From NCBI RefSeq assembly GCF_023375815.1, contig NZ_CP067412.1, forward strand, positions 434,001 through 498,000: a DNA stretch of 64,000 bases. Direction: 5' to 3'. Source of the stretch: Pseudomonas sp. HS6 (GTDB lineage Bacteria > Pseudomonadota > Gammaproteobacteria > Pseudomonadales > Pseudomonadaceae). Of the stretch, positions 1-64,000 are shown piece after piece. The notes beneath the pieces are model-generated. The model was not told where the DNA came from. It saw nothing but the letters and a program-made list of their open reading frames with translations, and did no database searches. Position 1 is the stretch's first letter; each line of letters opens with the position of its first letter. The translations under genes were made by a program, and so were the position numbers.

Positions 1-18
1 TTCACGGAGCAAACACAC

Positions 19-1503
19 ATGAGTGCATCACCCGATCTCTCAGCCGCCGTTGCCGACAGCGATGCCGAACAACTGCGCCAACTGGGCTACACCTCCAACT
101 TCAACCGCAGCATGAGCCTGTGGGAAAACTTCGCGTTGGGCTTCACGTATCTGTCACCGGTCGTAGGGGTTTATACCCTGTTCGGCCTGTGCCTGGCCGC
201 CGGCGGGCCACCGATGTTCTGGGCCTATTTGTTGGTCGGTTGCGGGCAATTGCTTGTGTGCCTGATCTTCGGCGAAGTGGTTTCGCAGTTCCCGATTTCC
301 GGCGGCGTTTATCCTTGGGCGCGTCGTCTGGTGGGCAAGAAATGGGCGTGGATGGTCGGCTGGATCTACTCCATCGCGCTGTGCGTGACCATCGCCGCCG
401 TTGCGGTCGGCGCTGGCCCGTACCTCGCGGCCATGCTGGGTTTTGAGCCGAGCAACAACACCAACATCGTCATCGCCCTGGTGCTGACGCTCTTTGCCAC
501 ACTGGTGAATCTCAGCGGCACCAAAGTGCTGGCGCGGATCGCCATGTTCGGCTTCCTCTGCGAGCTGGTGGGCGCGGTGATCGTTGGCGTGTACTTGCTG
601 ATTTTCGAGCGTCACCAGCCGATCAGCGTGCTGTTCAACACCTTCGATATCAGCGTCGAGGGCTCTTACCTGCCGGCGTTCCTCACGGCTTCGTTGGCGG
701 GGATGTTCCTCTACTACGGCTTCGAAGCCTGCGGCGACGTGGCCGAAGAAACCCCGAACCCGAGCGCAAAAATCCCGGTGGCCATGCGCATGACCATCTA
801 CATCGGCGGCATCGCGGCGATGTTTGCTTGCCTCGCGCTGATCCTCGCCGTGCCGGACATGCAAGCGGTGATCAACGGCACCGACAAGGACCCGGTCACC
901 ACCATCCTCAACAACGCCTTCGGCCCGGTCGGCTCGAAAGTGGTGATGGGCGTGGTAATGATTTCCTTCATCTCCTGCGTCATCAGCCTGCAAGCGGCGG
1001 CGAGTCGTCTGCTGTATTCCTACGCTCGCGATGAAATGGTCATCGGCAGCCGACTGCTGAAAAAGATTTCTCCTACGACCCAGGTGCCGGTTGCCGCACT
1101 GTTCGTGTCCGGCGTCCTGCCCGGCCTGATCATCGCCCTCGGCTTCTTCCTGCAAGACGCCGTGGCCACCATCGTCAGCTTCGCCGCCATCGGCATCTAC
1201 CTCGCGTTCCAGATGATCGTCCTGGCCGCCCTGTACGCCCGCAGCAAAGGCTGGAAACCGAGCGGCAAATTCACCCTCGGCGCCTGGGGCTGGCCGGTGA
1301 ACATCGGCGCGCTGGTGTACGGCGTCGGCGCAATCATCAACATGGCCTGGCCACGCACGCCGGATGCCGCGTGGTACATCAACTACGCGATGGTGCTGAG
1401 CACGGCGATCGTTATTGGTCTGGGGCTGGTTTATATGTGGATCGGCAAGCCGTATGACCATGGGAAGGCGCCGGCTGGGGATGCTTGGAAGGTGGGTCGG
1501 TAA
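19..1503 (+). CDS. APC-superfamily amino acid permease
   Basis: A 494-residue polytopic inner-membrane protein of the amino acid/polyamine/organocation family, expected to import an amino acid or amine with cations. About twelve hydrophobic segments alternate with short loops. A conserved-looking GGVYPWARRL stretch lies near residue 95 and an EACGDVAEETPNP stretch near residue 237, as in GABA/choline-type APC permeases. The ATG at 19 follows a GGAG-like ribosome site, so the start is supported although only 18 bases upstream are visible. The neighbour on the left lies outside the window, so any operon partner and the substrate cannot be told. Family assignment is firm; substrate is unknown. 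Confidence 0.9.
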   Translation: MSASPDLSAAVADSDAEQLRQLGYTSNFNRSMSLWENFALGFTYLSPVVGVYTLFGLCLAAGGPPMFWAYLLVGCGQLLVCLIFGEVVSQFPISGGVYPWARRLVGKKWAWMVGWIYSIALCVTIAAVAVGAGPYLAAMLGFEPSNNTNIVIALVLTLFATLVNLSGTKVLARIAMFGFLCELVGAVIVGVYLLIFERHQPISVLFNTFDISVEGSYLPAFLTASLAGMFLYYGFEACGDVAEETPNPSAKIPVAMRMTIYIGGIAAMFACLALILAVPDMQAVINGTDKDPVTTILNNAFGPVGSKVVMGVVMISFISCVISLQAAASRLLYSYARDEMVIGSRLLKKISPTTQVPVAALFVSGVLPGLIIALGFFLQDAVATIVSFAAIGIYLAFQMIVLAALYARSKGWKPSGKFTLGAWGWPVNIGALVYGVGAIINMAWPRTPDAAWYINYAMVLSTAIVIGLGLVYMWIGKPYDHGKAPAGDAWKVGR

Positions 1504-1515
1504 CAGAACACAACC

Positions 1516-1535
1516 TGCCCGCAGGGATGCGGGCA
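1516..1535. terminator. hairpin between convergent genes
   Basis: TGCCCGCA, a GGGA loop, then TGCGGGCA form a perfect 8-bp stem between the permease stop (+) and the rloB-like stop (-). No clear T-run follows on either strand, so it may be a weak bidirectional terminator. Confidence 0.5.
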
Positions 1536-1547
1536 TGGTTCGCATGA

Positions 1548-2174
1548 CTAGATCAACTGGGGTTTGGAGAGGGTTTCAAACTCGTCCATCAGTAAATGGA
1601 TTTCGGTACTTGGGTTGGGCTCACCACTGACAGAAACATCCTCAAGAATTTTCGGTGCCAGCGTTCTCGCCATATTGAATGGCTCTCCAAGCAGTTGAGT
1701 GAAATAGCTGATGTCCTTTCCCTTTTCATATCTGAACATGCCGGGCTTCGCTCTCAGGCTCTTGGTAACCAGATCACCCGGAGAGTTTTTCCCGACTGCC
1801 CTGAAAGGCTTTCGATTGAAACCAAAGTGCAGCAGAAGCCAAAACTCAAAACATGGATACGAGGCGATGACTGTGATCCTGGGATGAGACCTCGCAACAT
1901 TCAGTGCCCGCTCGAAGCACAAGTGAGTATCACGATCCAACACACAGAACACTTTGTCGAACTGCTTTTGTCGTACAACCGCGCGCTCCACTATCCCGCT
2001 CGGATGCGTAATGCCGCAATGGACGATTTCAACTTGTGCCTTGGCCCGAAAATAAAACGCGGCTTCCTCCAGATAATGCTTCCCTGACTTACTGTCCTCA
2101 CACAAGACCAACACTTTCGGCTGCGCCTTGAAACGTGAACCCTTTCGATCAAACAACCTGTTCGAACCTACCAT
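1548..2174 (-). CDS. RloB-like TOPRIM-fold protein
   Basis: A 208-residue protein resembling RloB, first named as a restriction-linked ORF product. The acidic signature expected of a TOPRIM-like nuclease is visible: LCEDSKSG (E26, D27) near the N-terminus, VLDRD (D80, D82) in the middle, and the family-typical SYPCFEFWLLLHF at about 104-116. The ATG at 2174 is preferred; an in-frame TTG at 2180 overlaps the stop of the upstream ATPase gene. Either way the two genes are translationally coupled. No hsdRMS genes accompany the pair. Base composition looks lower in GC than the flanks, suggesting acquisition. By analogy with other ATPase-TOPRIM pairs (PARIS, OLD/Gabija) it may be the nuclease of an anti-phage module; that role is inferred. 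Confidence 0.8.
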   Translation of the reverse strand: MVGSNRLFDRKGSRFKAQPKVLVLCEDSKSGKHYLEEAAFYFRAKAQVEIVHCGITHPSGIVERAVVRQKQFDKVFCVLDRDTHLCFERALNVARSHPRITVIASYPCFEFWLLLHFGFNRKPFRAVGKNSPGDLVTKSLRAKPGMFRYEKGKDISYFTQLLGEPFNMARTLAPKILEDVSVSGEPNPSTEIHLLMDEFETLSKPQLI

Positions 2175-2176
2175 TC

Positions 2177-3430
2177 TCAATCCCGCCTTATCAGCGGCAA
2201 CCCGCGATAGCGCCCTTCGAAATAGCGTTTCTCGACATCCTCACTTTCCCGTCCCTCAAAATCGTGCACGGAAAACAGGCTGGTAGCGCCGTGGGCATCG
2301 CGTTCGGTGATCCAGAACTGATCACGCCTAAGAATCTTTTCATTCATCAGATGCGTGTCGTGAGTGGTAAAGATCAGTTGAGTGTCCAGACCACTGCTCA
2401 AGTGCTTGCCAATCAAGTCAGCCACGATTTCAGGATGAAGGCTGCTGTCCAGCTCATCGACACACAAGACCCCACTACCCCCGGCCTGATTCATCATGAA
2501 CCAGGGTAGCCAGAAGCCGATCAGATTCTTTGTGCCACACGACTCTTCAGAAAAATCGAACTCGGCGTCACCTGAGACACTGGAATGCGTAAGGGTCAGT
2601 TTGTCCTTTTGCGCCGCCGCGAAAAACTCTTTCAAGGTCAGTTTTCTATTGCCCGAGGTTGCTATGTCTTCGTCCGGGTTGAGTTGAATGGCCGATACGG
2701 GAATTTCCAGAGCCTTGAGAAAGTCGCGAAGATCACTCGTATGGTTCTTGACCATTTTCAGAAACCGAATCGACGCTGTGGATAAACCAAGCATGTTGTT
2801 CTGCTCCACTACCAGCAACCCGGTTTGAAACCAACTGAACGGTAAGCGCAGTTGGCTCAACTCTTCGCTGCTATTGGCAACGGCTTGCGCGATAAACAAC
2901 AGCTTAGGACTGGTTAAACGACGCCAGGCATTGTGTACTTCCTTGCCACCCTCAAGGGTTTTACCAAACACATAGTGCTCGCCCTCCGCATCAAACTGGC
3001 GGCGATAGAGCAGGGTTTCCTTTCCTTTGGGATAGACGAGCAATTGCTCCTTAACAACTCTCTGGGCAGTCAGTCCGAGCAAGAACCGATAGCGCAGCCC
3101 GGCTTGTATAAAGTCGTACTCAAAGAGGCTGGGCGCATCATTCAAAGCCCGGTCAAACCGGAAAGGTGCAACCGGCAGTACATCGTCATTTGATCCCGAA
3201 GGCACCGCCATCAAGCGTCCCACAATCCCCATTGCGCGAATCAATGAAGACTTCCCTGAAGCGTTCGGGCCGTAAATTGCCGCGACCTTCAATAAATCAG
3301 GGAGTCTTTCAGCAGTGATGGGAGGCTTGAAGGTATTACGCGATTTGCTCAGACGAGGAGTGGCCGCCATGGACAGGGTTTGCCTGTCCCGAAACGAGCG
3401 GTAATTGGAAACCGAAAATTCGATCAGCAT
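2177..3430 (-). CDS. AAA15/RloA-like ATPase, ABC/SMC type
   Basis: A 417-residue ATPase of the COG1106 type. The N-terminus MLIEFSVSNYRSFRD is the usual first strand of OLD/RecF-like ATPases. Walker A is GPNASGKS at 54-61, Walker B VLCVDELDSSLHP has D325/E326, and an H-loop TTHDTH has H357. It carries no TOPRIM domain of its own; the downstream RloB-like gene would supply one. Its TGA stop overlaps the alternative TTG start of that gene, so they form a two-gene operon. Known relatives act as sensor/ATPase subunits in phage defence pairs, but no function can be read from sequence alone. Family call is secure; the defence role is inferred. Confidence 0.85.
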   Translation of the reverse strand: MLIEFSVSNYRSFRDRQTLSMAATPRLSKSRNTFKPPITAERLPDLLKVAAIYGPNASGKSSLIRAMGIVGRLMAVPSGSNDDVLPVAPFRFDRALNDAPSLFEYDFIQAGLRYRFLLGLTAQRVVKEQLLVYPKGKETLLYRRQFDAEGEHYVFGKTLEGGKEVHNAWRRLTSPKLLFIAQAVANSSEELSQLRLPFSWFQTGLLVVEQNNMLGLSTASIRFLKMVKNHTSDLRDFLKALEIPVSAIQLNPDEDIATSGNRKLTLKEFFAAAQKDKLTLTHSSVSGDAEFDFSEESCGTKNLIGFWLPWFMMNQAGGSGVLCVDELDSSLHPEIVADLIGKHLSSGLDTQLIFTTHDTHLMNEKILRRDQFWITERDAHGATSLFSVHDFEGRESEDVEKRYFEGRYRGLPLIRRD

Positions 3431-3711
3431 GTAGAAAACCTGCAGTTCATTCTTAGGATTCGAATAAATAAAGGAAAAACTGCGGCGCAGGGGCTGCCTC
3501 TCTGCAGGACATGCAAAAACAGGAAATTCCTACAGACGCTGCTTACGAGAAGGAACTTCAATTCCTACAACCAGCGTCGTCAGAGTAGACCTGGCACCGC
3601 TAGCGCCTGACCGATAGGCTTTGTCCCGTCGCAGCCCTATGAGCAGCCGAGGGTCGAAACCGGAAATCTGCCAACACGGTGCTTGCCCTTCATTGAACTG
3701 TGGTGCTTTCA
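3431..3711. other. gene-free stretch upstream of the ATPase gene
   Basis: About 280 bases that should contain the promoter of the ATPase/RloB pair (minus strand). Two similar motifs, GGAAATTCCTACAGACGC (from about 3521) and CAATTCCTACAACCAGCG (from about 3559), could be direct repeats. Short ORFs here lack ribosome sites and recognisable domains. I see no confident promoter. Confidence 0.4.
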
Positions 3712-3820
3712 CAACTTCAGTTCTGCGTTATGGCGGGCCGCGTGGCGCGGGCCTTTCGGTTTTGCCGTGTTGACGGGAAGTATCCCGACTTCGAACGCCA
3801 CTCGGTCCGCCACCCAACTT
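3712..3820 (-). ncRNA. candidate C4-like antisense RNA element
   Basis: Read on the minus strand, the segment folds into nested hairpins. TGGCGG (near 3812) pairs with CCGCCA (near 3730) as a closing stem. Inside are CGGGA-TACT-TCCCG, a small CGG/CCG hairpin around AAAA, and CCGCG-CCA-CGCGG. This order, and the plus-strand peptide in the opposite frame that resembles Ash-type phage ORFs, recall the C4 antisense RNA of P1-like phages and prophage remnants. It is a recollection-based match: I could not run a covariance model. If right, it is a phage-derived regulatory relic next to the ATPase/RloB pair. Confidence 0.4.
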
Positions 3821-3869
3821 GTCGAAGGGGTTGATGCAACCGCAGCGTCCCCGGTAAATCTCAAGAATG

Positions 3870-3903
3870 AAAAAGGGGCGGACTTCACAGTCCGCCCCTT
3901 TGG
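3870..3903 (-). terminator. strong intrinsic terminator
   Basis: AAAGGGGCGGA and TCCGCCCCTTT form an 11-bp stem with an 8-base loop. On the minus strand it is followed by TTTTTCATT, and it sits just past the stop of the 61-residue gene, so it most likely ends that transcript. The plus strand also has a T-rich tail after GG. Confidence 0.8.
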
Positions 3904-3912
3904 TTTTTCACT

Positions 3913-4098
3913 TCAAAACCGCGAAACACTCCTCATCGCATCCACCAGATACCTCATCGCAATCCGGTCGCTTTCCGACAACTCCCGGTAACGCTCCACC
4001 AGTTTCAGTTCGTCAGGACTGAGCCGGCGTCTTCGCCGGACGTTGGTGAGGCAGGGAAAGATGCCCAACATTTCGGTGATGCCTTGTCCTTTTGCCAT
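3913..4098 (-). CDS. small conserved-looking protein, 61 residues
   Basis: A 61-residue protein with a basic patch (RRRRRL at about 22-27) followed by an amphipathic helical half (LSPDELKLVERYRELSES, then DRIAMRYLVDAM). The helical half resembles the C-terminal tail of some phage-repressor-like XRE proteins, but there is no helix-turn-helix in front of it. It is probably a real gene: a good ribosome site (AAAAGGA, 8 bases before the ATG) precedes it and a strong terminator follows it. Function is unknown. It lies beside a C4-like RNA candidate and the ATPase/RloB pair, so a phage-related origin is possible but not shown. Confidence 0.65.
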   Translation of the reverse strand: MAKGQGITEMLGIFPCLTNVRRRRRLSPDELKLVERYRELSESDRIAMRYLVDAMRSVSRF

Positions 4099-4501
4099 GG
4101 ACGATGTCCTTTTCCAGTACGTCAGAATTTTTCCAAAACCGCATCGCCCTGCTCCTTTAAGCAGCGATTTGAGCCCTGCCGGTCGGATGGGTCGTGACCG
4201 GCGATGCCCATAGAATAGAAATTAAATCGGCGCTGAAAAGCTGTTTTTAGAGTAATTAGTCGAGAAAAGCAGTTATGCCCTATAAATCAGAAAGGGCTGT
4301 GGGATAAGTAACCGAAACGTCTTGTTTCATTGAGACGCTGTCGTCGTGCTATCAATGAATTTTGCAAAATCAGCGAACGGATTAAGCTAGCGGGCATCTG
4401 TTACTAGTCCGTAGCGTTTGGCCGAAGGCTTGTCCGAACCGTAATTTCTGATCCAGTACGTGCCAGGAACGGCGCGGGATTGTCCACGACAGGTTGTAGT
4501 T
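4099..4501. other. AT-rich divergent intergenic region
   Basis: About 400 bases between the small minus-strand gene and opgD (+), clearly richer in AT than its surroundings. It contains a CGTCT...AGACG inverted repeat (4318-4337) and a GCCC...GGGC palindrome around TATAAATCAGAAA (from about 4278). It must hold promoters for both divergent genes, but I cannot choose a -35/-10 pair with confidence. No gene or RNA gene recognised. Confidence 0.45.
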
Positions 4502-6130
4502 ATGCACCGCAGGAATTTGCTCAAAGCGTCAATGGCCATTGCGGCTTATACCGGTCTATCGGCCACGGGCCTGCTGGCCTCCCGCGCCTGGGCCGCCTCT
4601 GGCGGTGCCGCCGACGGTGAAGCCCAGGCCTTCGACTTCGAAGCGCTGAAGCGCCAGGCCAAGCAACTGGCCGGCAACGCCTATCAGGACAGCAAACAGG
4701 TGCTGCCGCCGACCCTGGCGACCATGACCCCACAGAACTTCAATGCGATCCGCTACGACGGCGATCATTCGCTGTGGAAGGAGAACAAGGGTCAGCTCGA
4801 TGTGCAGTTCTTCCACGTCGGCATGGGCTTCCGCCAGCCGGTGCGCATGTACAGCGTCGATCCCAAGACTCGCACGGCCCGCGAGGTGCATTTCCGCCCT
4901 CAACTGTTCAACTATGAAAACACCTCGGTCGACACTCAGCAGCTCAAGGGCGATCTGGGTTTTGCCGGCTTCAAGCTGTTCAAGGCACCGGAACTGGATC
5001 GCCATGACGTGGTGTCGTTCCTCGGCGCCAGCTACTTCCGCGCGGTGGATGCCACTGGCCAATATGGCCTTTCCGCCCGTGGCCTGGCCATCGACACCTA
5101 CGCCAAGAAACGCGAAGAATTCCCCGACTTCACCAAATTCTGGTTCGAGACGCCGGATCAGAACGCGACCCGCTTTGTGGTCTACGCCCTGCTCGACTCG
5201 CCGAGCGCGACCGGTGCCTATCGCTTCGACATCGATTGCCAGGCCGAACGCGTGGTGATGGAAGTCGATGCTCACGTCAACGCCCGCACCGCCATCGAAC
5301 AATTGGGCATCGCCCCGATGACTAGTATGTTCAGTTGCGGCACTCATGAACGCCGGATGTGCGACACCATCCACCCGCAAATCCATGACTCGGATCGTCT
5401 GGCCATGTGGCGCGGCAACGGCGAGTGGATCTGCCGCCCGCTGAACAACCCGGCAACCCTGCAATTCAACGCCTTCGCCGACACCGATCCGAAAGGTTTC
5501 GGTCTGGTGCAGACCGACCACGAATTCGCCAACTACCAGGACACTGTCGACTGGTACAGCAAGCGTCCGAGCCTGTGGGTAGAACCTACAACTGCGTGGG
5601 GCGAAGGCTCTATCGATCTGTTGGAAATTCCTACAACCGGCGAAACCCTCGACAACATCGTCGCGTTCTGGACGCCGAAGAAACCGGTGGCTGCCGGCGA
5701 CTCGCTGAACTACGGCTACAAGCTCTACTGGAGCGCCTTGCCGCCGGTCGGCACGCCACTGGCGCGAGTGCATGCAACCCGTTCGGGCATGGGTGGATTC
5801 GTCGAAGGCTGGGCACCGGGGGAGCATTATCCGCCGGTCTGGGCCCGTCGTTTCGCCGTGGACTTCACCGGTGGCGGTCTGGATCGCCTGCCGCAGGGCA
5901 CCGGGATCGAACCGGTGGTCACTTGCTCCAACGGCAAGGTGCAGGACTTCAGCGTGCTGGTGCTGGATGACATCAAGGGTTACCGGATCCTGTTCGACTG
6001 GTACCCGACCAACGACAGCGTGGAGCCGGTTGAGCTGCGTCTGTTCATCCGCACCAACGACCGCACATTGAGCGAGACCTGGTTGTACCAGTACTTCCCG
6101 CCGGCGCCGGACAAGCGCAAGTACCCTTGA
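4502..6130 (+). CDS. opgD: periplasmic glucan biosynthesis protein D
   Basis: A 542-residue OpgD/MdoD protein, which acts in the periplasm on osmoregulated periplasmic glucans and shapes their backbone. The N-terminus MHRRNLLK is a twin-arginine export motif, followed by a hydrophobic stretch and an AWA cleavage-like site near residue 34; Tat export and this length are typical of OpgD rather than OpgG. The ATG at 4502 is chosen over an upstream GTG at 4460 because it places the RR motif at the start and has an AGG-containing ribosome site. It stands alone, with a REPIN downstream. Confident assignment. Confidence 0.93.
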
Positions 6131-6155
6131 TGATTCTCTGGCGTCAGATCGGGCC

Positions 6156-6250
6156 TCATCGCTGGCAAGCCAGCTCCCACATGGATATCGATTTTGATCA
6201 CAGAGTTTGTGTACAACCGAAACCTGTGGGAGCGAGCTTGCTCGCGATGG
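6156..6250. repeat. REPIN: two inverted REP sequences
   Basis: CATCGCTGGCAAGCCAGCTCCCAC and, inverted, GTGGGAGCGAGCTTGCTCGCGATG flank about 45 bases. This is the standard Pseudomonas REP doublet. It lies between the convergent opgD and GNAT genes and may also end transcription. Confidence 0.9.
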
Positions 6251-6252
6251 CG

Positions 6253-6786
6253 TCAGTCCAGGCGACAGTAAAAGTGGATATCGTGAGGTTCGAGTGCAAA
6301 CAACTCGGGATCCGGTTGCTCCAGCAACCGGCAACCCTGGCGCTGGTAGAACTCCACGGTATTGCGCGACTCGGTCGCCGAGACATACAACGCCTCGGCG
6401 CCGACCTCCCGGCCATGCGCGCAAGCCAGAGCAAACAACCGCCCACCCAGCCCCTGCCCGCGCCAGGCGCGGCTGATGTGCAGGAACTTCAACTGCCGCA
6501 TGTTCAGCCCCCGATTGTGAATAACCCGGTTATCCACAACCACTGCCGCCACCAACGTCCCGCCATCGAAAATCCCGTGTAGCCAACCGCCGTTGCGCCA
6601 GCACTTTTCCAATGCCCGCGAGTTCTCCTCAGCCTCCCCTTCGGGCCAGCCGCGCATGTCGAAACGCGCCGGATACAGAATCAACTCACCGTTTTCCACG
6701 CGATAGCACTCCTCGACCAGTTCACTGCGGTCGATCTGCGCCAGCAGTGGTAAGTCCAGTTCGGTCATCTCACGTTCGATCAACAT
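6253..6786 (-). CDS. GNAT family N-acetyltransferase
   Basis: A 177-residue acetyltransferase of the GNAT fold. The acetyl-CoA pyrophosphate loop is seen as RAWRGQGLGG at 106-115, followed by the usual helix, and the C-terminal half (ATESRNTVEFYQRQGC) matches motif B of the family. The ATG at 6786 (MLIEREM) is preferred to an upstream in-frame start at 6843, because the longer version would run through the terminator hairpin at 6824-6855. The acceptor substrate cannot be predicted. It is downstream of the OYE gene on the same strand but separated from it by a terminator. Confidence 0.85.
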   Translation of the reverse strand: MLIEREMTELDLPLLAQIDRSELVEECYRVENGELILYPARFDMRGWPEGEAEENSRALEKCWRNGGWLHGIFDGGTLVAAVVVDNRVIHNRGLNMRQLKFLHISRAWRGQGLGGRLFALACAHGREVGAEALYVSATESRNTVEFYQRQGCRLLEQPDPELFALEPHDIHFYCRLD

Positions 6787-6823
6787 TGCGGTCCATTCCT
6801 TTGCAATTTCGGACGGCAGACAA

Positions 6824-6855
6824 GAAAAAACCCGCCGGTTCAATGGCGGGTTTTA
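6824..6855 (-). terminator. intrinsic terminator after the OYE gene
   Basis: AACCCGCC and GGCGGGTT pair around a short loop; the minus-strand transcript ends in a run of T (TTTTTTC). It lies just past the stop of the flavin oxidoreductase. Confidence 0.85.
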
Positions 6856-6877
6856 TAGGCTTTGCGACAGGCCGGAA

Positions 6878-7984
6878 TCAATCCCGCAGATCAGACTCGT
6901 GAATAGGCTGATCCCGATGGGTCGCCCGTTGATACTGCGCTGGCCATACCGCTTTGCGCCCGCCCAGGTCATCGTCGGCATGCAGCGGCCAGTACGGATC
7001 ACGCAGCAGCTCACGGGCGAGGAAGATGATGTCGGCCTGACAGGTCCGCAAGATGTGCTCGGCTTGCGCAGGCTCGGTAATCATTCCCACAGTACCGGTG
7101 GCAATGCCTGACTCCTTGCGCACGCGTTCGGCGAAGCGTGTCTGATAACCCGGTCCCACGGGGATTTCGGCGTTGGCAGCCGTGCCACCGGAAGACACGT
7201 CAATCAGATCAACACCCAGAGCTTTCAGGCGTCGCGCCAGCTCCACGGTTTCATCCGGATTCCAGCCGTCCTCGACCCAATCGGTGGCCGACAGGCGCAC
7301 AAACACCGGCAGTTCCTCCGGCCACACCGCGCGCACCGCCTCGGTCACTTGCAGCACCAGACGAATGCGGTTTTCGAATGAACCGCCGTACTGGTCGCGG
7401 CGCTGGTTGCTGAGCGGCGAGAGAAACTGATGCAACAGATAACCATGCGCCGCATGCACTTCGACCACACTGAAACCGGCTGCCAGAGCGCGTTTTGCCG
7501 CTGCGACGAAGTCCTGAATGACCTGGGCGATCTGACTCTCATCAAGTTGTTTGGGTTGAGTGTGTTGCGGGTCGAACGCAATCGGGGACGGCCCCACCGG
7601 CGTCCAGCCGCCGTCATCCGGTTTGACGCTGCCATGTTTGCCGATCCAAGGCCGATGGGTGCTGGCCTTGCGCCCGGCATGGGCCAGTTGAATGCCGGCC
7701 ACTGCGCCCTGCGCGTTGATGAAACGGGTAATGCGTTGCAGCGGCTCGATCTGTTCGTCGTTCCACAGGCCCAGGTCTTCGGCGGTGATCCGCCCGTCGG
7801 CCGTGATCGCCGTGGCTTCGGTAAATACCAGGCCAGCGCCCCCCACGGCACGGCTGCCGAGGTGCACCAGATGCCAGTCGTTGGCCAGGCCATCGACGCT
7901 GGAGTACTGGCACATTGGCGATACGGCGATGCGGTTGGGCAGGGTCAGTTGGCGAAGGGTAAAGGGTTCAAGCAGCAGACTCAT
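6878..7984 (-). CDS. NADH:flavin oxidoreductase, Old Yellow Enzyme family (XenA/YqjM-like)
   Basis: A 368-residue FMN-dependent ene-reductase. The N-terminus LTLPNRIAVSPMCQYSS is the YqjM/XenA-type signature with the active-site Cys in PMCQY. IQLAHAGRKAS carries the ligand-binding His of this subclass, and HAAHGYLLHQFLSP is the family's central motif. The length fits the family. Such enzymes reduce activated C=C bonds and nitro compounds with NAD(P)H; the natural substrate is not evident. It is followed by its own terminator and stands as a single gene. I do not assign xenA because several paralogues exist in this genus. Confidence 0.9.
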   Translation of the reverse strand: MSLLLEPFTLRQLTLPNRIAVSPMCQYSSVDGLANDWHLVHLGSRAVGGAGLVFTEATAITADGRITAEDLGLWNDEQIEPLQRITRFINAQGAVAGIQLAHAGRKASTHRPWIGKHGSVKPDDGGWTPVGPSPIAFDPQHTQPKQLDESQIAQVIQDFVAAAKRALAAGFSVVEVHAAHGYLLHQFLSPLSNQRRDQYGGSFENRIRLVLQVTEAVRAVWPEELPVFVRLSATDWVEDGWNPDETVELARRLKALGVDLIDVSSGGTAANAEIPVGPGYQTRFAERVRKESGIATGTVGMITEPAQAEHILRTCQADIIFLARELLRDPYWPLHADDDLGGRKAVWPAQYQRATHRDQPIHESDLRD

Positions 7985-8216
7985 GGGGCACCTCTCAAAT
8001 CAGTGGGCAGGCTCCAGGGTTCTGTTTGAAAAGTCGACGAGTGACAGGAAAAAGGTGCAGCACCCGCCCCCGCGGGCAAAAAATTCGACAAGACGTCACA
8101 AGGCCAATCAAGCAGTGCTTAGAGCCTAGTCGACATCCGGGGATGAGGGAGGGTTCAGAAATGAAACAGCACAATTGAAGACTCGTGCGCCCCTTCAGAT
8201 AGGGGCGCAGTGACCT

Positions 8217-9926
8217 TTAGCGCGGTTCGATGTGGGCAATCATAAGCTGCACGGTTTCATTGCCGCGAAACTCGTTGAGATCGAGTTTGTAAGCCAGTTC
8301 GACCCATTTGATCGTCGGGTTCGGCCAGATATCACGATCAATGCCGAAGGCGATGCCATCGAGTTTCACCGAACCGCATTCGCTTTTCAGCACCACTTTC
8401 AGGTGCCGCTCGCCGACCACGCGCTGCTCGACCAACTGGAACACGCCGTGGAACAGCGGCTCCGGAAAATGCTGGCCCCAAGGCCCGGCATGACGCAGGG
8501 CACGAGCCAGTTCCAAATGAAACTCTTCAACAGCCAAGGTGCCATCCGACAGCAGACGCCCGGTCAGATCCTCTTCGCGAAGCTGCCTGCGCACTTCGGC
8601 GTCGAAGGCCTCGGCGAACAACGGAAAATTCTCCTGCGGCAAGGTCAGGCCAGCCGCCATCGCGTGGCCGCCGTACTTGCTGATCAGGTCCGGATGCTGC
8701 GCCGCCACCACGCTCAGCGCATCGCGAATATGAAAGCCCTGCACCGAGCGCCCCGAGCCCTTGAGCAGGCCGTCACCGGCATCGGCGAAGGCGATGGTCG
8801 GGCGGAAGTAACGCTCTTTCATCCGCGACGCCAGAATGCCGATGACACCCTGGTGCCATTCCGGATCGAACAGGCAAAGACCGAACGGCATCGACTCGAC
8901 CGGCAAGTCCTTGAGCTGCGCCAGCGCCTCACGCTGCATGCCTTGCTCGATGGATTTACGATCTTGGTTCATGCCGTCCAGTTGCGCGGCCATTTCCCGG
9001 GCCAGCTCTGCATTTTGGGTCAGCAGGCACTCGATCCCGAGGCTCATGTCATCCAGCCGCCCCGCCGCGTTCAGGCGCGGGCCGACGATGAAACCGAGAT
9101 CGGTTGAAGTGATGCGCGAAGCTTCACGCTTGGCCACTTCCAGGATCGCCTTGATCCCCGGCCGCGCGCGTCCGGCGCGAATTCGTTCCAGGCCCTGGTG
9201 CACCAGAATCCGGTTGTTGGCATCCAGCGGCACCACGTCGGCAACGCTGCCCAGCGCCACCAGATCCAGCAGTTCGCCGATGTTCGGTTGCGGCTTGCTC
9301 TCGTACCAGCCGAGGCTGCGCAGGCGCGCGCGCAAGGCCATCAACACGTAGAAAATCACCCCGACCCCGGCCAGCGCCTTGCTCGGGAACTCGCAGCCAG
9401 GCTGGTTCGGATTGACCAGCGCATCGGCCTGCGGCAGTTCATCGCCGGGCAAGTGGTGGTCGGTGATCAAGACCTTGAGGCCGTGACGCTTCGCAGCCGC
9501 CACACCTTCGACGCTCGAAATACCGTTGTCGACGGTGATCAACAGTTGCGGTTCGCGGGTCATTGCGACTTCAACGATTTCCGGGGTCAGGCCATAGCCG
9601 TATTCAAAGCGGTTCGGCACCAGATAATCGACATGCGCCGCGCCCAGCAGGCGCAAACCGAGCACGCCCACGGTGCTGGCCGTCGCGCCGTCGGCGTCGA
9701 AGTCGCCGACGATCAGGATCCGCTGACGCTGCTCCAGCGCCGTCACCAGCAGATCCACCGCCGCATCGATCCCTTTGAGTTTCTGGAACGGAATCAGCCG
9801 CGCCAGGCTCTTGTCCAGCTCCGCCTCGGACTGCACACCCCGCGCCGCGTACAGGCGGGTCAGCAACGGTGGCAGGTCACCGAGAAACGGCAGAGTGGCG
9901 GGCAACGGGCGAGGATCGATACGCAT
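8217..9926 (-). CDS. recJ: single-stranded-DNA-specific exonuclease RecJ
   Basis: A 569-residue 5'-3' ssDNA exonuclease acting in RecF-pathway recombination, base excision and mismatch repair. DHH-family motifs are intact: DFDADGA at 75-81, TVDNG at about 131-135 and DHH at 156-158. The DHHA1 region with GGHAMAAGLTL follows, and the C-terminal OB-like domain completes the usual length. The gene lies just downstream of yaeQ on the same strand with a gap of about 54 bases, so the two may be co-transcribed. Confidence 0.96.
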   Translation of the reverse strand: MRIDPRPLPATLPFLGDLPPLLTRLYAARGVQSEAELDKSLARLIPFQKLKGIDAAVDLLVTALEQRQRILIVGDFDADGATASTVGVLGLRLLGAAHVDYLVPNRFEYGYGLTPEIVEVAMTREPQLLITVDNGISSVEGVAAAKRHGLKVLITDHHLPGDELPQADALVNPNQPGCEFPSKALAGVGVIFYVLMALRARLRSLGWYESKPQPNIGELLDLVALGSVADVVPLDANNRILVHQGLERIRAGRARPGIKAILEVAKREASRITSTDLGFIVGPRLNAAGRLDDMSLGIECLLTQNAELAREMAAQLDGMNQDRKSIEQGMQREALAQLKDLPVESMPFGLCLFDPEWHQGVIGILASRMKERYFRPTIAFADAGDGLLKGSGRSVQGFHIRDALSVVAAQHPDLISKYGGHAMAAGLTLPQENFPLFAEAFDAEVRRQLREEDLTGRLLSDGTLAVEEFHLELARALRHAGPWGQHFPEPLFHGVFQLVEQRVVGERHLKVVLKSECGSVKLDGIAFGIDRDIWPNPTIKWVELAYKLDLNEFRGNETVQLMIAHIEPR

Positions 9927-9980
9927 GGGGTGACAGGAGCTTCTCTTGGGTACGTGGGATTTTTCGGGAGTAGCGCGGAA

Positions 9981-10523
9981 TTAGCCGCGCTCGCCTTGCA
10001 GCCAGCTGAGCTGGACTTCGTGCTGACCACGGTCGTCGGTGACGAAGATCGTGCCTTCGCTGATCATCACGTCCCACTTGATGACGCGGGGCATGTCCTT
10101 GGCCAGGGTTTCCAGCACTTCCTGAGGGACCGCGGCGATGTTGACGTTTTTCAGGTTTTTGATCGCCGGGATCACCTTGCCTTCCCAGACGCGCAGGCTG
10201 CCGTAGGCCAGCAGGCTGGTGCGTTCGGTGCGACGGGAGCACCAGGTCAGGCGATCAGCGTCCGGCTGACCGACTTCGATCCAGTGCAGGACACGATCAT
10301 CCAGGCTCTTTTCCCACAGCGCAGGTTCGTCCACGTCCGACAGACCTCGACCGAACGACAGGTGCTCGTTGTACCAGAGCGCGTAAGCCAGCAGGCGCAC
10401 GGTCATGCGTTCTTCGGTTTCCGAAGGGTGGCGGGCGATGGTCTGCTTCACGTTCTCGTAGACGCTGCGGTCGAGATCGGTGAGGTTCAGTTCGAATTTG
10501 TAGGTGGTGGACGGCTGGGCCAT
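9981..10523 (-). CDS. yaeQ: YaeQ family protein
   Basis: A 180-residue protein of the YaeQ family, a PD-(D/E)XK-nuclease-like fold of unclear cellular role that was once linked to RfaH suppression. The N-terminal MAQPSTTYKFELNLTDLD and the central WIEVGQPDADRL segment are characteristic. The ATG at 10523 is preferred over the in-frame start at 10583, which would add a non-conserved leader. It precedes recJ on the same strand, an arrangement I recall from other pseudomonads. Confidence 0.88.
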   Translation of the reverse strand: MAQPSTTYKFELNLTDLDRSVYENVKQTIARHPSETEERMTVRLLAYALWYNEHLSFGRGLSDVDEPALWEKSLDDRVLHWIEVGQPDADRLTWCSRRTERTSLLAYGSLRVWEGKVIPAIKNLKNVNIAAVPQEVLETLAKDMPRVIKWDVMISEGTIFVTDDRGQHEVQLSWLQGERG

Positions 10524-10669
10524 GAACGGGCTTCTTGATACGAGGAAAGTCGGCAAGTCTAACCGATGCCGTAGGCAATCCACGAATTGATGGCGATCAA
10601 CCTTGCGCGACTGACGGCCGGCTATGTTAAAACGCTGTATCCGTTCAGCCTTGTCCTACAGGATCTCGC

Positions 10670-11869
10670 ATGCCGTTCGCCAACAAACCGCTCAGCGGTC
10701 TGAAAGTCATCGAATTGGGTACCTTGATTGCCGGACCGTTTGCCTCGCGCATTTGCGGCGAGTTCGGTGCCGAAGTGATCAAGATCGAATCGCCGGACGG
10801 CGGCGATCCGCTGCGCAAGTGGCGCAAACTGTATGAAGGTACTTCGTTGTGGTGGTTCGTCCAGGCCCGTAACAAAAAGTCCCTGACGCTGAACCTGAAA
10901 CACCCAGAAGGTCTGGCGATCCTGAAAAAACTGCTGGGTGAAGCCGACATCCTGATCGAGAACTTCCGCCCCGGCGTCCTGGAAAAACTCGGCCTGAGCT
11001 GGGAAACCCTGCACGCGCTCAACCCCAAACTGGTGATGGTGCGTCTTTCAGGCTTCGGCCAGACCGGGCCGATGAAAGATCAGCCAGGTTTCGGTGCGGT
11101 CGGCGAATCCATGGGCGGCCTGCGCTACATCACCGGTTTCGAAGACCGGCCGCCGGTACGCACCGGAATCTCCATCGGCGATTCGATTGCCGCCCTGTGG
11201 GGCGTGATCGGCGCGTTGATGGCTTTGCGTCATCGCGAGGTCAACGGCGGCCTCGGCCAGGTCGTTGATGTGGCGTTGTACGAGGCAATCTTCGCGATGA
11301 TGGAAAGCATGGTGCCGGAGTTCGACGTGTTCGGATTCATTCGCGAACGCACCGGCAACATCATGCCGGGCATCACGCCTTCGTCTATCCACACCAGCGC
11401 CGACGGCAAACACGTGCAGATCGGCGCCAACGGCGATGCGATCTTCAAGCGTTTCATGCTGATCATCGGCCGCGAAGATTTGGCCAATGACCCGGCGCTG
11501 GCCAGCAATGACGGGCGCGACAGTCGCCGTGACGAGTTGTACGGGGTGATCGATCGATGGGTCAATTCGTTGCCGCTGCAAACCGTGCTCGATCTGCTGA
11601 ACCAGGCAGAAGTCCCGGCCAGCCGGATCTTCAGCGCCGAAGACATGTTCAACGATCCGCAGTACCTGGCCCGGGAAATGTTCCTGCACGCCAAACTGCC
11701 GGACGGTAAACCTTTCAAGATGCCGGGCATCGTGCCGAAACTCTCTGATACACCCGGCACGTCCGAATGGGTCGGACCGCAGCTCGGTGAACACAATGCG
11801 CAGGTACTCCACGATCTTGGCTACGACGAGAAGCAGATCGCCCGGCTGCGCGAAGACGGAGCCATCTGA
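10670..11869 (+). CDS. CaiB/BaiF-type CoA-transferase (class III)
   Basis: A 399-residue family III CoA-transferase that moves CoA between carboxylic acids through an aspartyl-CoA intermediate. The N-terminal LSGLKVIELGTLIAGPFA is the family start, and the catalytic Asp is D171 in GISIGDSIAALWG. The mid-protein IMPGITPSS and the C-terminal GEHNAQVLHDLGY are also family features. Substrates are unknown; homologues are often annotated as formyl- or succinyl-CoA transferase without proof. Its 3' end overlaps the most 5' possible start of the next gene, so the pair may share a transcript. Confidence 0.9.
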   Translation: MPFANKPLSGLKVIELGTLIAGPFASRICGEFGAEVIKIESPDGGDPLRKWRKLYEGTSLWWFVQARNKKSLTLNLKHPEGLAILKKLLGEADILIENFRPGVLEKLGLSWETLHALNPKLVMVRLSGFGQTGPMKDQPGFGAVGESMGGLRYITGFEDRPPVRTGISIGDSIAALWGVIGALMALRHREVNGGLGQVVDVALYEAIFAMMESMVPEFDVFGFIRERTGNIMPGITPSSIHTSADGKHVQIGANGDAIFKRFMLIIGREDLANDPALASNDGRDSRRDELYGVIDRWVNSLPLQTVLDLLNQAEVPASRIFSAEDMFNDPQYLAREMFLHAKLPDGKPFKMPGIVPKLSDTPGTSEWVGPQLGEHNAQVLHDLGYDEKQIARLREDGAI

Positions 11870-12776
11870 GCTGAAACTCCGACAGGCCCCAGCCTCCAAC
11901 CGCGCCCACCACTGGTGGACGTGGCGGCTGTTCGGCCTGCTTTTTCTGCTGGTGCTGCCAGCCTGGGCGCAGGCTAAACCGACGCTGATCTGGCTGCTGC
12001 GCGACCTGCCCCCGCTGACCATTTTCGAAGGCCCGAAAAAAGGCCAGGGCGTCATCGATCAACTGATGCCGATGCTGATTGCCGGCATGCCGCAATATGA
12101 ACACACCTTGATGCGGGTCAACCGCGCCCGCGGCATCCAGATGCTCCATGAACACCCGTTTGCCTGTGATCCTTCGCTGATCTGGAACAAGGAACGCGCG
12201 CAGTGGATTGCGTTCTCCATCCCCGCGTTTCGGGCGGTCAGCAATGGCCTCGTGGTTCGTCAGAAAGATCGCGAGGTGCTGGCGCCGTTCATTTCCGACG
12301 GTGAAGTCGATCTATCCGCATTCCTGGCCAACAGCGACAAGAAAGTCGGCGTGGTAGCCGAGCGCAGTTATGGTGAATACATCGACGGCCTGCTCCGACA
12401 GGCCCCAAGCGGCGCGCTGACACCGCATTACGGGAATGACGCGTTAAGCAGTCTGCTGTCGATGCAGCGGCTCGGCCGGTTGCAGGTGGTGATGGGTTAC
12501 TGGCCGGAAATCCGTTATCAGGCCCGCCAGGCACAGATCGCTGAAGATGAGCTGGAGTTTTTCCCCATTCGCGGGTCAGGCAAGTACATTTCGGGCCACG
12601 TCGGCTGCACCGACACCACTCAGGGCCGGCAGGCAATCAGTGAAATCGATCAACTATTGCGCACCCTGCCCCACGAACATCTCGACCAGCTCTATGCCGA
12701 CTGGCTGGACCCTGAAATGCGTCAGGACTATCTGGAGCAGGCGCGGATTTTCTTCCAGCAGCAGTCCGCGCGGTAA
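11796..12776 (+). CDS. periplasmic substrate-binding-like protein (TIGR02285-like)
   Basis: A bacterial SBP_bac_3-like protein of the group often annotated TIGR02285, with no permease gene beside it. A hydrophobic export segment (LFGLLFLLVLPAWAQA) precedes the mature part, which begins with KPTLIWLLRDLPP. The start is uncertain: the ATG at 11796 and GTG at 11787 lie inside the CoA-transferase gene and leave about 40 residues before the signal core. A CTG at 11871, just after that gene's stop, would give a normal signal peptide. Related orphan binding proteins may act as sensors or be vestigial. Function unknown. Confidence 0.75.
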   Translation: MRRYSTILATTRSRSPGCAKTEPSELKLRQAPASNRAHHWWTWRLFGLLFLLVLPAWAQAKPTLIWLLRDLPPLTIFEGPKKGQGVIDQLMPMLIAGMPQYEHTLMRVNRARGIQMLHEHPFACDPSLIWNKERAQWIAFSIPAFRAVSNGLVVRQKDREVLAPFISDGEVDLSAFLANSDKKVGVVAERSYGEYIDGLLRQAPSGALTPHYGNDALSSLLSMQRLGRLQVVMGYWPEIRYQARQAQIAEDELEFFPIRGSGKYISGHVGCTDTTQGRQAISEIDQLLRTLPHEHLDQLYADWLDPEMRQDYLEQARIFFQQQSAR

Positions 12777-12786
12777 ATCCCGGACA

Positions 12787-12823
12787 AAAGAAACCCCGAG
12801 AAGTGGGGAGACGACTCGGGGTT
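12787..12823 (-). terminator. intrinsic terminator, probably bidirectional
   Basis: AACCCCGAG and CTCGGGGTT form a 9-bp stem. On the minus strand it is followed by TCTTTTG, so it can end the DUF3509 transcript; it also lies just past the plus-strand binding-protein gene. Confidence 0.65.
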
Positions 12824-12948
12824 AAACGTGGTCTGTATCAAAGACCCGTAGCAGCAAGCGACAAGCACCGGAGCACAATGCTTGATCCTGCTGTTATGGG
12901 GTCTGACTGACCTGGGTGCAGGAAGGTTCCCACAAAAGACAAATCAGT

Positions 12949-13230
12949 TTAGAGACCGGGGTGCTTGTCGCGAGCAGCGTTGCGCAAAGCAGCGATTACA
13001 CACGGCTCCAGCCGGCCTTCAGCGATCAGGATGTCGCGATGCAAACCATCGACCACATCCGTCAGTTGGCGCTTGTCGCTCAATTGCGCCCGATTGAATT
13101 CGCGCTCCACCATGATGGCGCCACTGCCGTTCTTCAGTGTCACCAGGCATTCACCCTGCAAACCGCGAGGGGTCAGCGTTACTTGATACGGGCTCAGAGC
13201 CTCACCGAGCAATAGACTGATACTTTCCAT
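12949..13230 (-). CDS. DUF3509 domain protein
   Basis: A 93-residue protein matching the DUF3509 family as I remember it: small, cytoplasmic, found almost only in Pseudomonas, function unknown. The start MESISLLLGEALSPY and the later KRQLTDVVDGLHRDI are characteristic. The ATG at 13230 is chosen because GGAG lies 8 bases upstream; an in-frame GTG at 13242 would itself contain that ribosome site. Single gene with its own terminator. Confidence 0.8.
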   Translation of the reverse strand: MESISLLLGEALSPYQVTLTPRGLQGECLVTLKNGSGAIMVEREFNRAQLSDKRQLTDVVDGLHRDILIAEGRLEPCVIAALRNAARDKHPGL

Positions 13231-13394
13231 CTCGATCTCCACTCAATAGTCCGAAAACACAGTGCCTGGGGCGTGTCCACAGTAAATGACCACCGGCCCG
13301 AGAAGAAAGTTCTGCATGCCGGCGGCCTCTCCCGGAGCGTCACCGACCTATCGGAGCATGCATGGCGAAGATGACAGAAAAATAACCAATGGCA

Positions 13395-13802
13395 TCAGGC
13401 AGTGACCGGACGTCGGGGTAGCGACAGATAGCTGTCGAGCAAATTGCGCATCAGTACCGCCGAAACCGGTGTGTGCAGACGCCCCAGGAGCTTGATCCCG
13501 TCATCGCCGAACAAAGGCTCCAGGTCGGCCTGTATGCTGGGCGCCACCACCCCCAACAGAATCAGCGCTCGCGCCTCTTGCCGGGTCACCAGATGCCTGA
13601 TCAGCGCCACCCCCTCGCCGCCCCTGAGCAGAGGATTGCAGATAGCGATATCGACTGTCCCTCGATGCCCCAGCGAACGCTTTGCCGCCTTCAGCGAGGG
13701 GGCGGTCAACACGTCATAGATCCCGATGGCATTGAGCATCTGATGCAACGCCATCAACTGGAACGGGTTGGGTTCGAGAAGCAGAATTTTGAGCGAGCGC
13801 AT
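13395..13802 (-). CDS. receiver-like protein lacking the phospho-acceptor
   Basis: A 135-residue stand-alone receiver-fold protein. The first strand ends in LLLEPNPF, so the usual acidic pair is reduced to Glu-Pro. The phospho-acceptor position after the third strand reads AICNPLLRG, with Asn in place of Asp. The switch Thr/Ser and Lys are also not where expected (GVVAPS; GRLHTP). It therefore looks like a pseudo-receiver that cannot be phosphorylated normally. It lies about 120 bases downstream of a sensor that has lost its kinase part. It may be a protein-interaction module or a decaying remnant of a two-component pair. Confidence 0.75.
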   Translation of the reverse strand: MRSLKILLLEPNPFQLMALHQMLNAIGIYDVLTAPSLKAAKRSLGHRGTVDIAICNPLLRGGEGVALIRHLVTRQEARALILLGVVAPSIQADLEPLFGDDGIKLLGRLHTPVSAVLMRNLLDSYLSLPRRPVTA

Positions 13803-13920
13803 TGGACGACCTCTTGAACGACAATCGCGGTTTCTCGCCGCAGTGGTTTGTCACTCTAGGGCCGTCGTCCTAAGCTTCCCATCAGAAAAGTAGTCACGTT
13901 TTATAGGACATTTCCCATCT

Positions 13921-15294
13921 TCACGGCAGACACCGGCATCCGTGCTCCATCCGCCTCTGGGTAATATCCGTCCAGCCCCCCAGAAGACCGCGCAATTTCC
14001 CATCGACACCATAAAAAGGCACCGTCCACTGATAGATGTGTCGAGAGCCACCCTTGAACAGCAGTTGCCGTTTGCTGAAACGCGTCTTGCGGGTGCGCAG
14101 TTGCACCATGAATTCATCATGCAGCATCAACGCTGTGGCTTGTGGAAGTACATCGAGTTCATGCAGCACCCGTCCTTGCACCTGCTCGAGACGCACACCG
14201 AGCGCCTCTTCATAACTGCGGTTACACAGAATCAACCGTCCCTGCAGATCACGAACGAACACCGGGTCTGGCATGGCATCGATCAACGCACGCTGAAAGG
14301 CCAATTGGTCACCCAAGTCTTTTTCGGCCTCCCGACGCTGTTTTATCTCGGTTGCCAGCCGGCGATTCCAAAGCAACGAAAGCAGGCCGAACACTCCGAG
14401 CACTCCCATTCCCCAGCACCCCCACGTGATCACCCGTGCACCGATTGACGGTGCAGGCGTCGGTGAAATGCCATCCAGCCACTTCAGGCGCATGGCGCGC
14501 AATTCGGCTGCAGGGAAGGCCCCCAAGGCCTTGTTGAGAATGCTCAGCAACTCAGGCAAGCCTTTGCGCACCGCCAGATGATCCGCCTCCCACTTGCCCT
14601 CCACCAGACCACCGACCTTGAGCAGGCCCGACGGAAACAACTGCGCACCGATTTCGTTTTCAATCGTGGCATAAGCCTCGCCACTCTCAACAAGCGCACG
14701 GGCCTCGGCGTAGGTCTTGACCGAACGTATCTGGATCAAAGGGTGATCGCGCCGGATTCCATCCTCCAGCGCATGCCTGGCAGGCAGCACCAGAATCCGC
14801 GTGTCCAGTTCTTCAAGCGACTGCACCGCCGGCGCACTTGCGCGCCCGACGAACACCCAGCCCGCACCGCCGAAAGCGTGGCTGAAATCAAGGAACTGCT
14901 TGCGTTCCTCGTTCATGGCCAGCGTCGTACTGATATCGGCGACGCCGCTTTCGAGTCGCTCCAGCATGTGGTTGGTGGAGAACGACTCCTGATGCACGAA
15001 CTGCAAACCGGTCATGGCGCTGATGTGATTGAGCACATCGTTGTTCAAGCCGCTCCAATGGCCGTGTTCATCCTGGAACAAATACAAAGGATATTGCACC
15101 GAGGCAACCGTCACCTTGGGGTTATCTCGAATCCACTGACGTTCCTGTGCTTCCAGCTCGATGGGCTGGATGTTCAACTCCGCCCCTTCTGAATGCATCG
15201 TCAGATGGGCCGCTTCGGCCCATGGCAGGAATCCCGACAGGCCCAACAAAAACAACCAGCGCAGCGCTGGCTTCAATCCTGAATAAAACCGCAT
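13921..15294 (-). CDS. BvgS/EvgS-like sensor truncated after PAS
   Basis: A 457-residue membrane sensor. A signal segment (WLFLLGLSGFLPWAEA) is followed by one periplasmic SBP_bac_3-type domain (about residues 45-265), a transmembrane helix (GCWGMGVLGVFGLLSLLW) and a cytoplasmic PAS domain (FQRALIDAMPDPVFVRD to GGWTDITQRR). In BvgS-like kinases HisKA, HATPase, receiver and Hpt domains follow; here the frame ends nine residues after the PAS domain (MEHGCRCLP). Only about 118 bases separate it from the receiver-like gene, so the kinase is deleted rather than frameshifted. The ATG at 15294 has an AAGGA site; 15312 is an alternative. It may be a relic or a kinase-free sensor. Confidence 0.8.
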   Translation of the reverse strand: MRFYSGLKPALRWLFLLGLSGFLPWAEAAHLTMHSEGAELNIQPIELEAQERQWIRDNPKVTVASVQYPLYLFQDEHGHWSGLNNDVLNHISAMTGLQFVHQESFSTNHMLERLESGVADISTTLAMNEERKQFLDFSHAFGGAGWVFVGRASAPAVQSLEELDTRILVLPARHALEDGIRRDHPLIQIRSVKTYAEARALVESGEAYATIENEIGAQLFPSGLLKVGGLVEGKWEADHLAVRKGLPELLSILNKALGAFPAAELRAMRLKWLDGISPTPAPSIGARVITWGCWGMGVLGVFGLLSLLWNRRLATEIKQRREAEKDLGDQLAFQRALIDAMPDPVFVRDLQGRLILCNRSYEEALGVRLEQVQGRVLHELDVLPQATALMLHDEFMVQLRTRKTRFSKRQLLFKGGSRHIYQWTVPFYGVDGKLRGLLGGWTDITQRRMEHGCRCLP

Positions 15295-15364
15295 TGCCAC
15301 ATCCTTCGTCATCGACTCGCCCGTCCTTCATGGGCGAAACACGCGCAGTGTGGCATGCAAAAAC

Positions 15365-15392
15365 AAGAAAGCCCGTCAGGAGACGGGCTTCA
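15365..15392 (-). terminator. intrinsic terminator after thrC
   Basis: AAGCCCGTC and GACGGGCTT pair around a short loop; the minus-strand RNA continues TCTTGTTTTT. It lies just past the thrC stop. Confidence 0.8.
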
Positions 15393-15413
15393 AAATGTGA
15401 CAACTTTCAGGGC

Positions 15414-16823
15414 TTAAAGCGGCTTGCCACGGTTGCCATGCTGGCTGACAAAGGCTTGCACGGCTTTCAGCTCGTTTGCCAGAACTGTGCAGCGCTCTTC
15501 TCTCTCAAACAAATCAGAAAGATGTGCAGGTAGTTCGAGAGCTTTTCCTACACCGGCTTTTTCCACGGCATCCGGGAATTTGACCGGATGCGCGGTGCCC
15601 AGGATCACCATCGGGATGTCCAGGCTGCGACGGCATTCACGGGCGGCTTTCACGCCGATGGCCGTGTGCGGATCGAGCACCTCACCGGTCTGCTCGAAGA
15701 CTTCGGCGATGGTTTCGCAGGTTTGCGCATCGTCCACCGCCAGCGAGTCGAACAATTTGCGCGCTTCGGTCCAGCGTTCCTGTTCGACGCTGAAACCGCC
15801 GCCCTGTTTGAACGAGTCCATCAGACCGGCAATCGCCGCGCCGTTGCGACCGTGCAGATCGAACAGCAGGCGTTCAAAGTTCGACGAAACCATGATGTCC
15901 ATCGATGGCGACAGCGTGGCGTGCAGGGTTTCCTTGACGTACTGGTTGCCGCTCATGAAGCGGTGCAGGATGTCGTTGCGGTTGGTGGCGACGATCAACT
16001 GGTTGATCGGCAGGCCCATGTTGCGCGCCAGGTAACCGGCGAAGATGTCGCCGAAGTTGCCGGTCGGCACCGAGAACGACACCGAACGCGCCGGGCCGCC
16101 CAGTTGCAGGGCTGCGTGGAAGTAGTAGACGATCTGGGCCATGATCCGCGCCCAGTTGATCGAGTTCACCGCCACCAGGCGAGTGCCCTTGAGGAAGCTC
16201 TGGTCGGCGAAGCTGGCCTTGACCATTTCCTGGCAGTCGTCGAAGTTGCCTTCGATGGCGATGTTGTGGATGTTCTCACCGAGGATGGTGGTCATCTGCC
16301 GACGCTGCACTTCGGACACACGGTTGTGCGGGTGCAGGATGAAGATGTCGACGTTCTCGCAATGCTTGCAGCCTTCGATGGCAGCCGAACCGGTGTCACC
16401 GGAGGTGGCTCCGACGATCACCACGCGCTCGCCGCGCTTTTCCAGCACGTAGTCGAGCAAACGGCCGAGCAGTTGCAGGGCGAAGTCCTTGAACGCCAGA
16501 GTCGGGCCGTGGAACAACTCCAGCACCCATTCATTACCGTTCAGTTGACGCAGCGGCGCAACGGCGCTGTGCGAGAACACGCCGTAGGTTTCTTCAAGAA
16601 TCTTTTTGAAGTCCGCATCCGGGATGCTGCCGGTCACGAACGGGCGCATCACCCGGAAGGCCAGCTCGTGATACGGCAGGCCGGCCCAGGAAGCGATTTC
16701 TTCCTGGGTGAAACGTGGCAGGTTTTCCGGGACGTACAGACCGCCGTCGGTGGCGAGACCAGCCAGCAGGACGTCTTCGAAATTCAGGGCCGGTGCCTGG
16801 CCGCGGGTACTGATGTAACGCAT
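15414..16823 (-). CDS. thrC: threonine synthase
   Basis: A 469-residue PLP enzyme converting O-phosphohomoserine to threonine, the last step of the pathway. The N-terminal MRYISTRGQAPALNFEDVLL is the usual threonine synthase start, and the PLP lysine is K112 in GPTLAFKDFALQ. Further PLP-binding sequence is seen in GATSGDTGSAAIEG. Length matches the long bacterial form. It lies downstream of hom on the same strand, separated by 109 bases of repeat-like sequence, and is followed by a terminator. Confidence 0.97.
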   Translation of the reverse strand: MRYISTRGQAPALNFEDVLLAGLATDGGLYVPENLPRFTQEEIASWAGLPYHELAFRVMRPFVTGSIPDADFKKILEETYGVFSHSAVAPLRQLNGNEWVLELFHGPTLAFKDFALQLLGRLLDYVLEKRGERVVIVGATSGDTGSAAIEGCKHCENVDIFILHPHNRVSEVQRRQMTTILGENIHNIAIEGNFDDCQEMVKASFADQSFLKGTRLVAVNSINWARIMAQIVYYFHAALQLGGPARSVSFSVPTGNFGDIFAGYLARNMGLPINQLIVATNRNDILHRFMSGNQYVKETLHATLSPSMDIMVSSNFERLLFDLHGRNGAAIAGLMDSFKQGGGFSVEQERWTEARKLFDSLAVDDAQTCETIAEVFEQTGEVLDPHTAIGVKAARECRRSLDIPMVILGTAHPVKFPDAVEKAGVGKALELPAHLSDLFEREERCTVLANELKAVQAFVSQHGNRGKPL

Positions 16824-16862
16824 AGGGGCAAACCTTCGGTTTGGGCTTCAAGCTTCAAGCCT

Positions 16863-16905
16863 CAAGCTGCAAGTGAAAAGCGCTCAGGCTTTTACTTGCA
16901 GCTTG
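16863..16905. repeat. inverted repeat between hom and thrC
   Basis: CAAGCTGCAAGTGAAAAGC and GCTTTTACTTGCAGCTTG form a long, nearly perfect stem with one bulge. Flanking sequence continues the CTTGAAGCTTGAAGC-like pattern. It resembles dispersed palindromic intergenic sequence in pseudomonads and may affect read-through from hom into thrC. Confidence 0.7.
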
Positions 16906-16932
16906 CAACTCGCAGCTTGCCGCTGCTTCTGT

Positions 16933-18237
16933 TTAGTTCAAGTGCTCGACGCGGATCCGCACGACCGGACCCACCACGCCCGCCAGGGCTTCGAGGGCGG
17001 CGATCGCATCGTTGATGTGCTGTTCCAGCACGCGGTGGGTCAGCAGGATCATCGGCACCAGGCCGTCGTGTTCCTCGACTTCCTTCTGCATGATCGACTC
17101 GATGTTGATGCCGCGCTCCGAGAGGATGCTCGCCACCTGAGCGAGTACGCCAGGATGGTCCTTGGCCTGAATGCGCAGGTAGTAGGCACTTTCGCAGGCT
17201 TCGATCGGCAGGATCGGATGGGCCGACAGCGAGTCCGGCTGGAAGGCCAGGTGCGGCACGCGGTTTTCCGGGTCGGAGGTCATGGCGCGAACCACGTCCA
17301 CCAGGTCCGCGATCACCGACGAAGCGGTCGGCTCCATGCCGGCGCCAGCGCCGTAGAACAGGGTCGAACCGGCAGCGTCACCGTTGACCATCACCGCGTT
17401 CATCACGCCGTTGACGTTGGCGATCAGGCGATCGGCCGGGATCAGCGTCGGGTGTACGCGCAGCTCGATACCGGTAGCGGTGCTGCGTGCAACGCCCAGG
17501 TGCTTGATGCGGTAGCCCAGCGCTTCGGCGTAGTTCACGTCGGCGGTGGTCAGCTTGGTGATGCCTTCGGTGTAAGCCTTGTCGAACTGCAGCGGAATAC
17601 CGAATGCGATCGAGGCGAGAATCGTCAGCTTGTGCGCCGCATCGATGCCTTCGACGTCAAAAGTCGGATCAGCTTCGGCGTAGCCCAGCGCTTGCGCCTC
17701 AGCCAGCACGTCTTCGAAGGTGCGACCCTTCTCGCGCATTTCGGTGAGGATGAAGTTGCCGGTGCCGTTGATGATCCCGGCGACCCAGTTGATACGGTTG
17801 GCGGACAGGCCTTCGCGGATCGCCTTGATCACCGGAATGCCACCGGCTACCGCCGCTTCGAATGCCACGATCACGCCTTTCTCGCGTGCCTTGGCGAATA
17901 TTTCATTACCGTGAACGGCAATCAGAGCTTTGTTCGCGGTGACCACATGCTTGCCATTCTCGATGGCCTTGAGTACCAGCTCACGGGCAACGGTGTAGCC
18001 GCCCATCAGCTCTATGACGATGTCAATCTCAGGGTTCGTGGCCACTTCGAAGACATCGTTGGTAATCGCAATACCGGTCGTCTGGAACTGAGGCTTTGGC
18101 GTGCGCATGGCAATTTGTGCCACTTCGATTCCACGCCCGGCACGACGAGCAATTTCCTCGGCGTTGCGCTGAAGTACGTTGAAGGTACCGCCACCGACGG
18201 TCCCTAACCCACAGATGCCTACTTTGACCGGTTTCAC
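16933..18237 (-). CDS. hom: homoserine dehydrogenase
   Basis: A 434-residue NAD(P)-dependent enzyme reducing aspartate semialdehyde to homoserine, the branch point to threonine and methionine. The Rossmann motif GICGLGTVGGG is at the N-terminus, the catalytic region with GIINGTGNFIL is intact, and a C-terminal ACT domain (YYLRIQAKDHPGVLAQVASIL region, from about residue 350) suggests feedback control by threonine. The GTG at 18237 (VKPVKVG) is chosen over an upstream start at 18291, because it gives the usual length and the fold begins at once. hom and thrC form the threonine cluster here. Confidence 0.96.
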   Translation of the reverse strand: MKPVKVGICGLGTVGGGTFNVLQRNAEEIARRAGRGIEVAQIAMRTPKPQFQTTGIAITNDVFEVATNPEIDIVIELMGGYTVARELVLKAIENGKHVVTANKALIAVHGNEIFAKAREKGVIVAFEAAVAGGIPVIKAIREGLSANRINWVAGIINGTGNFILTEMREKGRTFEDVLAEAQALGYAEADPTFDVEGIDAAHKLTILASIAFGIPLQFDKAYTEGITKLTTADVNYAEALGYRIKHLGVARSTATGIELRVHPTLIPADRLIANVNGVMNAVMVNGDAAGSTLFYGAGAGMEPTASSVIADLVDVVRAMTSDPENRVPHLAFQPDSLSAHPILPIEACESAYYLRIQAKDHPGVLAQVASILSERGINIESIMQKEVEEHDGLVPMILLTHRVLEQHINDAIAALEALAGVVGPVVRIRVEHLN

Positions 18238-18369
18238 TGTGAACTCCCCATAAAACGGCCGACGCGAGGCCGGCCGTGAAAACAACCGCATAATCGCGGC
18301 TCTCTATTGATGGCCCGGCCGTGTTGCCGCCGGACCACGCTCGTCAGCGCCTGAGCGTGACGATGCGAA

Positions 18370-19101
18370 TTACTTCGCGCCCAGTGCCAGTTTGGCGACT
18401 TGTGGCGCAGGCTGGTAGCCCGGAATCACTTGTCCGTCAGCCAAAACGATGGCCGGCGTGCCGTTCACACCGATCGACTGACCGAGGGCGAATTGTTTGG
18501 AAACCGGGTTCTCGCACTTGGCAGCCTTGATTTCCTTGCCATCGACCATTTTGTCCATGGCGGCTTTCTTGTCTTTCGAGCACCACACGGCTTGCAGTTG
18601 CTCATCACCCGGCGAGCCCAGGCCCTGACGCGGGAACGCCACGTAACGCACTTCGATACCGCGCTTGTTCAGCTCCGGCACTTCGGCATGCAGCTTGTGG
18701 CAGTACGGGCACGTGGTGTCGGTGAACACGGTGATGTGCGACTTGGTCTCGCCCACAGCCGGGTAAACCACGGTCTCGGCTACCGGGATCGCATTGATCA
18801 GTTTGGAAATGCCCAGGCGCTCGGTCTTCTCGGTCAGGTTGACCGGTTTGCCGTCCTTGAGCTGGAACATGTAGCCCTGAACGATGTACTGGCCGTCAGC
18901 GCTGGCGTAGAGCACGCGGCTGCCCTTGAGCTTGACTTCGTACAGGCCCGGCAGCGGGCTGGCGGTGATGGTGTCCACCGGCACGTCGAGCTGGAGGTTT
19001 TCCAGGCTCTGGCGGATGGCTTTGTCGGCCGCATCATCGGCGACGGCAAAAGTACTGACCAACGCAATGGCTGCGGCGGCGAAAATCTGGGTCAGACGCA
19101 T
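18370..19101 (-). CDS. dsbC: thiol:disulfide interchange protein DsbC
   Basis: A 243-residue periplasmic disulfide isomerase. A signal peptide (cleavage near AVA/DD, residue 21) leads into the N-terminal dimerisation domain, and the thioredoxin-like domain carries the CPYC active site at 131-134 preceded by TDTT. A cis-Pro loop is seen in NGTPAIV. The ATG at 19101 puts the signal peptide first; the longer frame to 19188 adds unrelated residues. It lies between xerD and hom on the same strand, the order usual in Pseudomonas. Confidence 0.95.
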   Translation of the reverse strand: MRLTQIFAAAAIALVSTFAVADDAADKAIRQSLENLQLDVPVDTITASPLPGLYEVKLKGSRVLYASADGQYIVQGYMFQLKDGKPVNLTEKTERLGISKLINAIPVAETVVYPAVGETKSHITVFTDTTCPYCHKLHAEVPELNKRGIEVRYVAFPRQGLGSPGDEQLQAVWCSKDKKAAMDKMVDGKEIKAAKCENPVSKQFALGQSIGVNGTPAIVLADGQVIPGYQPAPQVAKLALGAK

Positions 19102-19244
19102 GAGAACTCCTGAAGGCGGACAAATGGAACGATCAGAACGCCCGTGCCGGAACACCGGGTCATAACCGTCCATCGTGCAAACCGGCAAAGCCTACCACAT
19201 AAGGTTCGCGTGACCGAATGCGCCTGTCGCAAGACGGACTGCGC

Positions 19245-20141
19245 TCAGCCTCGAGGGTGATGTTTGGCATGCAAATCCTGCAACCGCGCCCGGGCGACGT
19301 GAGTGTAGATCTGCGTGGTCGACAGGTCGCTGTGACCCAACAGCATCTGCACCACCCGCAAGTCGGCGCCATGGTTGAGCAGGTGCGTGGCAAAGGCGTG
19401 ACGCAGCGTGTGGGGCGACAGCGACTTGCCGATACCGGCAACCTTGGCCTGGTGTTTGATGCGGTGCCAAAAGGTCTGGCGGGTCATCTGCTCGCCGCGC
19501 TGGCTGGGAAACAGCACATCGCTGGGACGCCCGCCCAGCAGCTCGCCGCGACCATCGCGCAAGTAACGTTCGACCCAGACAATCGCTTCCTCGCCCATCG
19601 GCACCAGCCGTTCCTTGCTGCCCTTGCCCATCACCCGCAACACGCCCTGACGCAGATTGACCTGCTCCAGGGTCAGGCTGATCAGCTCGGTTACCCGCAA
19701 GCCGCAGGCGTAAAGGACTTCAAGCATGGCGCGGTCACGCTGGCCGATGGCTTCACTCAAGTCTGGAGCCTTCAGCAGCGCTTCAACGTCGGCTTCCGAC
19801 AAGGATTTGGGCAGCGGCCGACCCAGTTGCGGCATGTCGATGCGCAGGGTTGGGTCGACCGAGATCAGTTTTTCCCGCAACAGGTAGCGATAAAAGCCCC
19901 GCACACCCGAGAGAAATCGCGCGGTGGAACGGGGTTTGTAGTTCTGCTCCAGACGCCAGGCCAGGTGATCGAGGATCAACTCCCGACCGGCATTGATCAG
20001 CTCGAGATTTTTCTCCTGCAACCAGCCGTGGAACAGAGCGAGATCACTGCGATAGGCGTCGCGGGTGTTGTCGGACAGGCCCTTCTCAAGCCATAAAGCG
20101 TCGAGGAATTGGTCAATCAGCGGATGGTCGATGGCGGGCAT
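19245..20141 (-). CDS. xerD: site-specific tyrosine recombinase XerD
   Basis: A 298-residue recombinase resolving chromosome dimers at dif together with XerC. All catalytic residues are present: R149 in CGLRVTEL, K173 in GKGSKER, H244 and R247 in HTLRHAFATHLL, H270 in LLGHSDL and Y279 in IYTHV. The N-terminal SAM-like core-binding domain is complete. Length is standard. The position beside dsbC and the sequence details favour XerD over XerC. It is chromosomal housekeeping and no sign of a mobile element. Confidence 0.96.
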   Translation of the reverse strand: MPAIDHPLIDQFLDALWLEKGLSDNTRDAYRSDLALFHGWLQEKNLELINAGRELILDHLAWRLEQNYKPRSTARFLSGVRGFYRYLLREKLISVDPTLRIDMPQLGRPLPKSLSEADVEALLKAPDLSEAIGQRDRAMLEVLYACGLRVTELISLTLEQVNLRQGVLRVMGKGSKERLVPMGEEAIVWVERYLRDGRGELLGGRPSDVLFPSQRGEQMTRQTFWHRIKHQAKVAGIGKSLSPHTLRHAFATHLLNHGADLRVVQMLLGHSDLSTTQIYTHVARARLQDLHAKHHPRG

Positions 20142-20203
20142 AAAAGCTCAGGCAAGGCAGAGATGGCGGACAGTCTTTCACAGCCCGCCCGCTCACGGAA
20201 TCA

Positions 20204-20617
20204 TCAGGCGGCAAAACCAGGCAGCACAGGCACCGGACGTTTGTCATCATCGATGGCAACGAAGCTGAACTGCCCATGGATGGCTTTCTCGCGACCGTCG
20301 CAGCTCATGCTTTCGACAAACACTTCCACCTCGACCTTGAGGCTGGTGTTGCCGACCTTGATCACCCGCCCCACCAGTTCGACGATGGAACCTGCCGGGA
20401 TCGCGTGATTGAAGTCGATACGGTCGGTCGACACGGTCACCAGCGGCAAACGACAGAAGCGGGTGGCGGTGATGAACGACACTTCGTCCATCCAGGCCAG
20501 CGCCGTGCCGCCGAACAGGGTGTTGTGATGGTTGGTGGTCGGCGGGAAGACCGCCTTGGTCACGCGGGTCACCGAGAGTTCGGTGCGGCGTTCGATTTCT
20601 TGCTCACGAGATGTCAT
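20204..20617 (-). CDS. acyl-CoA thioesterase, hotdog fold
   Basis: A 137-residue YciA/BACH-type thioesterase hydrolysing acyl-CoA. The hotdog-helix sequence NHHNTLFGGTALAWMDEV contains the expected Asn/His and Asp positions, followed by ITATRFCRLPLVTVS. The ATG at 20617 (MTSREQEIERR) is preferred: the longer frame to 20788 would run backwards through the rplS terminator. It is separated from rplS by that terminator and thus is probably transcribed alone. Chain-length preference is unknown. Confidence 0.88.
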   Translation of the reverse strand: MTSREQEIERRTELSVTRVTKAVFPPTTNHHNTLFGGTALAWMDEVSFITATRFCRLPLVTVSTDRIDFNHAIPAGSIVELVGRVIKVGNTSLKVEVEVFVESMSCDGREKAIHGQFSFVAIDDDKRPVPVLPGFAA

Positions 20618-20662
20618 GGATACGGCCTGAAGCAATGGTGCTGTGGATAAATTGCGGGCAAC

Positions 20663-20690
20663 AAAAAAGCAGCCCGTAGGCTGCTTTTTT
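20663..20690 (-). terminator. intrinsic terminator after rplS
   Basis: AAAAAAGCAGCC and GGCTGCTTTTTT pair around a four-base loop, with T-runs on both strands. It ends the rpsP-rimM-trmD-rplS operon. Confidence 0.92.
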
Positions 20691-20708
20691 CTGCATCGGA
20701 AGCTGGAC

Positions 20709-21059
20709 TTAAGCCAGTTTTTCCTTGATGCGAGCTGCTTTACCCGACAGGTCGCGCAGGTAGTACAGCTTGGCTTTACGTACGTCACCGCGACGTTTAA
20801 CAGCCATGCTGTCGATCTGCGGGGAGTAGGTCTGGAAAGTACGTTCTACGCCAACACCGTTGGAGATTTTACGAACGGTGAACGCACTGTTCACGCCGCG
20901 GTTACGCTTGGCGATTACAACGCCTTCGAACGCTTGCAGACGGGAACGATCGCCTTCCTTCACTTTCACCTGAACGACAATGGTGTCGCCCGGGGCAAAG
21001 GTAGGGATTTCTTTGGTCATCTGCTCTGCTTCGAGTGCAAGGATGATTTTGTTGGTCAT
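20709..21059 (-). CDS. rplS: 50S ribosomal protein L19
   Basis: A 116-residue L19, located at the 30S-50S interface. The central [18 protein letters not shown] and the C-terminal [19 protein letters not shown] are diagnostic. It is the last gene of the rpsP-rimM-trmD-rplS operon, 45 bases after trmD and followed by a strong terminator. Confidence 0.98.
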
Positions 21060-21104
21060 GCTGTGCTCCTAAGGTAAATCGTCGGATTTACCATCGATAC
21101 GTTG

Positions 21105-21857
21105 TTAACTATCGTCCCGCTCGCGGATGTATTCCTCGAGCAGCTTCTTCTCTTCTCCAGAAAGCGAGCGGCTTTCCAGAAGATCGGCGCGTCGTTCATA
21201 GGTCCGACCAAGGGACTGCTGTAAACGCCAACGCCGGATGTGCGCGTGGTTGCCACTCAGCAACACGTCGGGTACACGCTGATCCGCATACACCTCAGGT
21301 CGGGTGTAGTGCGGGCAATCCAGCAGACCATCCGTAAAGGAATCTTCCTCGGCGGAGTCCGCATGCCCTAAAGCTCCAGGCAGCAGTCGTGTAACCGCAT
21401 CGATCAGGACCATGGCCGGCAGCTCGCCGCCAGACAGTACATAGTCGCCAATCGACCACTCTTCATCGACATGAGCTTCAATAAAACGCTCGTCAATGCC
21501 TTCATAGCGACCGGCAATCAGGATCAATGCATCCGATTTCGCCAGTTCGCGTACCGCCGACTGAGTCAGTTGACGGCCTTGGGGGGACAGGTAAATCACC
21601 TTCGCCGCCTCCCCGGCTGCTGCCTTGGCCTGAACCAGAGCATCTTCCAGGGGCTTGATCTTCATCACCATGCCCGGACCACCGCCAAACGGGCGATCGT
21701 CCACAGTGTGATGCCGATCCGTCGTGTAATCCCGCGGATTCCAACAGGTCAGCTGCAAGAGCCCCTGTTTGACCGCACGACTGGTGATGCCGTAGTCGCC
21801 GATGGCGGAAAACATCTCGGGAAACAAACTGATCACTTCTACGCGCAAGTTAGCCAC
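21105..21857 (-). CDS. trmD: tRNA (guanine-N1)-methyltransferase TrmD
   Basis: A 250-residue SPOUT methyltransferase making m1G37 in tRNA, which prevents frameshifting. The trefoil-knot region shows [21 protein letters not shown] and [20 protein letters not shown]. The GTG at 21857 ([16 protein letters not shown]) is chosen because it begins just two bases after the rimM stop and yields the usual length. The ribosome site is weak, consistent with translational coupling to rimM. Confidence 0.97.
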
Positions 21858-21859
21858 GC

Positions 21860-22396
21860 TTAGAAGTCCGCGTCCCAATCCACCTTCATCTCGCCCGCTG
21901 CCAGGTCGACTGCCAACACGCATTGCTCCGTATAGGGCAACAGGCGTTCGCGATCATCCAGGCTGCCAGCGCAAGGCTTGACTACCATTACATCATTGGC
22001 GCCGGTTTCCAGAAGATGATCGATCTTCCCGAGCAATTGCCCAAGTGTGTCGATGACCTTCAGACCTTCCAGCTGGTACCAGTAGTACTCGCCTTCGGTC
22101 AATTCAGCGAACAGGTTGCGCGGCACGCAGATCTCGTAACCGGCCAGAAGACGAGCTTCTTCACGATCATCAAGACCCTTGAGCTTTGCGACCAGGAACT
22201 TGTCGCTCCCGCGTCCACTGACCAGCTCGACCTGTTTGACATTGCCTTCGCGCTTGAGCGTCCAGGTTTTGTACTGCAACAGGTTTTCAGTCGGATCAGT
22301 AAAGGAATAAACCTTCACTTCGCCGCGAACGCCGTGAACAGAATAAATTTTGCCAATAACGATCAAATCATCGGCAACAGCAGGCGTCGCGTTCAT
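21860..22396 (-). CDS. rimM: 16S rRNA processing protein RimM
   Basis: A 178-residue 30S maturation factor that binds S19. The N-terminal domain shows [22 protein letters not shown] and the C-terminal PRC-barrel shows [14 protein letters not shown] and [14 protein letters not shown]. It starts five bases after rpsP and is followed at once by trmD, so it is part of the operon. Confidence 0.97.
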
Positions 22397-22401
22397 ATTG
22401 C

Positions 22402-22653
22402 TCAGGCCGCAGCCTTAGCCGATTCCTTCAGCAACTGAGCAACACGCTCAGAAGGCTGTGCACCAACGCTCAGCCAGTAGGCAACGCGCTCTTGGTTCAC
22501 GGACAGACGGATTTCCTGACCACGGGCAACAGGGTTGAAGAAACCAACCTGTTCTTTGTGGGAACCGTCACGCGGGTTGCGGGAGTCGGTTACGGTCAGG
22601 TGGTAAAACGGGCGCTTTTTGGAGCCGCCAAGGGCAAGACGGATTGTTAGCAT
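22402..22653 (-). CDS. rpsP: 30S ribosomal protein S16
   Basis: An 83-residue S16, an early 30S assembly protein. [20 protein letters not shown] and the following SRNPRDG are family hallmarks. It is the first gene of the rpsP-rimM-trmD-rplS operon, with a clear promoter about 70-100 bases upstream. Confidence 0.98.
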
Positions 22654-22725
22654 GTGAACATCGTTCCTGTAGTCGGTGCTGCAAATCTAAATGCACAGCG
22701 GGCATGGGTGCCCGAAAGGCCGCAT

Positions 22726-22753
22726 ATTCTAAGGAATATCCGGACTTTTGCAA
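22726..22753 (-). promoter_or_regulatory. sigma-70-type promoter of rpsP operon
   Basis: On the minus strand TTGCAA (22748-22753), a 16-base spacer and TAGAAT (22726-22731) make a good sigma-70 promoter upstream of rpsP, leaving a 5' leader of roughly 65 bases. Confidence 0.65.
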
Positions 22754-22904
22754 ATGACTTTTTCCGGCGCCTATGGCATGCCGTGCAGATTTGCATATAG
22801 GGCCATCGTTTAGAACGGCCGGTCAGCTCCCGCCGAGTGCGGGTTTGCTGTTGATCCCGCGTCCTTGCGGGGCCTGCGCCGGTACGACGACCGGCGAGAT
22901 TCTA

Positions 22905-23062
22905 GTGTCCCATCTCACCCATTTCGCTCACTTTTGGCGAGTGACTGATGCCCTCAAGCAAGGCGCCGCGACGAGTCATAGCCCGCTATGGCGAGGAGCG
23001 GCAACGCAGCATGAGGGCATCAGACGCCGCCACAAGTGAGCAGAATGGGTGAGACGGGACAC
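22905..23062. repeat. 158-bp MITE-like palindromic element
   Basis: The ends are 19-bp terminal inverted repeats with one mismatch: GTGTCCCATCTCACCCATT and AATGGGTGAGACGGGACAC. The match continues inward through CTCACTT and TGATGCCCTCA, giving arms of about 55 bases at roughly 80% identity. A second imperfect hairpin fills the centre (GCTATG...CATAGC). No coding potential. It begins two bases after the ffh stop and lies before the rpsP promoter, so its RNA would fold into a long hairpin that could end ffh transcription. No clear target duplication seen. Confidence 0.8.
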
Positions 23063-23063
23063 C

Positions 23064-24440
23064 TTACATTTTCGGCATGCCGCCGCCGGGCAACATACCG
23101 CCCATGCCGCGCATCATTTTCGCCATTCCGCCCTTGGCGGAGAATTTCTTCATCATCTTCTGCATCTGCTTGTGCTGCTTGATCAAGCGACCGATGTCCT
23201 GCACCTGGGTGCCGGAACCCATGGCGATCCGACGCTTGCGCGAACCGCTGATCAGCTCAGGGTCGCGGCGCTCGGCCGGGGTCATGGAGTTGATGATGGC
23301 TTCCATCTGTTTGAACTGCTTCTCTGCGGCGTTCTGGGCATTGCCCATCTGCGACAGGTTCACACCACCGATGCTCGGCAGTTTGTCCATGAGGCCGCCG
23401 AGGCCGCCCATGTTCTTCATCTGTTGCAACTGATCGCGGAAGTCTTCGAGGTCGAAGCCCTTGCCCTTCTTCAGCTTCTTGGCCAGCTTGTCGGCCTTGT
23501 CCTTGTCGAGGGTCGCTTCAGCCTGTTCGATCAGGCTGAGCACGTCGCCCATGCCGAGGATCCGAGAAGCGATTCGCTCCGGGTGGAACGGCTCAAGGGC
23601 TTCGGTCTTCTCGCCCATACCGATGAACTTGATCGGCTTGCCGGTGATGGCACGAACGGACAGCGCGGCACCGCCACGGGCGTCACCGTCGACCTTGGTC
23701 AGGATCACACCGGTCAGTGGCAGTGCATCGCCGAAGGCCTTGGCCGTGTTGGCGGCGTCCTGGCCGGTCATGGCGTCGACCACGAACAGGGTTTCGACCG
23801 GGTTGATCGCGGCGTGCAGCGCCTTGATCTCGCCCATCATCTCTTCATCGATGTGCAGACGACCGGCGGTATCGACGATGACCACGTCGATGAATTTCAG
23901 TTTTGCTTCTTTAATAGCCGCGTTGGCGATGTCGACCGGCTTCTGGCTCAGGTCGGACGGGAAGAACGTCACGCCGATGTCGTTGGCCAGGGTTTCCAGC
24001 TGTTTAATAGCCGCAGGACGATAGACGTCCGCCGACACGACCATGACCGACTTCTTCTTGCGCTCTTTAAGGAAGCGCGCCAGCTTGCCGGCGGTAGTGG
24101 TTTTACCGGCACCCTGCAGACCGGCCATCAGTACGACGGCTGGCGGCACGGCACTCAGGTTCAAATCTTCGTTGGCCGCGCCCATCAGACTTTCGAGTTC
24201 GGCCTGGACGATCTTCACGAACGCCTGGCCCGGCGTCAGGCTGCGCGACACCTCAGTGCCGACAGCACGCTCCTTGACCGAATTGACGAAGTCCTTGACC
24301 ACCAGCAGGGCGACGTCGGCTTCGAGCAACGCCATGCGCACTTCGCGCAGGGTGTCTTTGATGTTGTCTTCGGTCAGCTTCGCCTTGCCGGTGACATGGC
24401 GCAGCGTCTGCGAGAGACGGTCGGTTAAGTTTTCAAACAT
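23064..24440 (-). CDS. ffh: signal recognition particle protein Ffh
   Basis: A 458-residue SRP GTPase that, with 4.5S RNA, targets inner-membrane proteins to FtsY. The N domain is followed by the G domain with G1 GLQGAGKT at 107-114, VDTAGRLHID (G3) and TKVDGDARGG (G4), then a Met-rich M domain ending MRGMGGMLPGGGMPKM. Length is standard. Its stop is directly followed by a 158-bp palindromic element, and ypjD starts divergently upstream. Confidence 0.98.
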   Translation of the reverse strand: MFENLTDRLSQTLRHVTGKAKLTEDNIKDTLREVRMALLEADVALLVVKDFVNSVKERAVGTEVSRSLTPGQAFVKIVQAELESLMGAANEDLNLSAVPPAVVLMAGLQGAGKTTTAGKLARFLKERKKKSVMVVSADVYRPAAIKQLETLANDIGVTFFPSDLSQKPVDIANAAIKEAKLKFIDVVIVDTAGRLHIDEEMMGEIKALHAAINPVETLFVVDAMTGQDAANTAKAFGDALPLTGVILTKVDGDARGGAALSVRAITGKPIKFIGMGEKTEALEPFHPERIASRILGMGDVLSLIEQAEATLDKDKADKLAKKLKKGKGFDLEDFRDQLQQMKNMGGLGGLMDKLPSIGGVNLSQMGNAQNAAEKQFKQMEAIINSMTPAERRDPELISGSRKRRIAMGSGTQVQDIGRLIKQHKQMQKMMKKFSAKGGMAKMMRGMGGMLPGGGMPKM

Positions 24441-24649
24441 TGCGCGATCCTTTCAGGCCCTGTGTAGACCGGGATAATGGCGGCCCAGACCGGAATCAAC
24501 ATGTGCTCGGCGAGCCTGCGGCGTGGGCAGGTCGCGGATTATAGCGAAGACTGCGTCTGGCGGACACCTCGCTGTCAGCTTGCCGGTCTTTCGTGCCATG
24601 GCGGTTCTATGCCAAACTCAGCGCCTTTCGGGCTTGCCTAACAGGATTT

Positions 24650-25462
24650 ATGCTCCCCTTGTCACCGAGTTTGCTGACCACCCTCGCCGCCGCTCTTCTA
24701 TATGCCGCTGCGACCCTCTATCAGGGCACCCGCCTGGCCACTGGCGCCAAGGCCAACAAGCGCCTGCTGGTCACGCTCGGCGTGCTCGCCGTGCTGGCCC
24801 ACAGCGCCAGCCTGCTGACTCACCTTCTGACGCCGATCGGTCTGGGTCTGGACTTCTTCAGTGCCTCGAGCCTGATTGCCGCGGCAGTCATTGCCCTGAC
24901 CCTATTGGCCTGTTCGCGGATTCCGGTGGAAAACCTGCTGGTCCTGCTGTTCCCGCTGGGTGCGATCACTGTTTTGCTGGCACAGTTCGCGCCGACCGGC
25001 ACCGTGCAGATCATCGACGAAGAGCCGGGCATCCTCGCGCATATCCTGCTGTCGATTCTCGCCTACGGCATGTTCACCATCGCCGTGTTCCAGGCGTTGT
25101 TGCTGCTGGTGCAGGATCACCAGCTCAAGAACAAGCACCCGTCCGGGCTGATCAAGAACTTCCCGCCACTGCAAACCATGGAAAGCCTGCTGTTCGGCTT
25201 CCTCTGGGCCGGCTGGACGCTGCTGTCGCTGTCGCTGATTTCCGGCTGGCTGTTCGTCGAGAACCTGTTTGCCCAGCACCTTGTGCACAAGACCCTGCTG
25301 GCCTGCCTGGCCTGGGTCGTGTTCAGCGTGCTGTTGTGGGGCCGCAACCGCCTGGGCTGGCGCGGCCACAAAGCGATCCGCTGGACCCTCGCCGGTTTCT
25401 GCCTGCTGATGTTGGCGTATTTCGGCAGCAAACTGGTCCGCGAATACATCCTGCACATCTGA
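24650..25462 (+). CDS. ypjD: inner-membrane protein YpjD, cytochrome c assembly (CcsA-like) family
   Basis: A 270-residue membrane protein of the CcsA/CcmC-like family with about eight transmembrane segments. A FLWAGWTLLSLSLISGWLF segment lies where family members carry the WWD-related haem-handling motif, and conserved histidines (HSASLLTHLL, HLVHKTLLA) flank it. The ATG at 24650 with ACAGGA upstream is preferred to the earlier start at 24593. It is divergent from ffh and 12 bases before the CNNM/CorC gene, an order common in pseudomonads. Exact role is unsettled. Confidence 0.88.
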   Translation: MLPLSPSLLTTLAAALLYAAATLYQGTRLATGAKANKRLLVTLGVLAVLAHSASLLTHLLTPIGLGLDFFSASSLIAAAVIALTLLACSRIPVENLLVLLFPLGAITVLLAQFAPTGTVQIIDEEPGILAHILLSILAYGMFTIAVFQALLLLVQDHQLKNKHPSGLIKNFPPLQTMESLLFGFLWAGWTLLSLSLISGWLFVENLFAQHLVHKTLLACLAWVVFSVLLWGRNRLGWRGHKAIRWTLAGFCLLMLAYFGSKLVREYILHI

Positions 25463-25474
25463 CGGGCGGCATAA

Positions 25475-26716
25475 ATGGACGGTTTGCCCATAGGGCCAAT
25501 GCTCGCGGTTTTTGTCCTCCTGATCCTCTGGTCGGGGTTGTTTACCGCCATCGAAGTGGCGCAACAGCATCTGCTGGCGCAACGCACCGCGTCTCGCGCC
25601 AGTGACAAACCATTGGCGAAGCTCAGCTTCCCGCTCGACAGCCTGATTCTGTGCAACACCCTGTGCCGCGCCCTAGCCGTGGTGCTTGCCACGCTACTGG
25701 CGATTTTCCTCTGTGAAGAAAACGGTCCCTGGGCAGCCTGCCTTGGCGCCACCGCCGTATTGCTGGTGTTTGCCGACTATTTTCCACGCACCCTCGCCCA
25801 ACGTTATCCGGACGCCGTGCTGTCATTCGGCAATACGCTACTGGCTGTGCCGCTGAAAGTGATCTATCCGCTCGCATGGCTGCTGAGCAGCACCAGTGGT
25901 TTGCTGTTGCGTCCGCTGGTGCGCAAGCCTCAGGTCGTGCAGCAGAGCGAAGACGACGTCCCCGCCGATCGCCATGACGACCCGGAGCACTCGTCTCGCC
26001 CGCACCCGGTTTCCGGCATCCATGCGCTGGACAACATCACGGTCAACGACATCCTGGTGCCCCGCAGTGACGTCGACGGCATCAATCTCGATGACCCGAT
26101 CGAAGAGATCATCGAGCAATTGCGCCACAACAAGCGCACGCGCCTGCCGGTTTTCCACAGCGACATCAACCAGGTCGAGGCCGTCCTCAACACCCGGCAG
26201 ATCCGCCACTTGCTGGACAATCACGCCCTGACCCGGGAAGCGCTCCTTGCTGCCAGCTACGAGCCGTATTTCGTCCCGGAAAGCACGCCGCTGCAATTGC
26301 AACTGCTGAACTTCCACAAGCAACAGCGGCGCCTGGGCATGGTGGTGGACGAGTACGGCGAAGTACTGGGGATCGTCACTCTGGAAGACATTCTCGAAGA
26401 AATCGTCGGCGAATTCGAAAGCGAGCACAGCCTCGACAATCCGCATATCCATCCGCAGGCCGATGGCCGAATGGTGATAGACGGCGCCGCCTCGATCCGT
26501 GAACTGAACAAATGCCTGGGCTGGCACCTGCCCAGCGACGGCCCCCGGACTCTCAACGGCCTGGTGACCGAGGCGCTGGAAACCATCCCGGAAAGCGCGG
26601 TCTGCCTGAAGATCGGGCGCTATCGCCTGGAGATCCTCGAAACCGAGGATAACCGCGTGAGCAAAGTGCTCATCTGGCACACCAGCTCGGCCCCGGCGCT
26701 CACACCCGTCCGCTAG
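25475..26716 (+). CDS. CNNM/CorC-family (HlyC/CorC) transporter
   Basis: A 413-residue membrane protein with an N-terminal DUF21 transmembrane domain (about 1-160), a CBS pair (VNDILVPRSDVDGINLDD through LGMVVDEYGEVLGIVTLED, about 190-310) and a C-terminal CorC_HlyC domain (from about 330). Such proteins export Mg2+ or other divalent ions. The second CBS motif is complete. It is likely co-transcribed with ypjD, 12 bases upstream. A gene symbol is withheld because YfjD/YtfL/CorB-type paralogues cannot be separated here. Confidence 0.9.
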   Translation: MDGLPIGPMLAVFVLLILWSGLFTAIEVAQQHLLAQRTASRASDKPLAKLSFPLDSLILCNTLCRALAVVLATLLAIFLCEENGPWAACLGATAVLLVFADYFPRTLAQRYPDAVLSFGNTLLAVPLKVIYPLAWLLSSTSGLLLRPLVRKPQVVQQSEDDVPADRHDDPEHSSRPHPVSGIHALDNITVNDILVPRSDVDGINLDDPIEEIIEQLRHNKRTRLPVFHSDINQVEAVLNTRQIRHLLDNHALTREALLAASYEPYFVPESTPLQLQLLNFHKQQRRLGMVVDEYGEVLGIVTLEDILEEIVGEFESEHSLDNPHIHPQADGRMVIDGAASIRELNKCLGWHLPSDGPRTLNGLVTEALETIPESAVCLKIGRYRLEILETEDNRVSKVLIWHTSSAPALTPVR

Positions 26717-26724
26717 TTCTCCCC

Positions 26725-26754
26725 TTGTTCAATCGTTAGCCTCCTTCCTATAAT
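26725..26754 (+). promoter_or_regulatory. candidate sigma-70 promoter
   Basis: TTGTTC (26725-26730), an 18-base spacer and a consensus TATAAT (26749-26754) lie about 200 bases before the MHS transporter gene. The long leader in between has no ORF. Confidence 0.5.
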
Positions 26755-26952
26755 CGGGGGTGCTTACCTAAGCCCCGCCGAACCGCGTGCTTACCCCGCA
26801 CCCGACAGGTTCCGGCCGGTACATCGCCGCTTTCCGCATCACACCGACGACTGTTCCTACCTGAAACAGCGTTCGCGCCCTATCCCACATCCCTGGGTGT
26901 TCGACCATAATAATTCGCTCCAACGGAGCTCATGACTGTCAGGGATCACCGC

Positions 26953-28269
26953 ATGACGACCAGTACCGCTTACAGCGACACCGCGCCTGCCCAACCGACC
27001 AACTCCGCCACCCGCGTGGCTACCGCGAGCTTCATCGGCACGGCCATCGAGTTCTACGACTTCTACGTCTACGCCACTGCCGCTGCACTGGTGATCGGGC
27101 CGGTGTTCTTTCCGCAGACATCCGGCACGGCGCAGATGCTCTCGGCATTCCTTACCTTCGGCATCGCTTTCCTCGCTCGCCCCCTGGGCTCGGCACTGTT
27201 CGGCCACTTCGGCGACCGGATCGGACGCAAATCGACACTGGTGGCTTCCCTGCTGCTGATGGGCGTCTGCACCACGCTGATCGGCGTACTGCCGGGTTAC
27301 AACAGCATTGGGGCGTGGGCGCCGATCCTGTTGTGTGTGCTGCGCTTCGGCCAGGGCCTGGGATTGGGTGGTGAATGGGGCGGCGCGGCGCTACTGGCGA
27401 CCGAAAACGCACCGAAAGGCAAACGCGCGTGGTTCGGCATGTTCCCGCAGCTGGGCCCTTCGATCGGTTTTCTGGCGGCCAACGGCCTGTTCCTGACCCT
27501 GGCCATGACGCTCAATGACGAACAGTTCCGTAGTTGGGGCTGGCGGATTCCGTTCCTGCTCAGTGCCGTGCTGGTGATGGTCGGGCTGTATGTGCGCCTC
27601 AAGCTGCACGAAACACCGGTATTCGCCAACGCCATCGCCCGTCAGGAGCGGGTGAAAGTGCCGCTGATCGAGCTGTTCAGCCAATACTGGGCACCGACGC
27701 TGTTGGGCGCAGCCGCCATGGTGGTGTGCTATGCGCTGTTCTACATCTCGACGGTGTTTTCCCTGAGCTACGGCGTGTCGACGCTGGGCTACAGCCGCGA
27801 GACATTCCTCGGGCTGCTGTGCTTCGCCGTGCTGTTCATGGCAGCCGCCACTCCGTTGTCAGCCTGGGCAAGCGATCGTTACGGGCGCAAACCGGTGCTG
27901 ATCGTCGGCGGCGTGCTGGCAGTTCTTTCCGGATTTCTGATGGAGCCATTGCTGACTCAAGGCTCGACCTGGGGCGTGGCGTTGTTCCTGTGTATCGAGT
28001 TGTTCCTGATGGGCGTGACATTCGCCCCGATGGGCGCGTTGCTGCCGGAACTGTTTCCAACCCACGTCCGTTATACCGGCGCATCGGCGGCCTACAACCT
28101 CGGCGGCATTGTCGGAGCCTCGGCGGCGCCGTTCTTCGCGCAGAAACTGGTGGCGATGGGTGGTTTGAGTTACGTCGGTGGGTATGTGTCTGCGGCCGCG
28201 GTGCTCAGCTTGATCGCTGTGCTGTGCCTGAAGGAAACGCGCCATAACGACCTGAATCAGGTGTCGTAA
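26953..28269 (+). CDS. MFS transporter, metabolite:H+ symporter (MHS) family
   Basis: A 438-residue, twelve-helix symporter. TASFIGTAIEFYDFYVYATAAA near the N-terminus is the MHS signature, and GHFGDRIGRKSTL is the MFS loop 2-3 motif; SDRYGRKPVL repeats it after helix 8. Relatives carry alpha-ketoglutarate, shikimate, citrate or proline/betaine, and the substrate here is unknown. The ATG at 26953 with AGGGA seven bases upstream is preferred to the ATG at 26932. It faces purT across a hairpin. Confidence 0.9.
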   Translation: MTTSTAYSDTAPAQPTNSATRVATASFIGTAIEFYDFYVYATAAALVIGPVFFPQTSGTAQMLSAFLTFGIAFLARPLGSALFGHFGDRIGRKSTLVASLLLMGVCTTLIGVLPGYNSIGAWAPILLCVLRFGQGLGLGGEWGGAALLATENAPKGKRAWFGMFPQLGPSIGFLAANGLFLTLAMTLNDEQFRSWGWRIPFLLSAVLVMVGLYVRLKLHETPVFANAIARQERVKVPLIELFSQYWAPTLLGAAAMVVCYALFYISTVFSLSYGVSTLGYSRETFLGLLCFAVLFMAAATPLSAWASDRYGRKPVLIVGGVLAVLSGFLMEPLLTQGSTWGVALFLCIELFLMGVTFAPMGALLPELFPTHVRYTGASAAYNLGGIVGASAAPFFAQKLVAMGGLSYVGGYVSAAAVLSLIAVLCLKETRHNDLNQVS

Positions 28270-28274
28270 GCGCA

Positions 28275-28304
28275 TGATCGCTCCCGCACGGGCGGGAGCG
28301 ATCA
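28275..28304. terminator. bidirectional hairpin between MFS and purT
   Basis: TGATCGCTCCCG and CGGGAGCGATCA form a perfect 12-bp stem between convergent stops. It lacks a T-run, so it may act as a transcription barrier rather than a classical terminator. Confidence 0.6.
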
Positions 28305-28314
28305 GATAGCGAGA

Positions 28315-29496
28315 TTACAGCTCTACAACGACCGCCTGAGAAGCACGGGTCGCCTTGGCACGAGCCGCTTCAATCGATTCGTCACGCGCCAGGGCCACGC
28401 CCATGCGACGCTGGCCATTGACCTCAGGCTTGCCGAACAGTCGCAGCGCGGTATCCGGCTCGCTCAGTGCAGCGCCGAGGTTGGCGAATGCGGTCTGGGT
28501 CGACTGACCTTCCACCAGAATCACCGCCGAAGCCGATGGGCCGAACTGACGGATCAGCGGCACCGGCAGGCCGAGAATCGCGCGGGCGTGTAGGGCGAAC
28601 TGCGACAGGTCCTGGGAAATCAGAGTCACCAGACCGGTGTCGTGCGGGCGCGGCGACACTTCGCTGAACCACACCTGATCGCCCTTGATGAACAGCTCGA
28701 CGCCAAACAGGCCACGGCCGCCCAACGCCTCGGTCACGGCTTTGGCAACGCGCTCGGATTCAGCCAGTGCAACCGGGCTCATGGCCTGTGGCTGCCAGGA
28801 TTCCTGGTAGTCGCCCTTCTCCTGACGATGGCCGACCGGCGCACAGAATGTGGTGCCACCGATATGACGAACGGTCAGCAGGGTGATTTCGTAGTCGAAA
28901 TCGATGAAGCCTTCGATGATCACCCGACCTTTGCCAGCGCGACCGCCCTCTTGCGCATAATCCCAGGCCTTCTGCACGTCATCGGCGCTGCGCAACAGGC
29001 TCTGGCCCTTGCCCGACGAGCTCATCACCGGTTTGACGACGCACGGGAAACCCAGGTCCTCAACGGCTTTGCTGTAGTCCTCGAAGGTGTCGGCGAAGTG
29101 GTACGGGGAAGTCGGCAGATCCAGCTCTTCGGCGGCCAGACGACGGATGCCTTCACGGTTCATGGTCAGTTGCGCGGCGCGAGCGGTCGGGATCACGGTG
29201 AAGCCTTCGGACTCCAGCTCCACCAGGGTGGCGGTGGCGATGGCTTCGATTTCCGGCACGATGAAGTGCGGCTTCTCGGCTTCGATCACCGCACGCAGGG
29301 CGGCGCCGTCGAGCATGTTGATCACGTGGCTGCGATGGGCAACCTGCATGGCCGGCGCATTGGCGTAACGGTCAACGGCGATCACTTCAACGCCAAGGCG
29401 TTGCAGCTCGATCACCACTTCTTTGCCCAACTCACCACAGCCACACAGCAATACGCGGGTCGCGGTTGGCGACAATGGAGTTCCGATACGGGTCAT
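28315..29496 (-). CDS. purT: formate-dependent phosphoribosylglycinamide formyltransferase
   Basis: A 393-residue ATP-grasp enzyme converting GAR, formate and ATP to FGAR in purine synthesis, an alternative to PurN. The N-terminal [20 protein letters not shown], the ATP-grasp loop [11 protein letters not shown] and the C-terminal [24 protein letters not shown] are diagnostic. Length is standard. It has an upstream hairpin in its leader and no operon partner in the obvious sense. Confidence 0.97.
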
Positions 29497-29541
29497 CTCA
29501 GGTCCTCAAAGAAGCGGATCATCGAGGAAAGCAACGCCAGA

Positions 29542-29567
29542 CGCGCTTTCCATGGGGAGAAAGCGCG
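29542..29567. promoter_or_regulatory. hairpin in the purT leader
   Basis: CGCGCTTTC and GAAAGCGCG form a 9-bp stem between the VUT transporter stop and purT, both on the minus strand. Without a T-run it is either a weak terminator of the upstream gene or leader structure. Confidence 0.4.
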
Positions 29568-29596
29568 GCATTTTACATGAACCTGAGGGTTTGGCT

Positions 29597-30064
29597 TCAG
29601 CCGGCGACAGCCTGTTTACGCTCGCGCCAGGCCATGATCAGCCAGACGGCAGTGACACCGGCGAACTTCGAGGCCAGAGCAGTGATGATCACCGGTGGCG
29701 TCAGCAGGTCGATCATGCCGAAGAATATGAAGGTGTCGAGGGGAATGCTCAGCGCTGAACTGATCCACAGGCGGTCGCGCAGCGGGCGCTTGGTGATAGT
29801 GAACACCAGCCAGTCAATGCACTCGGACACAGCAAACGCAGTGGCGCTGGCCAATGCAATGGATGGATCGGAGGTGATGTAGGACAGCACCAGCGCCGCC
29901 AGCATCGCCGCAATCGCGCCGTGGCCGAAACGGATCTGCACCATGTCGCGCAACACGAACACCAACCCACCCCAGGCCGACCAGATGATGTCCAGGTGAG
30001 GCGCGGTGGAGAAGGCGAAGTTGATCAGCACGACGCTGCTGATGTAGGCGATGAGGAAAATCAT
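29597..30064 (-). CDS. VUT family transporter (queuosine precursor type)
   Basis: A 155-residue membrane protein of the VUT (vitamin uptake/YhhQ-like) family with about five to six hydrophobic segments. The WGGLVFVLRDMVQIRFGHGA and SECIDWLVFTITKRPLRDR loops match the short VUT proteins. YhhQ proteins import queuosine precursors; this one is shorter than E. coli YhhQ, so the substrate is uncertain. The start ATG lies just downstream of a small hairpin that overlaps the ribosome site. Confidence 0.8.
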   Translation of the reverse strand: MIFLIAYISSVVLINFAFSTAPHLDIIWSAWGGLVFVLRDMVQIRFGHGAIAAMLAALVLSYITSDPSIALASATAFAVSECIDWLVFTITKRPLRDRLWISSALSIPLDTFIFFGMIDLLTPPVIITALASKFAGVTAVWLIMAWRERKQAVAG

Positions 30065-30071
30065 GGGCGTG

Positions 30072-30094
30072 ACCTGTCAATTTGGCGCACAGGT
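30072..30094 (-). promoter_or_regulatory. hairpin covering the VUT gene ribosome site
   Basis: ACCTGT (minus-strand copy at 30089-30094) can pair with ACAGGT at 30072-30077, which holds the AGG of the ribosome site 8 bases before the ATG. The stem is only 6 bp, so it may be incidental. Confidence 0.3.
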
Positions 30095-30120
30095 TACTGG
30101 AGCGTTAGATCAAGAGCTAC

Positions 30121-30290
30121 CCCTCACCCCAGCCCTCCCGAAACGTCGGACCGCCCTAAGGGAGAGGGGGAAAGGGAGCCGATCTTTATGCTGTTCAAAC
30201 TTGAGTTCGACTCGGTAATTCAGGTCGATGTAGATCGGAAGTACAACTCGGTCAGTCCCCTCTCCCACTGGGAGAGGGCTAGGGTGAGGG
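30121..30290. repeat. dispersed repeat with CCCTCACCC ends (copy A)
   Basis: The element is bounded by CCCTCACCCCAGCCCTCCCG on the left and, inverted, GGGAGAGGGCTAGGGTGAGGG on the right, with a second GGGAGAGGGGG arm inside the left end. A 24-base segment at 30243-30266 occurs again, inverted and identical, at 40577-40600. No coding potential. Confidence 0.75.
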
Positions 30291-30304
30291 CTCTCTCAGG
30301 ACGA

Positions 30305-30514
30305 TCACGATTTTGGCGGCAACATCCAGACCAGCCCACTAGATTTCGCCCGCTCATGGCACAACCCCAGCACCACCCGCCGCTCGTCGTTGGTCATCCG
30401 GCTCCAGCGCGTAATCTCCTCGACCGTGCGCTGGCAACCGGTGCAAATATCGTCATCGTCCAGCGCACAAATATTCACGCAAGGCGAGGCCACCGGCCGC
30501 TCAACCGTATTCAT
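30305..30514 (-). CDS. DUF1289 domain protein
   Basis: A 69-residue cysteine-containing protein with the DUF1289 signature [20 protein letters not shown] then EITRW, probably a small metal-binding protein. The function is not established. Its ATG overlaps the stop of the gamma carbonic anhydrase gene by four bases (ATGA), so the two are translationally coupled. Confidence 0.9.
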
Positions 30515-31035
30515 TCTTCCTGCTCGACCAGATCGCGCGCATAGCGCTGCGAGTTATGCACATAGTGCGCGGCGCTGGCTTCGAGCATCTTTTTCTGTTG
30601 CTCGGTCAACTCACGCACCACCTTGCCCGGCGAGCCCATCACCAGCGAACCGTCCGGGATTTCCTTGCCTTCCCCGATCAGCGAATTGGCGCCGATGATG
30701 CAGTTCTTGCCGATCTTCGCGCCGTTGAGGATGACGGCGTTGATGCCGATCAGGCTGTAGTCGCCGACCGTGCAGCCGTGAAGCATGGCGTTGTGGCCGA
30801 TAGTCACGCCGGTGCCGATGGTCAGCGGGTAGCCCATGTCGGTGTGCATCACGGTGCCGTCCTGCACGTTGCTGTTCTTGCCGACCAGGATCAGTTCGTT
30901 GTCGCCGCGCAACACGGCGTTGAACCAGACGTTGGCGCCCTCTTCCAGTTTGACCTTGCCCACCAGCACGGCATTGGGGGCGACCCAGCTCTGCGGATGG
31001 GTTTCGACACGGGCGTCGCCCAGGCGGTATTTCAT
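30511..31035 (-). CDS. gamma carbonic anhydrase family protein (YrdA-like)
   Basis: A 174-residue left-handed beta-helix protein with hexapeptide repeats throughout. The three metal-binding histidines are visible in [16 protein letters not shown], the pattern of gamma-class carbonic anhydrases. Many YrdA members lack demonstrated carbonic anhydrase activity, so the activity is not certain. The ATG at 31035 ([11 protein letters not shown]) has GAGGAA upstream and is chosen over 31056. Coupled by ATGA overlap to the DUF1289 gene. Confidence 0.9.
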
Positions 31036-31082
31036 CTTGTTTTCCTCAGGGCTCACGATGGCTGGCCATTTGACCGATGGCT

Positions 31083-31682
31083 TCAGGTATTGATGAAGCT
31101 TTTAGGCGGTCGATGCAGGCTGATTTTGGCGTCATAGAGCAGGTTGATCAACTCGACGATCATGATCGCCGTCAGCCCCCAGATCTTGAATTCGCCGTAA
31201 CGATAGCTCGGTACGTACCAACTGCGACCCTGATAGTCGATGCGATGGGTGTGTTCACGCGGGTCCTTGCGGAAGAATTCCAGCGGCACACTGAACACCG
31301 CAGCGATCTCCGCATCATTGGCCTGGTATTCGACAAAATCGGGAATCACCCCGACATACGGTGTGACCTTGATGCCATGCAGGGAGATCAATGGACTGAG
31401 CGGACCGATCACTTCGACCAGACCGGGTGGCAGGCCGATTTCTTCTTCGGCTTCACGCAGCGCGGTGAAGATCAGGTCCGGATCCTCCGGGTCCCGTCGA
31501 CCGCCGGGAAAGGCGACTTCACCACCGTGGGTCGAGAGCCCGCTGGCGCGCAAGGTAAGGACAAGCTCGGGTTCGTCACTGCGAGTAATCGGCACCAGGA
31601 CGGCGGCCTCGGGGAAACGCGTGTCGGTCTCCAGCGTGCGCGGCGTGTGATTGCTTACCCGGTGCAGTAGCTCGTCCAGCAT
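31083..31682 (-). CDS. NUDIX hydrolase, CoA pyrophosphatase type
   Basis: A 199-residue NUDIX enzyme. The box reads [17 protein letters not shown] then [14 protein letters not shown]: the [10 protein letters not shown] lead-in and the long NUDIX helix are those of the CoA-cleaving (NudL/YeaB, UPF0035) group. It would hydrolyse CoA or acyl-CoA to 3',5'-ADP and phosphopantetheine. Located upstream of the gamma carbonic anhydrase gene on the same strand (47-base gap), so probably in one operon with it and the DUF1289 gene. Confidence 0.9.
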
Positions 31683-31829
31683 AAGTGTTCTCGATCTGTG
31701 CCTTGCCCTGCATCATGCACCAATCAATGCGACCGCCCAAGCCCCGAACAAGGGTCATGTCGCGAAACGACAACTTGCCGACTGACACCGCTGCACGCCA
31801 AGATAGGCGCAGCATTCAGGAACCCCAGC

Positions 31830-32381
31830 ATGAAATTTTGCAGCCAGTGCGGCAACCCGGTAACCCAGCGCATTCCCGAAGGCGACTCGCGGCTGCGATT
31901 TGTCTGCGACAGCTGTCAGACCATTCACTACCAGAACCCCAATATCGTGGCCGGATGTGTGGCGACCTGGGGCAGCAAAGTCCTGCTCTGCCGCCGCGCC
32001 ATTGAGCCGCGTCTCGGTTACTGGACGCTGCCCGCCGGTTTCATGGAGAACGGCGAGACCATCGAGCAGGCCGCCATCCGCGAAACCGCCGAGGAAGCCT
32101 GCGCCCGGGTGCGCAACCTGAGCATCTACACCCTGATTGATGTGCCGCACATCAGTCAGGTGCATGTGTTCTTTCGCGCCGAGCTTGCTGATCTGGACTT
32201 TTCCGCCGGCCCCGAGAGCCTCGAAGTGCAACTGTTCGACGAAGCGCAGATTCCATGGGACGAGCTGGCTTTCCGCACGGTGGGCCGTACCTTAGAATGC
32301 TTCTTCGCTGACCGCCGCGCCGAGACTTACCCGGTGCGCTCGGAATCGATCCCGCCGCTCGCTCAACCGGCCATCACTTGA
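31830..32381 (+). CDS. NUDIX hydrolase with N-terminal zinc ribbon
   Basis: A 183-residue protein with a four-cysteine zinc ribbon (CSQCGN at 4-9 and CDSCQ near 30) followed by a NUDIX domain (LPAGFMENGETIEQAAIRET then AEEACARV). This architecture resembles ADP-ribose or NADH pyrophosphatases, but is shorter than NudC. The ATG at 31830 puts the first Cys at residue 4; the longer frame from 31698 has no ribosome site. It is divergent from the CoA pyrophosphatase gene. Confidence 0.88.
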   Translation: MKFCSQCGNPVTQRIPEGDSRLRFVCDSCQTIHYQNPNIVAGCVATWGSKVLLCRRAIEPRLGYWTLPAGFMENGETIEQAAIRETAEEACARVRNLSIYTLIDVPHISQVHVFFRAELADLDFSAGPESLEVQLFDEAQIPWDELAFRTVGRTLECFFADRRAETYPVRSESIPPLAQPAIT

Positions 32382-32484
32382 TTTCAGCGCCAGCCGGCCG
32401 ATAACCCGCGTGCGCAGCCCGCGACAGCGCCTGCATAAGATCTATAAATAAATTATCTGCATCACCTTCTGGGGAATCGTTTCA

Positions 32485-33000
32485 ATGCGCTGGTTGCTTG
32501 CCCTGTTCTGCCTGTCGTTCGTCACCGTCTCTCAAGCGTCGTTTGTGACCACCGTGACGCCTTCGAACACCCCGCTCATCGAAAAAATACTGGTGCTCAA
32601 ATCGGCTCATCAACTGCAGTTGATCGCCGATGGCAAGCTGCTCAAGAGCTATCGTATTTCCCTGGGCAAGGGCGCGAAAAAAGGGCCGAAACTGATTGAA
32701 GGCGACAAACGCACACCGGAAGGTTTCTATTGGATCGACTGGCGCAAGACCAGCGACAAATTCAACCTGTCGATGCACATTTCCTACCCGAACATCAGCG
32801 ACTCCGCCCGCGCCCGGCGCGAAGGCGTCGAGCCTGGCGGCATGATCATGATCCACGGCACGCCGGATTCCGAGGACAACCCGGAAAACCTGTTCCACAC
32901 CCTGGACTGGACCGACGGCTGCATCGCCATGCGCAACGTCGACATGCGCGAAGTCTGGAACCTGGTGCCGGACGGCACGATGATCGAAATCCGTCCTTGA
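32485..33000 (+). CDS. L,D-transpeptidase family protein (YkuD, YafK-like)
   Basis: A 171-residue secreted protein. A signal peptide (LLALFCLSFVTVSQAS, cleavage about 19) is followed by a YkuD domain with H124-G125 and the catalytic Cys146 in DWTDGCIAM. The domain would cross-link or trim peptidoglycan or attach lipoprotein; several YafK-type members are hydrolases. The Ser usually before the GC is Asp here, which is common in this subgroup. Single gene, no close partner. Confidence 0.9.
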   Translation: MRWLLALFCLSFVTVSQASFVTTVTPSNTPLIEKILVLKSAHQLQLIADGKLLKSYRISLGKGAKKGPKLIEGDKRTPEGFYWIDWRKTSDKFNLSMHISYPNISDSARARREGVEPGGMIMIHGTPDSEDNPENLFHTLDWTDGCIAMRNVDMREVWNLVPDGTMIEIRP

Positions 33001-33180
33001 TTCAGTAATCAGCGCGCCTGCGCTCTCCGGGCCGCATAGCGGCCCTTTCCCCTGACCATTGGTCGCCCGCAAAAAATAAATTCAAAAGATCGCAGCCTGC
33101 GGCAACGTCTGAACGGTGATACCACTTTCACCCGCCAGAACTGCCGCAGACTGCGATCTTTTGCATTCCAGAGCCCACCT

Positions 33181-33277
33181 CTAATACCACTTGAAACCAC
33201 TCGCCCTCCAACACTCGACTACAAAGGACTACAGGCCTTTCCGCCGCGTTGACATGGTATGCAAGTGGTATTAGTTT
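33181..33277 (+). promoter_or_regulatory. promoter and operator-like repeats of the nag operon
   Basis: A perfect -35 TTGACA (33249-33254), spacer 16-17 and a weak -10 TTAGTT/TAGTTT (33271-33277) precede the repressor gene. Between them TGGTAT occurs twice (33255 and 33266) as direct half-sites. A 13-base inverted repeat, CTAATACCACTTG (33181-33193) and CAAGTGGTATTAG (33262-33274), links the region. Binding by the downstream GntR protein is a likely autoregulation route, inferred from position. Confidence 0.6.
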
Positions 33278-33329
33278 TCGCCGAAACAGCGAGCGACAAC
33301 ACTCCAATATCAGCTCCGGAAATGCCTGC

Positions 33330-34061
33330 ATGAATGATCTACACGCCCTGCGCCCTGACGACTCCCAGCCGACGCCGCTGTACCTGCAACTGGCGCGCAA
33401 TCTGGAAGCAGCGATCCATGCCGGCCAGTGGAAAGCCGAACAGGCGATGCCCTCGGAACGCAATCTCAGCGAAATGCTGGGGATTTCCCGAGTCACCGCG
33501 CGCAAGGCGCTGGAAGTTCTGCTCGATCAAGGCTTGATCCGCCGCCTGCAAGGTTCCGGCACCTTCATCACCCCACGCCTGGAACAACCACTGTCGCGCC
33601 TGTCGGGGTTCAGCGAAATGCTGCGTCTCAAGGGCTTCGTGCCCAGCTCGCAATGGCTCGAACGGGAAATCACCCTGCCAACCCACGAAGAACTGATCCG
33701 CCTCGGCCTGTCGCCGAACGACAAGGTCGCGCGCATGAAACGCCTGCGCAAGGCCGACGACACCGTGATGGCCATCGAGATGAGCACCCTGCCCGCCTCG
33801 ATCATGCCCAAGCCACAAGTGGTGGGCGATTCGCTCTACGAACACCTCGACAGCATCGGCAAACCGATCGTGCGCGCCTTGCAACACATCCAGGCGATCA
33901 ACGCCTCGGACGAGTTCGCCGCGCTGGTCGGCATCGCCCCCGGCACCGCGATGCTGCTGATGACCCGGGTCGGCTACCTGGAAGACAACACGCCGATCGA
34001 AGTCACCGACACCTATTGCCGCAACGACTACTACGACTTTGTTGCAGAGCTTCGCCGCTGA
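33330..34061 (+). CDS. nagR: GntR/HutC-family repressor of N-acetylglucosamine genes
   Basis: A 243-residue regulator with an N-terminal winged helix (LPLYLQLARNLEAAI-type start, then PSERNLSEMLGISRVTARKALEVL) and a C-terminal UTRA sensor domain (from about 90, with SLYEHLD and DTYCRNDYYDFVAE). The UTRA domain in NagR-like proteins binds GlcNAc-6-P or GlcN-6-P. It heads the nagA-nagB-nagF-nagE cluster and has operator-like repeats across its promoter. The ATG at 33330 is chosen over 33249, because the latter would begin inside the promoter region. The gene name rests on context. Confidence 0.88.
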   Translation: MNDLHALRPDDSQPTPLYLQLARNLEAAIHAGQWKAEQAMPSERNLSEMLGISRVTARKALEVLLDQGLIRRLQGSGTFITPRLEQPLSRLSGFSEMLRLKGFVPSSQWLEREITLPTHEELIRLGLSPNDKVARMKRLRKADDTVMAIEMSTLPASIMPKPQVVGDSLYEHLDSIGKPIVRALQHIQAINASDEFAALVGIAPGTAMLLMTRVGYLEDNTPIEVTDTYCRNDYYDFVAELRR

Positions 34062-34091
34062 TCAGCAGCCAGGCCTAACGAGAGAAGCGAA

Positions 34092-35198
34092 ATGTCCGAA
34101 GACAACATCCTCACCGCTGACGGCTGGGTTCGCGGCCGGCTGATCCACGAACACGGCAGAGTCGTGTCGATCGAAGGCGTGCCTTGCGATCCGGCGGACA
34201 ACGACCTGCCTTATCTGCTGCCGGGCTTCATCGACCTGCACGTTCACGGCGGTGGCGGCAAAGACATCATGGAGGGCACCAGCGCCTTCGAGACCATCAC
34301 CCGAACCCACGTGCGCTTCGGCACCACCTCGCTGCTGGCCACCACGATGACCGCACCGAGTGCCGAGATTTCCAGCGTGCTAAAGGATGTCGGCGAATTC
34401 TGCGAGCAGCGTCCGAAAGGCGCCGCCCGGGTCCTCGGCGTACACCTCGAAGGCCCGTACATCAATCCCGGCAAACTCGGCGCGCAACCGAACTTTGCCC
34501 ACACAGCGCTGATGGCCGAAGTCGAAGAGTATCTGGCACTCGCGCCGATCCGGGTAATCACCATCGCCCCGGAAATCGCCGGCCATGACGGCTTGATCCG
34601 TGAACTGAGCCGCCGTGGCATCCGCATGCAGATCGGCCACACCCTCGGCAGTTACGAGGAAGGTGTCGCCGCCCTCGAGGCTGGGGCGACCAGTTTCACG
34701 CATTTGTACAACGCCATGAGCCCGCTGCATCACCGCGAACCGGGGATAGTCGGCGCGGCACTGGCCCACGCCAAGTTCGCCGAGCTGATTCCGGACTTGC
34801 TGCACGTGCACCCCGGTGCGATCCGCGTGGCCTTGCGCTCGATTCCTTGCCTGTATTGCGTCACCGATTCGACCGCCGCCGCCGGCATGCCCGACGGCGA
34901 ATACAAGCTCGGCAGCCACACCGTCACCAAATGCCTGGGTGGCGTGCGCCTGCCGGACGGCACGCTGGCCGGTAGCACCCTGACCATGGATCAGGCTTTG
35001 CGCAATCTGGTGAAGATCGGTCTGCCGATCGCCGAGGCCTCGCAACGTCTTTCGCAATTCCCCGCCGACTACCTCGGCATCACCGAACGCGGGCGCCTGC
35101 AACCGGGCGCCTGGGCCGACTGCGTGCGGCTGGATCGCTCACTCACACTGACCGCCGTCATGGTCGAAGGAGAAGACATTGACTTCAAAAATGCTTGA
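34092..35198 (+). CDS. nagA: N-acetylglucosamine-6-phosphate deacetylase
   Basis: A 368-residue amidohydrolase removing acetate from GlcNAc-6-P. The metal and ligand residues are present: H50 and H52 in FIDLHVHGG, EGPYINP, the HTLGSYE and HLYNAMSPLHHREPG motifs, and the catalytic Asp in CVTDSTAAAG. The ATG at 34092 follows AGAGAAGCGAA. It starts 30 bases after the repressor gene and overlaps the next gene by 20 bases, showing a tight operon. Confidence 0.95.
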   Translation: MSEDNILTADGWVRGRLIHEHGRVVSIEGVPCDPADNDLPYLLPGFIDLHVHGGGGKDIMEGTSAFETITRTHVRFGTTSLLATTMTAPSAEISSVLKDVGEFCEQRPKGAARVLGVHLEGPYINPGKLGAQPNFAHTALMAEVEEYLALAPIRVITIAPEIAGHDGLIRELSRRGIRMQIGHTLGSYEEGVAALEAGATSFTHLYNAMSPLHHREPGIVGAALAHAKFAELIPDLLHVHPGAIRVALRSIPCLYCVTDSTAAAGMPDGEYKLGSHTVTKCLGGVRLPDGTLAGSTLTMDQALRNLVKIGLPIAEASQRLSQFPADYLGITERGRLQPGAWADCVRLDRSLTLTAVMVEGEDIDFKNA

Positions 35199-36201
35199 GG
35201 AGGCGCTGTCCTCGTTCGAGGCCGTGCAAGCCCAACTGCAACAGCTCGACGGCTCGATGATCGAGATCGCCGGGCGCCTGCGCCGTCAGCCGCCGCAAGT
35301 GGCGATGACCGTCGCCCGTGGCAGTTCCGATCATGCGGCGAGCTACTTCGCCTACCTGACCATGCAGCAACTGGGCATTCCGGTAGCGTCGCTGCCGATG
35401 TCGGTGGTGACCATGCAACAGGCGCCGTTGAAGGTCAGCGGTCAGGTCGCGTTCGCGTTTTCCCAGTCGGGCCAGAGCCCGGATCTGGTCAACAGCCTGC
35501 GTCTGCTGCGCAAGCGCGGCGCCCTGAGCGTGTCGATGGTCAATGCTGCCGATTCGCCGCTGGAGGCCGCGTGCGAATTCAGCCTGCCACTGCTGGCCGG
35601 CACCGAAAGCAGCGTCGCCGCGACCAAGAGCTTCATCGCCACCCTCAGCGCCAGCGCCCGTCTGATCGCGCACTGGAAAGAAGACAGCGAATTGCTGGAC
35701 GCGCACAACGCCCTGCCCGCCGGTTTGCGCGAAGCCGCGCAACAGGACTGGAGCCTGGCCATCGACGCCCTGCGCGATTGCGAACGCCTGATGGTAATCG
35801 GCCGGGGCGCCGGTTTTGCCATCGCCCAGGAAGCCGCGCTGAAATTCAAGGAAACCTCGGCGATCCAGGCCGAAGCTTTCAGCAGTGCCGAAGTCCGTCA
35901 CGGCCCGATGGCCCTGATCGACGAACACTACCCGCTGCTGGTGTTCGCCCCGCGCGGTGCCGAACAGGCCGGTCTGCTGAGCCTGGCGGCCGAGATGCGC
36001 CAACGCGGCGCCCGCGTCCTGCTGGCCGCGCCGGATGACGTCAGCGAACGTGACCTGACTTTGAGCCGCGCGGAGCATCCGGCGCTCGACCCGATCCTGG
36101 CGATCCAGAGTTTCTACGTGATGGCAGCTGGTCTGGCCGTGGCCCGCGGCATGGATCCGGATCAGCCGCGACATCTGAGCAAAGTCACTCGTACGCACTG
36201 A
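35179..36201 (+). CDS. nagB-II: SIS-domain glucosamine-6-phosphate deaminase
   Basis: A 340-residue SIS-domain protein (two SIS repeats) of the type that replaces classical NagB in pseudomonads and Shewanella. Hallmarks are ARGSSDHAASYFAYL, SQSGQSPDLV, and GTESSVAATKSFIATLSASA; ETSAIQAEAFSSAEVRHGP closes the second SIS. It would deaminate GlcN-6-P to fructose-6-P. Start: a TTG at 35179 with an ideal AAGGAG site; the first ATG, at 35191, is 17 bases from that site. Assignment to deaminase rests on family and operon context. Confidence 0.85.
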   Translation: MTSKMLEEALSSFEAVQAQLQQLDGSMIEIAGRLRRQPPQVAMTVARGSSDHAASYFAYLTMQQLGIPVASLPMSVVTMQQAPLKVSGQVAFAFSQSGQSPDLVNSLRLLRKRGALSVSMVNAADSPLEAACEFSLPLLAGTESSVAATKSFIATLSASARLIAHWKEDSELLDAHNALPAGLREAAQQDWSLAIDALRDCERLMVIGRGAGFAIAQEAALKFKETSAIQAEAFSSAEVRHGPMALIDEHYPLLVFAPRGAEQAGLLSLAAEMRQRGARVLLAAPDDVSERDLTLSRAEHPALDPILAIQSFYVMAAGLAVARGMDPDQPRHLSKVTRTH

Positions 36202-36236
36202 GTCCGAACCGAACGTTTTCCTGATGAGACCGAGCC

Positions 36237-38750
36237 ATGCACAACAACAATAAAGAGCTGACTTTAAGCGCCCCGCTCAGCGGCCCGGTGCTCACGCTCG
36301 CCAAAGTTCCGGACGCGGTGTTCGCCAGCGGCGCGATGGGCGACGGTATTGCCATCGATCCACTGAACGATACCTTGTACGCACCCTGCGCCGGCGTGGT
36401 GATACACGTCGCCCGCACCGGCCACGCGCTGACCGTGCGTGCCGACAACGGCGCGGAAATTCTCCTGCACCTGGGACTCGATACTGTCGAGTTGCAGGGC
36501 GAAGGTTTTTCGATGCTGGTCAAGGAAGGCACCCGGGTCAGCAGTGGCCAACCGTTGCTGCGCTATGACCTGGACAAGGTCGGCCGGCAGTGCAAAAGCC
36601 TGGTCAGCCTGCTGATCCTCACCAACAGCCAGGATTTCCAGGCGCGCCCCATCACCCTGAAAACGGTGAAGGTCGGCGAGCCGCTGCTGCACATCGTTGC
36701 TCGTCACAGCGCAGCGGCGAATGCAGAAGAACTCGGCGGCCCGGAAGTTCACGGTCACGTGCGAGTCGCACATCGCGGCGGTCTGCATGCACGCCCGGCG
36801 GCGTTAATCCGCCAGACAGCGCAGGGTTTCAAGAGCCAGTCGCAGTTGCATTTCGCCGGCAAATCGGCGCCTTGCAACAGCCTCATCGGTTTAATGGGCC
36901 TGGCGATTGGCGAGCTGGATGAAGTGCAAGTCAGTTGTCAGGGCTCCGACGCGCAAGCGGCACTGCAAGCCTTGCTCACCGCACTGGCCACCGCCCTGCC
37001 CGATGATCATCACGCTGCCGCGCCGGTTGTTTCTGCCCCACGCAATCGCCCGGCCGAGGCCGGCGTGTTGCACGGTGTGTGCGCCGCTCCGGGTCTGGTC
37101 GGCGGGCCGCTGTTTCGCTTGAACGCGATCAGCCTGCCGGCGGACGCTGGCAATCATCAGCCCGAGCAACAATTGCAGATCCTCGACGCGGCACTGAATC
37201 AGGTTCGCAGCGAAATCCACGGCACCCTCGTCCAGGCGAAAAAACAGCGGAATGCCGACGAAGAAGCGATCTTCGCCGCGCACCTCGCATTGCTGGAAGA
37301 CCCGGCCCTGCTCGACGCCGCGCAGCAATCGATTGAAACCGGCACCGCAGCGACTCACGCCTGGAGCCAATCCATCGACGTGCAATGCGAAGTGCTGCAA
37401 AACACCGGCAGCGCACTGCTGGCTGAGCGCGCCAACGATCTGCGCGACCTCAAGCAACGGGTGCTGCGCGCCCTGCTCGGTGAAGCCTGGCATTACGAAG
37501 TGCCGGCCGGCGCCATCGTCGCCGCCCACGAACTGACACCTTCGGACCTGCTGCAACTGAGCGCGCAAGGCGTCGCAGGGTTATGCATGGCCGAAGGGGG
37601 CGCAACTTCCCACGTGGCGATTCTGGCCCGAGGCAAAGGCCTGCCGTGCATGGTTGCATTGGGTTCGGCGCTGCTCGATCAAACGCAAGGTCAATCGGTG
37701 GTCCTCGACGCCGACGGCGGCCGCCTCGAACTGACGCCGAACGCCGAGCGTCTGACCGAAGTCCAGCAGGCGCAAGTCGACCGCCAACGACGTCGTGACG
37801 CCCAGCAAGCCCAGGCCCATCTACCGGCAGAAACTCGCAACGGCGTGGCCATCGAAGTGGTCGCCAACGTCGCCTCCAGCCATGAAACGGCGGATGCGTT
37901 TGCCAACGGCGCCGACGGCGTCGGCCTGTTGCGCACCGAGTTCCTGTTCGTCGATCGCCACACCGCGCCGGACGTTGAAGAACAGCGCACCGCTTACCAA
38001 GCGGTGATCGATGCCATGGGCGACAAGTCGGTGATCATCCGCACCATCGACGTCGGCGGCGACAAGCAACTCGACTACCTGCCACTGCCGGTGGAAGCCA
38101 ACCCGGTACTCGGCCTGCGTGGTATTCGCCTGGCCCAGGCCCGCCCGGAAATCCTCGACCAGCAACTGCGCGCCCTGCTGCAAGTCAGCCCGTTGCAGCG
38201 CTGCCGGATCCTGCTGCCGATGGTCACCGAAGTCGACGAACTGCTGCACATCCGCCAACGGGTCGATGCGCTGTGTCTGGAACTCGGCATCAATCAACGT
38301 CCGGAAATCGGCGTGATGATCGAAGTCCCGGCCGCCGCGCTGCAGGCCGAACAACTGGCCGAACACGCCGACTTCTTGTCCATCGGCACCAACGACCTGT
38401 CGCAATACACCCTCGCCATGGACCGCGACCATGCCGGCCTCGCCGCACGGGTCGATGCCTTGCACCCGGCGCTGCTGCGTTTGATCGCCATGACCTGCGA
38501 AGGCGCGGCGGTGCATAAGCGCTGGGTCGGCGTATGCGGTGCTCTGGCTTCTGACCCGCTGGCGACGCCAGTGTTGATCGGCCTGGGCGTGACCGAACTG
38601 TCGGTGAGCCCGGTACAGATTGGTGAAATCAAGGATCGCGTGCGCCAGCTGCACAAAGCCGAATGCCAACGCCTCGCCCGGGACTTGCTCAAGCTGAGCA
38701 GCGCCGCCGCGGTGCGTCACGCCTGTCATCAACATTGGCCACTGCGCTAA
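36237..38750 (+). CDS. nagF: PTS fusion EIIA-HPr-Enzyme I (GlcNAc)
   Basis: An 837-residue phosphotransferase fusion carrying three active histidines: EIIA-Glc type H78 in LLHLGLDTV, HPr H184 in GGLHARPAAL, and Enzyme I H459 in GGATSHVAILARG. The C-terminal EI part includes FLRTEFLF-like GLLRTEFLF, GTNDLSQYTLAMDRD and the catalytic Cys in WVGVCGALASDP. It passes phosphate from PEP to the sugar-specific EIIB. It is followed after 23 bases by nagE. Confidence 0.94.
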   Translation: MHNNNKELTLSAPLSGPVLTLAKVPDAVFASGAMGDGIAIDPLNDTLYAPCAGVVIHVARTGHALTVRADNGAEILLHLGLDTVELQGEGFSMLVKEGTRVSSGQPLLRYDLDKVGRQCKSLVSLLILTNSQDFQARPITLKTVKVGEPLLHIVARHSAAANAEELGGPEVHGHVRVAHRGGLHARPAALIRQTAQGFKSQSQLHFAGKSAPCNSLIGLMGLAIGELDEVQVSCQGSDAQAALQALLTALATALPDDHHAAAPVVSAPRNRPAEAGVLHGVCAAPGLVGGPLFRLNAISLPADAGNHQPEQQLQILDAALNQVRSEIHGTLVQAKKQRNADEEAIFAAHLALLEDPALLDAAQQSIETGTAATHAWSQSIDVQCEVLQNTGSALLAERANDLRDLKQRVLRALLGEAWHYEVPAGAIVAAHELTPSDLLQLSAQGVAGLCMAEGGATSHVAILARGKGLPCMVALGSALLDQTQGQSVVLDADGGRLELTPNAERLTEVQQAQVDRQRRRDAQQAQAHLPAETRNGVAIEVVANVASSHETADAFANGADGVGLLRTEFLFVDRHTAPDVEEQRTAYQAVIDAMGDKSVIIRTIDVGGDKQLDYLPLPVEANPVLGLRGIRLAQARPEILDQQLRALLQVSPLQRCRILLPMVTEVDELLHIRQRVDALCLELGINQRPEIGVMIEVPAAALQAEQLAEHADFLSIGTNDLSQYTLAMDRDHAGLAARVDALHPALLRLIAMTCEGAAVHKRWVGVCGALASDPLATPVLIGLGVTELSVSPVQIGEIKDRVRQLHKAECQRLARDLLKLSSAAAVRHACHQHWPLR

Positions 38751-38773
38751 CAAAAACAACAAGGACAAACGCC

Positions 38774-40489
38774 ATGTACCAACTCTTCATCGAAGGCCTG
38801 CAACGCCTCGGACGAGCGCTGATGCTGCCGATCGCGATCCTGCCGATCGCCGGCCTGCTGCTGCGTCTGGGCGACACTGACCTCCTGAACATCGCGATCA
38901 TCCACGACGCCGGCCAAGTGATCTTCGCCAACCTGGCGATGATCTTCGCCATCGGCATCGCGGTCGGATTTGCCAAGGACAACAACGGCACCGCCGGCCT
39001 CGCCGGGGTGATCGGTTACCTGGTGATGATCTCCACCCTCAAGGTGCTCGACGCCAGCATCAACATGGGCATGCTCGCCGGGATCGTCAGCGGCCTGATG
39101 GCCGGTGCGCTGTACAACCGCTTCAAGGACATCAAGCTGCCGGAGTATCTGGCGTTCTTCGGCGGCCGGCGTTTCGTACCGATCGTCACCGGTTTCGCGG
39201 CGGTGGGTCTGGGCGTGGTCTTCGGCTACATCTGGCCGCCGATCCAGCACGGCATCAACAGCTTCGGCAGCCTGATGATGGAAAGCGGCAGCTTCGGTGC
39301 GTTCGTCTTCGGCGTGTTCAACCGCCTGCTGATCGTCACCGGCCTGCACCACATCCTCAACAATATGGCGTGGTTCGTGTTCGGCAACTTCACCGACCCG
39401 ACCACGGGTGCGCTGGTGACAGGCGACCTGTCGCGCTACTTCGCCGGCGATCCGAAGGGCGGCCAGTTCATGACCGGCATGTTCCCGATGATGATCTTCG
39501 GCCTGCCCGCCGCGTGCCTGGCGATGTACCGCAACGCCCTGCCGGAGCGACGCAAGGTGATGGGCGGGATCTTCCTGTCGATGGCGCTTACTTCATTCCT
39601 GACCGGCGTCACCGAACCGATCGAATTCGCCTTCATGTTCCTCGCACCGCTGTTGTATCTGGTGCATGCGCTGCTGACCGGATTGTCGATGGCAATCACC
39701 AACGCGCTGAACATTCATCTGGGCTTCACCTTCTCCGGCGGCTTCATCGACATGGTGCTGGGTTGGGGACGATCCACCAACGGCTGGCTGGTGATCCCGG
39801 TGGGCCTGGCTTATGCGATCATTTATTACGCGGTGTTTGATTTCTGCATCCGCCGCTTCAACCTGAAAACGCCGGGACGTGAAGACGTTGCCACCGCCGA
39901 TAAAGCGGTTTTGACCGAGAACGAACGCGCCGGGGCTTACATCAAGGCACTGGGTGGCGCGGAGAATCTGGTCACTTTCGGCGCATGCACTACGCGCCTG
40001 CGACTGGAAATGGTCGATCGCAACAAAGCCTCGGACGCCGATCTGAAAGCGCTGGGTGCAATGGCGGTTGTGCGTCCGGGCAAGGGTGGGAGTTTGCAGG
40101 TGGTTGTCGGGCCGATGGCCGACAGCATTGCCGATGAGATTCGACTGGCGATGCCGGCGTTGGGACGTGCCGTAGTGGCTGCACCTGTCGCGATCATCGA
40201 AACCAGTGAACCCGTAACGGTCGCCACACCGCTGGCACAGCAATGGCTGGCAGCCCTGGGCGGCAGCGACAATGTGCTGCAACTGGACTGCATCGCCATG
40301 AGCCGGATTCGCCTGCAACTGGCTGATGGCAAGGTGTTGTCGGAAACACGATTGAAAGAACTGGGGTGCTTGGGTGTGAGCGCGCTGGAGGATGGCGTGT
40401 GGCACTTGCTGGTGGGTGAGCGGGCGCAGAGTTTGAGTGCGGCGCTGGAGGGGCTGGTTAATCGGAGTGAGGTGAGTGCCAAGGTTTAG
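38774..40489 (+). CDS. nagE: N-acetylglucosamine PTS permease EIIC with two EIIB-like domains
   Basis: A 571-residue permease. An EIIC domain with about ten helices (residues 1-370; GMFPMMIFGLPAACLAMYRNA, TGVTEPIEFAFMFLAPLLY) precedes a canonical EIIB with phospho-Cys405 in FGACTTRLRLE. A second EIIB-like domain follows (about 485-565), with Cys506 in LQLDCIAMSRIRL; its Cys is followed by IAMSRI instead of TTRLRL, so it is degenerate or of altered function. It has no EIIA of its own; NagF supplies phosphate. The ATG at 38774 (MYQLFIEGLQRLG) is chosen since the longer frame from 38663 overlaps nagF. Confidence 0.92.
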   Translation: MYQLFIEGLQRLGRALMLPIAILPIAGLLLRLGDTDLLNIAIIHDAGQVIFANLAMIFAIGIAVGFAKDNNGTAGLAGVIGYLVMISTLKVLDASINMGMLAGIVSGLMAGALYNRFKDIKLPEYLAFFGGRRFVPIVTGFAAVGLGVVFGYIWPPIQHGINSFGSLMMESGSFGAFVFGVFNRLLIVTGLHHILNNMAWFVFGNFTDPTTGALVTGDLSRYFAGDPKGGQFMTGMFPMMIFGLPAACLAMYRNALPERRKVMGGIFLSMALTSFLTGVTEPIEFAFMFLAPLLYLVHALLTGLSMAITNALNIHLGFTFSGGFIDMVLGWGRSTNGWLVIPVGLAYAIIYYAVFDFCIRRFNLKTPGREDVATADKAVLTENERAGAYIKALGGAENLVTFGACTTRLRLEMVDRNKASDADLKALGAMAVVRPGKGGSLQVVVGPMADSIADEIRLAMPALGRAVVAAPVAIIETSEPVTVATPLAQQWLAALGGSDNVLQLDCIAMSRIRLQLADGKVLSETRLKELGCLGVSALEDGVWHLLVGERAQSLSAALEGLVNRSEVSAKV

Positions 40490-40552
40490 GGCGAACTCTG
40501 AATAGCTGGGTTGGGGGTGATTTGAAGCATCTTTGTGCGAACTCAGAATCCC

Positions 40553-40600
40553 CCCTCACCCTAACCCTCTCCCGGAGGGAGAGGGGACTGACCGAGTTGT
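40553..40600. repeat. dispersed repeat with CCCTCACCC end (copy B, partial)
   Basis: CCCTCACCCTAACCCTCTCC, a short gap and GGGAGAGGGGACTGACCGAG continue to 40600. The last 24 bases are identical, inverted, to 30243-30266 of copy A. The right-hand boundary seen in copy A is not recognisable, so this copy appears truncated. Confidence 0.75.
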
Positions 40601-40675
40601 TTGGGAGAGGTACGCCGACGTGACATACCAAGGTGAACTCGGGTTTTGAAACACGTACAACTCGACTCGTGTCTC

Positions 40676-40795
40676 CTTTGCTTCATTTGCTTCCTTTGCT
40701 TCCTCCCCCTCTTCTGCTCCTTGCTCCTGCTCCAGCTCCAGCTCCAGCTTCAGCTTCTGCTTCTGCTTCCGCTTTCGCTCTCCACCACTCAACAC
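40676..40795. repeat. pyrimidine-rich simple sequence repeat
   Basis: Runs of CTTCATTTG/CTTCCTTTG, then GCTCCA repeated and GCTTCT repeated units: one strand is almost all pyrimidine for over 100 bases. Such tracts can adopt triplex or slip during replication. No gene assigned. Confidence 0.7.
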
Positions 40796-41115
40796 GATGA
40801 GCGTTAGCTCGAGTAAAGCTCTTGATCTTTTGGCCCCTTCGGCAGGCTGAGTGGAGGGATTTATCCGGGGGTGGGAGCGTAGCGACCGTGCGGCGAAGCC
40901 GCATGCATCGAGAGGAGGTGCAGCGAAGCAAACCGTAGGCGATGCCCCCGGATGAATCCCGGAGCGAAGGAACACCGAGCCACAGCGAGGTGCCGAACGC
41001 CGGGGCCCAGACCTTTGGTTACTTTGGGGCGTTTGCCAAAGTGACCCGCCGTAAGGGCGGAACCATAAGCCGCCGCACCCGAAGAAACGGATATCCACCA
41101 AACCCAAAAAACCAA

Positions 41116-41146
41116 AAAACCCGCTGAAATCACTCTCAGCGGGTTT
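41116..41146 (-). terminator. intrinsic terminator after NIF3-like gene
   Basis: AACCCGCTGA and TCAGCGGGTT pair around ATCACTC-type loop; the minus-strand RNA ends with TTTTTTGG. It lies just past the NIF3/YqfO-like stop. Confidence 0.85.
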
Positions 41147-41168
41147 CCCATTTCGACAGCAAGAAAGA

Positions 41169-41480
41169 TCAAAAATCCTCCAACCGCCAAACCTCATAAG
41201 CCGGCGTCTCGTAAGGATGGCTAGCCTTCAAAGCCCCAACCACCCCACGAATCAACTCATCGCCAACAACAAGCTCAACCTTCCACTCCTCGACCCGCTC
41301 AACCCGCCCCGCCTCACCAATGAACGGCTGACTCCCGTCCAAAGGCCGAAACTGACCAGATCCAAGCACCTGCCACGCACAGTGGTCATAGTCACCAATC
41401 CGCCCACCACCGGCAGCGAACACAGCGTCCTTGACCACCTCGACATGGCTGTCGGGAACAAAAAACGCGAGCTTGTACAC
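41169..41480 (-). CDS. NIF3/YqfO-like small protein
   Basis: A 103-residue protein matching the CutA-like insert of NIF3 (YqfO) proteins, here as a stand-alone gene. The start KLAFFVPDSHVEVVKDAVFAAGG and the motif GRIGDYDHCAW with GQFRP and HPYETPAYEV are characteristic. The GTG at 41480 (VYKLAFF) begins after the purL stop. It is six bases downstream of purL, suggesting co-transcription. Function unknown. Confidence 0.82.
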   Translation of the reverse strand: MYKLAFFVPDSHVEVVKDAVFAAGGGRIGDYDHCAWQVLGSGQFRPLDGSQPFIGEAGRVERVEEWKVELVVGDELIRGVVGALKASHPYETPAYEVWRLEDF

Positions 41481-41485
41481 AGCGC

Positions 41486-44400
41486 TTAGTTCACCCACAC
41501 ACGAGCGTTACGGAACATACGCATCCAAGGAGCGTCTTCGTTCCACTCTTCCGAACGCCACGAGTTCTGCACGGCGCGGAACACACGCTCCGGGTGCGGC
41601 ATCATGATCGTCACGCGACCGTCGCGGCTGGTGAGGCCGGTGATCCCGCGCGGCGAACCGTTCGGGTTGGCCGGGTAGGCTTCGGTGACCTTGCCGTGGT
41701 TGTCGACGAAACGCATCGCCACGCAACCGGACAGATCGGCTTCGAGCAGTGCCTCTTCGCTTTCGAATTCGGCATGGCCTTCACCGTGAGCAATGGCGAT
41801 CGGCATGCGCGAACCGGCCATGCCCTGCAGGAAGATCGAGTTCGACTCCTGAACCTGAACCATCGCCACGCGCGCTTCGAACTGCTCGGAGCGGTTGCGC
41901 ACGAAGTGCGGCCAGAATTCGCTGCCCGGGATCAACTCGTGCAGGTTGGACATCATCTGGCAACCGTTGCACACGCCGAGGGTGAAGCTGTCGTTACGCT
42001 CGAAGAAACCCTGGAACGCATCGCGGGCACGGCTGTTGAACAGCGCCGACTTGGCCCAGCCTTCACCGGCGCCGAGTACGTCGCCGTAGGAGAAACCACC
42101 GCAAGCCACCAGACCCTTGAACTCGTTCAGGTCGACACGGCCGGCCAGAATGTCGCTCATGTGCACGTCGATCGCGTTGAAGCCGGCGCGGTCGAATGCT
42201 GCGGCCATTTCCACCTGACCGTTGACGCCCTGCTCACGCAGCACGGCAACCTGTGGGCGGATGCCTTTCTTGATGTAAGGCGCGGCGATGTTCTGATTGA
42301 CGTCGTAGCTCAGCTTGACGCTCAGGCCCGGGTTGTCTTCTTCCAGCAGCACATCGAACTCTTGCTCGGCGCAGTCGGCGTTGTCGCGCAGACGCTGGAT
42401 CTGGTAGCTGGTTTCAGCCCAGGTACGCTGCAGCAGACGACGCTGGCCTTCGAACACGGTGTCACCGTTGAAGGTGATGTTGATCTGGCCATTGTTCATT
42501 GGCTGACCGATCACCGACACGCAGTCGCCCAGACCGGCAGCGCTGAATTGCGCGAGGATGTCCGGCGTGGCGTCCTGGCGAACCTGGATCACGGCACCCA
42601 GTTCTTCGTTGAACAGGATGGCGGCGATTTCTGCCGAGGACTCAGCAACGCTGTCGAGGTTCAGGCTCAGACCGCAGTGGCCGGCGAAGGCCATTTCCAC
42701 CACGGAAGTCAGCAGACCACCGTCGGAACGGTCGTGGTACGCCAGCAGGTGACCGTCGGCGTTGAGGCCCTGGATCACTGCGAAGAAGGCTTTCAGGTCT
42801 TCGGCGTCATCGACGTCCGGAGCCTGCTTGCCGAGCTTGCCGTGAACCTGAGCGAGGATCGAGGCGCCCATGCGGTTCTGGCCGCGACCGAGGTCGATCA
42901 GGATCAGGTCGGTGGTGCCCTTGTCCATGCGCAGTTCCGGGGTCAGGGTCTGACGGATGTCAGCCACTGGCGCAAAACCGGTCACGATCAGCGACATCGG
43001 CGAGGTGACGGTCTTGTCTTCGCCATTGTCGTTCCAGCGGGTGGCCATGGACATCGAGTCCTTGCCCACCGGGATGGTGATACCCAGCTCAGGGCACAGT
43101 TCCATACCGACCGCTTTCACGGTGTCGTACAGACGCGCGTCTTCGCCCGGGTGGCCGGCAGCGGACATCCAGTTCGCCGACAGTTTGATGTCGGAGAGCT
43201 TGTTGATGCGCGAGGCGGCAATGTTGGTCAGGGTTTCGCCGATGGCCATGCGGCCCGACGCCGGAGCGTCCAGCAGTGCCAGCGGAGTGCGCTCGCCCAT
43301 TGCCATTGCTTCACCGGTGTAGACGTCGAAACTGGTGGCGGTGACGGCCACGTCGGCCACCGGAACCTGCCATGGGCCGACCATTTGGTCACGGGCTACG
43401 AGGCCAGTGATGGTGCGGTCGCCGATGGTGATCAGGAAGCTTTTGCTCGCCACGGCCGGGTGGTGCAGAACGCGCTCGATGCTTTCGCTGATGTCGAGGT
43501 TCGACGGATCGAAGTCATCGCCCAGCTCGGCTTCGCGAACCACCGAACGGTGCATGCGCGGCGCCTTGCCCAGCAACACTTCCAGTGGCATGTCCACCGG
43601 GTTGTTGCCGAAGTGGCTGTCGGTCACGGTCAGTTGCGGTTCGGCGGTGGCTTCACCGACGACGGCAAACGGGCAACGCTCGCGTTCGCAGATCGCCTTG
43701 AAGCGCTCGAAGTCGGCCGGGCCGACTGCCAGAACGTAACGTTCCTGGGATTCGTTGGACCAGATTTCGTGCGGGGCCATGCCCGGCTCGTCGTTTGGAA
43801 TGTTGCGCAGTTCGAAACGGCCACCGCGGTCGCCGTCGTTGACCAGTTCCGGGAAGGCATTGGACAGACCGCCCGCACCCACGTCGTGGATGAAGCTGAT
43901 CGGGTTCTTGTCGCCCAGCTGCCAGCAACGGTCGATGACTTCCTGGCAGCGACGCTCCATTTCAGGGTTTTCACGCTGAACAGAAGCGAAGTCCAGATCC
44001 GCCGAGCTGGTGCCGGTCGCCATCGAGGAAGCAGCACCGCCGCCCAGACCGATCAACATCGCCGGGCCGCCGAGGACGATCAGCTTCGAGCCGACCAGAA
44101 TCTCGCCTTTCTTGACGTGTTCTTCACGGATGTTGCCCATGCCGCCAGCCAGCATGATCGGCTTGTGGTAACCACGAACTTCGTCACCGTGCGGGGTGGT
44201 GATCGACTGTTCGAAGGTACGGAAGTAACCGGTCAGGGCCGGACGACCGAATTCGTTGTTGAACGCAGCGCCGCCCAGCGGGCCTTCGATCATGATGTCC
44301 AGCGCAGTGACGATGCGCTCAGGTTTGCCGTACGGCACTTCCCACGGCTGTTCGAAGCCCGGGATCTGCAGGTTCGACACGGTGAAACCGGTCAGGCCGG

Positions 44401-45382
44401 CCTTCGGCTTGGCGCCACGACCGGTTGCACCTTCGTCGCGGATCTCGCCACCGGAACCGGTGGACGCGCCCGGGAACGGAGCGATCGCGGTCGGGTGGTT
44501 GTGGGTTTCGACCTTCATCAGGATGTGCACCGGCTCCTGCACCGCGCCGTACTGACGGGTTTCCGGATCCGGGAAGAAGCGGCCGGCGACGTTGCCGACG
44601 ATCACCGAAGCGTTGTCCTTGTAAGCGGACAGCACGCCTTCGCTGTGCATCTGATAGGTGTTCTTGATCATGCCGAACAGGCTTTTTTCCTGGCTCTCGC
44701 CGTCAATATCCCAACTGGCGTTGAAGATCTTGTGGCGGCAGTGCTCGGAGTTGGCCTGGGCGAACATCATCAGTTCGATGTCGTGCGGGTTGCGCTTGAG
44801 ACCGTTGAAGGCGTTGACCAGGTAATCAATCTCGTCTTCGGCCAGGGCCAGGCCCAGCTCGACGTTGGCCTTTTCCAGCGCGGCGCGACCACCGCCGAGG
44901 ATATCGATGGCCGTCAGCGGCTTAGGTTCGGCGTGGCTGAACAGACCGGCGGCCTGCTCGAGGTTGGCCAGAACGATCTGCGTCATGCGGTCATGCAGTA
45001 CATCGGCAATCTGTTGTGCTTCGGCTTCGCTGAACTGACCGGCCACGTAGAACGCGATGCCGCGCTCCAGACGCTGGATCTTGCTCAGACCGCAGTTGCG
45101 GGCGATGTCGCTGGCCTTGCTCGACCATGGCGAGATGGTGCCGAAACGCGGCAACACCAGGAACAGACGACCGGTCGGCTCTTGAACCGGAACGCTTGGA
45201 CCGTACTTCAGAAGGCGCGCAAGCACCTGCTGTTCGTCGCCGGTCAGGACGCCGGTGACTTCGGCGAAGTGAGCGAATTCAGCATACAAGCCACTGACAG
45301 CCGAAACCTTCTGGCTCAGTTGCTCAAGGAGTTTGCTGTGGCGAAAGGCAGAAAGGGCAGGAGCGCCGCGCAGGATCAACAT
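41486..45382 (-). CDS. purL: phosphoribosylformylglycinamidine synthase
   Basis: A 1298-residue single-chain FGAM synthase of the proteobacterial (large) type, converting FGAR and glutamine to FGAM. The AIRS-like synthetase halves carry [33 protein letters not shown] motifs, and the C-terminal glutaminase domain has the nucleophile Cys in [10 protein letters not shown] plus the GEGHAEF His. Length agrees with the family (about 1290-1300). A -10-like TAGAAT (45425-45430, minus) lies about 45 bases before the start. It is divergent from mltF. Confidence 0.98.
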
Positions 45383-45601
45383 CTTCGGGACAGCCTCGGG
45401 AAGGGGTGTGCTTTGAGGCCGTGCATTCTAGCCTAAACCGCCCTCAACATCACCCGAAACGCTACGCACGGTTGCACCTGGATGTCGAGTGGTGTTCCTG
45501 CCTTGAGGGTCAAATTTATCGGGTGTTGGAATGCGGGTTATTTTTTCTGTCACAAAATGCCTTTCGGGCCCATTCCTGCGGGGTTTCGAGCGGTTTTGTG
45601 A

Positions 45602-47128
<1,527 letters not shown>

Positions 47129-47146
47129 TCCAGCCACCCCAAATCA

Positions 47147-47178
47147 AATGTGGGAGCGGGCTTGCTCGCTCCCACATT
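47147..47178. repeat. REP hairpin between mltF and pdxJ
   Basis: AATGTGGGAGCG and CGCTCCCACATT pair around GGCTTGCT, forming a single palindromic REP between convergent genes. The plus strand continues ATTTTG, so it may also terminate mltF. Confidence 0.85.
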
Positions 47179-47193
47179 ATTTTGTGTTGATGC

Positions 47194-47937
47194 TCAGGCC
47201 TTTGCAGCCGCCAGGATCAGCGCTTTCATCTCCGACACTGCCGACTTGAAGCCGACGAACAAGGCATGCGCCACCAGCGCGTGACCGATGTTCAGTTCGT
47301 TGATGCCCTTGATCGCCGCCACGGCTTCAACGTTGTGGTAGTGCAGACCGTGACCGGCGTTGACGATCAGGCCCTGGGCCAGACCGAATGCCACACCGTC
47401 CGCCACGCGCTTCAACTCTTCGGCCACTTCGGTCGGCGTTTCAGCATCGGCATAACGCCCGGTGTGCAGCTCGATGGCCGGTGCGCCGACGCGTTTCGAG
47501 GCAGCGATCTGCCGCTCGTCAGCGTCGATGAACAGCGACACTTCGCTGCCGATCTTCGACAGACGCTCCACCGCAGCCCTAATGCGCTCTTCCTGTCCCG
47601 CCACGTCCAGACCGCCTTCAGTGGTCAGTTCCTGACGCGTCTCCGGCACCAGGCAGATGTGGGCCGGACGGATGCGCTCAGCGAACGCCATCATCTCTTC
47701 GGTAACGCCCATTTCGAAGTTCATGCGGGTTTGCAGCACATCCTTGAGCAGCAGCACGTCGCGCTCCTGAATGTGGCGACGGTCCTCGCGCAGGTGCACG
47801 GTGATACCGTCGGCGCCCGCCTCTTCCGCGTCCAGCGCGGCCTTGACCGGATCCGGATAACGCGTGCCCCGAGCCTGACGCAGGGTGGCGACGTGGTCGA
47901 TGTTCACGCCAAGAAGAATGCGATTGCTGGTGGTCAC
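47194..47937 (-). CDS. pdxJ: pyridoxine 5'-phosphate synthase
   Basis: A 247-residue TIM-barrel enzyme joining aminoacetone phosphate derivative (from PdxA) and deoxyxylulose 5-phosphate to make [21 protein letters not shown], the [14 protein letters not shown] and the GHGLHYHNV motifs are diagnostic. The GTG at 47937 (VTTSNRI) has the standard N-terminal length; the longer frame to 48042 would overlap recO. Gap to recO is 46 bases, so it is the last gene of the lepA-lepB-rnc-era-recO-pdxJ row. Confidence 0.96.
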
Positions 47938-47983
47938 GGATGCGCTCCTGAGGGGAAAGATTCGGCGCACAGCATACACGCCG

Positions 47984-48673
47984 TTATGGCTTTCGAAACA
48001 GCTCGCGACTGACCAAGGGACGACCGCCAAGATGAACTGCAAGTGCCTGACGCATCAAGCGTTTGGCGGCGGACAAGGCGCCAGGGGCCGACCAGTCGGC
48101 TTCGGCCATGGCCAGCAGCTCGGTGCCATTGAACAGACCGGGTTGCAGCAGGTACACCCGCTCAAGTCCGGCATCCACCTGCAAGCGATAGAGGCCGTCC
48201 GGCGCGATGGGCTCGTCATTGATGTCGGTGTTCAGGGAGAAGCCGTAACCGAGGTCGTCTAGCAGGCGCCATTCGAAGGAACGCAGCAATGGCTCCAGTG
48301 GTCGGCCTTCAGCCAAAGCCAGCAAGGTCGCTGCGTAATGATCGAACACTGCGGGATGCGGGTCTTCGGCTGGCAGCAGGCGGATCAGCAACTCGTTGAG
48401 GTAGAGACCACTGAACAGTGCCTCACCCACCATCCACGTCGCATGACCGGCGCTTTCCATTCGCCCGACATTCTTCAACTCACCCTTGCCGCGAAATTCC
48501 ACTTCCAGCGGCACAAACGGCCGCGCCAGCGTCCCGGCCTTGCCCCTCGCGCTGCGCAACACCGCCCGCAGCCGACCTTGCGGCGTGAGGAAGTCCACCA
48601 AGGCGCTGGTTTCGCGGTAGGCGCGGGAGTGGAGGACGTAGGCGGGTTGGGCGGGAGGCGGGGTTGAGGACAT
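47984..48673 (-). CDS. recO: DNA repair protein RecO
   Basis: A 229-residue recombination mediator that loads RecA with RecF/RecR. The N-terminal OB-fold begins [22 protein letters not shown]; the helical C-terminal part follows. The ATG at 48673 is chosen, because the longer frame to 48943 would read through a REPIN and overlap era. A REPIN separates it from era, which may reduce read-through. Confidence 0.94.
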
Positions 48674-48719
48674 GGTGTCTCGCTGGAGGAATGCAGGCTT
48701 GAGAACAACATAAACCAAA

Positions 48720-48838
48720 TGTGGGAGCGGCGGTGCGACGACTCGACTTGCCGCGATGGCGGATTCACATTCAACATCTCTGCCGAACATGACATCCTCA
48801 TCGCGGGCAAGTCGAATCGTCGCACCGCCGCTCCCACA
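48720..48838. repeat. REPIN between era and recO
   Basis: TGTGGGAGCGGCGGTGCGAC at the left end matches, inverted, GTCGCACCGCCGCTCCCACA at the right, around a 60-base loop. The arms continue through ACTCGACTTGCCCGCGATG-type sequence. Standard Pseudomonas REPIN. Confidence 0.92.
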
Positions 48839-48870
48839 GGGTTCTCTGTTTTTGGCAGGAACCGGATTTC

Positions 48871-49773
48871 TTACAGGTCGCCGTAACCCAGCGAACGCAG
48901 CGCACGTTCGTCGTCGGACCAGCCGCCCTTCACCTTCACCCACAGGTTGAGCATGATCTTGGAGTCGAACAGCAACTCCATGTCCTTGCGCGCCTCGGTG
49001 CCGATACGCTTGATGCGCTCGCCCTTGTCGCCAATGATGATTTTTTTCTGGCCGTCACGCTCGACGAGGATCAGCGCGTGGATGTGCAGAGTCTTGCCCT
49101 GTTGCTTGAACTCTTCGATTTCCACGGTGATCTGGTACGGCAGCTCGGCACCCATCTGGCGCATGATTTTCTCGCGTACCAGTTCCGCGGCGAGGAAACG
49201 GCTGCTGCGGTCGGTGATCTGGTCTTCCGGGAAGAAATGATCGTTCTCCGGCAGATGGTCGGCGATGACCTTTTCCAGTGCCTCCAGGTTGTGCCCGTGT
49301 TGCGCCGAGATCGGAATGATCTGCGCGTTCGGCAGCTGTTCCTGCAACCAGGACAGGTGCGGCATCAGCTCGGCCTTGTCCTCGATGCGGTCGGTCTTGT
49401 TCAGCGCGACGATGAGCGGGCCGGTCACGTACTGCACACGCTCCAGCACCATCTGGTCTTCTTCGGTCCACTTGGTGCGGTCGACCACGAAGATCACCAC
49501 GTCGACGTCTTTCAACGCCGCCGAAGCGGTCTTGTTCATGTAGCGGTTCAGGGCCTTTTCGCCACCCTTGTGCATGCCCGGGGTGTCGACGTAGATCGCC
49601 TGCACGTCGCCCTCGGTCTTGATCCCGAGCATGTTGTGGCGAGTGGTCTGCGGCTTGCGCGAAGTGATCGCGAGCTTCTGGCCGAGGATGTGGTTCAGCA
49701 GCGTGGACTTGCCCACGTTGGGACGGCCGACGATGGCAACATAGCCACAGCGAGTTGCGTTTGTATCAGTCAT
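48871..49773 (-). CDS. era: GTPase Era
   Basis: A 300-residue essential GTPase for 30S assembly that binds the 3' end of 16S rRNA. G1 GRPNVGKS is near the N-terminus, followed by DTPGMHKG (G3) and NKTDRIED (G4), then a KH domain with [16 protein letters not shown]. The ATG at 49773 overlaps the rnc stop by the usual short overlap, showing translational coupling. Confidence 0.98.
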
Positions 49774-50455
49774 TGCCATTCTCCACACCCAGGGCAATCA
49801 GTGCTGCGGCGGCCGCTACCTGTTCGGCAATGCGACGGCTCACACCCTGACCCCGGCTTTTTTCATTCAATAGGACAACTTCGCACTCGACGAAGAACGT
49901 ACGACAGTGCGGTTCACCCTGGATATCCACCACTTCATAGCGTGGCAGGTCGCAACCGCGCGATTGCAGGAATTCCTGCAGGCGGGTCTTCGGATCCTTG
50001 TTGGTGTCGACCAGCGTCAGACCTTCGAACTCGCCGGCCAGCCAGGCCAGAACACGCTCGCGGGCGACTTCCATACCGGCGTCGAGGTAGATTGCGCCAA
50101 TCAGCGCTTCCAGGGCATCGGCCAGAATCGATTCGCGACGGAAACCGCCGCTTTTCAGCTCACCGGAGCCCAGGCGCAGGTACTCGCCCAAGTCAAAACC
50201 ACGGGCCAGCACGGCCAGGGTCTCACCTTTCACCAGACGTGCACGCAAACGCGACAACTGGCCTTCGCGGGCCAGCGGGAAGCGGTCGAACAGTGCCTCG
50301 CCAGCGACGAAGTTGAGGATCGCATCGCCGAGGAACTCCAGACGCTCGTTGTTGCGTCCGGCAAAGCTGCGGTGCGTAAGGGCCAGGACCATCAGTTCCT
50401 GGTCCTTGAAGGTGTAACCGAGCTGACGCTCGAGACGGCTTAGAGAAACGCTCAC
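49766..50455 (-). CDS. rnc: ribonuclease III
   Basis: A 229-residue dsRNA endonuclease processing rRNA precursors. The catalytic signature [13 protein letters not shown] and [11 protein letters not shown] are intact; a C-terminal dsRNA-binding domain ([30 protein letters not shown]) follows. It starts with GTG at 50455. The stretch upstream (50456-50637) has no gene, while P. aeruginosa has a small DUF4845 gene there as I recall. Confidence 0.97.
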
Positions 50456-50637
50456 GGTTTACCCACGCTGAGTTCGTGGCTGGATTCCACCGCCATCGCC
50501 GGGATACGGCGCAGGCCTGGGACAATTAACGCTGTGTTCAAAAATGACGTCCTGAATATCGTGGCTTCATGCCCCGGAGCCGGTTGTGCCGACGCCAGAA
50601 ATGCATTCGGCGCTGTGGTCAACAGCGCCGTGTGTGA

Positions 50638-51492
50638 TTACTTGATCAGGCCGACCCGCGAGAAATTCGGCAGGTGGCTAAGTTTGGGTTCGGGCCAGCT
50701 CATCCAGACCGCGAAGGCCTTGCCGACGATGTTCTGGTCGGGAACCATGCCCAGCAGATCCTTGGGAATGTTCGGATCATCCCAGTAGCGACTGTCGTTC
50801 GAATTGTCGCGGTTGTCGCCCATCATGAAATAGTGCCCGGCCGGCACGGTCCAGGTATGGTCCGGCGTGGCGCGGTAGCGGCTCATTTCCTTGCGGATCA
50901 GGTGCTCGGCGGCGCCGAGTTTTTCCTTGTAGAGCTCCGCGCTGCCGAGGGTGCCCGGCTCGGAACCGACCAGTTGTTCGGCAATCGACTCGCCATTGAC
51001 GAACAGACGTTTGTCTGCAGTGTAACGCACCGTATCGCCCGGCAGGCCAACCACACGCTTGATGTAGTTGACGTTCGGGTCGCTCGGGTAGCGGAACACC
51101 ATCACATCGCCGCGCTGCGGGTCACCGACTTCGATGACTTTCTTGTCGATCACCGGCAGGCGGATCCCGTAAGAAAACTTGTTCACCAGAATGAAGTCGC
51201 CGACGTCCAGGGTCGGTTTCATCGAACCGGACGGAATCTGGAACGGTTCCACCAGGAACGAACGCAGTACCAGCACGATGAACAGCACCGGGAAGAACGA
51301 CTTGCCGTATTCGACCAGCAGCGGTTCCTTGTTCAGCTTCTCGACCACCACCACGTCAGGCTGGCTGACGCTGCCCTGATAGGAGGCGATGGCAGAGCGC
51401 CGACGCGGTGCCAGGATCAACAGATCGAGCAACGCCAACAGGCCGCAGACGAACACGGCGATAACCAGCAACAGCGGGAAATTTAGTGACAT
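50638..51492 (-). CDS. lepB: signal peptidase I
   Basis: A 284-residue inner-membrane protease removing Sec/Tat signal peptides. Two N-terminal transmembrane helices (about 5-27 and 62-80) precede the catalytic Ser90 in IPSGSMKPTLDVGD and Lys145 in YIKRVVGLPGD; GHYFMMGDNRDNSNDSRYW is the box E motif. It starts 5 bases after lepA. Downstream, 182 gene-free bases precede rnc. Confidence 0.97.
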   Translation of the reverse strand: MSLNFPLLLVIAVFVCGLLALLDLLILAPRRRSAIASYQGSVSQPDVVVVEKLNKEPLLVEYGKSFFPVLFIVLVLRSFLVEPFQIPSGSMKPTLDVGDFILVNKFSYGIRLPVIDKKVIEVGDPQRGDVMVFRYPSDPNVNYIKRVVGLPGDTVRYTADKRLFVNGESIAEQLVGSEPGTLGSAELYKEKLGAAEHLIRKEMSRYRATPDHTWTVPAGHYFMMGDNRDNSNDSRYWDDPNIPKDLLGMVPDQNIVGKAFAVWMSWPEPKLSHLPNFSRVGLIK

Positions 51493-51497
51493 AGGAC

Positions 51498-53297
51498 CTA
51501 ACTATCCAACCTGAGCACGGCAAGGAAGGCTTCTTGTGGAATTTCCACGTTGCCGACCTGTTTCATGCGTTTCTTACCGGCCTTTTGCTTCTCGAGCAGT
51601 TTCTTCTTACGGCTGACGTCACCGCCGTAGCATTTGGCCAATACGTTCTTTCTGAGCGCCTTGACGGTTGTCCGGGCGACGATCTGACCGCCAATGGCAG
51701 CCTGGATAGCCACGTCGAACATCTGACGAGGAATCAGTTCTTTCATCTTCTCGGTCAACTGGCGACCTTTGAAGTGCGAATTGTCACGGTGCACGATCAA
51801 CGCCAGAGCGTCGACCTTGTCGCCGTTGATCAGCACGTCCAGTTTCACCAGATTAGCCGATTGGTAACGATCGAAATGGTAGTCCAGCGAAGCATAGCCG
51901 CGGCTGGTGGATTTCAGACGATCGAAGAAGTCCAGGACCACTTCGTTCATCGGCAGGTCGTAGGTCACCTGCACCTGGTTGCCGAGGAACAGCATGTCAA
52001 CCTGAACACCGCGTTTCTCGATACACAGGGTGATGACGTTGCCCAGGTGCTCTTGCGGTACCAGGATGTTGGCACGCACGATCGGCTCGCGCATATCCTC
52101 GACAGAGGAAATGTCCGGCAGCTTCGACGGGTTATCGACGTAAATCGTTTCACCGGTTTTCAGCACCAGTTCGAAGATTACGGTCGGTGCCGTGGTGATC
52201 AGGTCCAGGTCGTATTCGCGCTCCAGGCGCTCCTGGATGATTTCCATGTGCAGCATGCCGAGGAAGCCGCAACGGAAGCCGAAGCCCAGTGCATCGGAGC
52301 TTTCCGGGGTGTATTGCAACGACGAGTCGTTCAGGGTCAGTTTCTGCAGCGCTTCGCGGAAATCCTCGAAGTCGTCGGAGCTGACCGGGAACAGACCGGC
52401 GTAAACCTGTGGCTGGATGCGTTTGAAGCCTGGCAGCACTTCAACGTCCGGGGTGGAGCTGAGGGTCAGGGTATCACCGACCGGCGCACCATGAATGTCC
52501 TTGATGCTGGCGATGATGAAGCCCACTTCGCCGGCCTTCAGGTCTGCGGTAGCGGTGTGTTTCGGGTTGAAAACACCGACGCTGTCGACCAGGTGGACCT
52601 TGCCGGTGGATTTCACCAGGATCTTGTCGCCCTTCTTCACGCGGCCGTGACGCACGCGCACCAGGGAGACAACGCCCAGGTAGTTGTCGAACCAGGAGTC
52701 GATGATCAACGCTTGCAACGGATCTTCGATGTTGCCGGTCGGCGCAGGAATGGTCGTAACCAGACGCTCGAGCACTTCGTCGACACCCAGGCCGGTCTTG
52801 GCGCTGCAGGTGACGGCGTCGGTAGCGTCGATGCCGATGATCTTCTCGATCTCGTCCTTGACGCGATCAGGATCAGCCTGCGGCAAGTCGATCTTGTTCA
52901 GGACCGGCATGACCTCAAGGCCTTGCTCGATGGCGGTGTAGCAGTTGGCCACGGACTGGGCTTCAACACCCTGACCCGCGTCGACAACCAGCAAGGCACC
53001 TTCACACGCGGCCAGGGAACGGCTGACTTCATAGGTGAAGTCGACGTGACCCGGGGTGTCAATGAAGTTCAACTGGTAGTTGATGCCATCTTTGGCTTTG
53101 TAATAGAGGGTAACGCTGTGGGCCTTGATGGTGATCCCGCGTTCACGCTCAAGATCCATGGAGTCCAGTACCTGGGCTTCCATTTCACGCTCGGCCAGGC
53201 CACCGCACATCTGGATGAAACGGTCAGCCAGCGTCGACTTGCCATGGTCAATGTGGGCGATGATGGAGAAATTGCGGATATGACTCAAATCACTCAC
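51498..53297 (-). CDS. lepA: elongation factor 4 (LepA)
   Basis: A 599-residue translational GTPase that back-translocates or aids ribosome assembly. G1 [12 protein letters not shown] is near residue 14-25, [12 protein letters not shown] (G3) and NKIDLP (G4) follow, and a LepA-specific C-terminal domain ends the protein. Length is standard. In other Pseudomonas genomes mucD usually lies upstream; here lptG and a terminator do. Confidence 0.98.
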
Positions 53298-53405
53298 GGA
53301 TCAACACTCAAAAAGGCTGCAGGCTTGGCCCGCCGAAAAATAGCCGGGAATTGTACCTGATACACGGCGCAAGCGTCACGTTCGCCTGTCACCCGGATTG
53401 CATGC

Positions 53406-53438
53406 AAAAACGCCCCGATCTTGCGACCGGGGCGTTTT
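53406..53438 (-). terminator. intrinsic terminator after lptG
   Basis: AAAAACGCCCCG and CGGGGCGTTTT pair around a short loop. It lies between lptG and lepA, both on the minus strand, and would isolate lepA from the lptFG transcript. Confidence 0.88.
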
Positions 53439-53469
53439 CAAGGTTTAACCAAGGGTGAAACCTTGTTCA

Positions 53470-54531
53470 TCAACCGGCTCGACGCAGCAGCCAGACACCT
53501 GCCAGCGCGCAGACAGCGGCCGGCACCAGCACCGCGAACAGCGGCGAAAAACCGAACACCAGACTGGATGGGCCCAGCAGATCCTGGACGATGCGGAAGG
53601 TGAACCCCACCAGCACACCGGTGAACACGCGCTGACCGAGGGTCACCGAACGCAGCGGGCCGAAAATGAAGGAGATCGCCATCAGCACCAGCGCGGCGGT
53701 CACCAGCGGCTGCAACACCTTGACCCAAAAGGCCAGCCAGTAACGCCCGTTGCTCAGCCCTTGATCAGCCAGATAGTGGATGTAACCCCACAGGCCGGTA
53801 ATCGACAGTGCTTCCGGTGCCATGACCACGGTGTTCAGCAGTTGCGGGCTGATGGACACATCCCAGTCCTCGGTCGGCGTGTTGACGACTTCGGTACTGC
53901 GCTCGTGGAACAGCGTGGTGGTGACATCGGTGAGCTTCCAGCCAGTACCATCGAACTCGGCGCGCTTGGCGAAGCTCGAGCTCAGCAGGTGGCGCTCCTT
54001 GTCGAAGTGATAGCGGGTCACGCCATACAACAGACCGTCGGGTTGTACGGCGTTGATATGGATGAACTCCTCGCCCTGACGGTGCCACATACCGTGCTTG
54101 GCGCTTTGCGCGTCGCCGCTGCCTTGAGCCAGCGAGCGATTGGCCTGAGCCATGCTCTCGGTGGCCGGGGCGACGTACTCGCCGATCAGCACGCCGGCCA
54201 GCATCAGCACCAGCATCGGCTTCATGACCGCCCAGACGATGCGCCCGATGGACACACCCGCCGCACGCATGACAGTCAGTTCGCTGCTGCTCGCCAGACT
54301 GCCCAGGCCGATCAGGCAACCGATCAGCGCCGCCATCGGCAACATGTCGTAGAGCCGGCGCGGTGCGGTCAGCACGACAAAGCTCAGTACGTCGACCAGC
54401 GTGTAGGTATCGCTGACATCGCCCATTTCGTCGATGAAGGCGAACAGCGTAGCCAGACCAAGGATGATCGCCAGCACCGCGATGATCGCCATGAACACGC
54501 TGCTGCCGATGTAGCGGTCGAGTTTAACCAC
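53470..54531 (-). CDS. lptG: LPS export ABC permease LptG
   Basis: A 353-residue permease of the LptB2FG complex that extracts LPS from the inner membrane. The YjgP/YjgQ architecture is clear: an N-terminal VKLDRYIGSSVFMAIIAVLAI with helices, a large periplasmic region, and C-terminal helices (RYWLAFWVKVLQPLVTAAL, RVFTGVLVGFTFRIVQDL). It starts with GTG at 54531 and overlaps lptF by 8 bases, so they are translationally coupled. Confidence 0.95.
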   Translation of the reverse strand: MVKLDRYIGSSVFMAIIAVLAIILGLATLFAFIDEMGDVSDTYTLVDVLSFVVLTAPRRLYDMLPMAALIGCLIGLGSLASSSELTVMRAAGVSIGRIVWAVMKPMLVLMLAGVLIGEYVAPATESMAQANRSLAQGSGDAQSAKHGMWHRQGEEFIHINAVQPDGLLYGVTRYHFDKERHLLSSSFAKRAEFDGTGWKLTDVTTTLFHERSTEVVNTPTEDWDVSISPQLLNTVVMAPEALSITGLWGYIHYLADQGLSNGRYWLAFWVKVLQPLVTAALVLMAISFIFGPLRSVTLGQRVFTGVLVGFTFRIVQDLLGPSSLVFGFSPLFAVLVPAAVCALAGVWLLRRAG

Positions 54532-55654
54532 GAGCCACCTCCAGCGCAGCGCTGCGACGGCTGGCCATTTTCAGGCGCAGCGGTTCCCAGTAAAGCAGGC
54601 CGATACCGATGACCAGGAAGATCCCGTGTACCCACCACAGACCCAGGCTCGCCGGGATCTTGCCTTTTTCGAGGGCGCCGCGAGCGGCAATCAGGATGGT
54701 CAGGTAAGCCATATAAAGAAGAATCGCCGGCAACAACTTGAGGAAGCGCCCCTGGCGCGGATTGACCCGCGACAGCGGCACCGCCATCAGGGTCACGATA
54801 AATACCAGCAGCGGCAGCGACAGGCGCCATTGCAGTTCGGTCTTGGCGCGGATGTCATCACTGGCCATCAGGGTCGACGTCGGCATGGCGTCACGGTCGG
54901 TGACTTCCTCGCTGACATCGGGCTTGGGCAGCAGAACACCGTAGGTTTCGTAGTGGATGGCGCGGTAATTGGCCAGTCCCGGGCTGCCGTCGTAGCGGTA
55001 GCCGTTGTGCAGGATCAGGTAACGGTTGCCGTCAGGACGGACTTCCTGACGCCCCTTCTCGGCCACCAGCACGGAAATCCCGCGGTCTGCCTGATTGGCA
55101 CCGAGGTTTTTCTGCGAGATGAACACGCTGCCCAGGTTGACCCGGTCATCACTCAGGTTTTCGGTGTAAGTCACCCGGGTGCCGTCGCGCAACGCCTGGA
55201 AGCGGCCGGGCTCAAGGGTGTCGAATTCGGTCAGGGCGTCCTGCTTGTTCAGCAGCAGCTGGAACTGATTGGCGCCTTGCGGAGCCAGGCTCAGGCTGAG
55301 CCATGCCACCACCAGTGCCACCAGCGTGGCCGGGAACAGGGTCATGCGGAACAGGCGCTGCTGGCTCATGCCAGTGGCCGACAGCACGGTCATTTCGCTT
55401 TCGAGATACAACCGGCCATACGCCAGAAGGATCCCGAGGAACAGGCCCAGCGGCAGGATCAATTGCATGAAACCCGGCAGACGGTAGCCCATGATCAGGA
55501 ACAGCGATCCCGGATCGAGCTGGCCCGCAGCGGCCTGGGCAAGGTATTTGATGAAGCGACCGCTCATGATGATGACCAGCAGCACGGCACTCACCGCACT
55601 CAGGGTCAACAGGACTTCGCGGGACAGATAACGGAAGACGATCAAACCAGACAC
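54524..55654 (-). CDS. lptF: LPS export ABC permease LptF
   Basis: A 376-residue permease partner of LptG. The N-terminal IVFRYLSREVLLTLSAVSAVLLV and the periplasmic domain are typical, as are the C-terminal helices (LQWRLSLPLLVFIVTLMAVPLS). It is the first gene of the lptFG operon, with a good promoter about 85-110 bases upstream. It is divergent from pepA. Confidence 0.95.
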   Translation of the reverse strand: MSGLIVFRYLSREVLLTLSAVSAVLLVIIMSGRFIKYLAQAAAGQLDPGSLFLIMGYRLPGFMQLILPLGLFLGILLAYGRLYLESEMTVLSATGMSQQRLFRMTLFPATLVALVVAWLSLSLAPQGANQFQLLLNKQDALTEFDTLEPGRFQALRDGTRVTYTENLSDDRVNLGSVFISQKNLGANQADRGISVLVAEKGRQEVRPDGNRYLILHNGYRYDGSPGLANYRAIHYETYGVLLPKPDVSEEVTDRDAMPTSTLMASDDIRAKTELQWRLSLPLLVFIVTLMAVPLSRVNPRQGRFLKLLPAILLYMAYLTILIAARGALEKGKIPASLGLWWVHGIFLVIGIGLLYWEPLRLKMASRRSAALEVARG

Positions 55655-57444
<1,790 letters not shown>

Positions 57445-57504
57445 AACCGATGACTGCGAGCGGCGCCTCTTTCGAGGGGCGCTGCTTGCAGCTCAGGAAC
57501 CGCA

Positions 57505-57933
57505 ATGACCAAAGTCGACTTTTATATCCTGCCCAGTGCCGATCCCTCGGCGCGTCTGGATTTTGCCTGCAAGCTCACCGAAAAAGCCTGGCGCATGGGC
57601 CACCGCATCTATCTGCATTGCAGCGATGCCGCCCAGCGTGATGATCTCGATGCGCGACTGTGGGCGTTCAAGGGCGAAACCTTCGTGCCTCATGGCCCGG
57701 CCGAGAGTGAACCGGAAGGTTTGATTGTGCTTGGATGGGGCGATGACTGCGGCCAGCATCAAGACTTGCTCGTCAATCTCGACCTGAAGGTCCCGGCCTT
57801 CGCCAATCAATTCGCCCGAGTGGCGGAAGTGGTGGTGGAAGATCCGGCGATCCGTGCGGCTGCGCGGGAGAGTTTCCGTTTCTACCGGGAACAGGGCTAT
57901 CCTCTGCAAGACCACCGTTTACAGCGACTCTGA
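57505..57933 (+). CDS. holC: DNA polymerase III chi subunit
   Basis: A 142-residue chi protein of the clamp loader that contacts SSB. The N-terminal MTKVDFYILPSADPSARLDFACKL-type start, and the RIYLHCSDAAQRDDLDARLW and AFANQFARVAEVV segments fit the family. It lies between pepA and an uncharacterised gene before valS, the usual order in pseudomonads (pepA-holC-valS). Confidence 0.93.
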   Translation: MTKVDFYILPSADPSARLDFACKLTEKAWRMGHRIYLHCSDAAQRDDLDARLWAFKGETFVPHGPAESEPEGLIVLGWGDDCGQHQDLLVNLDLKVPAFANQFARVAEVVVEDPAIRAAARESFRFYREQGYPLQDHRLQRL

Positions 57934-57941
57934 GTACGCCG

Positions 57942-58337
57942 ATGGACACTCCAAAACCGCTGCAAAAACCCGCGCACCTGCTGGATGACCTCGAGTCGAT
58001 CCGCCAGTTGCTGGGCGATGACAACCTGCAACCGCCGCTGCTGACCGACACAGTCGATGATGGCGAACAGGAACAGATTCCGATGTTGTTCGACTCGGTC
58101 GCCACTGAGCCACCCGCCGTCGAACCGCCACCCGCCCCCGTCGCGAAGCCCACCACCGCGCCCGTTGCGCCTGTGGATAAAGGCCCCGACGCGCTGTTGC
58201 ACCTGGACAGCGAACTGCGCGCCGCTGCGCAACTGATCATGCAAGACGTGATCGACGACTTCGCTCCGCACATCGAAACCGAAATCAAACGGCGCCTCGA
58301 GGCACGGATGGAACGGCTTCTCAGCCAGTACGAATAA
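57942..58337 (+). CDS. uncharacterised acidic, Pro-rich protein between holC and valS
   Basis: A 131-residue protein that starts eight bases after the holC stop. The N-terminal 50 residues are acidic, the middle (about 55-82) is a Pro/Ala-rich linker, and the C-terminal third (HLDSELRAAAQLIMQDVIDD to ERLLSQYE) is predicted helical, similar to small DUF2497-like tails. It is sometimes annotated as a chi subunit only because of its neighbour; I see no evidence for this. Probably a real gene, function unknown. A hairpin follows. Confidence 0.75.
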   Translation: MDTPKPLQKPAHLLDDLESIRQLLGDDNLQPPLLTDTVDDGEQEQIPMLFDSVATEPPAVEPPPAPVAKPTTAPVAPVDKGPDALLHLDSELRAAAQLIMQDVIDDFAPHIETEIKRRLEARMERLLSQYE

Positions 58338-58343
58338 TCGACG

Positions 58344-58371
58344 GTGGGAGCCGTCGCACGGTTGCTCCCAC
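58344..58371. repeat. REP-like hairpin before valS
   Basis: GTGGGAG and CTCCCAC flank CCGTCGCACGGTTG, itself a small hairpin, with TTTTAG after it. It may be a single REP that also acts as terminator of the pepA-holC group. Confidence 0.65.
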
Positions 58372-58471
58372 TTTTAGATCCCCACCCAGCCCGCCCCGCT
58401 CGCCCTGCGCCCCATGCCCCGCTATACTTCCCGGCTTTTCCTGAATAAATGCCAATAGGGTCCCGCCGCGC

Positions 58472-61318
58472 ATGGATAAGACCTACCAGCCGCACGCCAT
58501 TGAAACTTCCTGGTACAACACCTGGGAGTCCGAGAACTACTTCGCCCCGCAAGGCGCGGGCGACTCCTACACCATCATGATCCCGCCGCCGAACGTCACC
58601 GGCAGCCTGCACATGGGTCACGGTTTCAACAACGCGATCATGGACGCCCTGATCCGTTTCCGCCGCATGCAGGGTCGCAACACCCTGTGGCAGCCGGGCA
58701 CCGACCACGCCGGTATCGCCACGCAGATGCTGGTGGAGCGTCAACTCGAAGCACAGGGCCAGAATCGCCACGATCTGGGCCGCGAAAAATTCCTCGAGAA
58801 AGTCTGGGAATGGAAGGATCAGTCCGGCGGCAACATCAGCCGTCAGATCCGCCGCCTCGGCTCGTCCGTGGACTGGAGCCGCGAGCGCTTCACCATGGAC
58901 GACGGCCTCTCGGAAGCCGTTAAAGAAGCGTTCGTGCGCCTGCACGAAGACGGTCTGATCTATCGCGGCAAGCGTCTGGTCAACTGGGACACCAAGCTGC
59001 ACACGGCGATTTCCGACCTCGAAGTGGAAAATCACGACGAGAAAGGTTTCCTGTGGAACCTGAAATACCCGCTGGCCGACGGCGCGAAAACCGCTGAAGG
59101 CAACGATTTCCTGATCGTCGCGACCACCCGTCCGGAAACCATGCTCGGCGATTCCGCCGTCGCGGTGAACCCGAACGACGAGCGCTACAAAGCCCTGATC
59201 GGCAAATTTGTCGAGCTGCCGCTGGTCGGCCGCCGCATCCCGATCATCGCCGACGATTACTGCGACCCTGAATTCGGCACCGGCTGCGTGAAAATCACCC
59301 CGGCCCACGATTTCAACGACTATGAAGTCGGCAAGCGCCACAACCTGCCGCTGCTGAACATCTTCGACAAGAACGCCAACGTGCTGCCTGCGGCTCAGGT
59401 GTTCAACCTCGACGGCACGCTGAACGACAGCATCGACGGCAAGATTCCGGCCGAGTACGCCGGTCTCGAGCGTTTCGAGGCGCGCAAGCAGATCGTGGCT
59501 GCGTTCGACGCCGCCGGCCTGCTGGTCAGCGTCGACGATCACAACCTGAAAGTGCCGAAAGGCGACCGCTCCGGCACGATCATCGAGCCGTGGCTGACCG
59601 ACCAGTGGTACGTGTCCACCAAGCCTCTGGCCGAGCCTGCGATTGCTGCCGTTGAAGACGGCCGTATCCAGTTCGTGCCGAAGCAGTACGAAAACATGTA
59701 CTTCTCGTGGATGCGCGACATCCAGGACTGGTGCATCAGCCGTCAGCTGTGGTGGGGCCACCGGATTCCGGCCTGGTATGACGAGTCGGGCAAAGTCTAC
59801 GTCGGTCGCGACGAAGCCGAAGTGCGCGCCAAGCACAACCTTGGCCCGGACGTTGCGCTGCAACAGGACAACGACGTTCTCGACACCTGGTTCAGTTCGG
59901 GCCTGTGGACCTTCTCCACCCTGGGCTGGCCGGAAAAGACCGAGTTCCTGAAGAAATTCCACTCCACCGATGTACTGGTGACGGGTTTCGACATCATTTT
60001 CTTCTGGGTTGCCCGGATGATCATGCTGACGATGCACCTGATCAAGAACGAGGACGGCACGCCGCAGGTTCCGTTCAAGACCGTTTACGTGCACGGTCTG
60101 GTGCGTGATGGCCAGGGCCAGAAGATGTCCAAGTCCAAAGGCAACGTCCTGGACCCGCTGGACATCATCGACGGCATTGAGCTCGAAACCCTGGTGCAGA
60201 AACGCACTTCCGGTCTGATGCAGCCGAAACTGGCGAAGAAGATCGAGAAGCAGACCCGCGACGAGTTCGCCGACGGCATCGCCAGCTACGGCACCGACGC
60301 CCTGCGCTTCACCTTCTGCTCGCTGGCGTCCACCGGTCGCGACATCAAGTTCGACATGGGCCGCGTCGAAGGCTATCGCAACTTCTGCAACAAGATCTGG
60401 AACGCCGCGCGTTATGTTCTGGACAAGGGCGAAGACTGCGGCCAGAACGGCGAAGCCTACGAGCTGTCGCTGGCGGATCGCTGGATCATCTCGCAGCTGC
60501 AACGCACCGAAGCCGAAGTGACCCGTCAACTGGATCAGTTCCGTTTCGACCTGGCGGCACAAGCGCTGTACGAGTTCATCTGGAACCAGTACTGCGACTG
60601 GTACCTGGAATTGTCCAAGCCTGTGCTGTGGGACGAAAACGCTCCGGTCGAGCGTCAGCGCGGCACCCGTCGCACGCTGGTGCGCGTACTGGAAGTGGCA
60701 CTGCGCCTGGCGCATCCGTTCATGCCGTTCATCACTGAAGAAATCTGGCAGCGCATCGCGCCGCTGGCCGGCATTCAGGGCAAGACGATCATGCTGCAAG
60801 CCTGGCCGGTGGCCAACGAAGAGCGCATCGATCCGGCGGCCGAAGACGACATCGAATGGCTCAAGGGCCTGATGCTCGGTACGCGTAACATCCGTGGCGA
60901 AATGAACATCGGCCCGGGTAAGCCGCTGCCGATCTACCTGAAAAACGTCACCGCTGAAGACCAGCGCCGCTTGACCGAGAACGAAGCGCTGCTGAAGAAG
61001 CTTGCGCGTCTGGAATCGATCACCGTGCTGGCAGCCGGCGAAGAAGCGCCGCTGTCCGCCACTGCTCTGGTTGGCGAGATGGAAGTGCTGGTTCCGATGG
61101 CCGGTCTGATCGACAAAAACGCTGAACTGGCGCGTCTGGACAAGGAAATCCTGCGTCTGCAGGGCGAAGTCCAGCGAGTTGGCGGCAAGCTGTCCAACGC
61201 TGGTTTCGTTGACAAGGCCCCGGCCGAAGTCATCGAGAAGGAGCGCGCCAAACTGGCCGAAGCCGAACAGGCTCTGGGCAAGCTGGCCGAGCAGCACGCG
61301 CGGATTGCCAGCCTGTAA
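58472..61318 (+). CDS. valS: valyl-tRNA synthetase
   Basis: A 948-residue class I synthetase. The HIGH motif appears as HMGH at 47-50 ([14 protein letters not shown]), the KMSKS motif at 551-555, an editing (CP1) domain lies between with [16 protein letters not shown], and the C-terminal coiled coil typical of ValRS ([20 protein letters not shown]) closes the protein. Length is normal. Start ATG at 58472. Followed by a strong terminator. Confidence 0.98.
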
Positions 61319-61333
61319 CGGCAAATCGCACTG

Positions 61334-61365
61334 AAAAAGGGAGGCCATGCGGCCTCCCTTTTTTG
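61334..61365 (+). terminator. intrinsic terminator after valS
   Basis: AAAAAGGGAGGCC and GGCCTCCCTTTTTT form a long stem with a four-base loop and a T-run on the plus strand. Confidence 0.93.
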
Positions 61366-61449
61366 TGCCCGGTACTTTTCCGGCCTACAACACCGTCCCC
61401 TGTGGGACAATAGCCGCCACTTTCAGCCATACCCGAATCGACCACGCCC

Positions 61450-62472
61450 ATGAACGCCCCCCGAACACCTCGCCCCGCGCGCAAGAAGCCTGACTCCGCC
61501 ACCCCGGCCAAGCCCGTGGAGCCGCGCAAAGAGGCCAGCCTGCACCCGCGCAATCGCCATCAGGGTCGTTACGACTTCCCGGCGCTGATCAAGACTACGC
61601 CGGAGCTGGCGAAGTTCGTGATCACCAACCCGTACGGCAAGGAAAGCATCGACTTCGCCAGCCCCGATGCGGTGCGTGTGTTCAACCGGGCGTTGCTCAA
61701 GTCGTTCTACGGCATCCAGCATTGGGACATTCCGGCCGATTATCTGTGCCCGCCGGTGCCGGGCCGTGCCGACTACATCCACTTCCTGGCTGACCTGCTG
61801 GCCAGCAACAACGACGGCGTGGTTCCGCGCGGCGCCATCGTCAACGTGCTGGATATCGGCATGGGCGCCAACTGCGTGTATCCGCTGATCGGTAACAGCG
61901 AATACCGCTGGCACTTCCTGGGCTCGGAAATCGACCCGACGGCCGTGGCTGCCGCTACAGCCATCGTCCAGTCCAACGATCTGAACAAAGTCATCAAGCT
62001 GCGCCAGCAGGAGAACCGCAAGCACATCCTGATCGGCCTGCTGGAGCCCGGCGAGCGCTTTGACCTGACCATGTGCAACCCGCCGTTCCACGCCTCGATG
62101 GACGAAGCGACCAAAGGAAGCGAGCGCAAATGGCGAGCCCTGGGCAAGGCCGACCCGAAACGCAAACTGCCGGTGCTGAACTTCGGCGGTCAGTCGGCCG
62201 AATTGTGGTGTGAAGGTGGCGAAGCGCGTTTCGTGACGCAACTGATCGCCGAAAGTGCCAACTTCCAGCACAAGGTGCTGTGGTTCAGCACCCTGGTCTC
62301 GAAAGCCTCGAACCTGCCCGCCATCGAAACGGCGCTGAAAAAGGCCGGCGTGCTGGAAAGCCAGGTGGTGGAAATGTCCCAAGGCCAGAAGCAAAGCCGC
62401 TTTGTCGCCTGGACCTTCCAGACCAAGTCCGAGCAGCAGATCTGGCGCCGTGAGCGCTGGGTGCGCAAATAA
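61450..62472 (+). CDS. rlmF: 23S rRNA (adenine-1618-N6)-methyltransferase
   Basis: A 340-residue SAM-dependent methyltransferase (YbiN/RlmF) making m6A1618 in 23S rRNA. A basic N-terminus is followed by [12 protein letters not shown], the SAM-binding motif [15 protein letters not shown], and the catalytic NPPF at 210-213 in [10 protein letters not shown]. Length fits. The ATG at 61450 is used. A terminator shared with the convergent hupB follows. Confidence 0.93.
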
Positions 62473-62542
62473 TACGCTTCCACTGCGGCGGCGCTTGATC
62501 GCAGGCAGCCGCCACTACTGCTGAAACACAATCGGCAGGCAC

Positions 62543-62584
62543 AAAAAAACCGTGCCCGGATCACTCCGGCGCACGGTTTTTTTA
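62543..62584. terminator. bidirectional terminator between rlmF and hupB
   Basis: AAAAAAACCGTGC and GCACGGTTTTTTT form a long stem between convergent genes, with A/T runs outside on both strands. Confidence 0.9.
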
Positions 62585-62594
62585 TCGCTGCGTC

Positions 62595-62876
62595 TTACTT
62601 GTTTACAGCGTCGGTCAGGCCTTTGGCCACAACCAGCTTGATCACTTTCTTGGCAGGGATTTCGATGGCAGCGCCAGTCGATGGGTTACGGCCAGTGCGG
62701 GCAGGACGCTCGGTCACTTTCAGCTTGCCGATACCTGGCAAGGTGATTTCGCCGCCGTTTTCCAGCTGATCAGCAACGATTTGGCCCAGTTGGTCCAGAG
62801 CGTTACGCGCGGTGGTTTTCGGCGCGTCGATAGCTTCAGCGATGTCGGCGATCAGTTGGTCTTTAGTAAGAGCCAT
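62595..62876 (-). CDS. hupB: HU family DNA-binding protein
   Basis: A 93-residue HU protein that bends DNA and organises the nucleoid. The start MALTKDQLIADIAEAI and the core GEITLPGIGKLKVTERPARTGRNPSTG with the beta-arm RPARTGRNPSTG are diagnostic. The ATG at 62876 (AAGGAACACTAC upstream) gives the standard length; a longer frame to 63722 has no support. The symbol is provisional, since Pseudomonas carries several HU genes. Confidence 0.93.
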   Translation of the reverse strand: MALTKDQLIADIAEAIDAPKTTARNALDQLGQIVADQLENGGEITLPGIGKLKVTERPARTGRNPSTGAAIEIPAKKVIKLVVAKGLTDAVNK

Positions 62877-63272
62877 GTAGTGTTCCTTCCCTATCAAATT
62901 CATATGGATTGCAGAGTGCAGTGTCAGCCATCGAGCCCGATCTTCTGGATCTGGCACCCTCGGCGATAACCACGACGAGTCGGGGTTATAGATGCCGAAA
63001 TCAGGGTTTGGTTCGACCTGACAAATGCTGAATGCACGCTTAACGCAGTGACTACGCGTAAGACCGGGCAAAACTAGCACAGAGACAAGGAAATATCCGC
63101 CTCTAGCTAGCCAAATGGTCAGGTTTATTGCGCTAAATCGGTAAATAAATGCATAAGCGCCACGCCATGACCCCGAATTGCCCTTCAGCCCGCGCCAAAA
63201 CCAGTGGTTGCGGTACACTGGGCGCTTTTTCGGGGGAGCCCGCCCTCCTCCCTTCCACTTGCCGAGAAGCCC
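62877..63272. other. divergent hupB/yejK intergenic region
   Basis: About 396 bases without an ORF of note, relatively AT-rich, containing promoters for both divergent genes. Candidate -35/-10 pairs are weak and I do not choose one. Confidence 0.5.
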
Positions 63273-64000
63273 ATGCCGATCCGTCATTGCATCGTCCACC
63301 TGATCGACAAAAAACCCGATGGCACCCCCGCCGTTCTGCACGCCCGTGACTCTGAACTGGCTGAATCCGCCGCCATCGAGAACATGCTCGCCGACCTCAA
63401 CGAGAGCTATAACGCCAAACAGGGCAAAGCCTGGGGGTTGTTCCATCCGGAGTCCGGCGCGTTCCCGTTCAGCGGCTGGCTGAAGGAATACATGGAAGGC
63501 GGCAAGGACTTCACCGCGTTCAGCAAAGTCGCGGTCGAGCATCTGCAAAAACTGATGGAAGAGTCGAACCTTTCCGTCGGCGGCCACGTGCTCTTCGCCC
63601 ATTACCAACAGGGCATGACCGATTACCTGGCCATCGCCCTGCTGCACCACAGCGAAGGCGTGGCGGTGACCGATCAACTGGACGTGACCCCATCGCGCCA
63701 TCTCGACCTCGGGCAACTGCACCTGGCGGCGCGGATCAACGTTTCCGAGTGGCAGAACAACAAGCAGTCCAAGCAGTACATCTCGTTCATCAAGGGCAAG
63801 AACGGCAAGAAAGTCTCGGAATACTTCCGCGACTTCATCGGCTGCCAGGAAGGCGTCGACGGCCCGGGCGAGACCCGCACGTTGCTCAAGGCCTTCAGCG
63901 ACTTCGTCGAGAGCGAAGACCTGCCGGAAGACTCCGCCCGTGAGAAGACCAAAACCCTGGTCGACTACGCCAGCAGCCAGGCCAAGCTCGGCGAGCCGAT
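63273..64000 (+). CDS. nucleoid-associated protein YejK/NdpA, 3' end outside window
   Basis: The first 242 residues of a nucleoid-associated protein of the YejK (NdpA) family, which binds the nucleoid and interacts with topoisomerases. The start [15 protein letters not shown] and the later [21 protein letters not shown] fit. The frame is open to the last base. Divergent from hupB, a sensible pairing of two nucleoid genes. Confidence 0.85.

Follow-up and report, generated by a model that had tools for sequence, protein, structure and literature searches.

AbiL of Lactococcus lactis, said to have been reported by Deng et al. in 1999, is a two-gene abortive infection system (abiLi and abiLii) in which the ATPase gene comes first. 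An ATPase–TOPRIM logic is also found in OLD and in GajA of the Gabija system, where the TOPRIM domain is fused to the ATPase; Gabija adds a helicase. In the available text of PMC12409363, AbiL is listed among the systems that combine a TOPRIM domain with an ABC ATPase, and PARIS is described as holding AriB, a tRNA-cleaving TOPRIM nuclease, on an ABC ATPase until a phage protein triggers its release. The accessible portion of PMC10440598 links the RloB family to AbiLii, connects the RloB domain to OLD_TOPRIM by HHpred, and describes AbiLii as a toxic effector of the TOPRIM_OLD type, and two surveys (PMC13182921 and PMC12447246), as far as their open text extends, already record AbiL in Pseudomonas. 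WonAB also consists of an ABC ATPase and a nuclease, which, according to the available excerpt, has a restriction-enzyme fold and not a TOPRIM. Within the accessible parts of the open-licence literature, we found neither a trigger nor a molecular target for AbiL.

We analyzed a 64-kb stretch of Pseudomonas sp. HS6 DNA (the window), in which the initial annotation had proposed a stand-alone ATPase–TOPRIM pair as a candidate defense module. Both ORFs were confirmed on the minus strand: an ATPase gene of 417 aa (2177..3430) and an RloB gene (1548..2180) encoding 210 aa from a TTG start or 208 aa from an ATG at 2174. The tight coupling remarked upon earlier holds for either start; the TTG gives a 4-nt overlap with the ATPase stop, and the ATG, two codons later, lies 2 nt past it. 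Of the two, ATG is more likely to be the start, because most of the listed RloB homologues are 208 aa long and begin at that position. A terminator-like hairpin (1516..1535, minus strand), which is a consensus match only, lies directly 3' of the RloB stop, and the region contains four such sites compared with 3.5 in shuffles; a promoter scan of the region found none where 2.0 were expected. Comparison with relatives lacking the pair defined an accessory unit, consisting of the operon and its upstream region, at 1505..3457, with ends that are approximate to within some tens of bases. This corrects the 1504–4100 extent originally suggested, since the stretch 3457–3829 is common to genomes without the pair. 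The unit is indeed lower in GC than its surroundings (51.1% versus 60.3% for the whole window); GC was equally low in 4 of 1241 sliding 1950-bp windows (0.3%), all four of which start at 1501–1651, within the AbiL stretch.

The ATPase contains the expected Walker A (GPNASGKS, residues 54–61), Walker B (VDELDSSLHP, from residue 324), and H-loop (H357, within LIFTTHD from residue 352) motifs, and it matches Pfam AAA_21 (1.2e-29; 104.7 bits, cut-off 27) and AAA_15 (2.4e-9; 37.7 bits, cut-off 32.1). Among 76 PADLOC families, the top match was AbiLi (PDLC02335; 1.5e-75, 252 bits), followed by AriA of PARIS (2e-30, 105 bits). Fold comparison of the ATPase model indicated a resemblance to Rad50/SMC heads and PtuA, and a sequence search of solved structures returned one weak match. 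In the partner protein, RloB (PF13707, 3.9e-23) was the sole Pfam domain, and AbiLii (PDLC02337; 7e-20, 70 bits) was the sole PADLOC family at E up to 1, with a partial match spanning profile positions 23–91 of 170. Because the AbiL profiles are the best matches for both proteins, we conclude, judging from sequence, that the pair is AbiL. The proposal of a stand-alone ATPase–TOPRIM-like defense pair was supported, but the pair belongs to a described system (PADLOC; accessible text of PMC10440598) and is not a new candidate. As in Lactococcus, the HS6 genes are adjacent on one strand with the ATPase first; the HS6 pair differs in being chromosomal, at a recurrent Pseudomonas site, whereas the original was on a lactococcal plasmid.

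Membership in other known systems was considered and rejected. PARIS also combines an ABC/OLD-type ATPase (AAA_21 and AAA_15 both exceed their cut-offs in the HS6 protein) with a separate TOPRIM-type partner, and the conserved E and DxD of HS6 RloB are in register with DUF4435. However, the PARIS partner is DUF4435 (PF14491), which has no match anywhere in the HS6 genome at E 0.001, whereas the HS6 partner is RloB, and the AbiLi profile fits the HS6 ATPase far better than AriA does. Septu PtuAB and retron PtuA were considered as well; the Septu partner is an HNH nuclease (PtuB), and the HS6 partner contains RloB only. The 417-aa ATPase contains no TOPRIM domain in a Pfam search at E up to 0.1, which sets it apart from OLD and GajA. 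The RloB name and domain are shared with RloA/RloB of type I restriction–modification loci, but, consistent with the earlier statement that hsdRMS genes are absent nearby, the five nearest neighbors (permease, MdoG/OpgD, GNAT, FMN oxidoreductase, and RecJ) include no hsd gene, and we rejected a role as an accessory of such a locus.

We asked how well RloB conforms to a TOPRIM nuclease. The acidic residues pointed out at the start, E26/D27 and D80/D82, are correctly numbered when counted from the ATG (E28/D29 and D82/D84 from the TTG), and E110, W112, and H116 complete the motif set. In a broad alignment of 43 rows, comprising the window protein, seven close homologues, and 35 distant members (29 from a phylum draw, the second copy in the HS6 genome, and five named loci), E26 was found in 42 rows with the remaining row gapped, D82 in 40 with E in the other three, and D80, E110, W112, and H116 each in all 43. 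TOPRIM domains are built on a Rossmann-like sheet, with a Glu following its first strand and a DxD its third. In the RloB model (pLDDT 90.7; TTG numbering), E28 directly follows strand 23–27 (strand 1) and DRD 82–84 lies at the end of strand 76–82 (strand 3), so the predicted structure supports a TOPRIM-like order of the motifs. The broad RloB profile aligned best with DUF4435/AriB (probability 31%) and then with OLD TOPRIM (6%), with the E and DxD motifs in register both times and three controls below 1%; the DUF4435 profile represented 10 of 15 loci, as five longer rows (542–651 aa) were omitted. Before broadening, a narrow RloB profile scored 1.3% against DUF4435, which was not above a PRTase control (2.7%). 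The fold search with RloB returned generic Rossmann folds; neither of two comparisons with the PDB listed a solved TOPRIM in its top 50 rows, AriB, OLD, and M5 TOPRIMs were absent from the best matches listed, and a sequence search of solved structures gave no match for RloB. The TOPRIM geometry suggested initially is supported by topology and by a weak AriB-family profile match, and it lacks a structural match.

RloB relatives were detected in 17 of 298 genomes drawn evenly across Pseudomonas. The identical 17 contained ATPase relatives (E ≤ 1e-40), with the pair adjacent and the ATPase first in every one. The pair is accessory DNA, as had been suggested, and not a core gene present in all relatives. 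The Pfam RloB model recovered the same 17 genomes in an overlapping 249-genome draw of the genus, and it matched 51 of 299 genomes across the phylum, 48 over cut-off. Among 64 named loci from genome contigs, RloB is immediately preceded by the ATPase gene in 63; the exception (L158) is cut by a contig end, and one locus (L108) has a split ATPase match. RloB is broken beside an intact ATPase in three of the 17 genus genomes (G045, G134, and G219; L047, L048, and L050), and the ATPase is broken in none. The HS6 genome itself contains a second AbiL-like pair (G000:C1:4641882-4643856; L032:3883-5857, plus strand), encoding a 444-aa ATPase and a 215-aa RloB that are 27–28% identical to the first pair, with an alginate-lyase/DUF6124 stretch on one side and, on the other, what we take to be a fructose-bisphosphate aldolase gene.

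Distant relatives are also found on mobile elements. They occur in 43 plasmid records, 26 of them from Klebsiella (11 Klebsiella records among the matches listed are 5.0–5.3 kb), and one pair is on a 5.2-kb mobilizable plasmid. Others are on one Klebsiella phage (two records), and a third, short match in the phage collection covers 21% of the query. In the Peduoviridae (P2-type) phage ST13-OXA48phi12.1 (L262), an AbiL pair, annotated only as "ATP-binding protein" and "RloB domain-containing protein," sits between the replication endonuclease and portal genes, the gap that serves P2-like phages as a hotspot for anti-phage systems, according to the available text of PMC9122126. Three IMG/VR contigs also contain such a pair. 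On L169, genes for portal, terminase, scaffold, and major head proteins are a few ORFs away from it; other portal and terminase genes are present on L171, and an integrase match on L170. AbiLi and AbiLii were also the top PADLOC matches for the second HS6 pair and for the phage, plasmid, and off-site Pseudomonas pairs.

Within the genus, 15 of the 17 copies occupy one site, bordered at one end by a 61-aa ORF followed by opgD and, in most cases, at the other by an amino-acid permease. In the window, the permease (19..1503, plus strand) is at the left edge of the variable site; the conserved 61-aa ORF (3913..4098, minus strand), which has no Pfam match and is 67–98% identical in most relatives with the permease–opgD site, forms the right edge, and the MdoG/OpgD glucan biosynthesis gene (4460..6130, plus strand) is the right flank. 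Next to the pair, G219 and G082 lack the permease and G048 has a fragment of it; the two off-site copies (G030 and G066) are 52–57% alike. Of the 64 named loci, 25 are at this site, and some of these are seemingly the same assemblies as the genus copies. Around the named loci located elsewhere (141 nearest-neighbor ORFs, up to two on either side), no hsd gene was among the 25 most frequent PADLOC/Pfam families; Hachiman, MADS, and other defense models each match one to four of these 141 ORFs, counts which have no background set and come from models that cross-match ordinary helicases and ATPases.

The gap between the permease and the 61-aa ORF was measured in 54 genomes, 13 with AbiL and 41 without, leaving out three genomes whose permease matches are at contig ends (G091, G140, and G222) and genomes with only a 74–76% permease paralogue. 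Without AbiL, the gap ranges from 175 to 3420 bp. Its cargo, in clusters named from one scanned representative each, includes Bro-N-like ORFs (31), FAD oxidoreductases (7), ParE (7) and an RHH partner (6), PIN/VapC-like ORFs (3) and a MazE-type partner (3), a phosphoribosyltransferase-like protein with PsyrT/ShosT matches (5), a pair with a weak PD-T4-9_A match (2), and a 125–210-aa family without a Pfam match (12), which we presume to be SLOG-like. AbiL shares the gap with a Bro-N-cluster ORF in at least 10 genomes, with a SLOG-like ORF in G019, with a ParE-type pair in G128, and with a VapBC-type pair in G134. In two genomes (L062 and L066), a 198-aa protein with the weak PD-T4-9_A match and a 144-aa partner occupy the gap. 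In five others (L056, L054, and so on), a member of the no-Pfam family (up to 210 aa) is overlapped by the phosphoribosyltransferase-like gene, and these two could possibly form a small defense or toxin–antitoxin pair.

No convincing direct repeats flank the pair as marks of insertion. The ATPase and the FAD oxidoreductase are the only gap ORFs longer than 236 aa, and therefore no full-size integrase is evident in the gap, as scanned with one representative per cluster. The window also has a C4 antisense RNA-like match (3726–3817, plus strand; 37.9 bits) that is below the gathering score of 45. Loci of 11 relatives contained no C4 RNA at the Rfam gathering score; subthreshold C4 matches (37.3–41.3 bits) were present in all five relatives' loci searched by E-value, and the c4-a1b1 target element was present in three of the five. 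At one locus (L073), the C4-like match lies just 5' of a Bro-N domain, a stretch that the window has lost.

To follow the history of the locus, we compared the AbiL genes with a flank tree built on the opgD and permease DNA of 57 of 71 genomes (ten without an opgD match and four with opgD only 77–80% alike were omitted). AbiL presence requires 11 changes on this tree, at least nine of them forced by starred branches. Shuffled labels required a mean of 13.4 changes, and 24–31 of 500 shuffles were as low as observed, so AbiL presence is only slightly clustered. Across the 15 AbiL copies at the site, identity in the ATPase rises with identity in opgD (Spearman 0.62, from 105 pairs that are not independent), and identity in RloB does so weakly (0.21); in four close pairs of genomes, the flank and AbiL trees agree. 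G016 is the clear exception, an allele replacement; compared with the window, it is 94–95% identical in opgD and permease and 92% in the FMN oxidoreductase gene, yet only 61% in the ATPase and 69% in RloB. Since the AbiL trees largely follow the flanks, the changes are many, and G016 carries a replacement, the history reads as that of a long-term resident that was lost or swapped many times and had its allele replaced at least once. A single recent acquisition was rejected, because the ATPase plus RloB tree mostly follows the flank tree. Acquisition, as first proposed, is only part of this history; most copies have stayed at one site.

Our preferred reading, to which we assign a probability of roughly 0.7, is that the HS6 pair acts as a chromosomal AbiL, in which an ATPase sensor would restrain the TOPRIM-type nuclease RloB and free it upon infection. 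What was observed is the gene content, pairing, profile family membership, conserved motif residues, accessory distribution, and occurrence of family members on phages and plasmids. By analogy with PARIS, the ATPase is assigned as sensor and RloB as effector. The AbiLi-like ATPase, with its ABC/OLD-type head and a fold near Rad50 and PtuA, would form an oligomeric sensor that keeps the AbiLii-like RloB inactive until it is triggered by some phage product or activity and releases RloB. A metal-dependent TOPRIM-type center (E26 and D80/D82, aided by E110 and H116) would then cut a growth-essential nucleic acid, most likely, as a best guess, an RNA such as tRNA, and the infected cell would halt before phage is made. 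We infer the sensing, sequestration, nuclease activity, target, and abortive outcome from the PARIS and AbiL literature.

RloB could instead cut DNA, with the pair mounting an OLD- or Gabija-like attack on phage DNA without abortive infection. The TOPRIM nucleases of OLD and Gabija do cut DNA, Rad50 binds DNA ends and the ATPase model is Rad50/PtuA-like, and the weak OLD TOPRIM profile match is in register. We nevertheless consider a DNA target unlikely, given that the RloB profile aligns better with DUF4435/AriB, a family of tRNases according to the available text of PMC12409363, and that RloB, like AriB, is a separate small protein and not fused to its ATPase. A Rad50/SMC-like fold would also suit a DNA-repair or housekeeping ATPase beside an unrelated small partner, with no role in defense. 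This is at odds with the accessory distribution and lower GC of the pair, with the relatives found on phages and plasmids, and with the PADLOC AbiL matches, and we regard it as very improbable.

It is also conceivable that the pair is a toxin–antitoxin module, in which the ATPase neutralizes RloB and which is kept mainly by addiction, with defense as a side effect. The accessible text of PMC10440598 treats AAA plus TOPRIM_OLD pairs as neutralized toxin–antitoxin systems, which its authors speculate to be Abi systems, and in that of PMC3985639 Fusobacterium AbiLii is toxic in E. coli, although AbiLi failed to neutralize it in one test. The ParDE-, VapBC-, and PsyrT-like cargo at the same site in relatives fits this explanation, as do the three genomes in which RloB is broken and the ATPase intact, which is what decay of a toxin–antitoxin pair would leave. 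The gains or losses on the flank tree, at least nine of them, however, represent more turnover than strong addiction suggests, and in PARIS deletion of either gene is non-toxic (available text of PMC9122126); maintenance mainly by addiction seems to us improbable.

We also advance, more tentatively and with rather more doubt than belief, a broader joint proposal: the permease–opgD gap would be a micro-hotspot of defense cargo in one Pseudomonas lineage, without an evident integrase, where recombination in the conserved flanks exchanges AbiL, PsyrT/ShosT-like pairs, ParDE, VapBC, and Bro-N/C4 modules; and AbiLii/RloB would be a TOPRIM effector that cleaves tRNA, so that AbiL would be a sensor of the PARIS kind with a separate nuclease family. 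AbiL itself is known, and the recurrent cargo site is a modest new observation and the less expected part of these results. A single small chromosomal site contains AbiL or, in a number of relatives, toxin–antitoxin or defense-like alternatives, and it provides natural pairs with and without AbiL among close relatives, while the conserved E/DxD/ExW/H signature names candidate functional residues of RloB. The site illustrates how small defense and toxin–antitoxin genes can come and go at a fixed chromosomal position without an evident full-size integrase in the gap.
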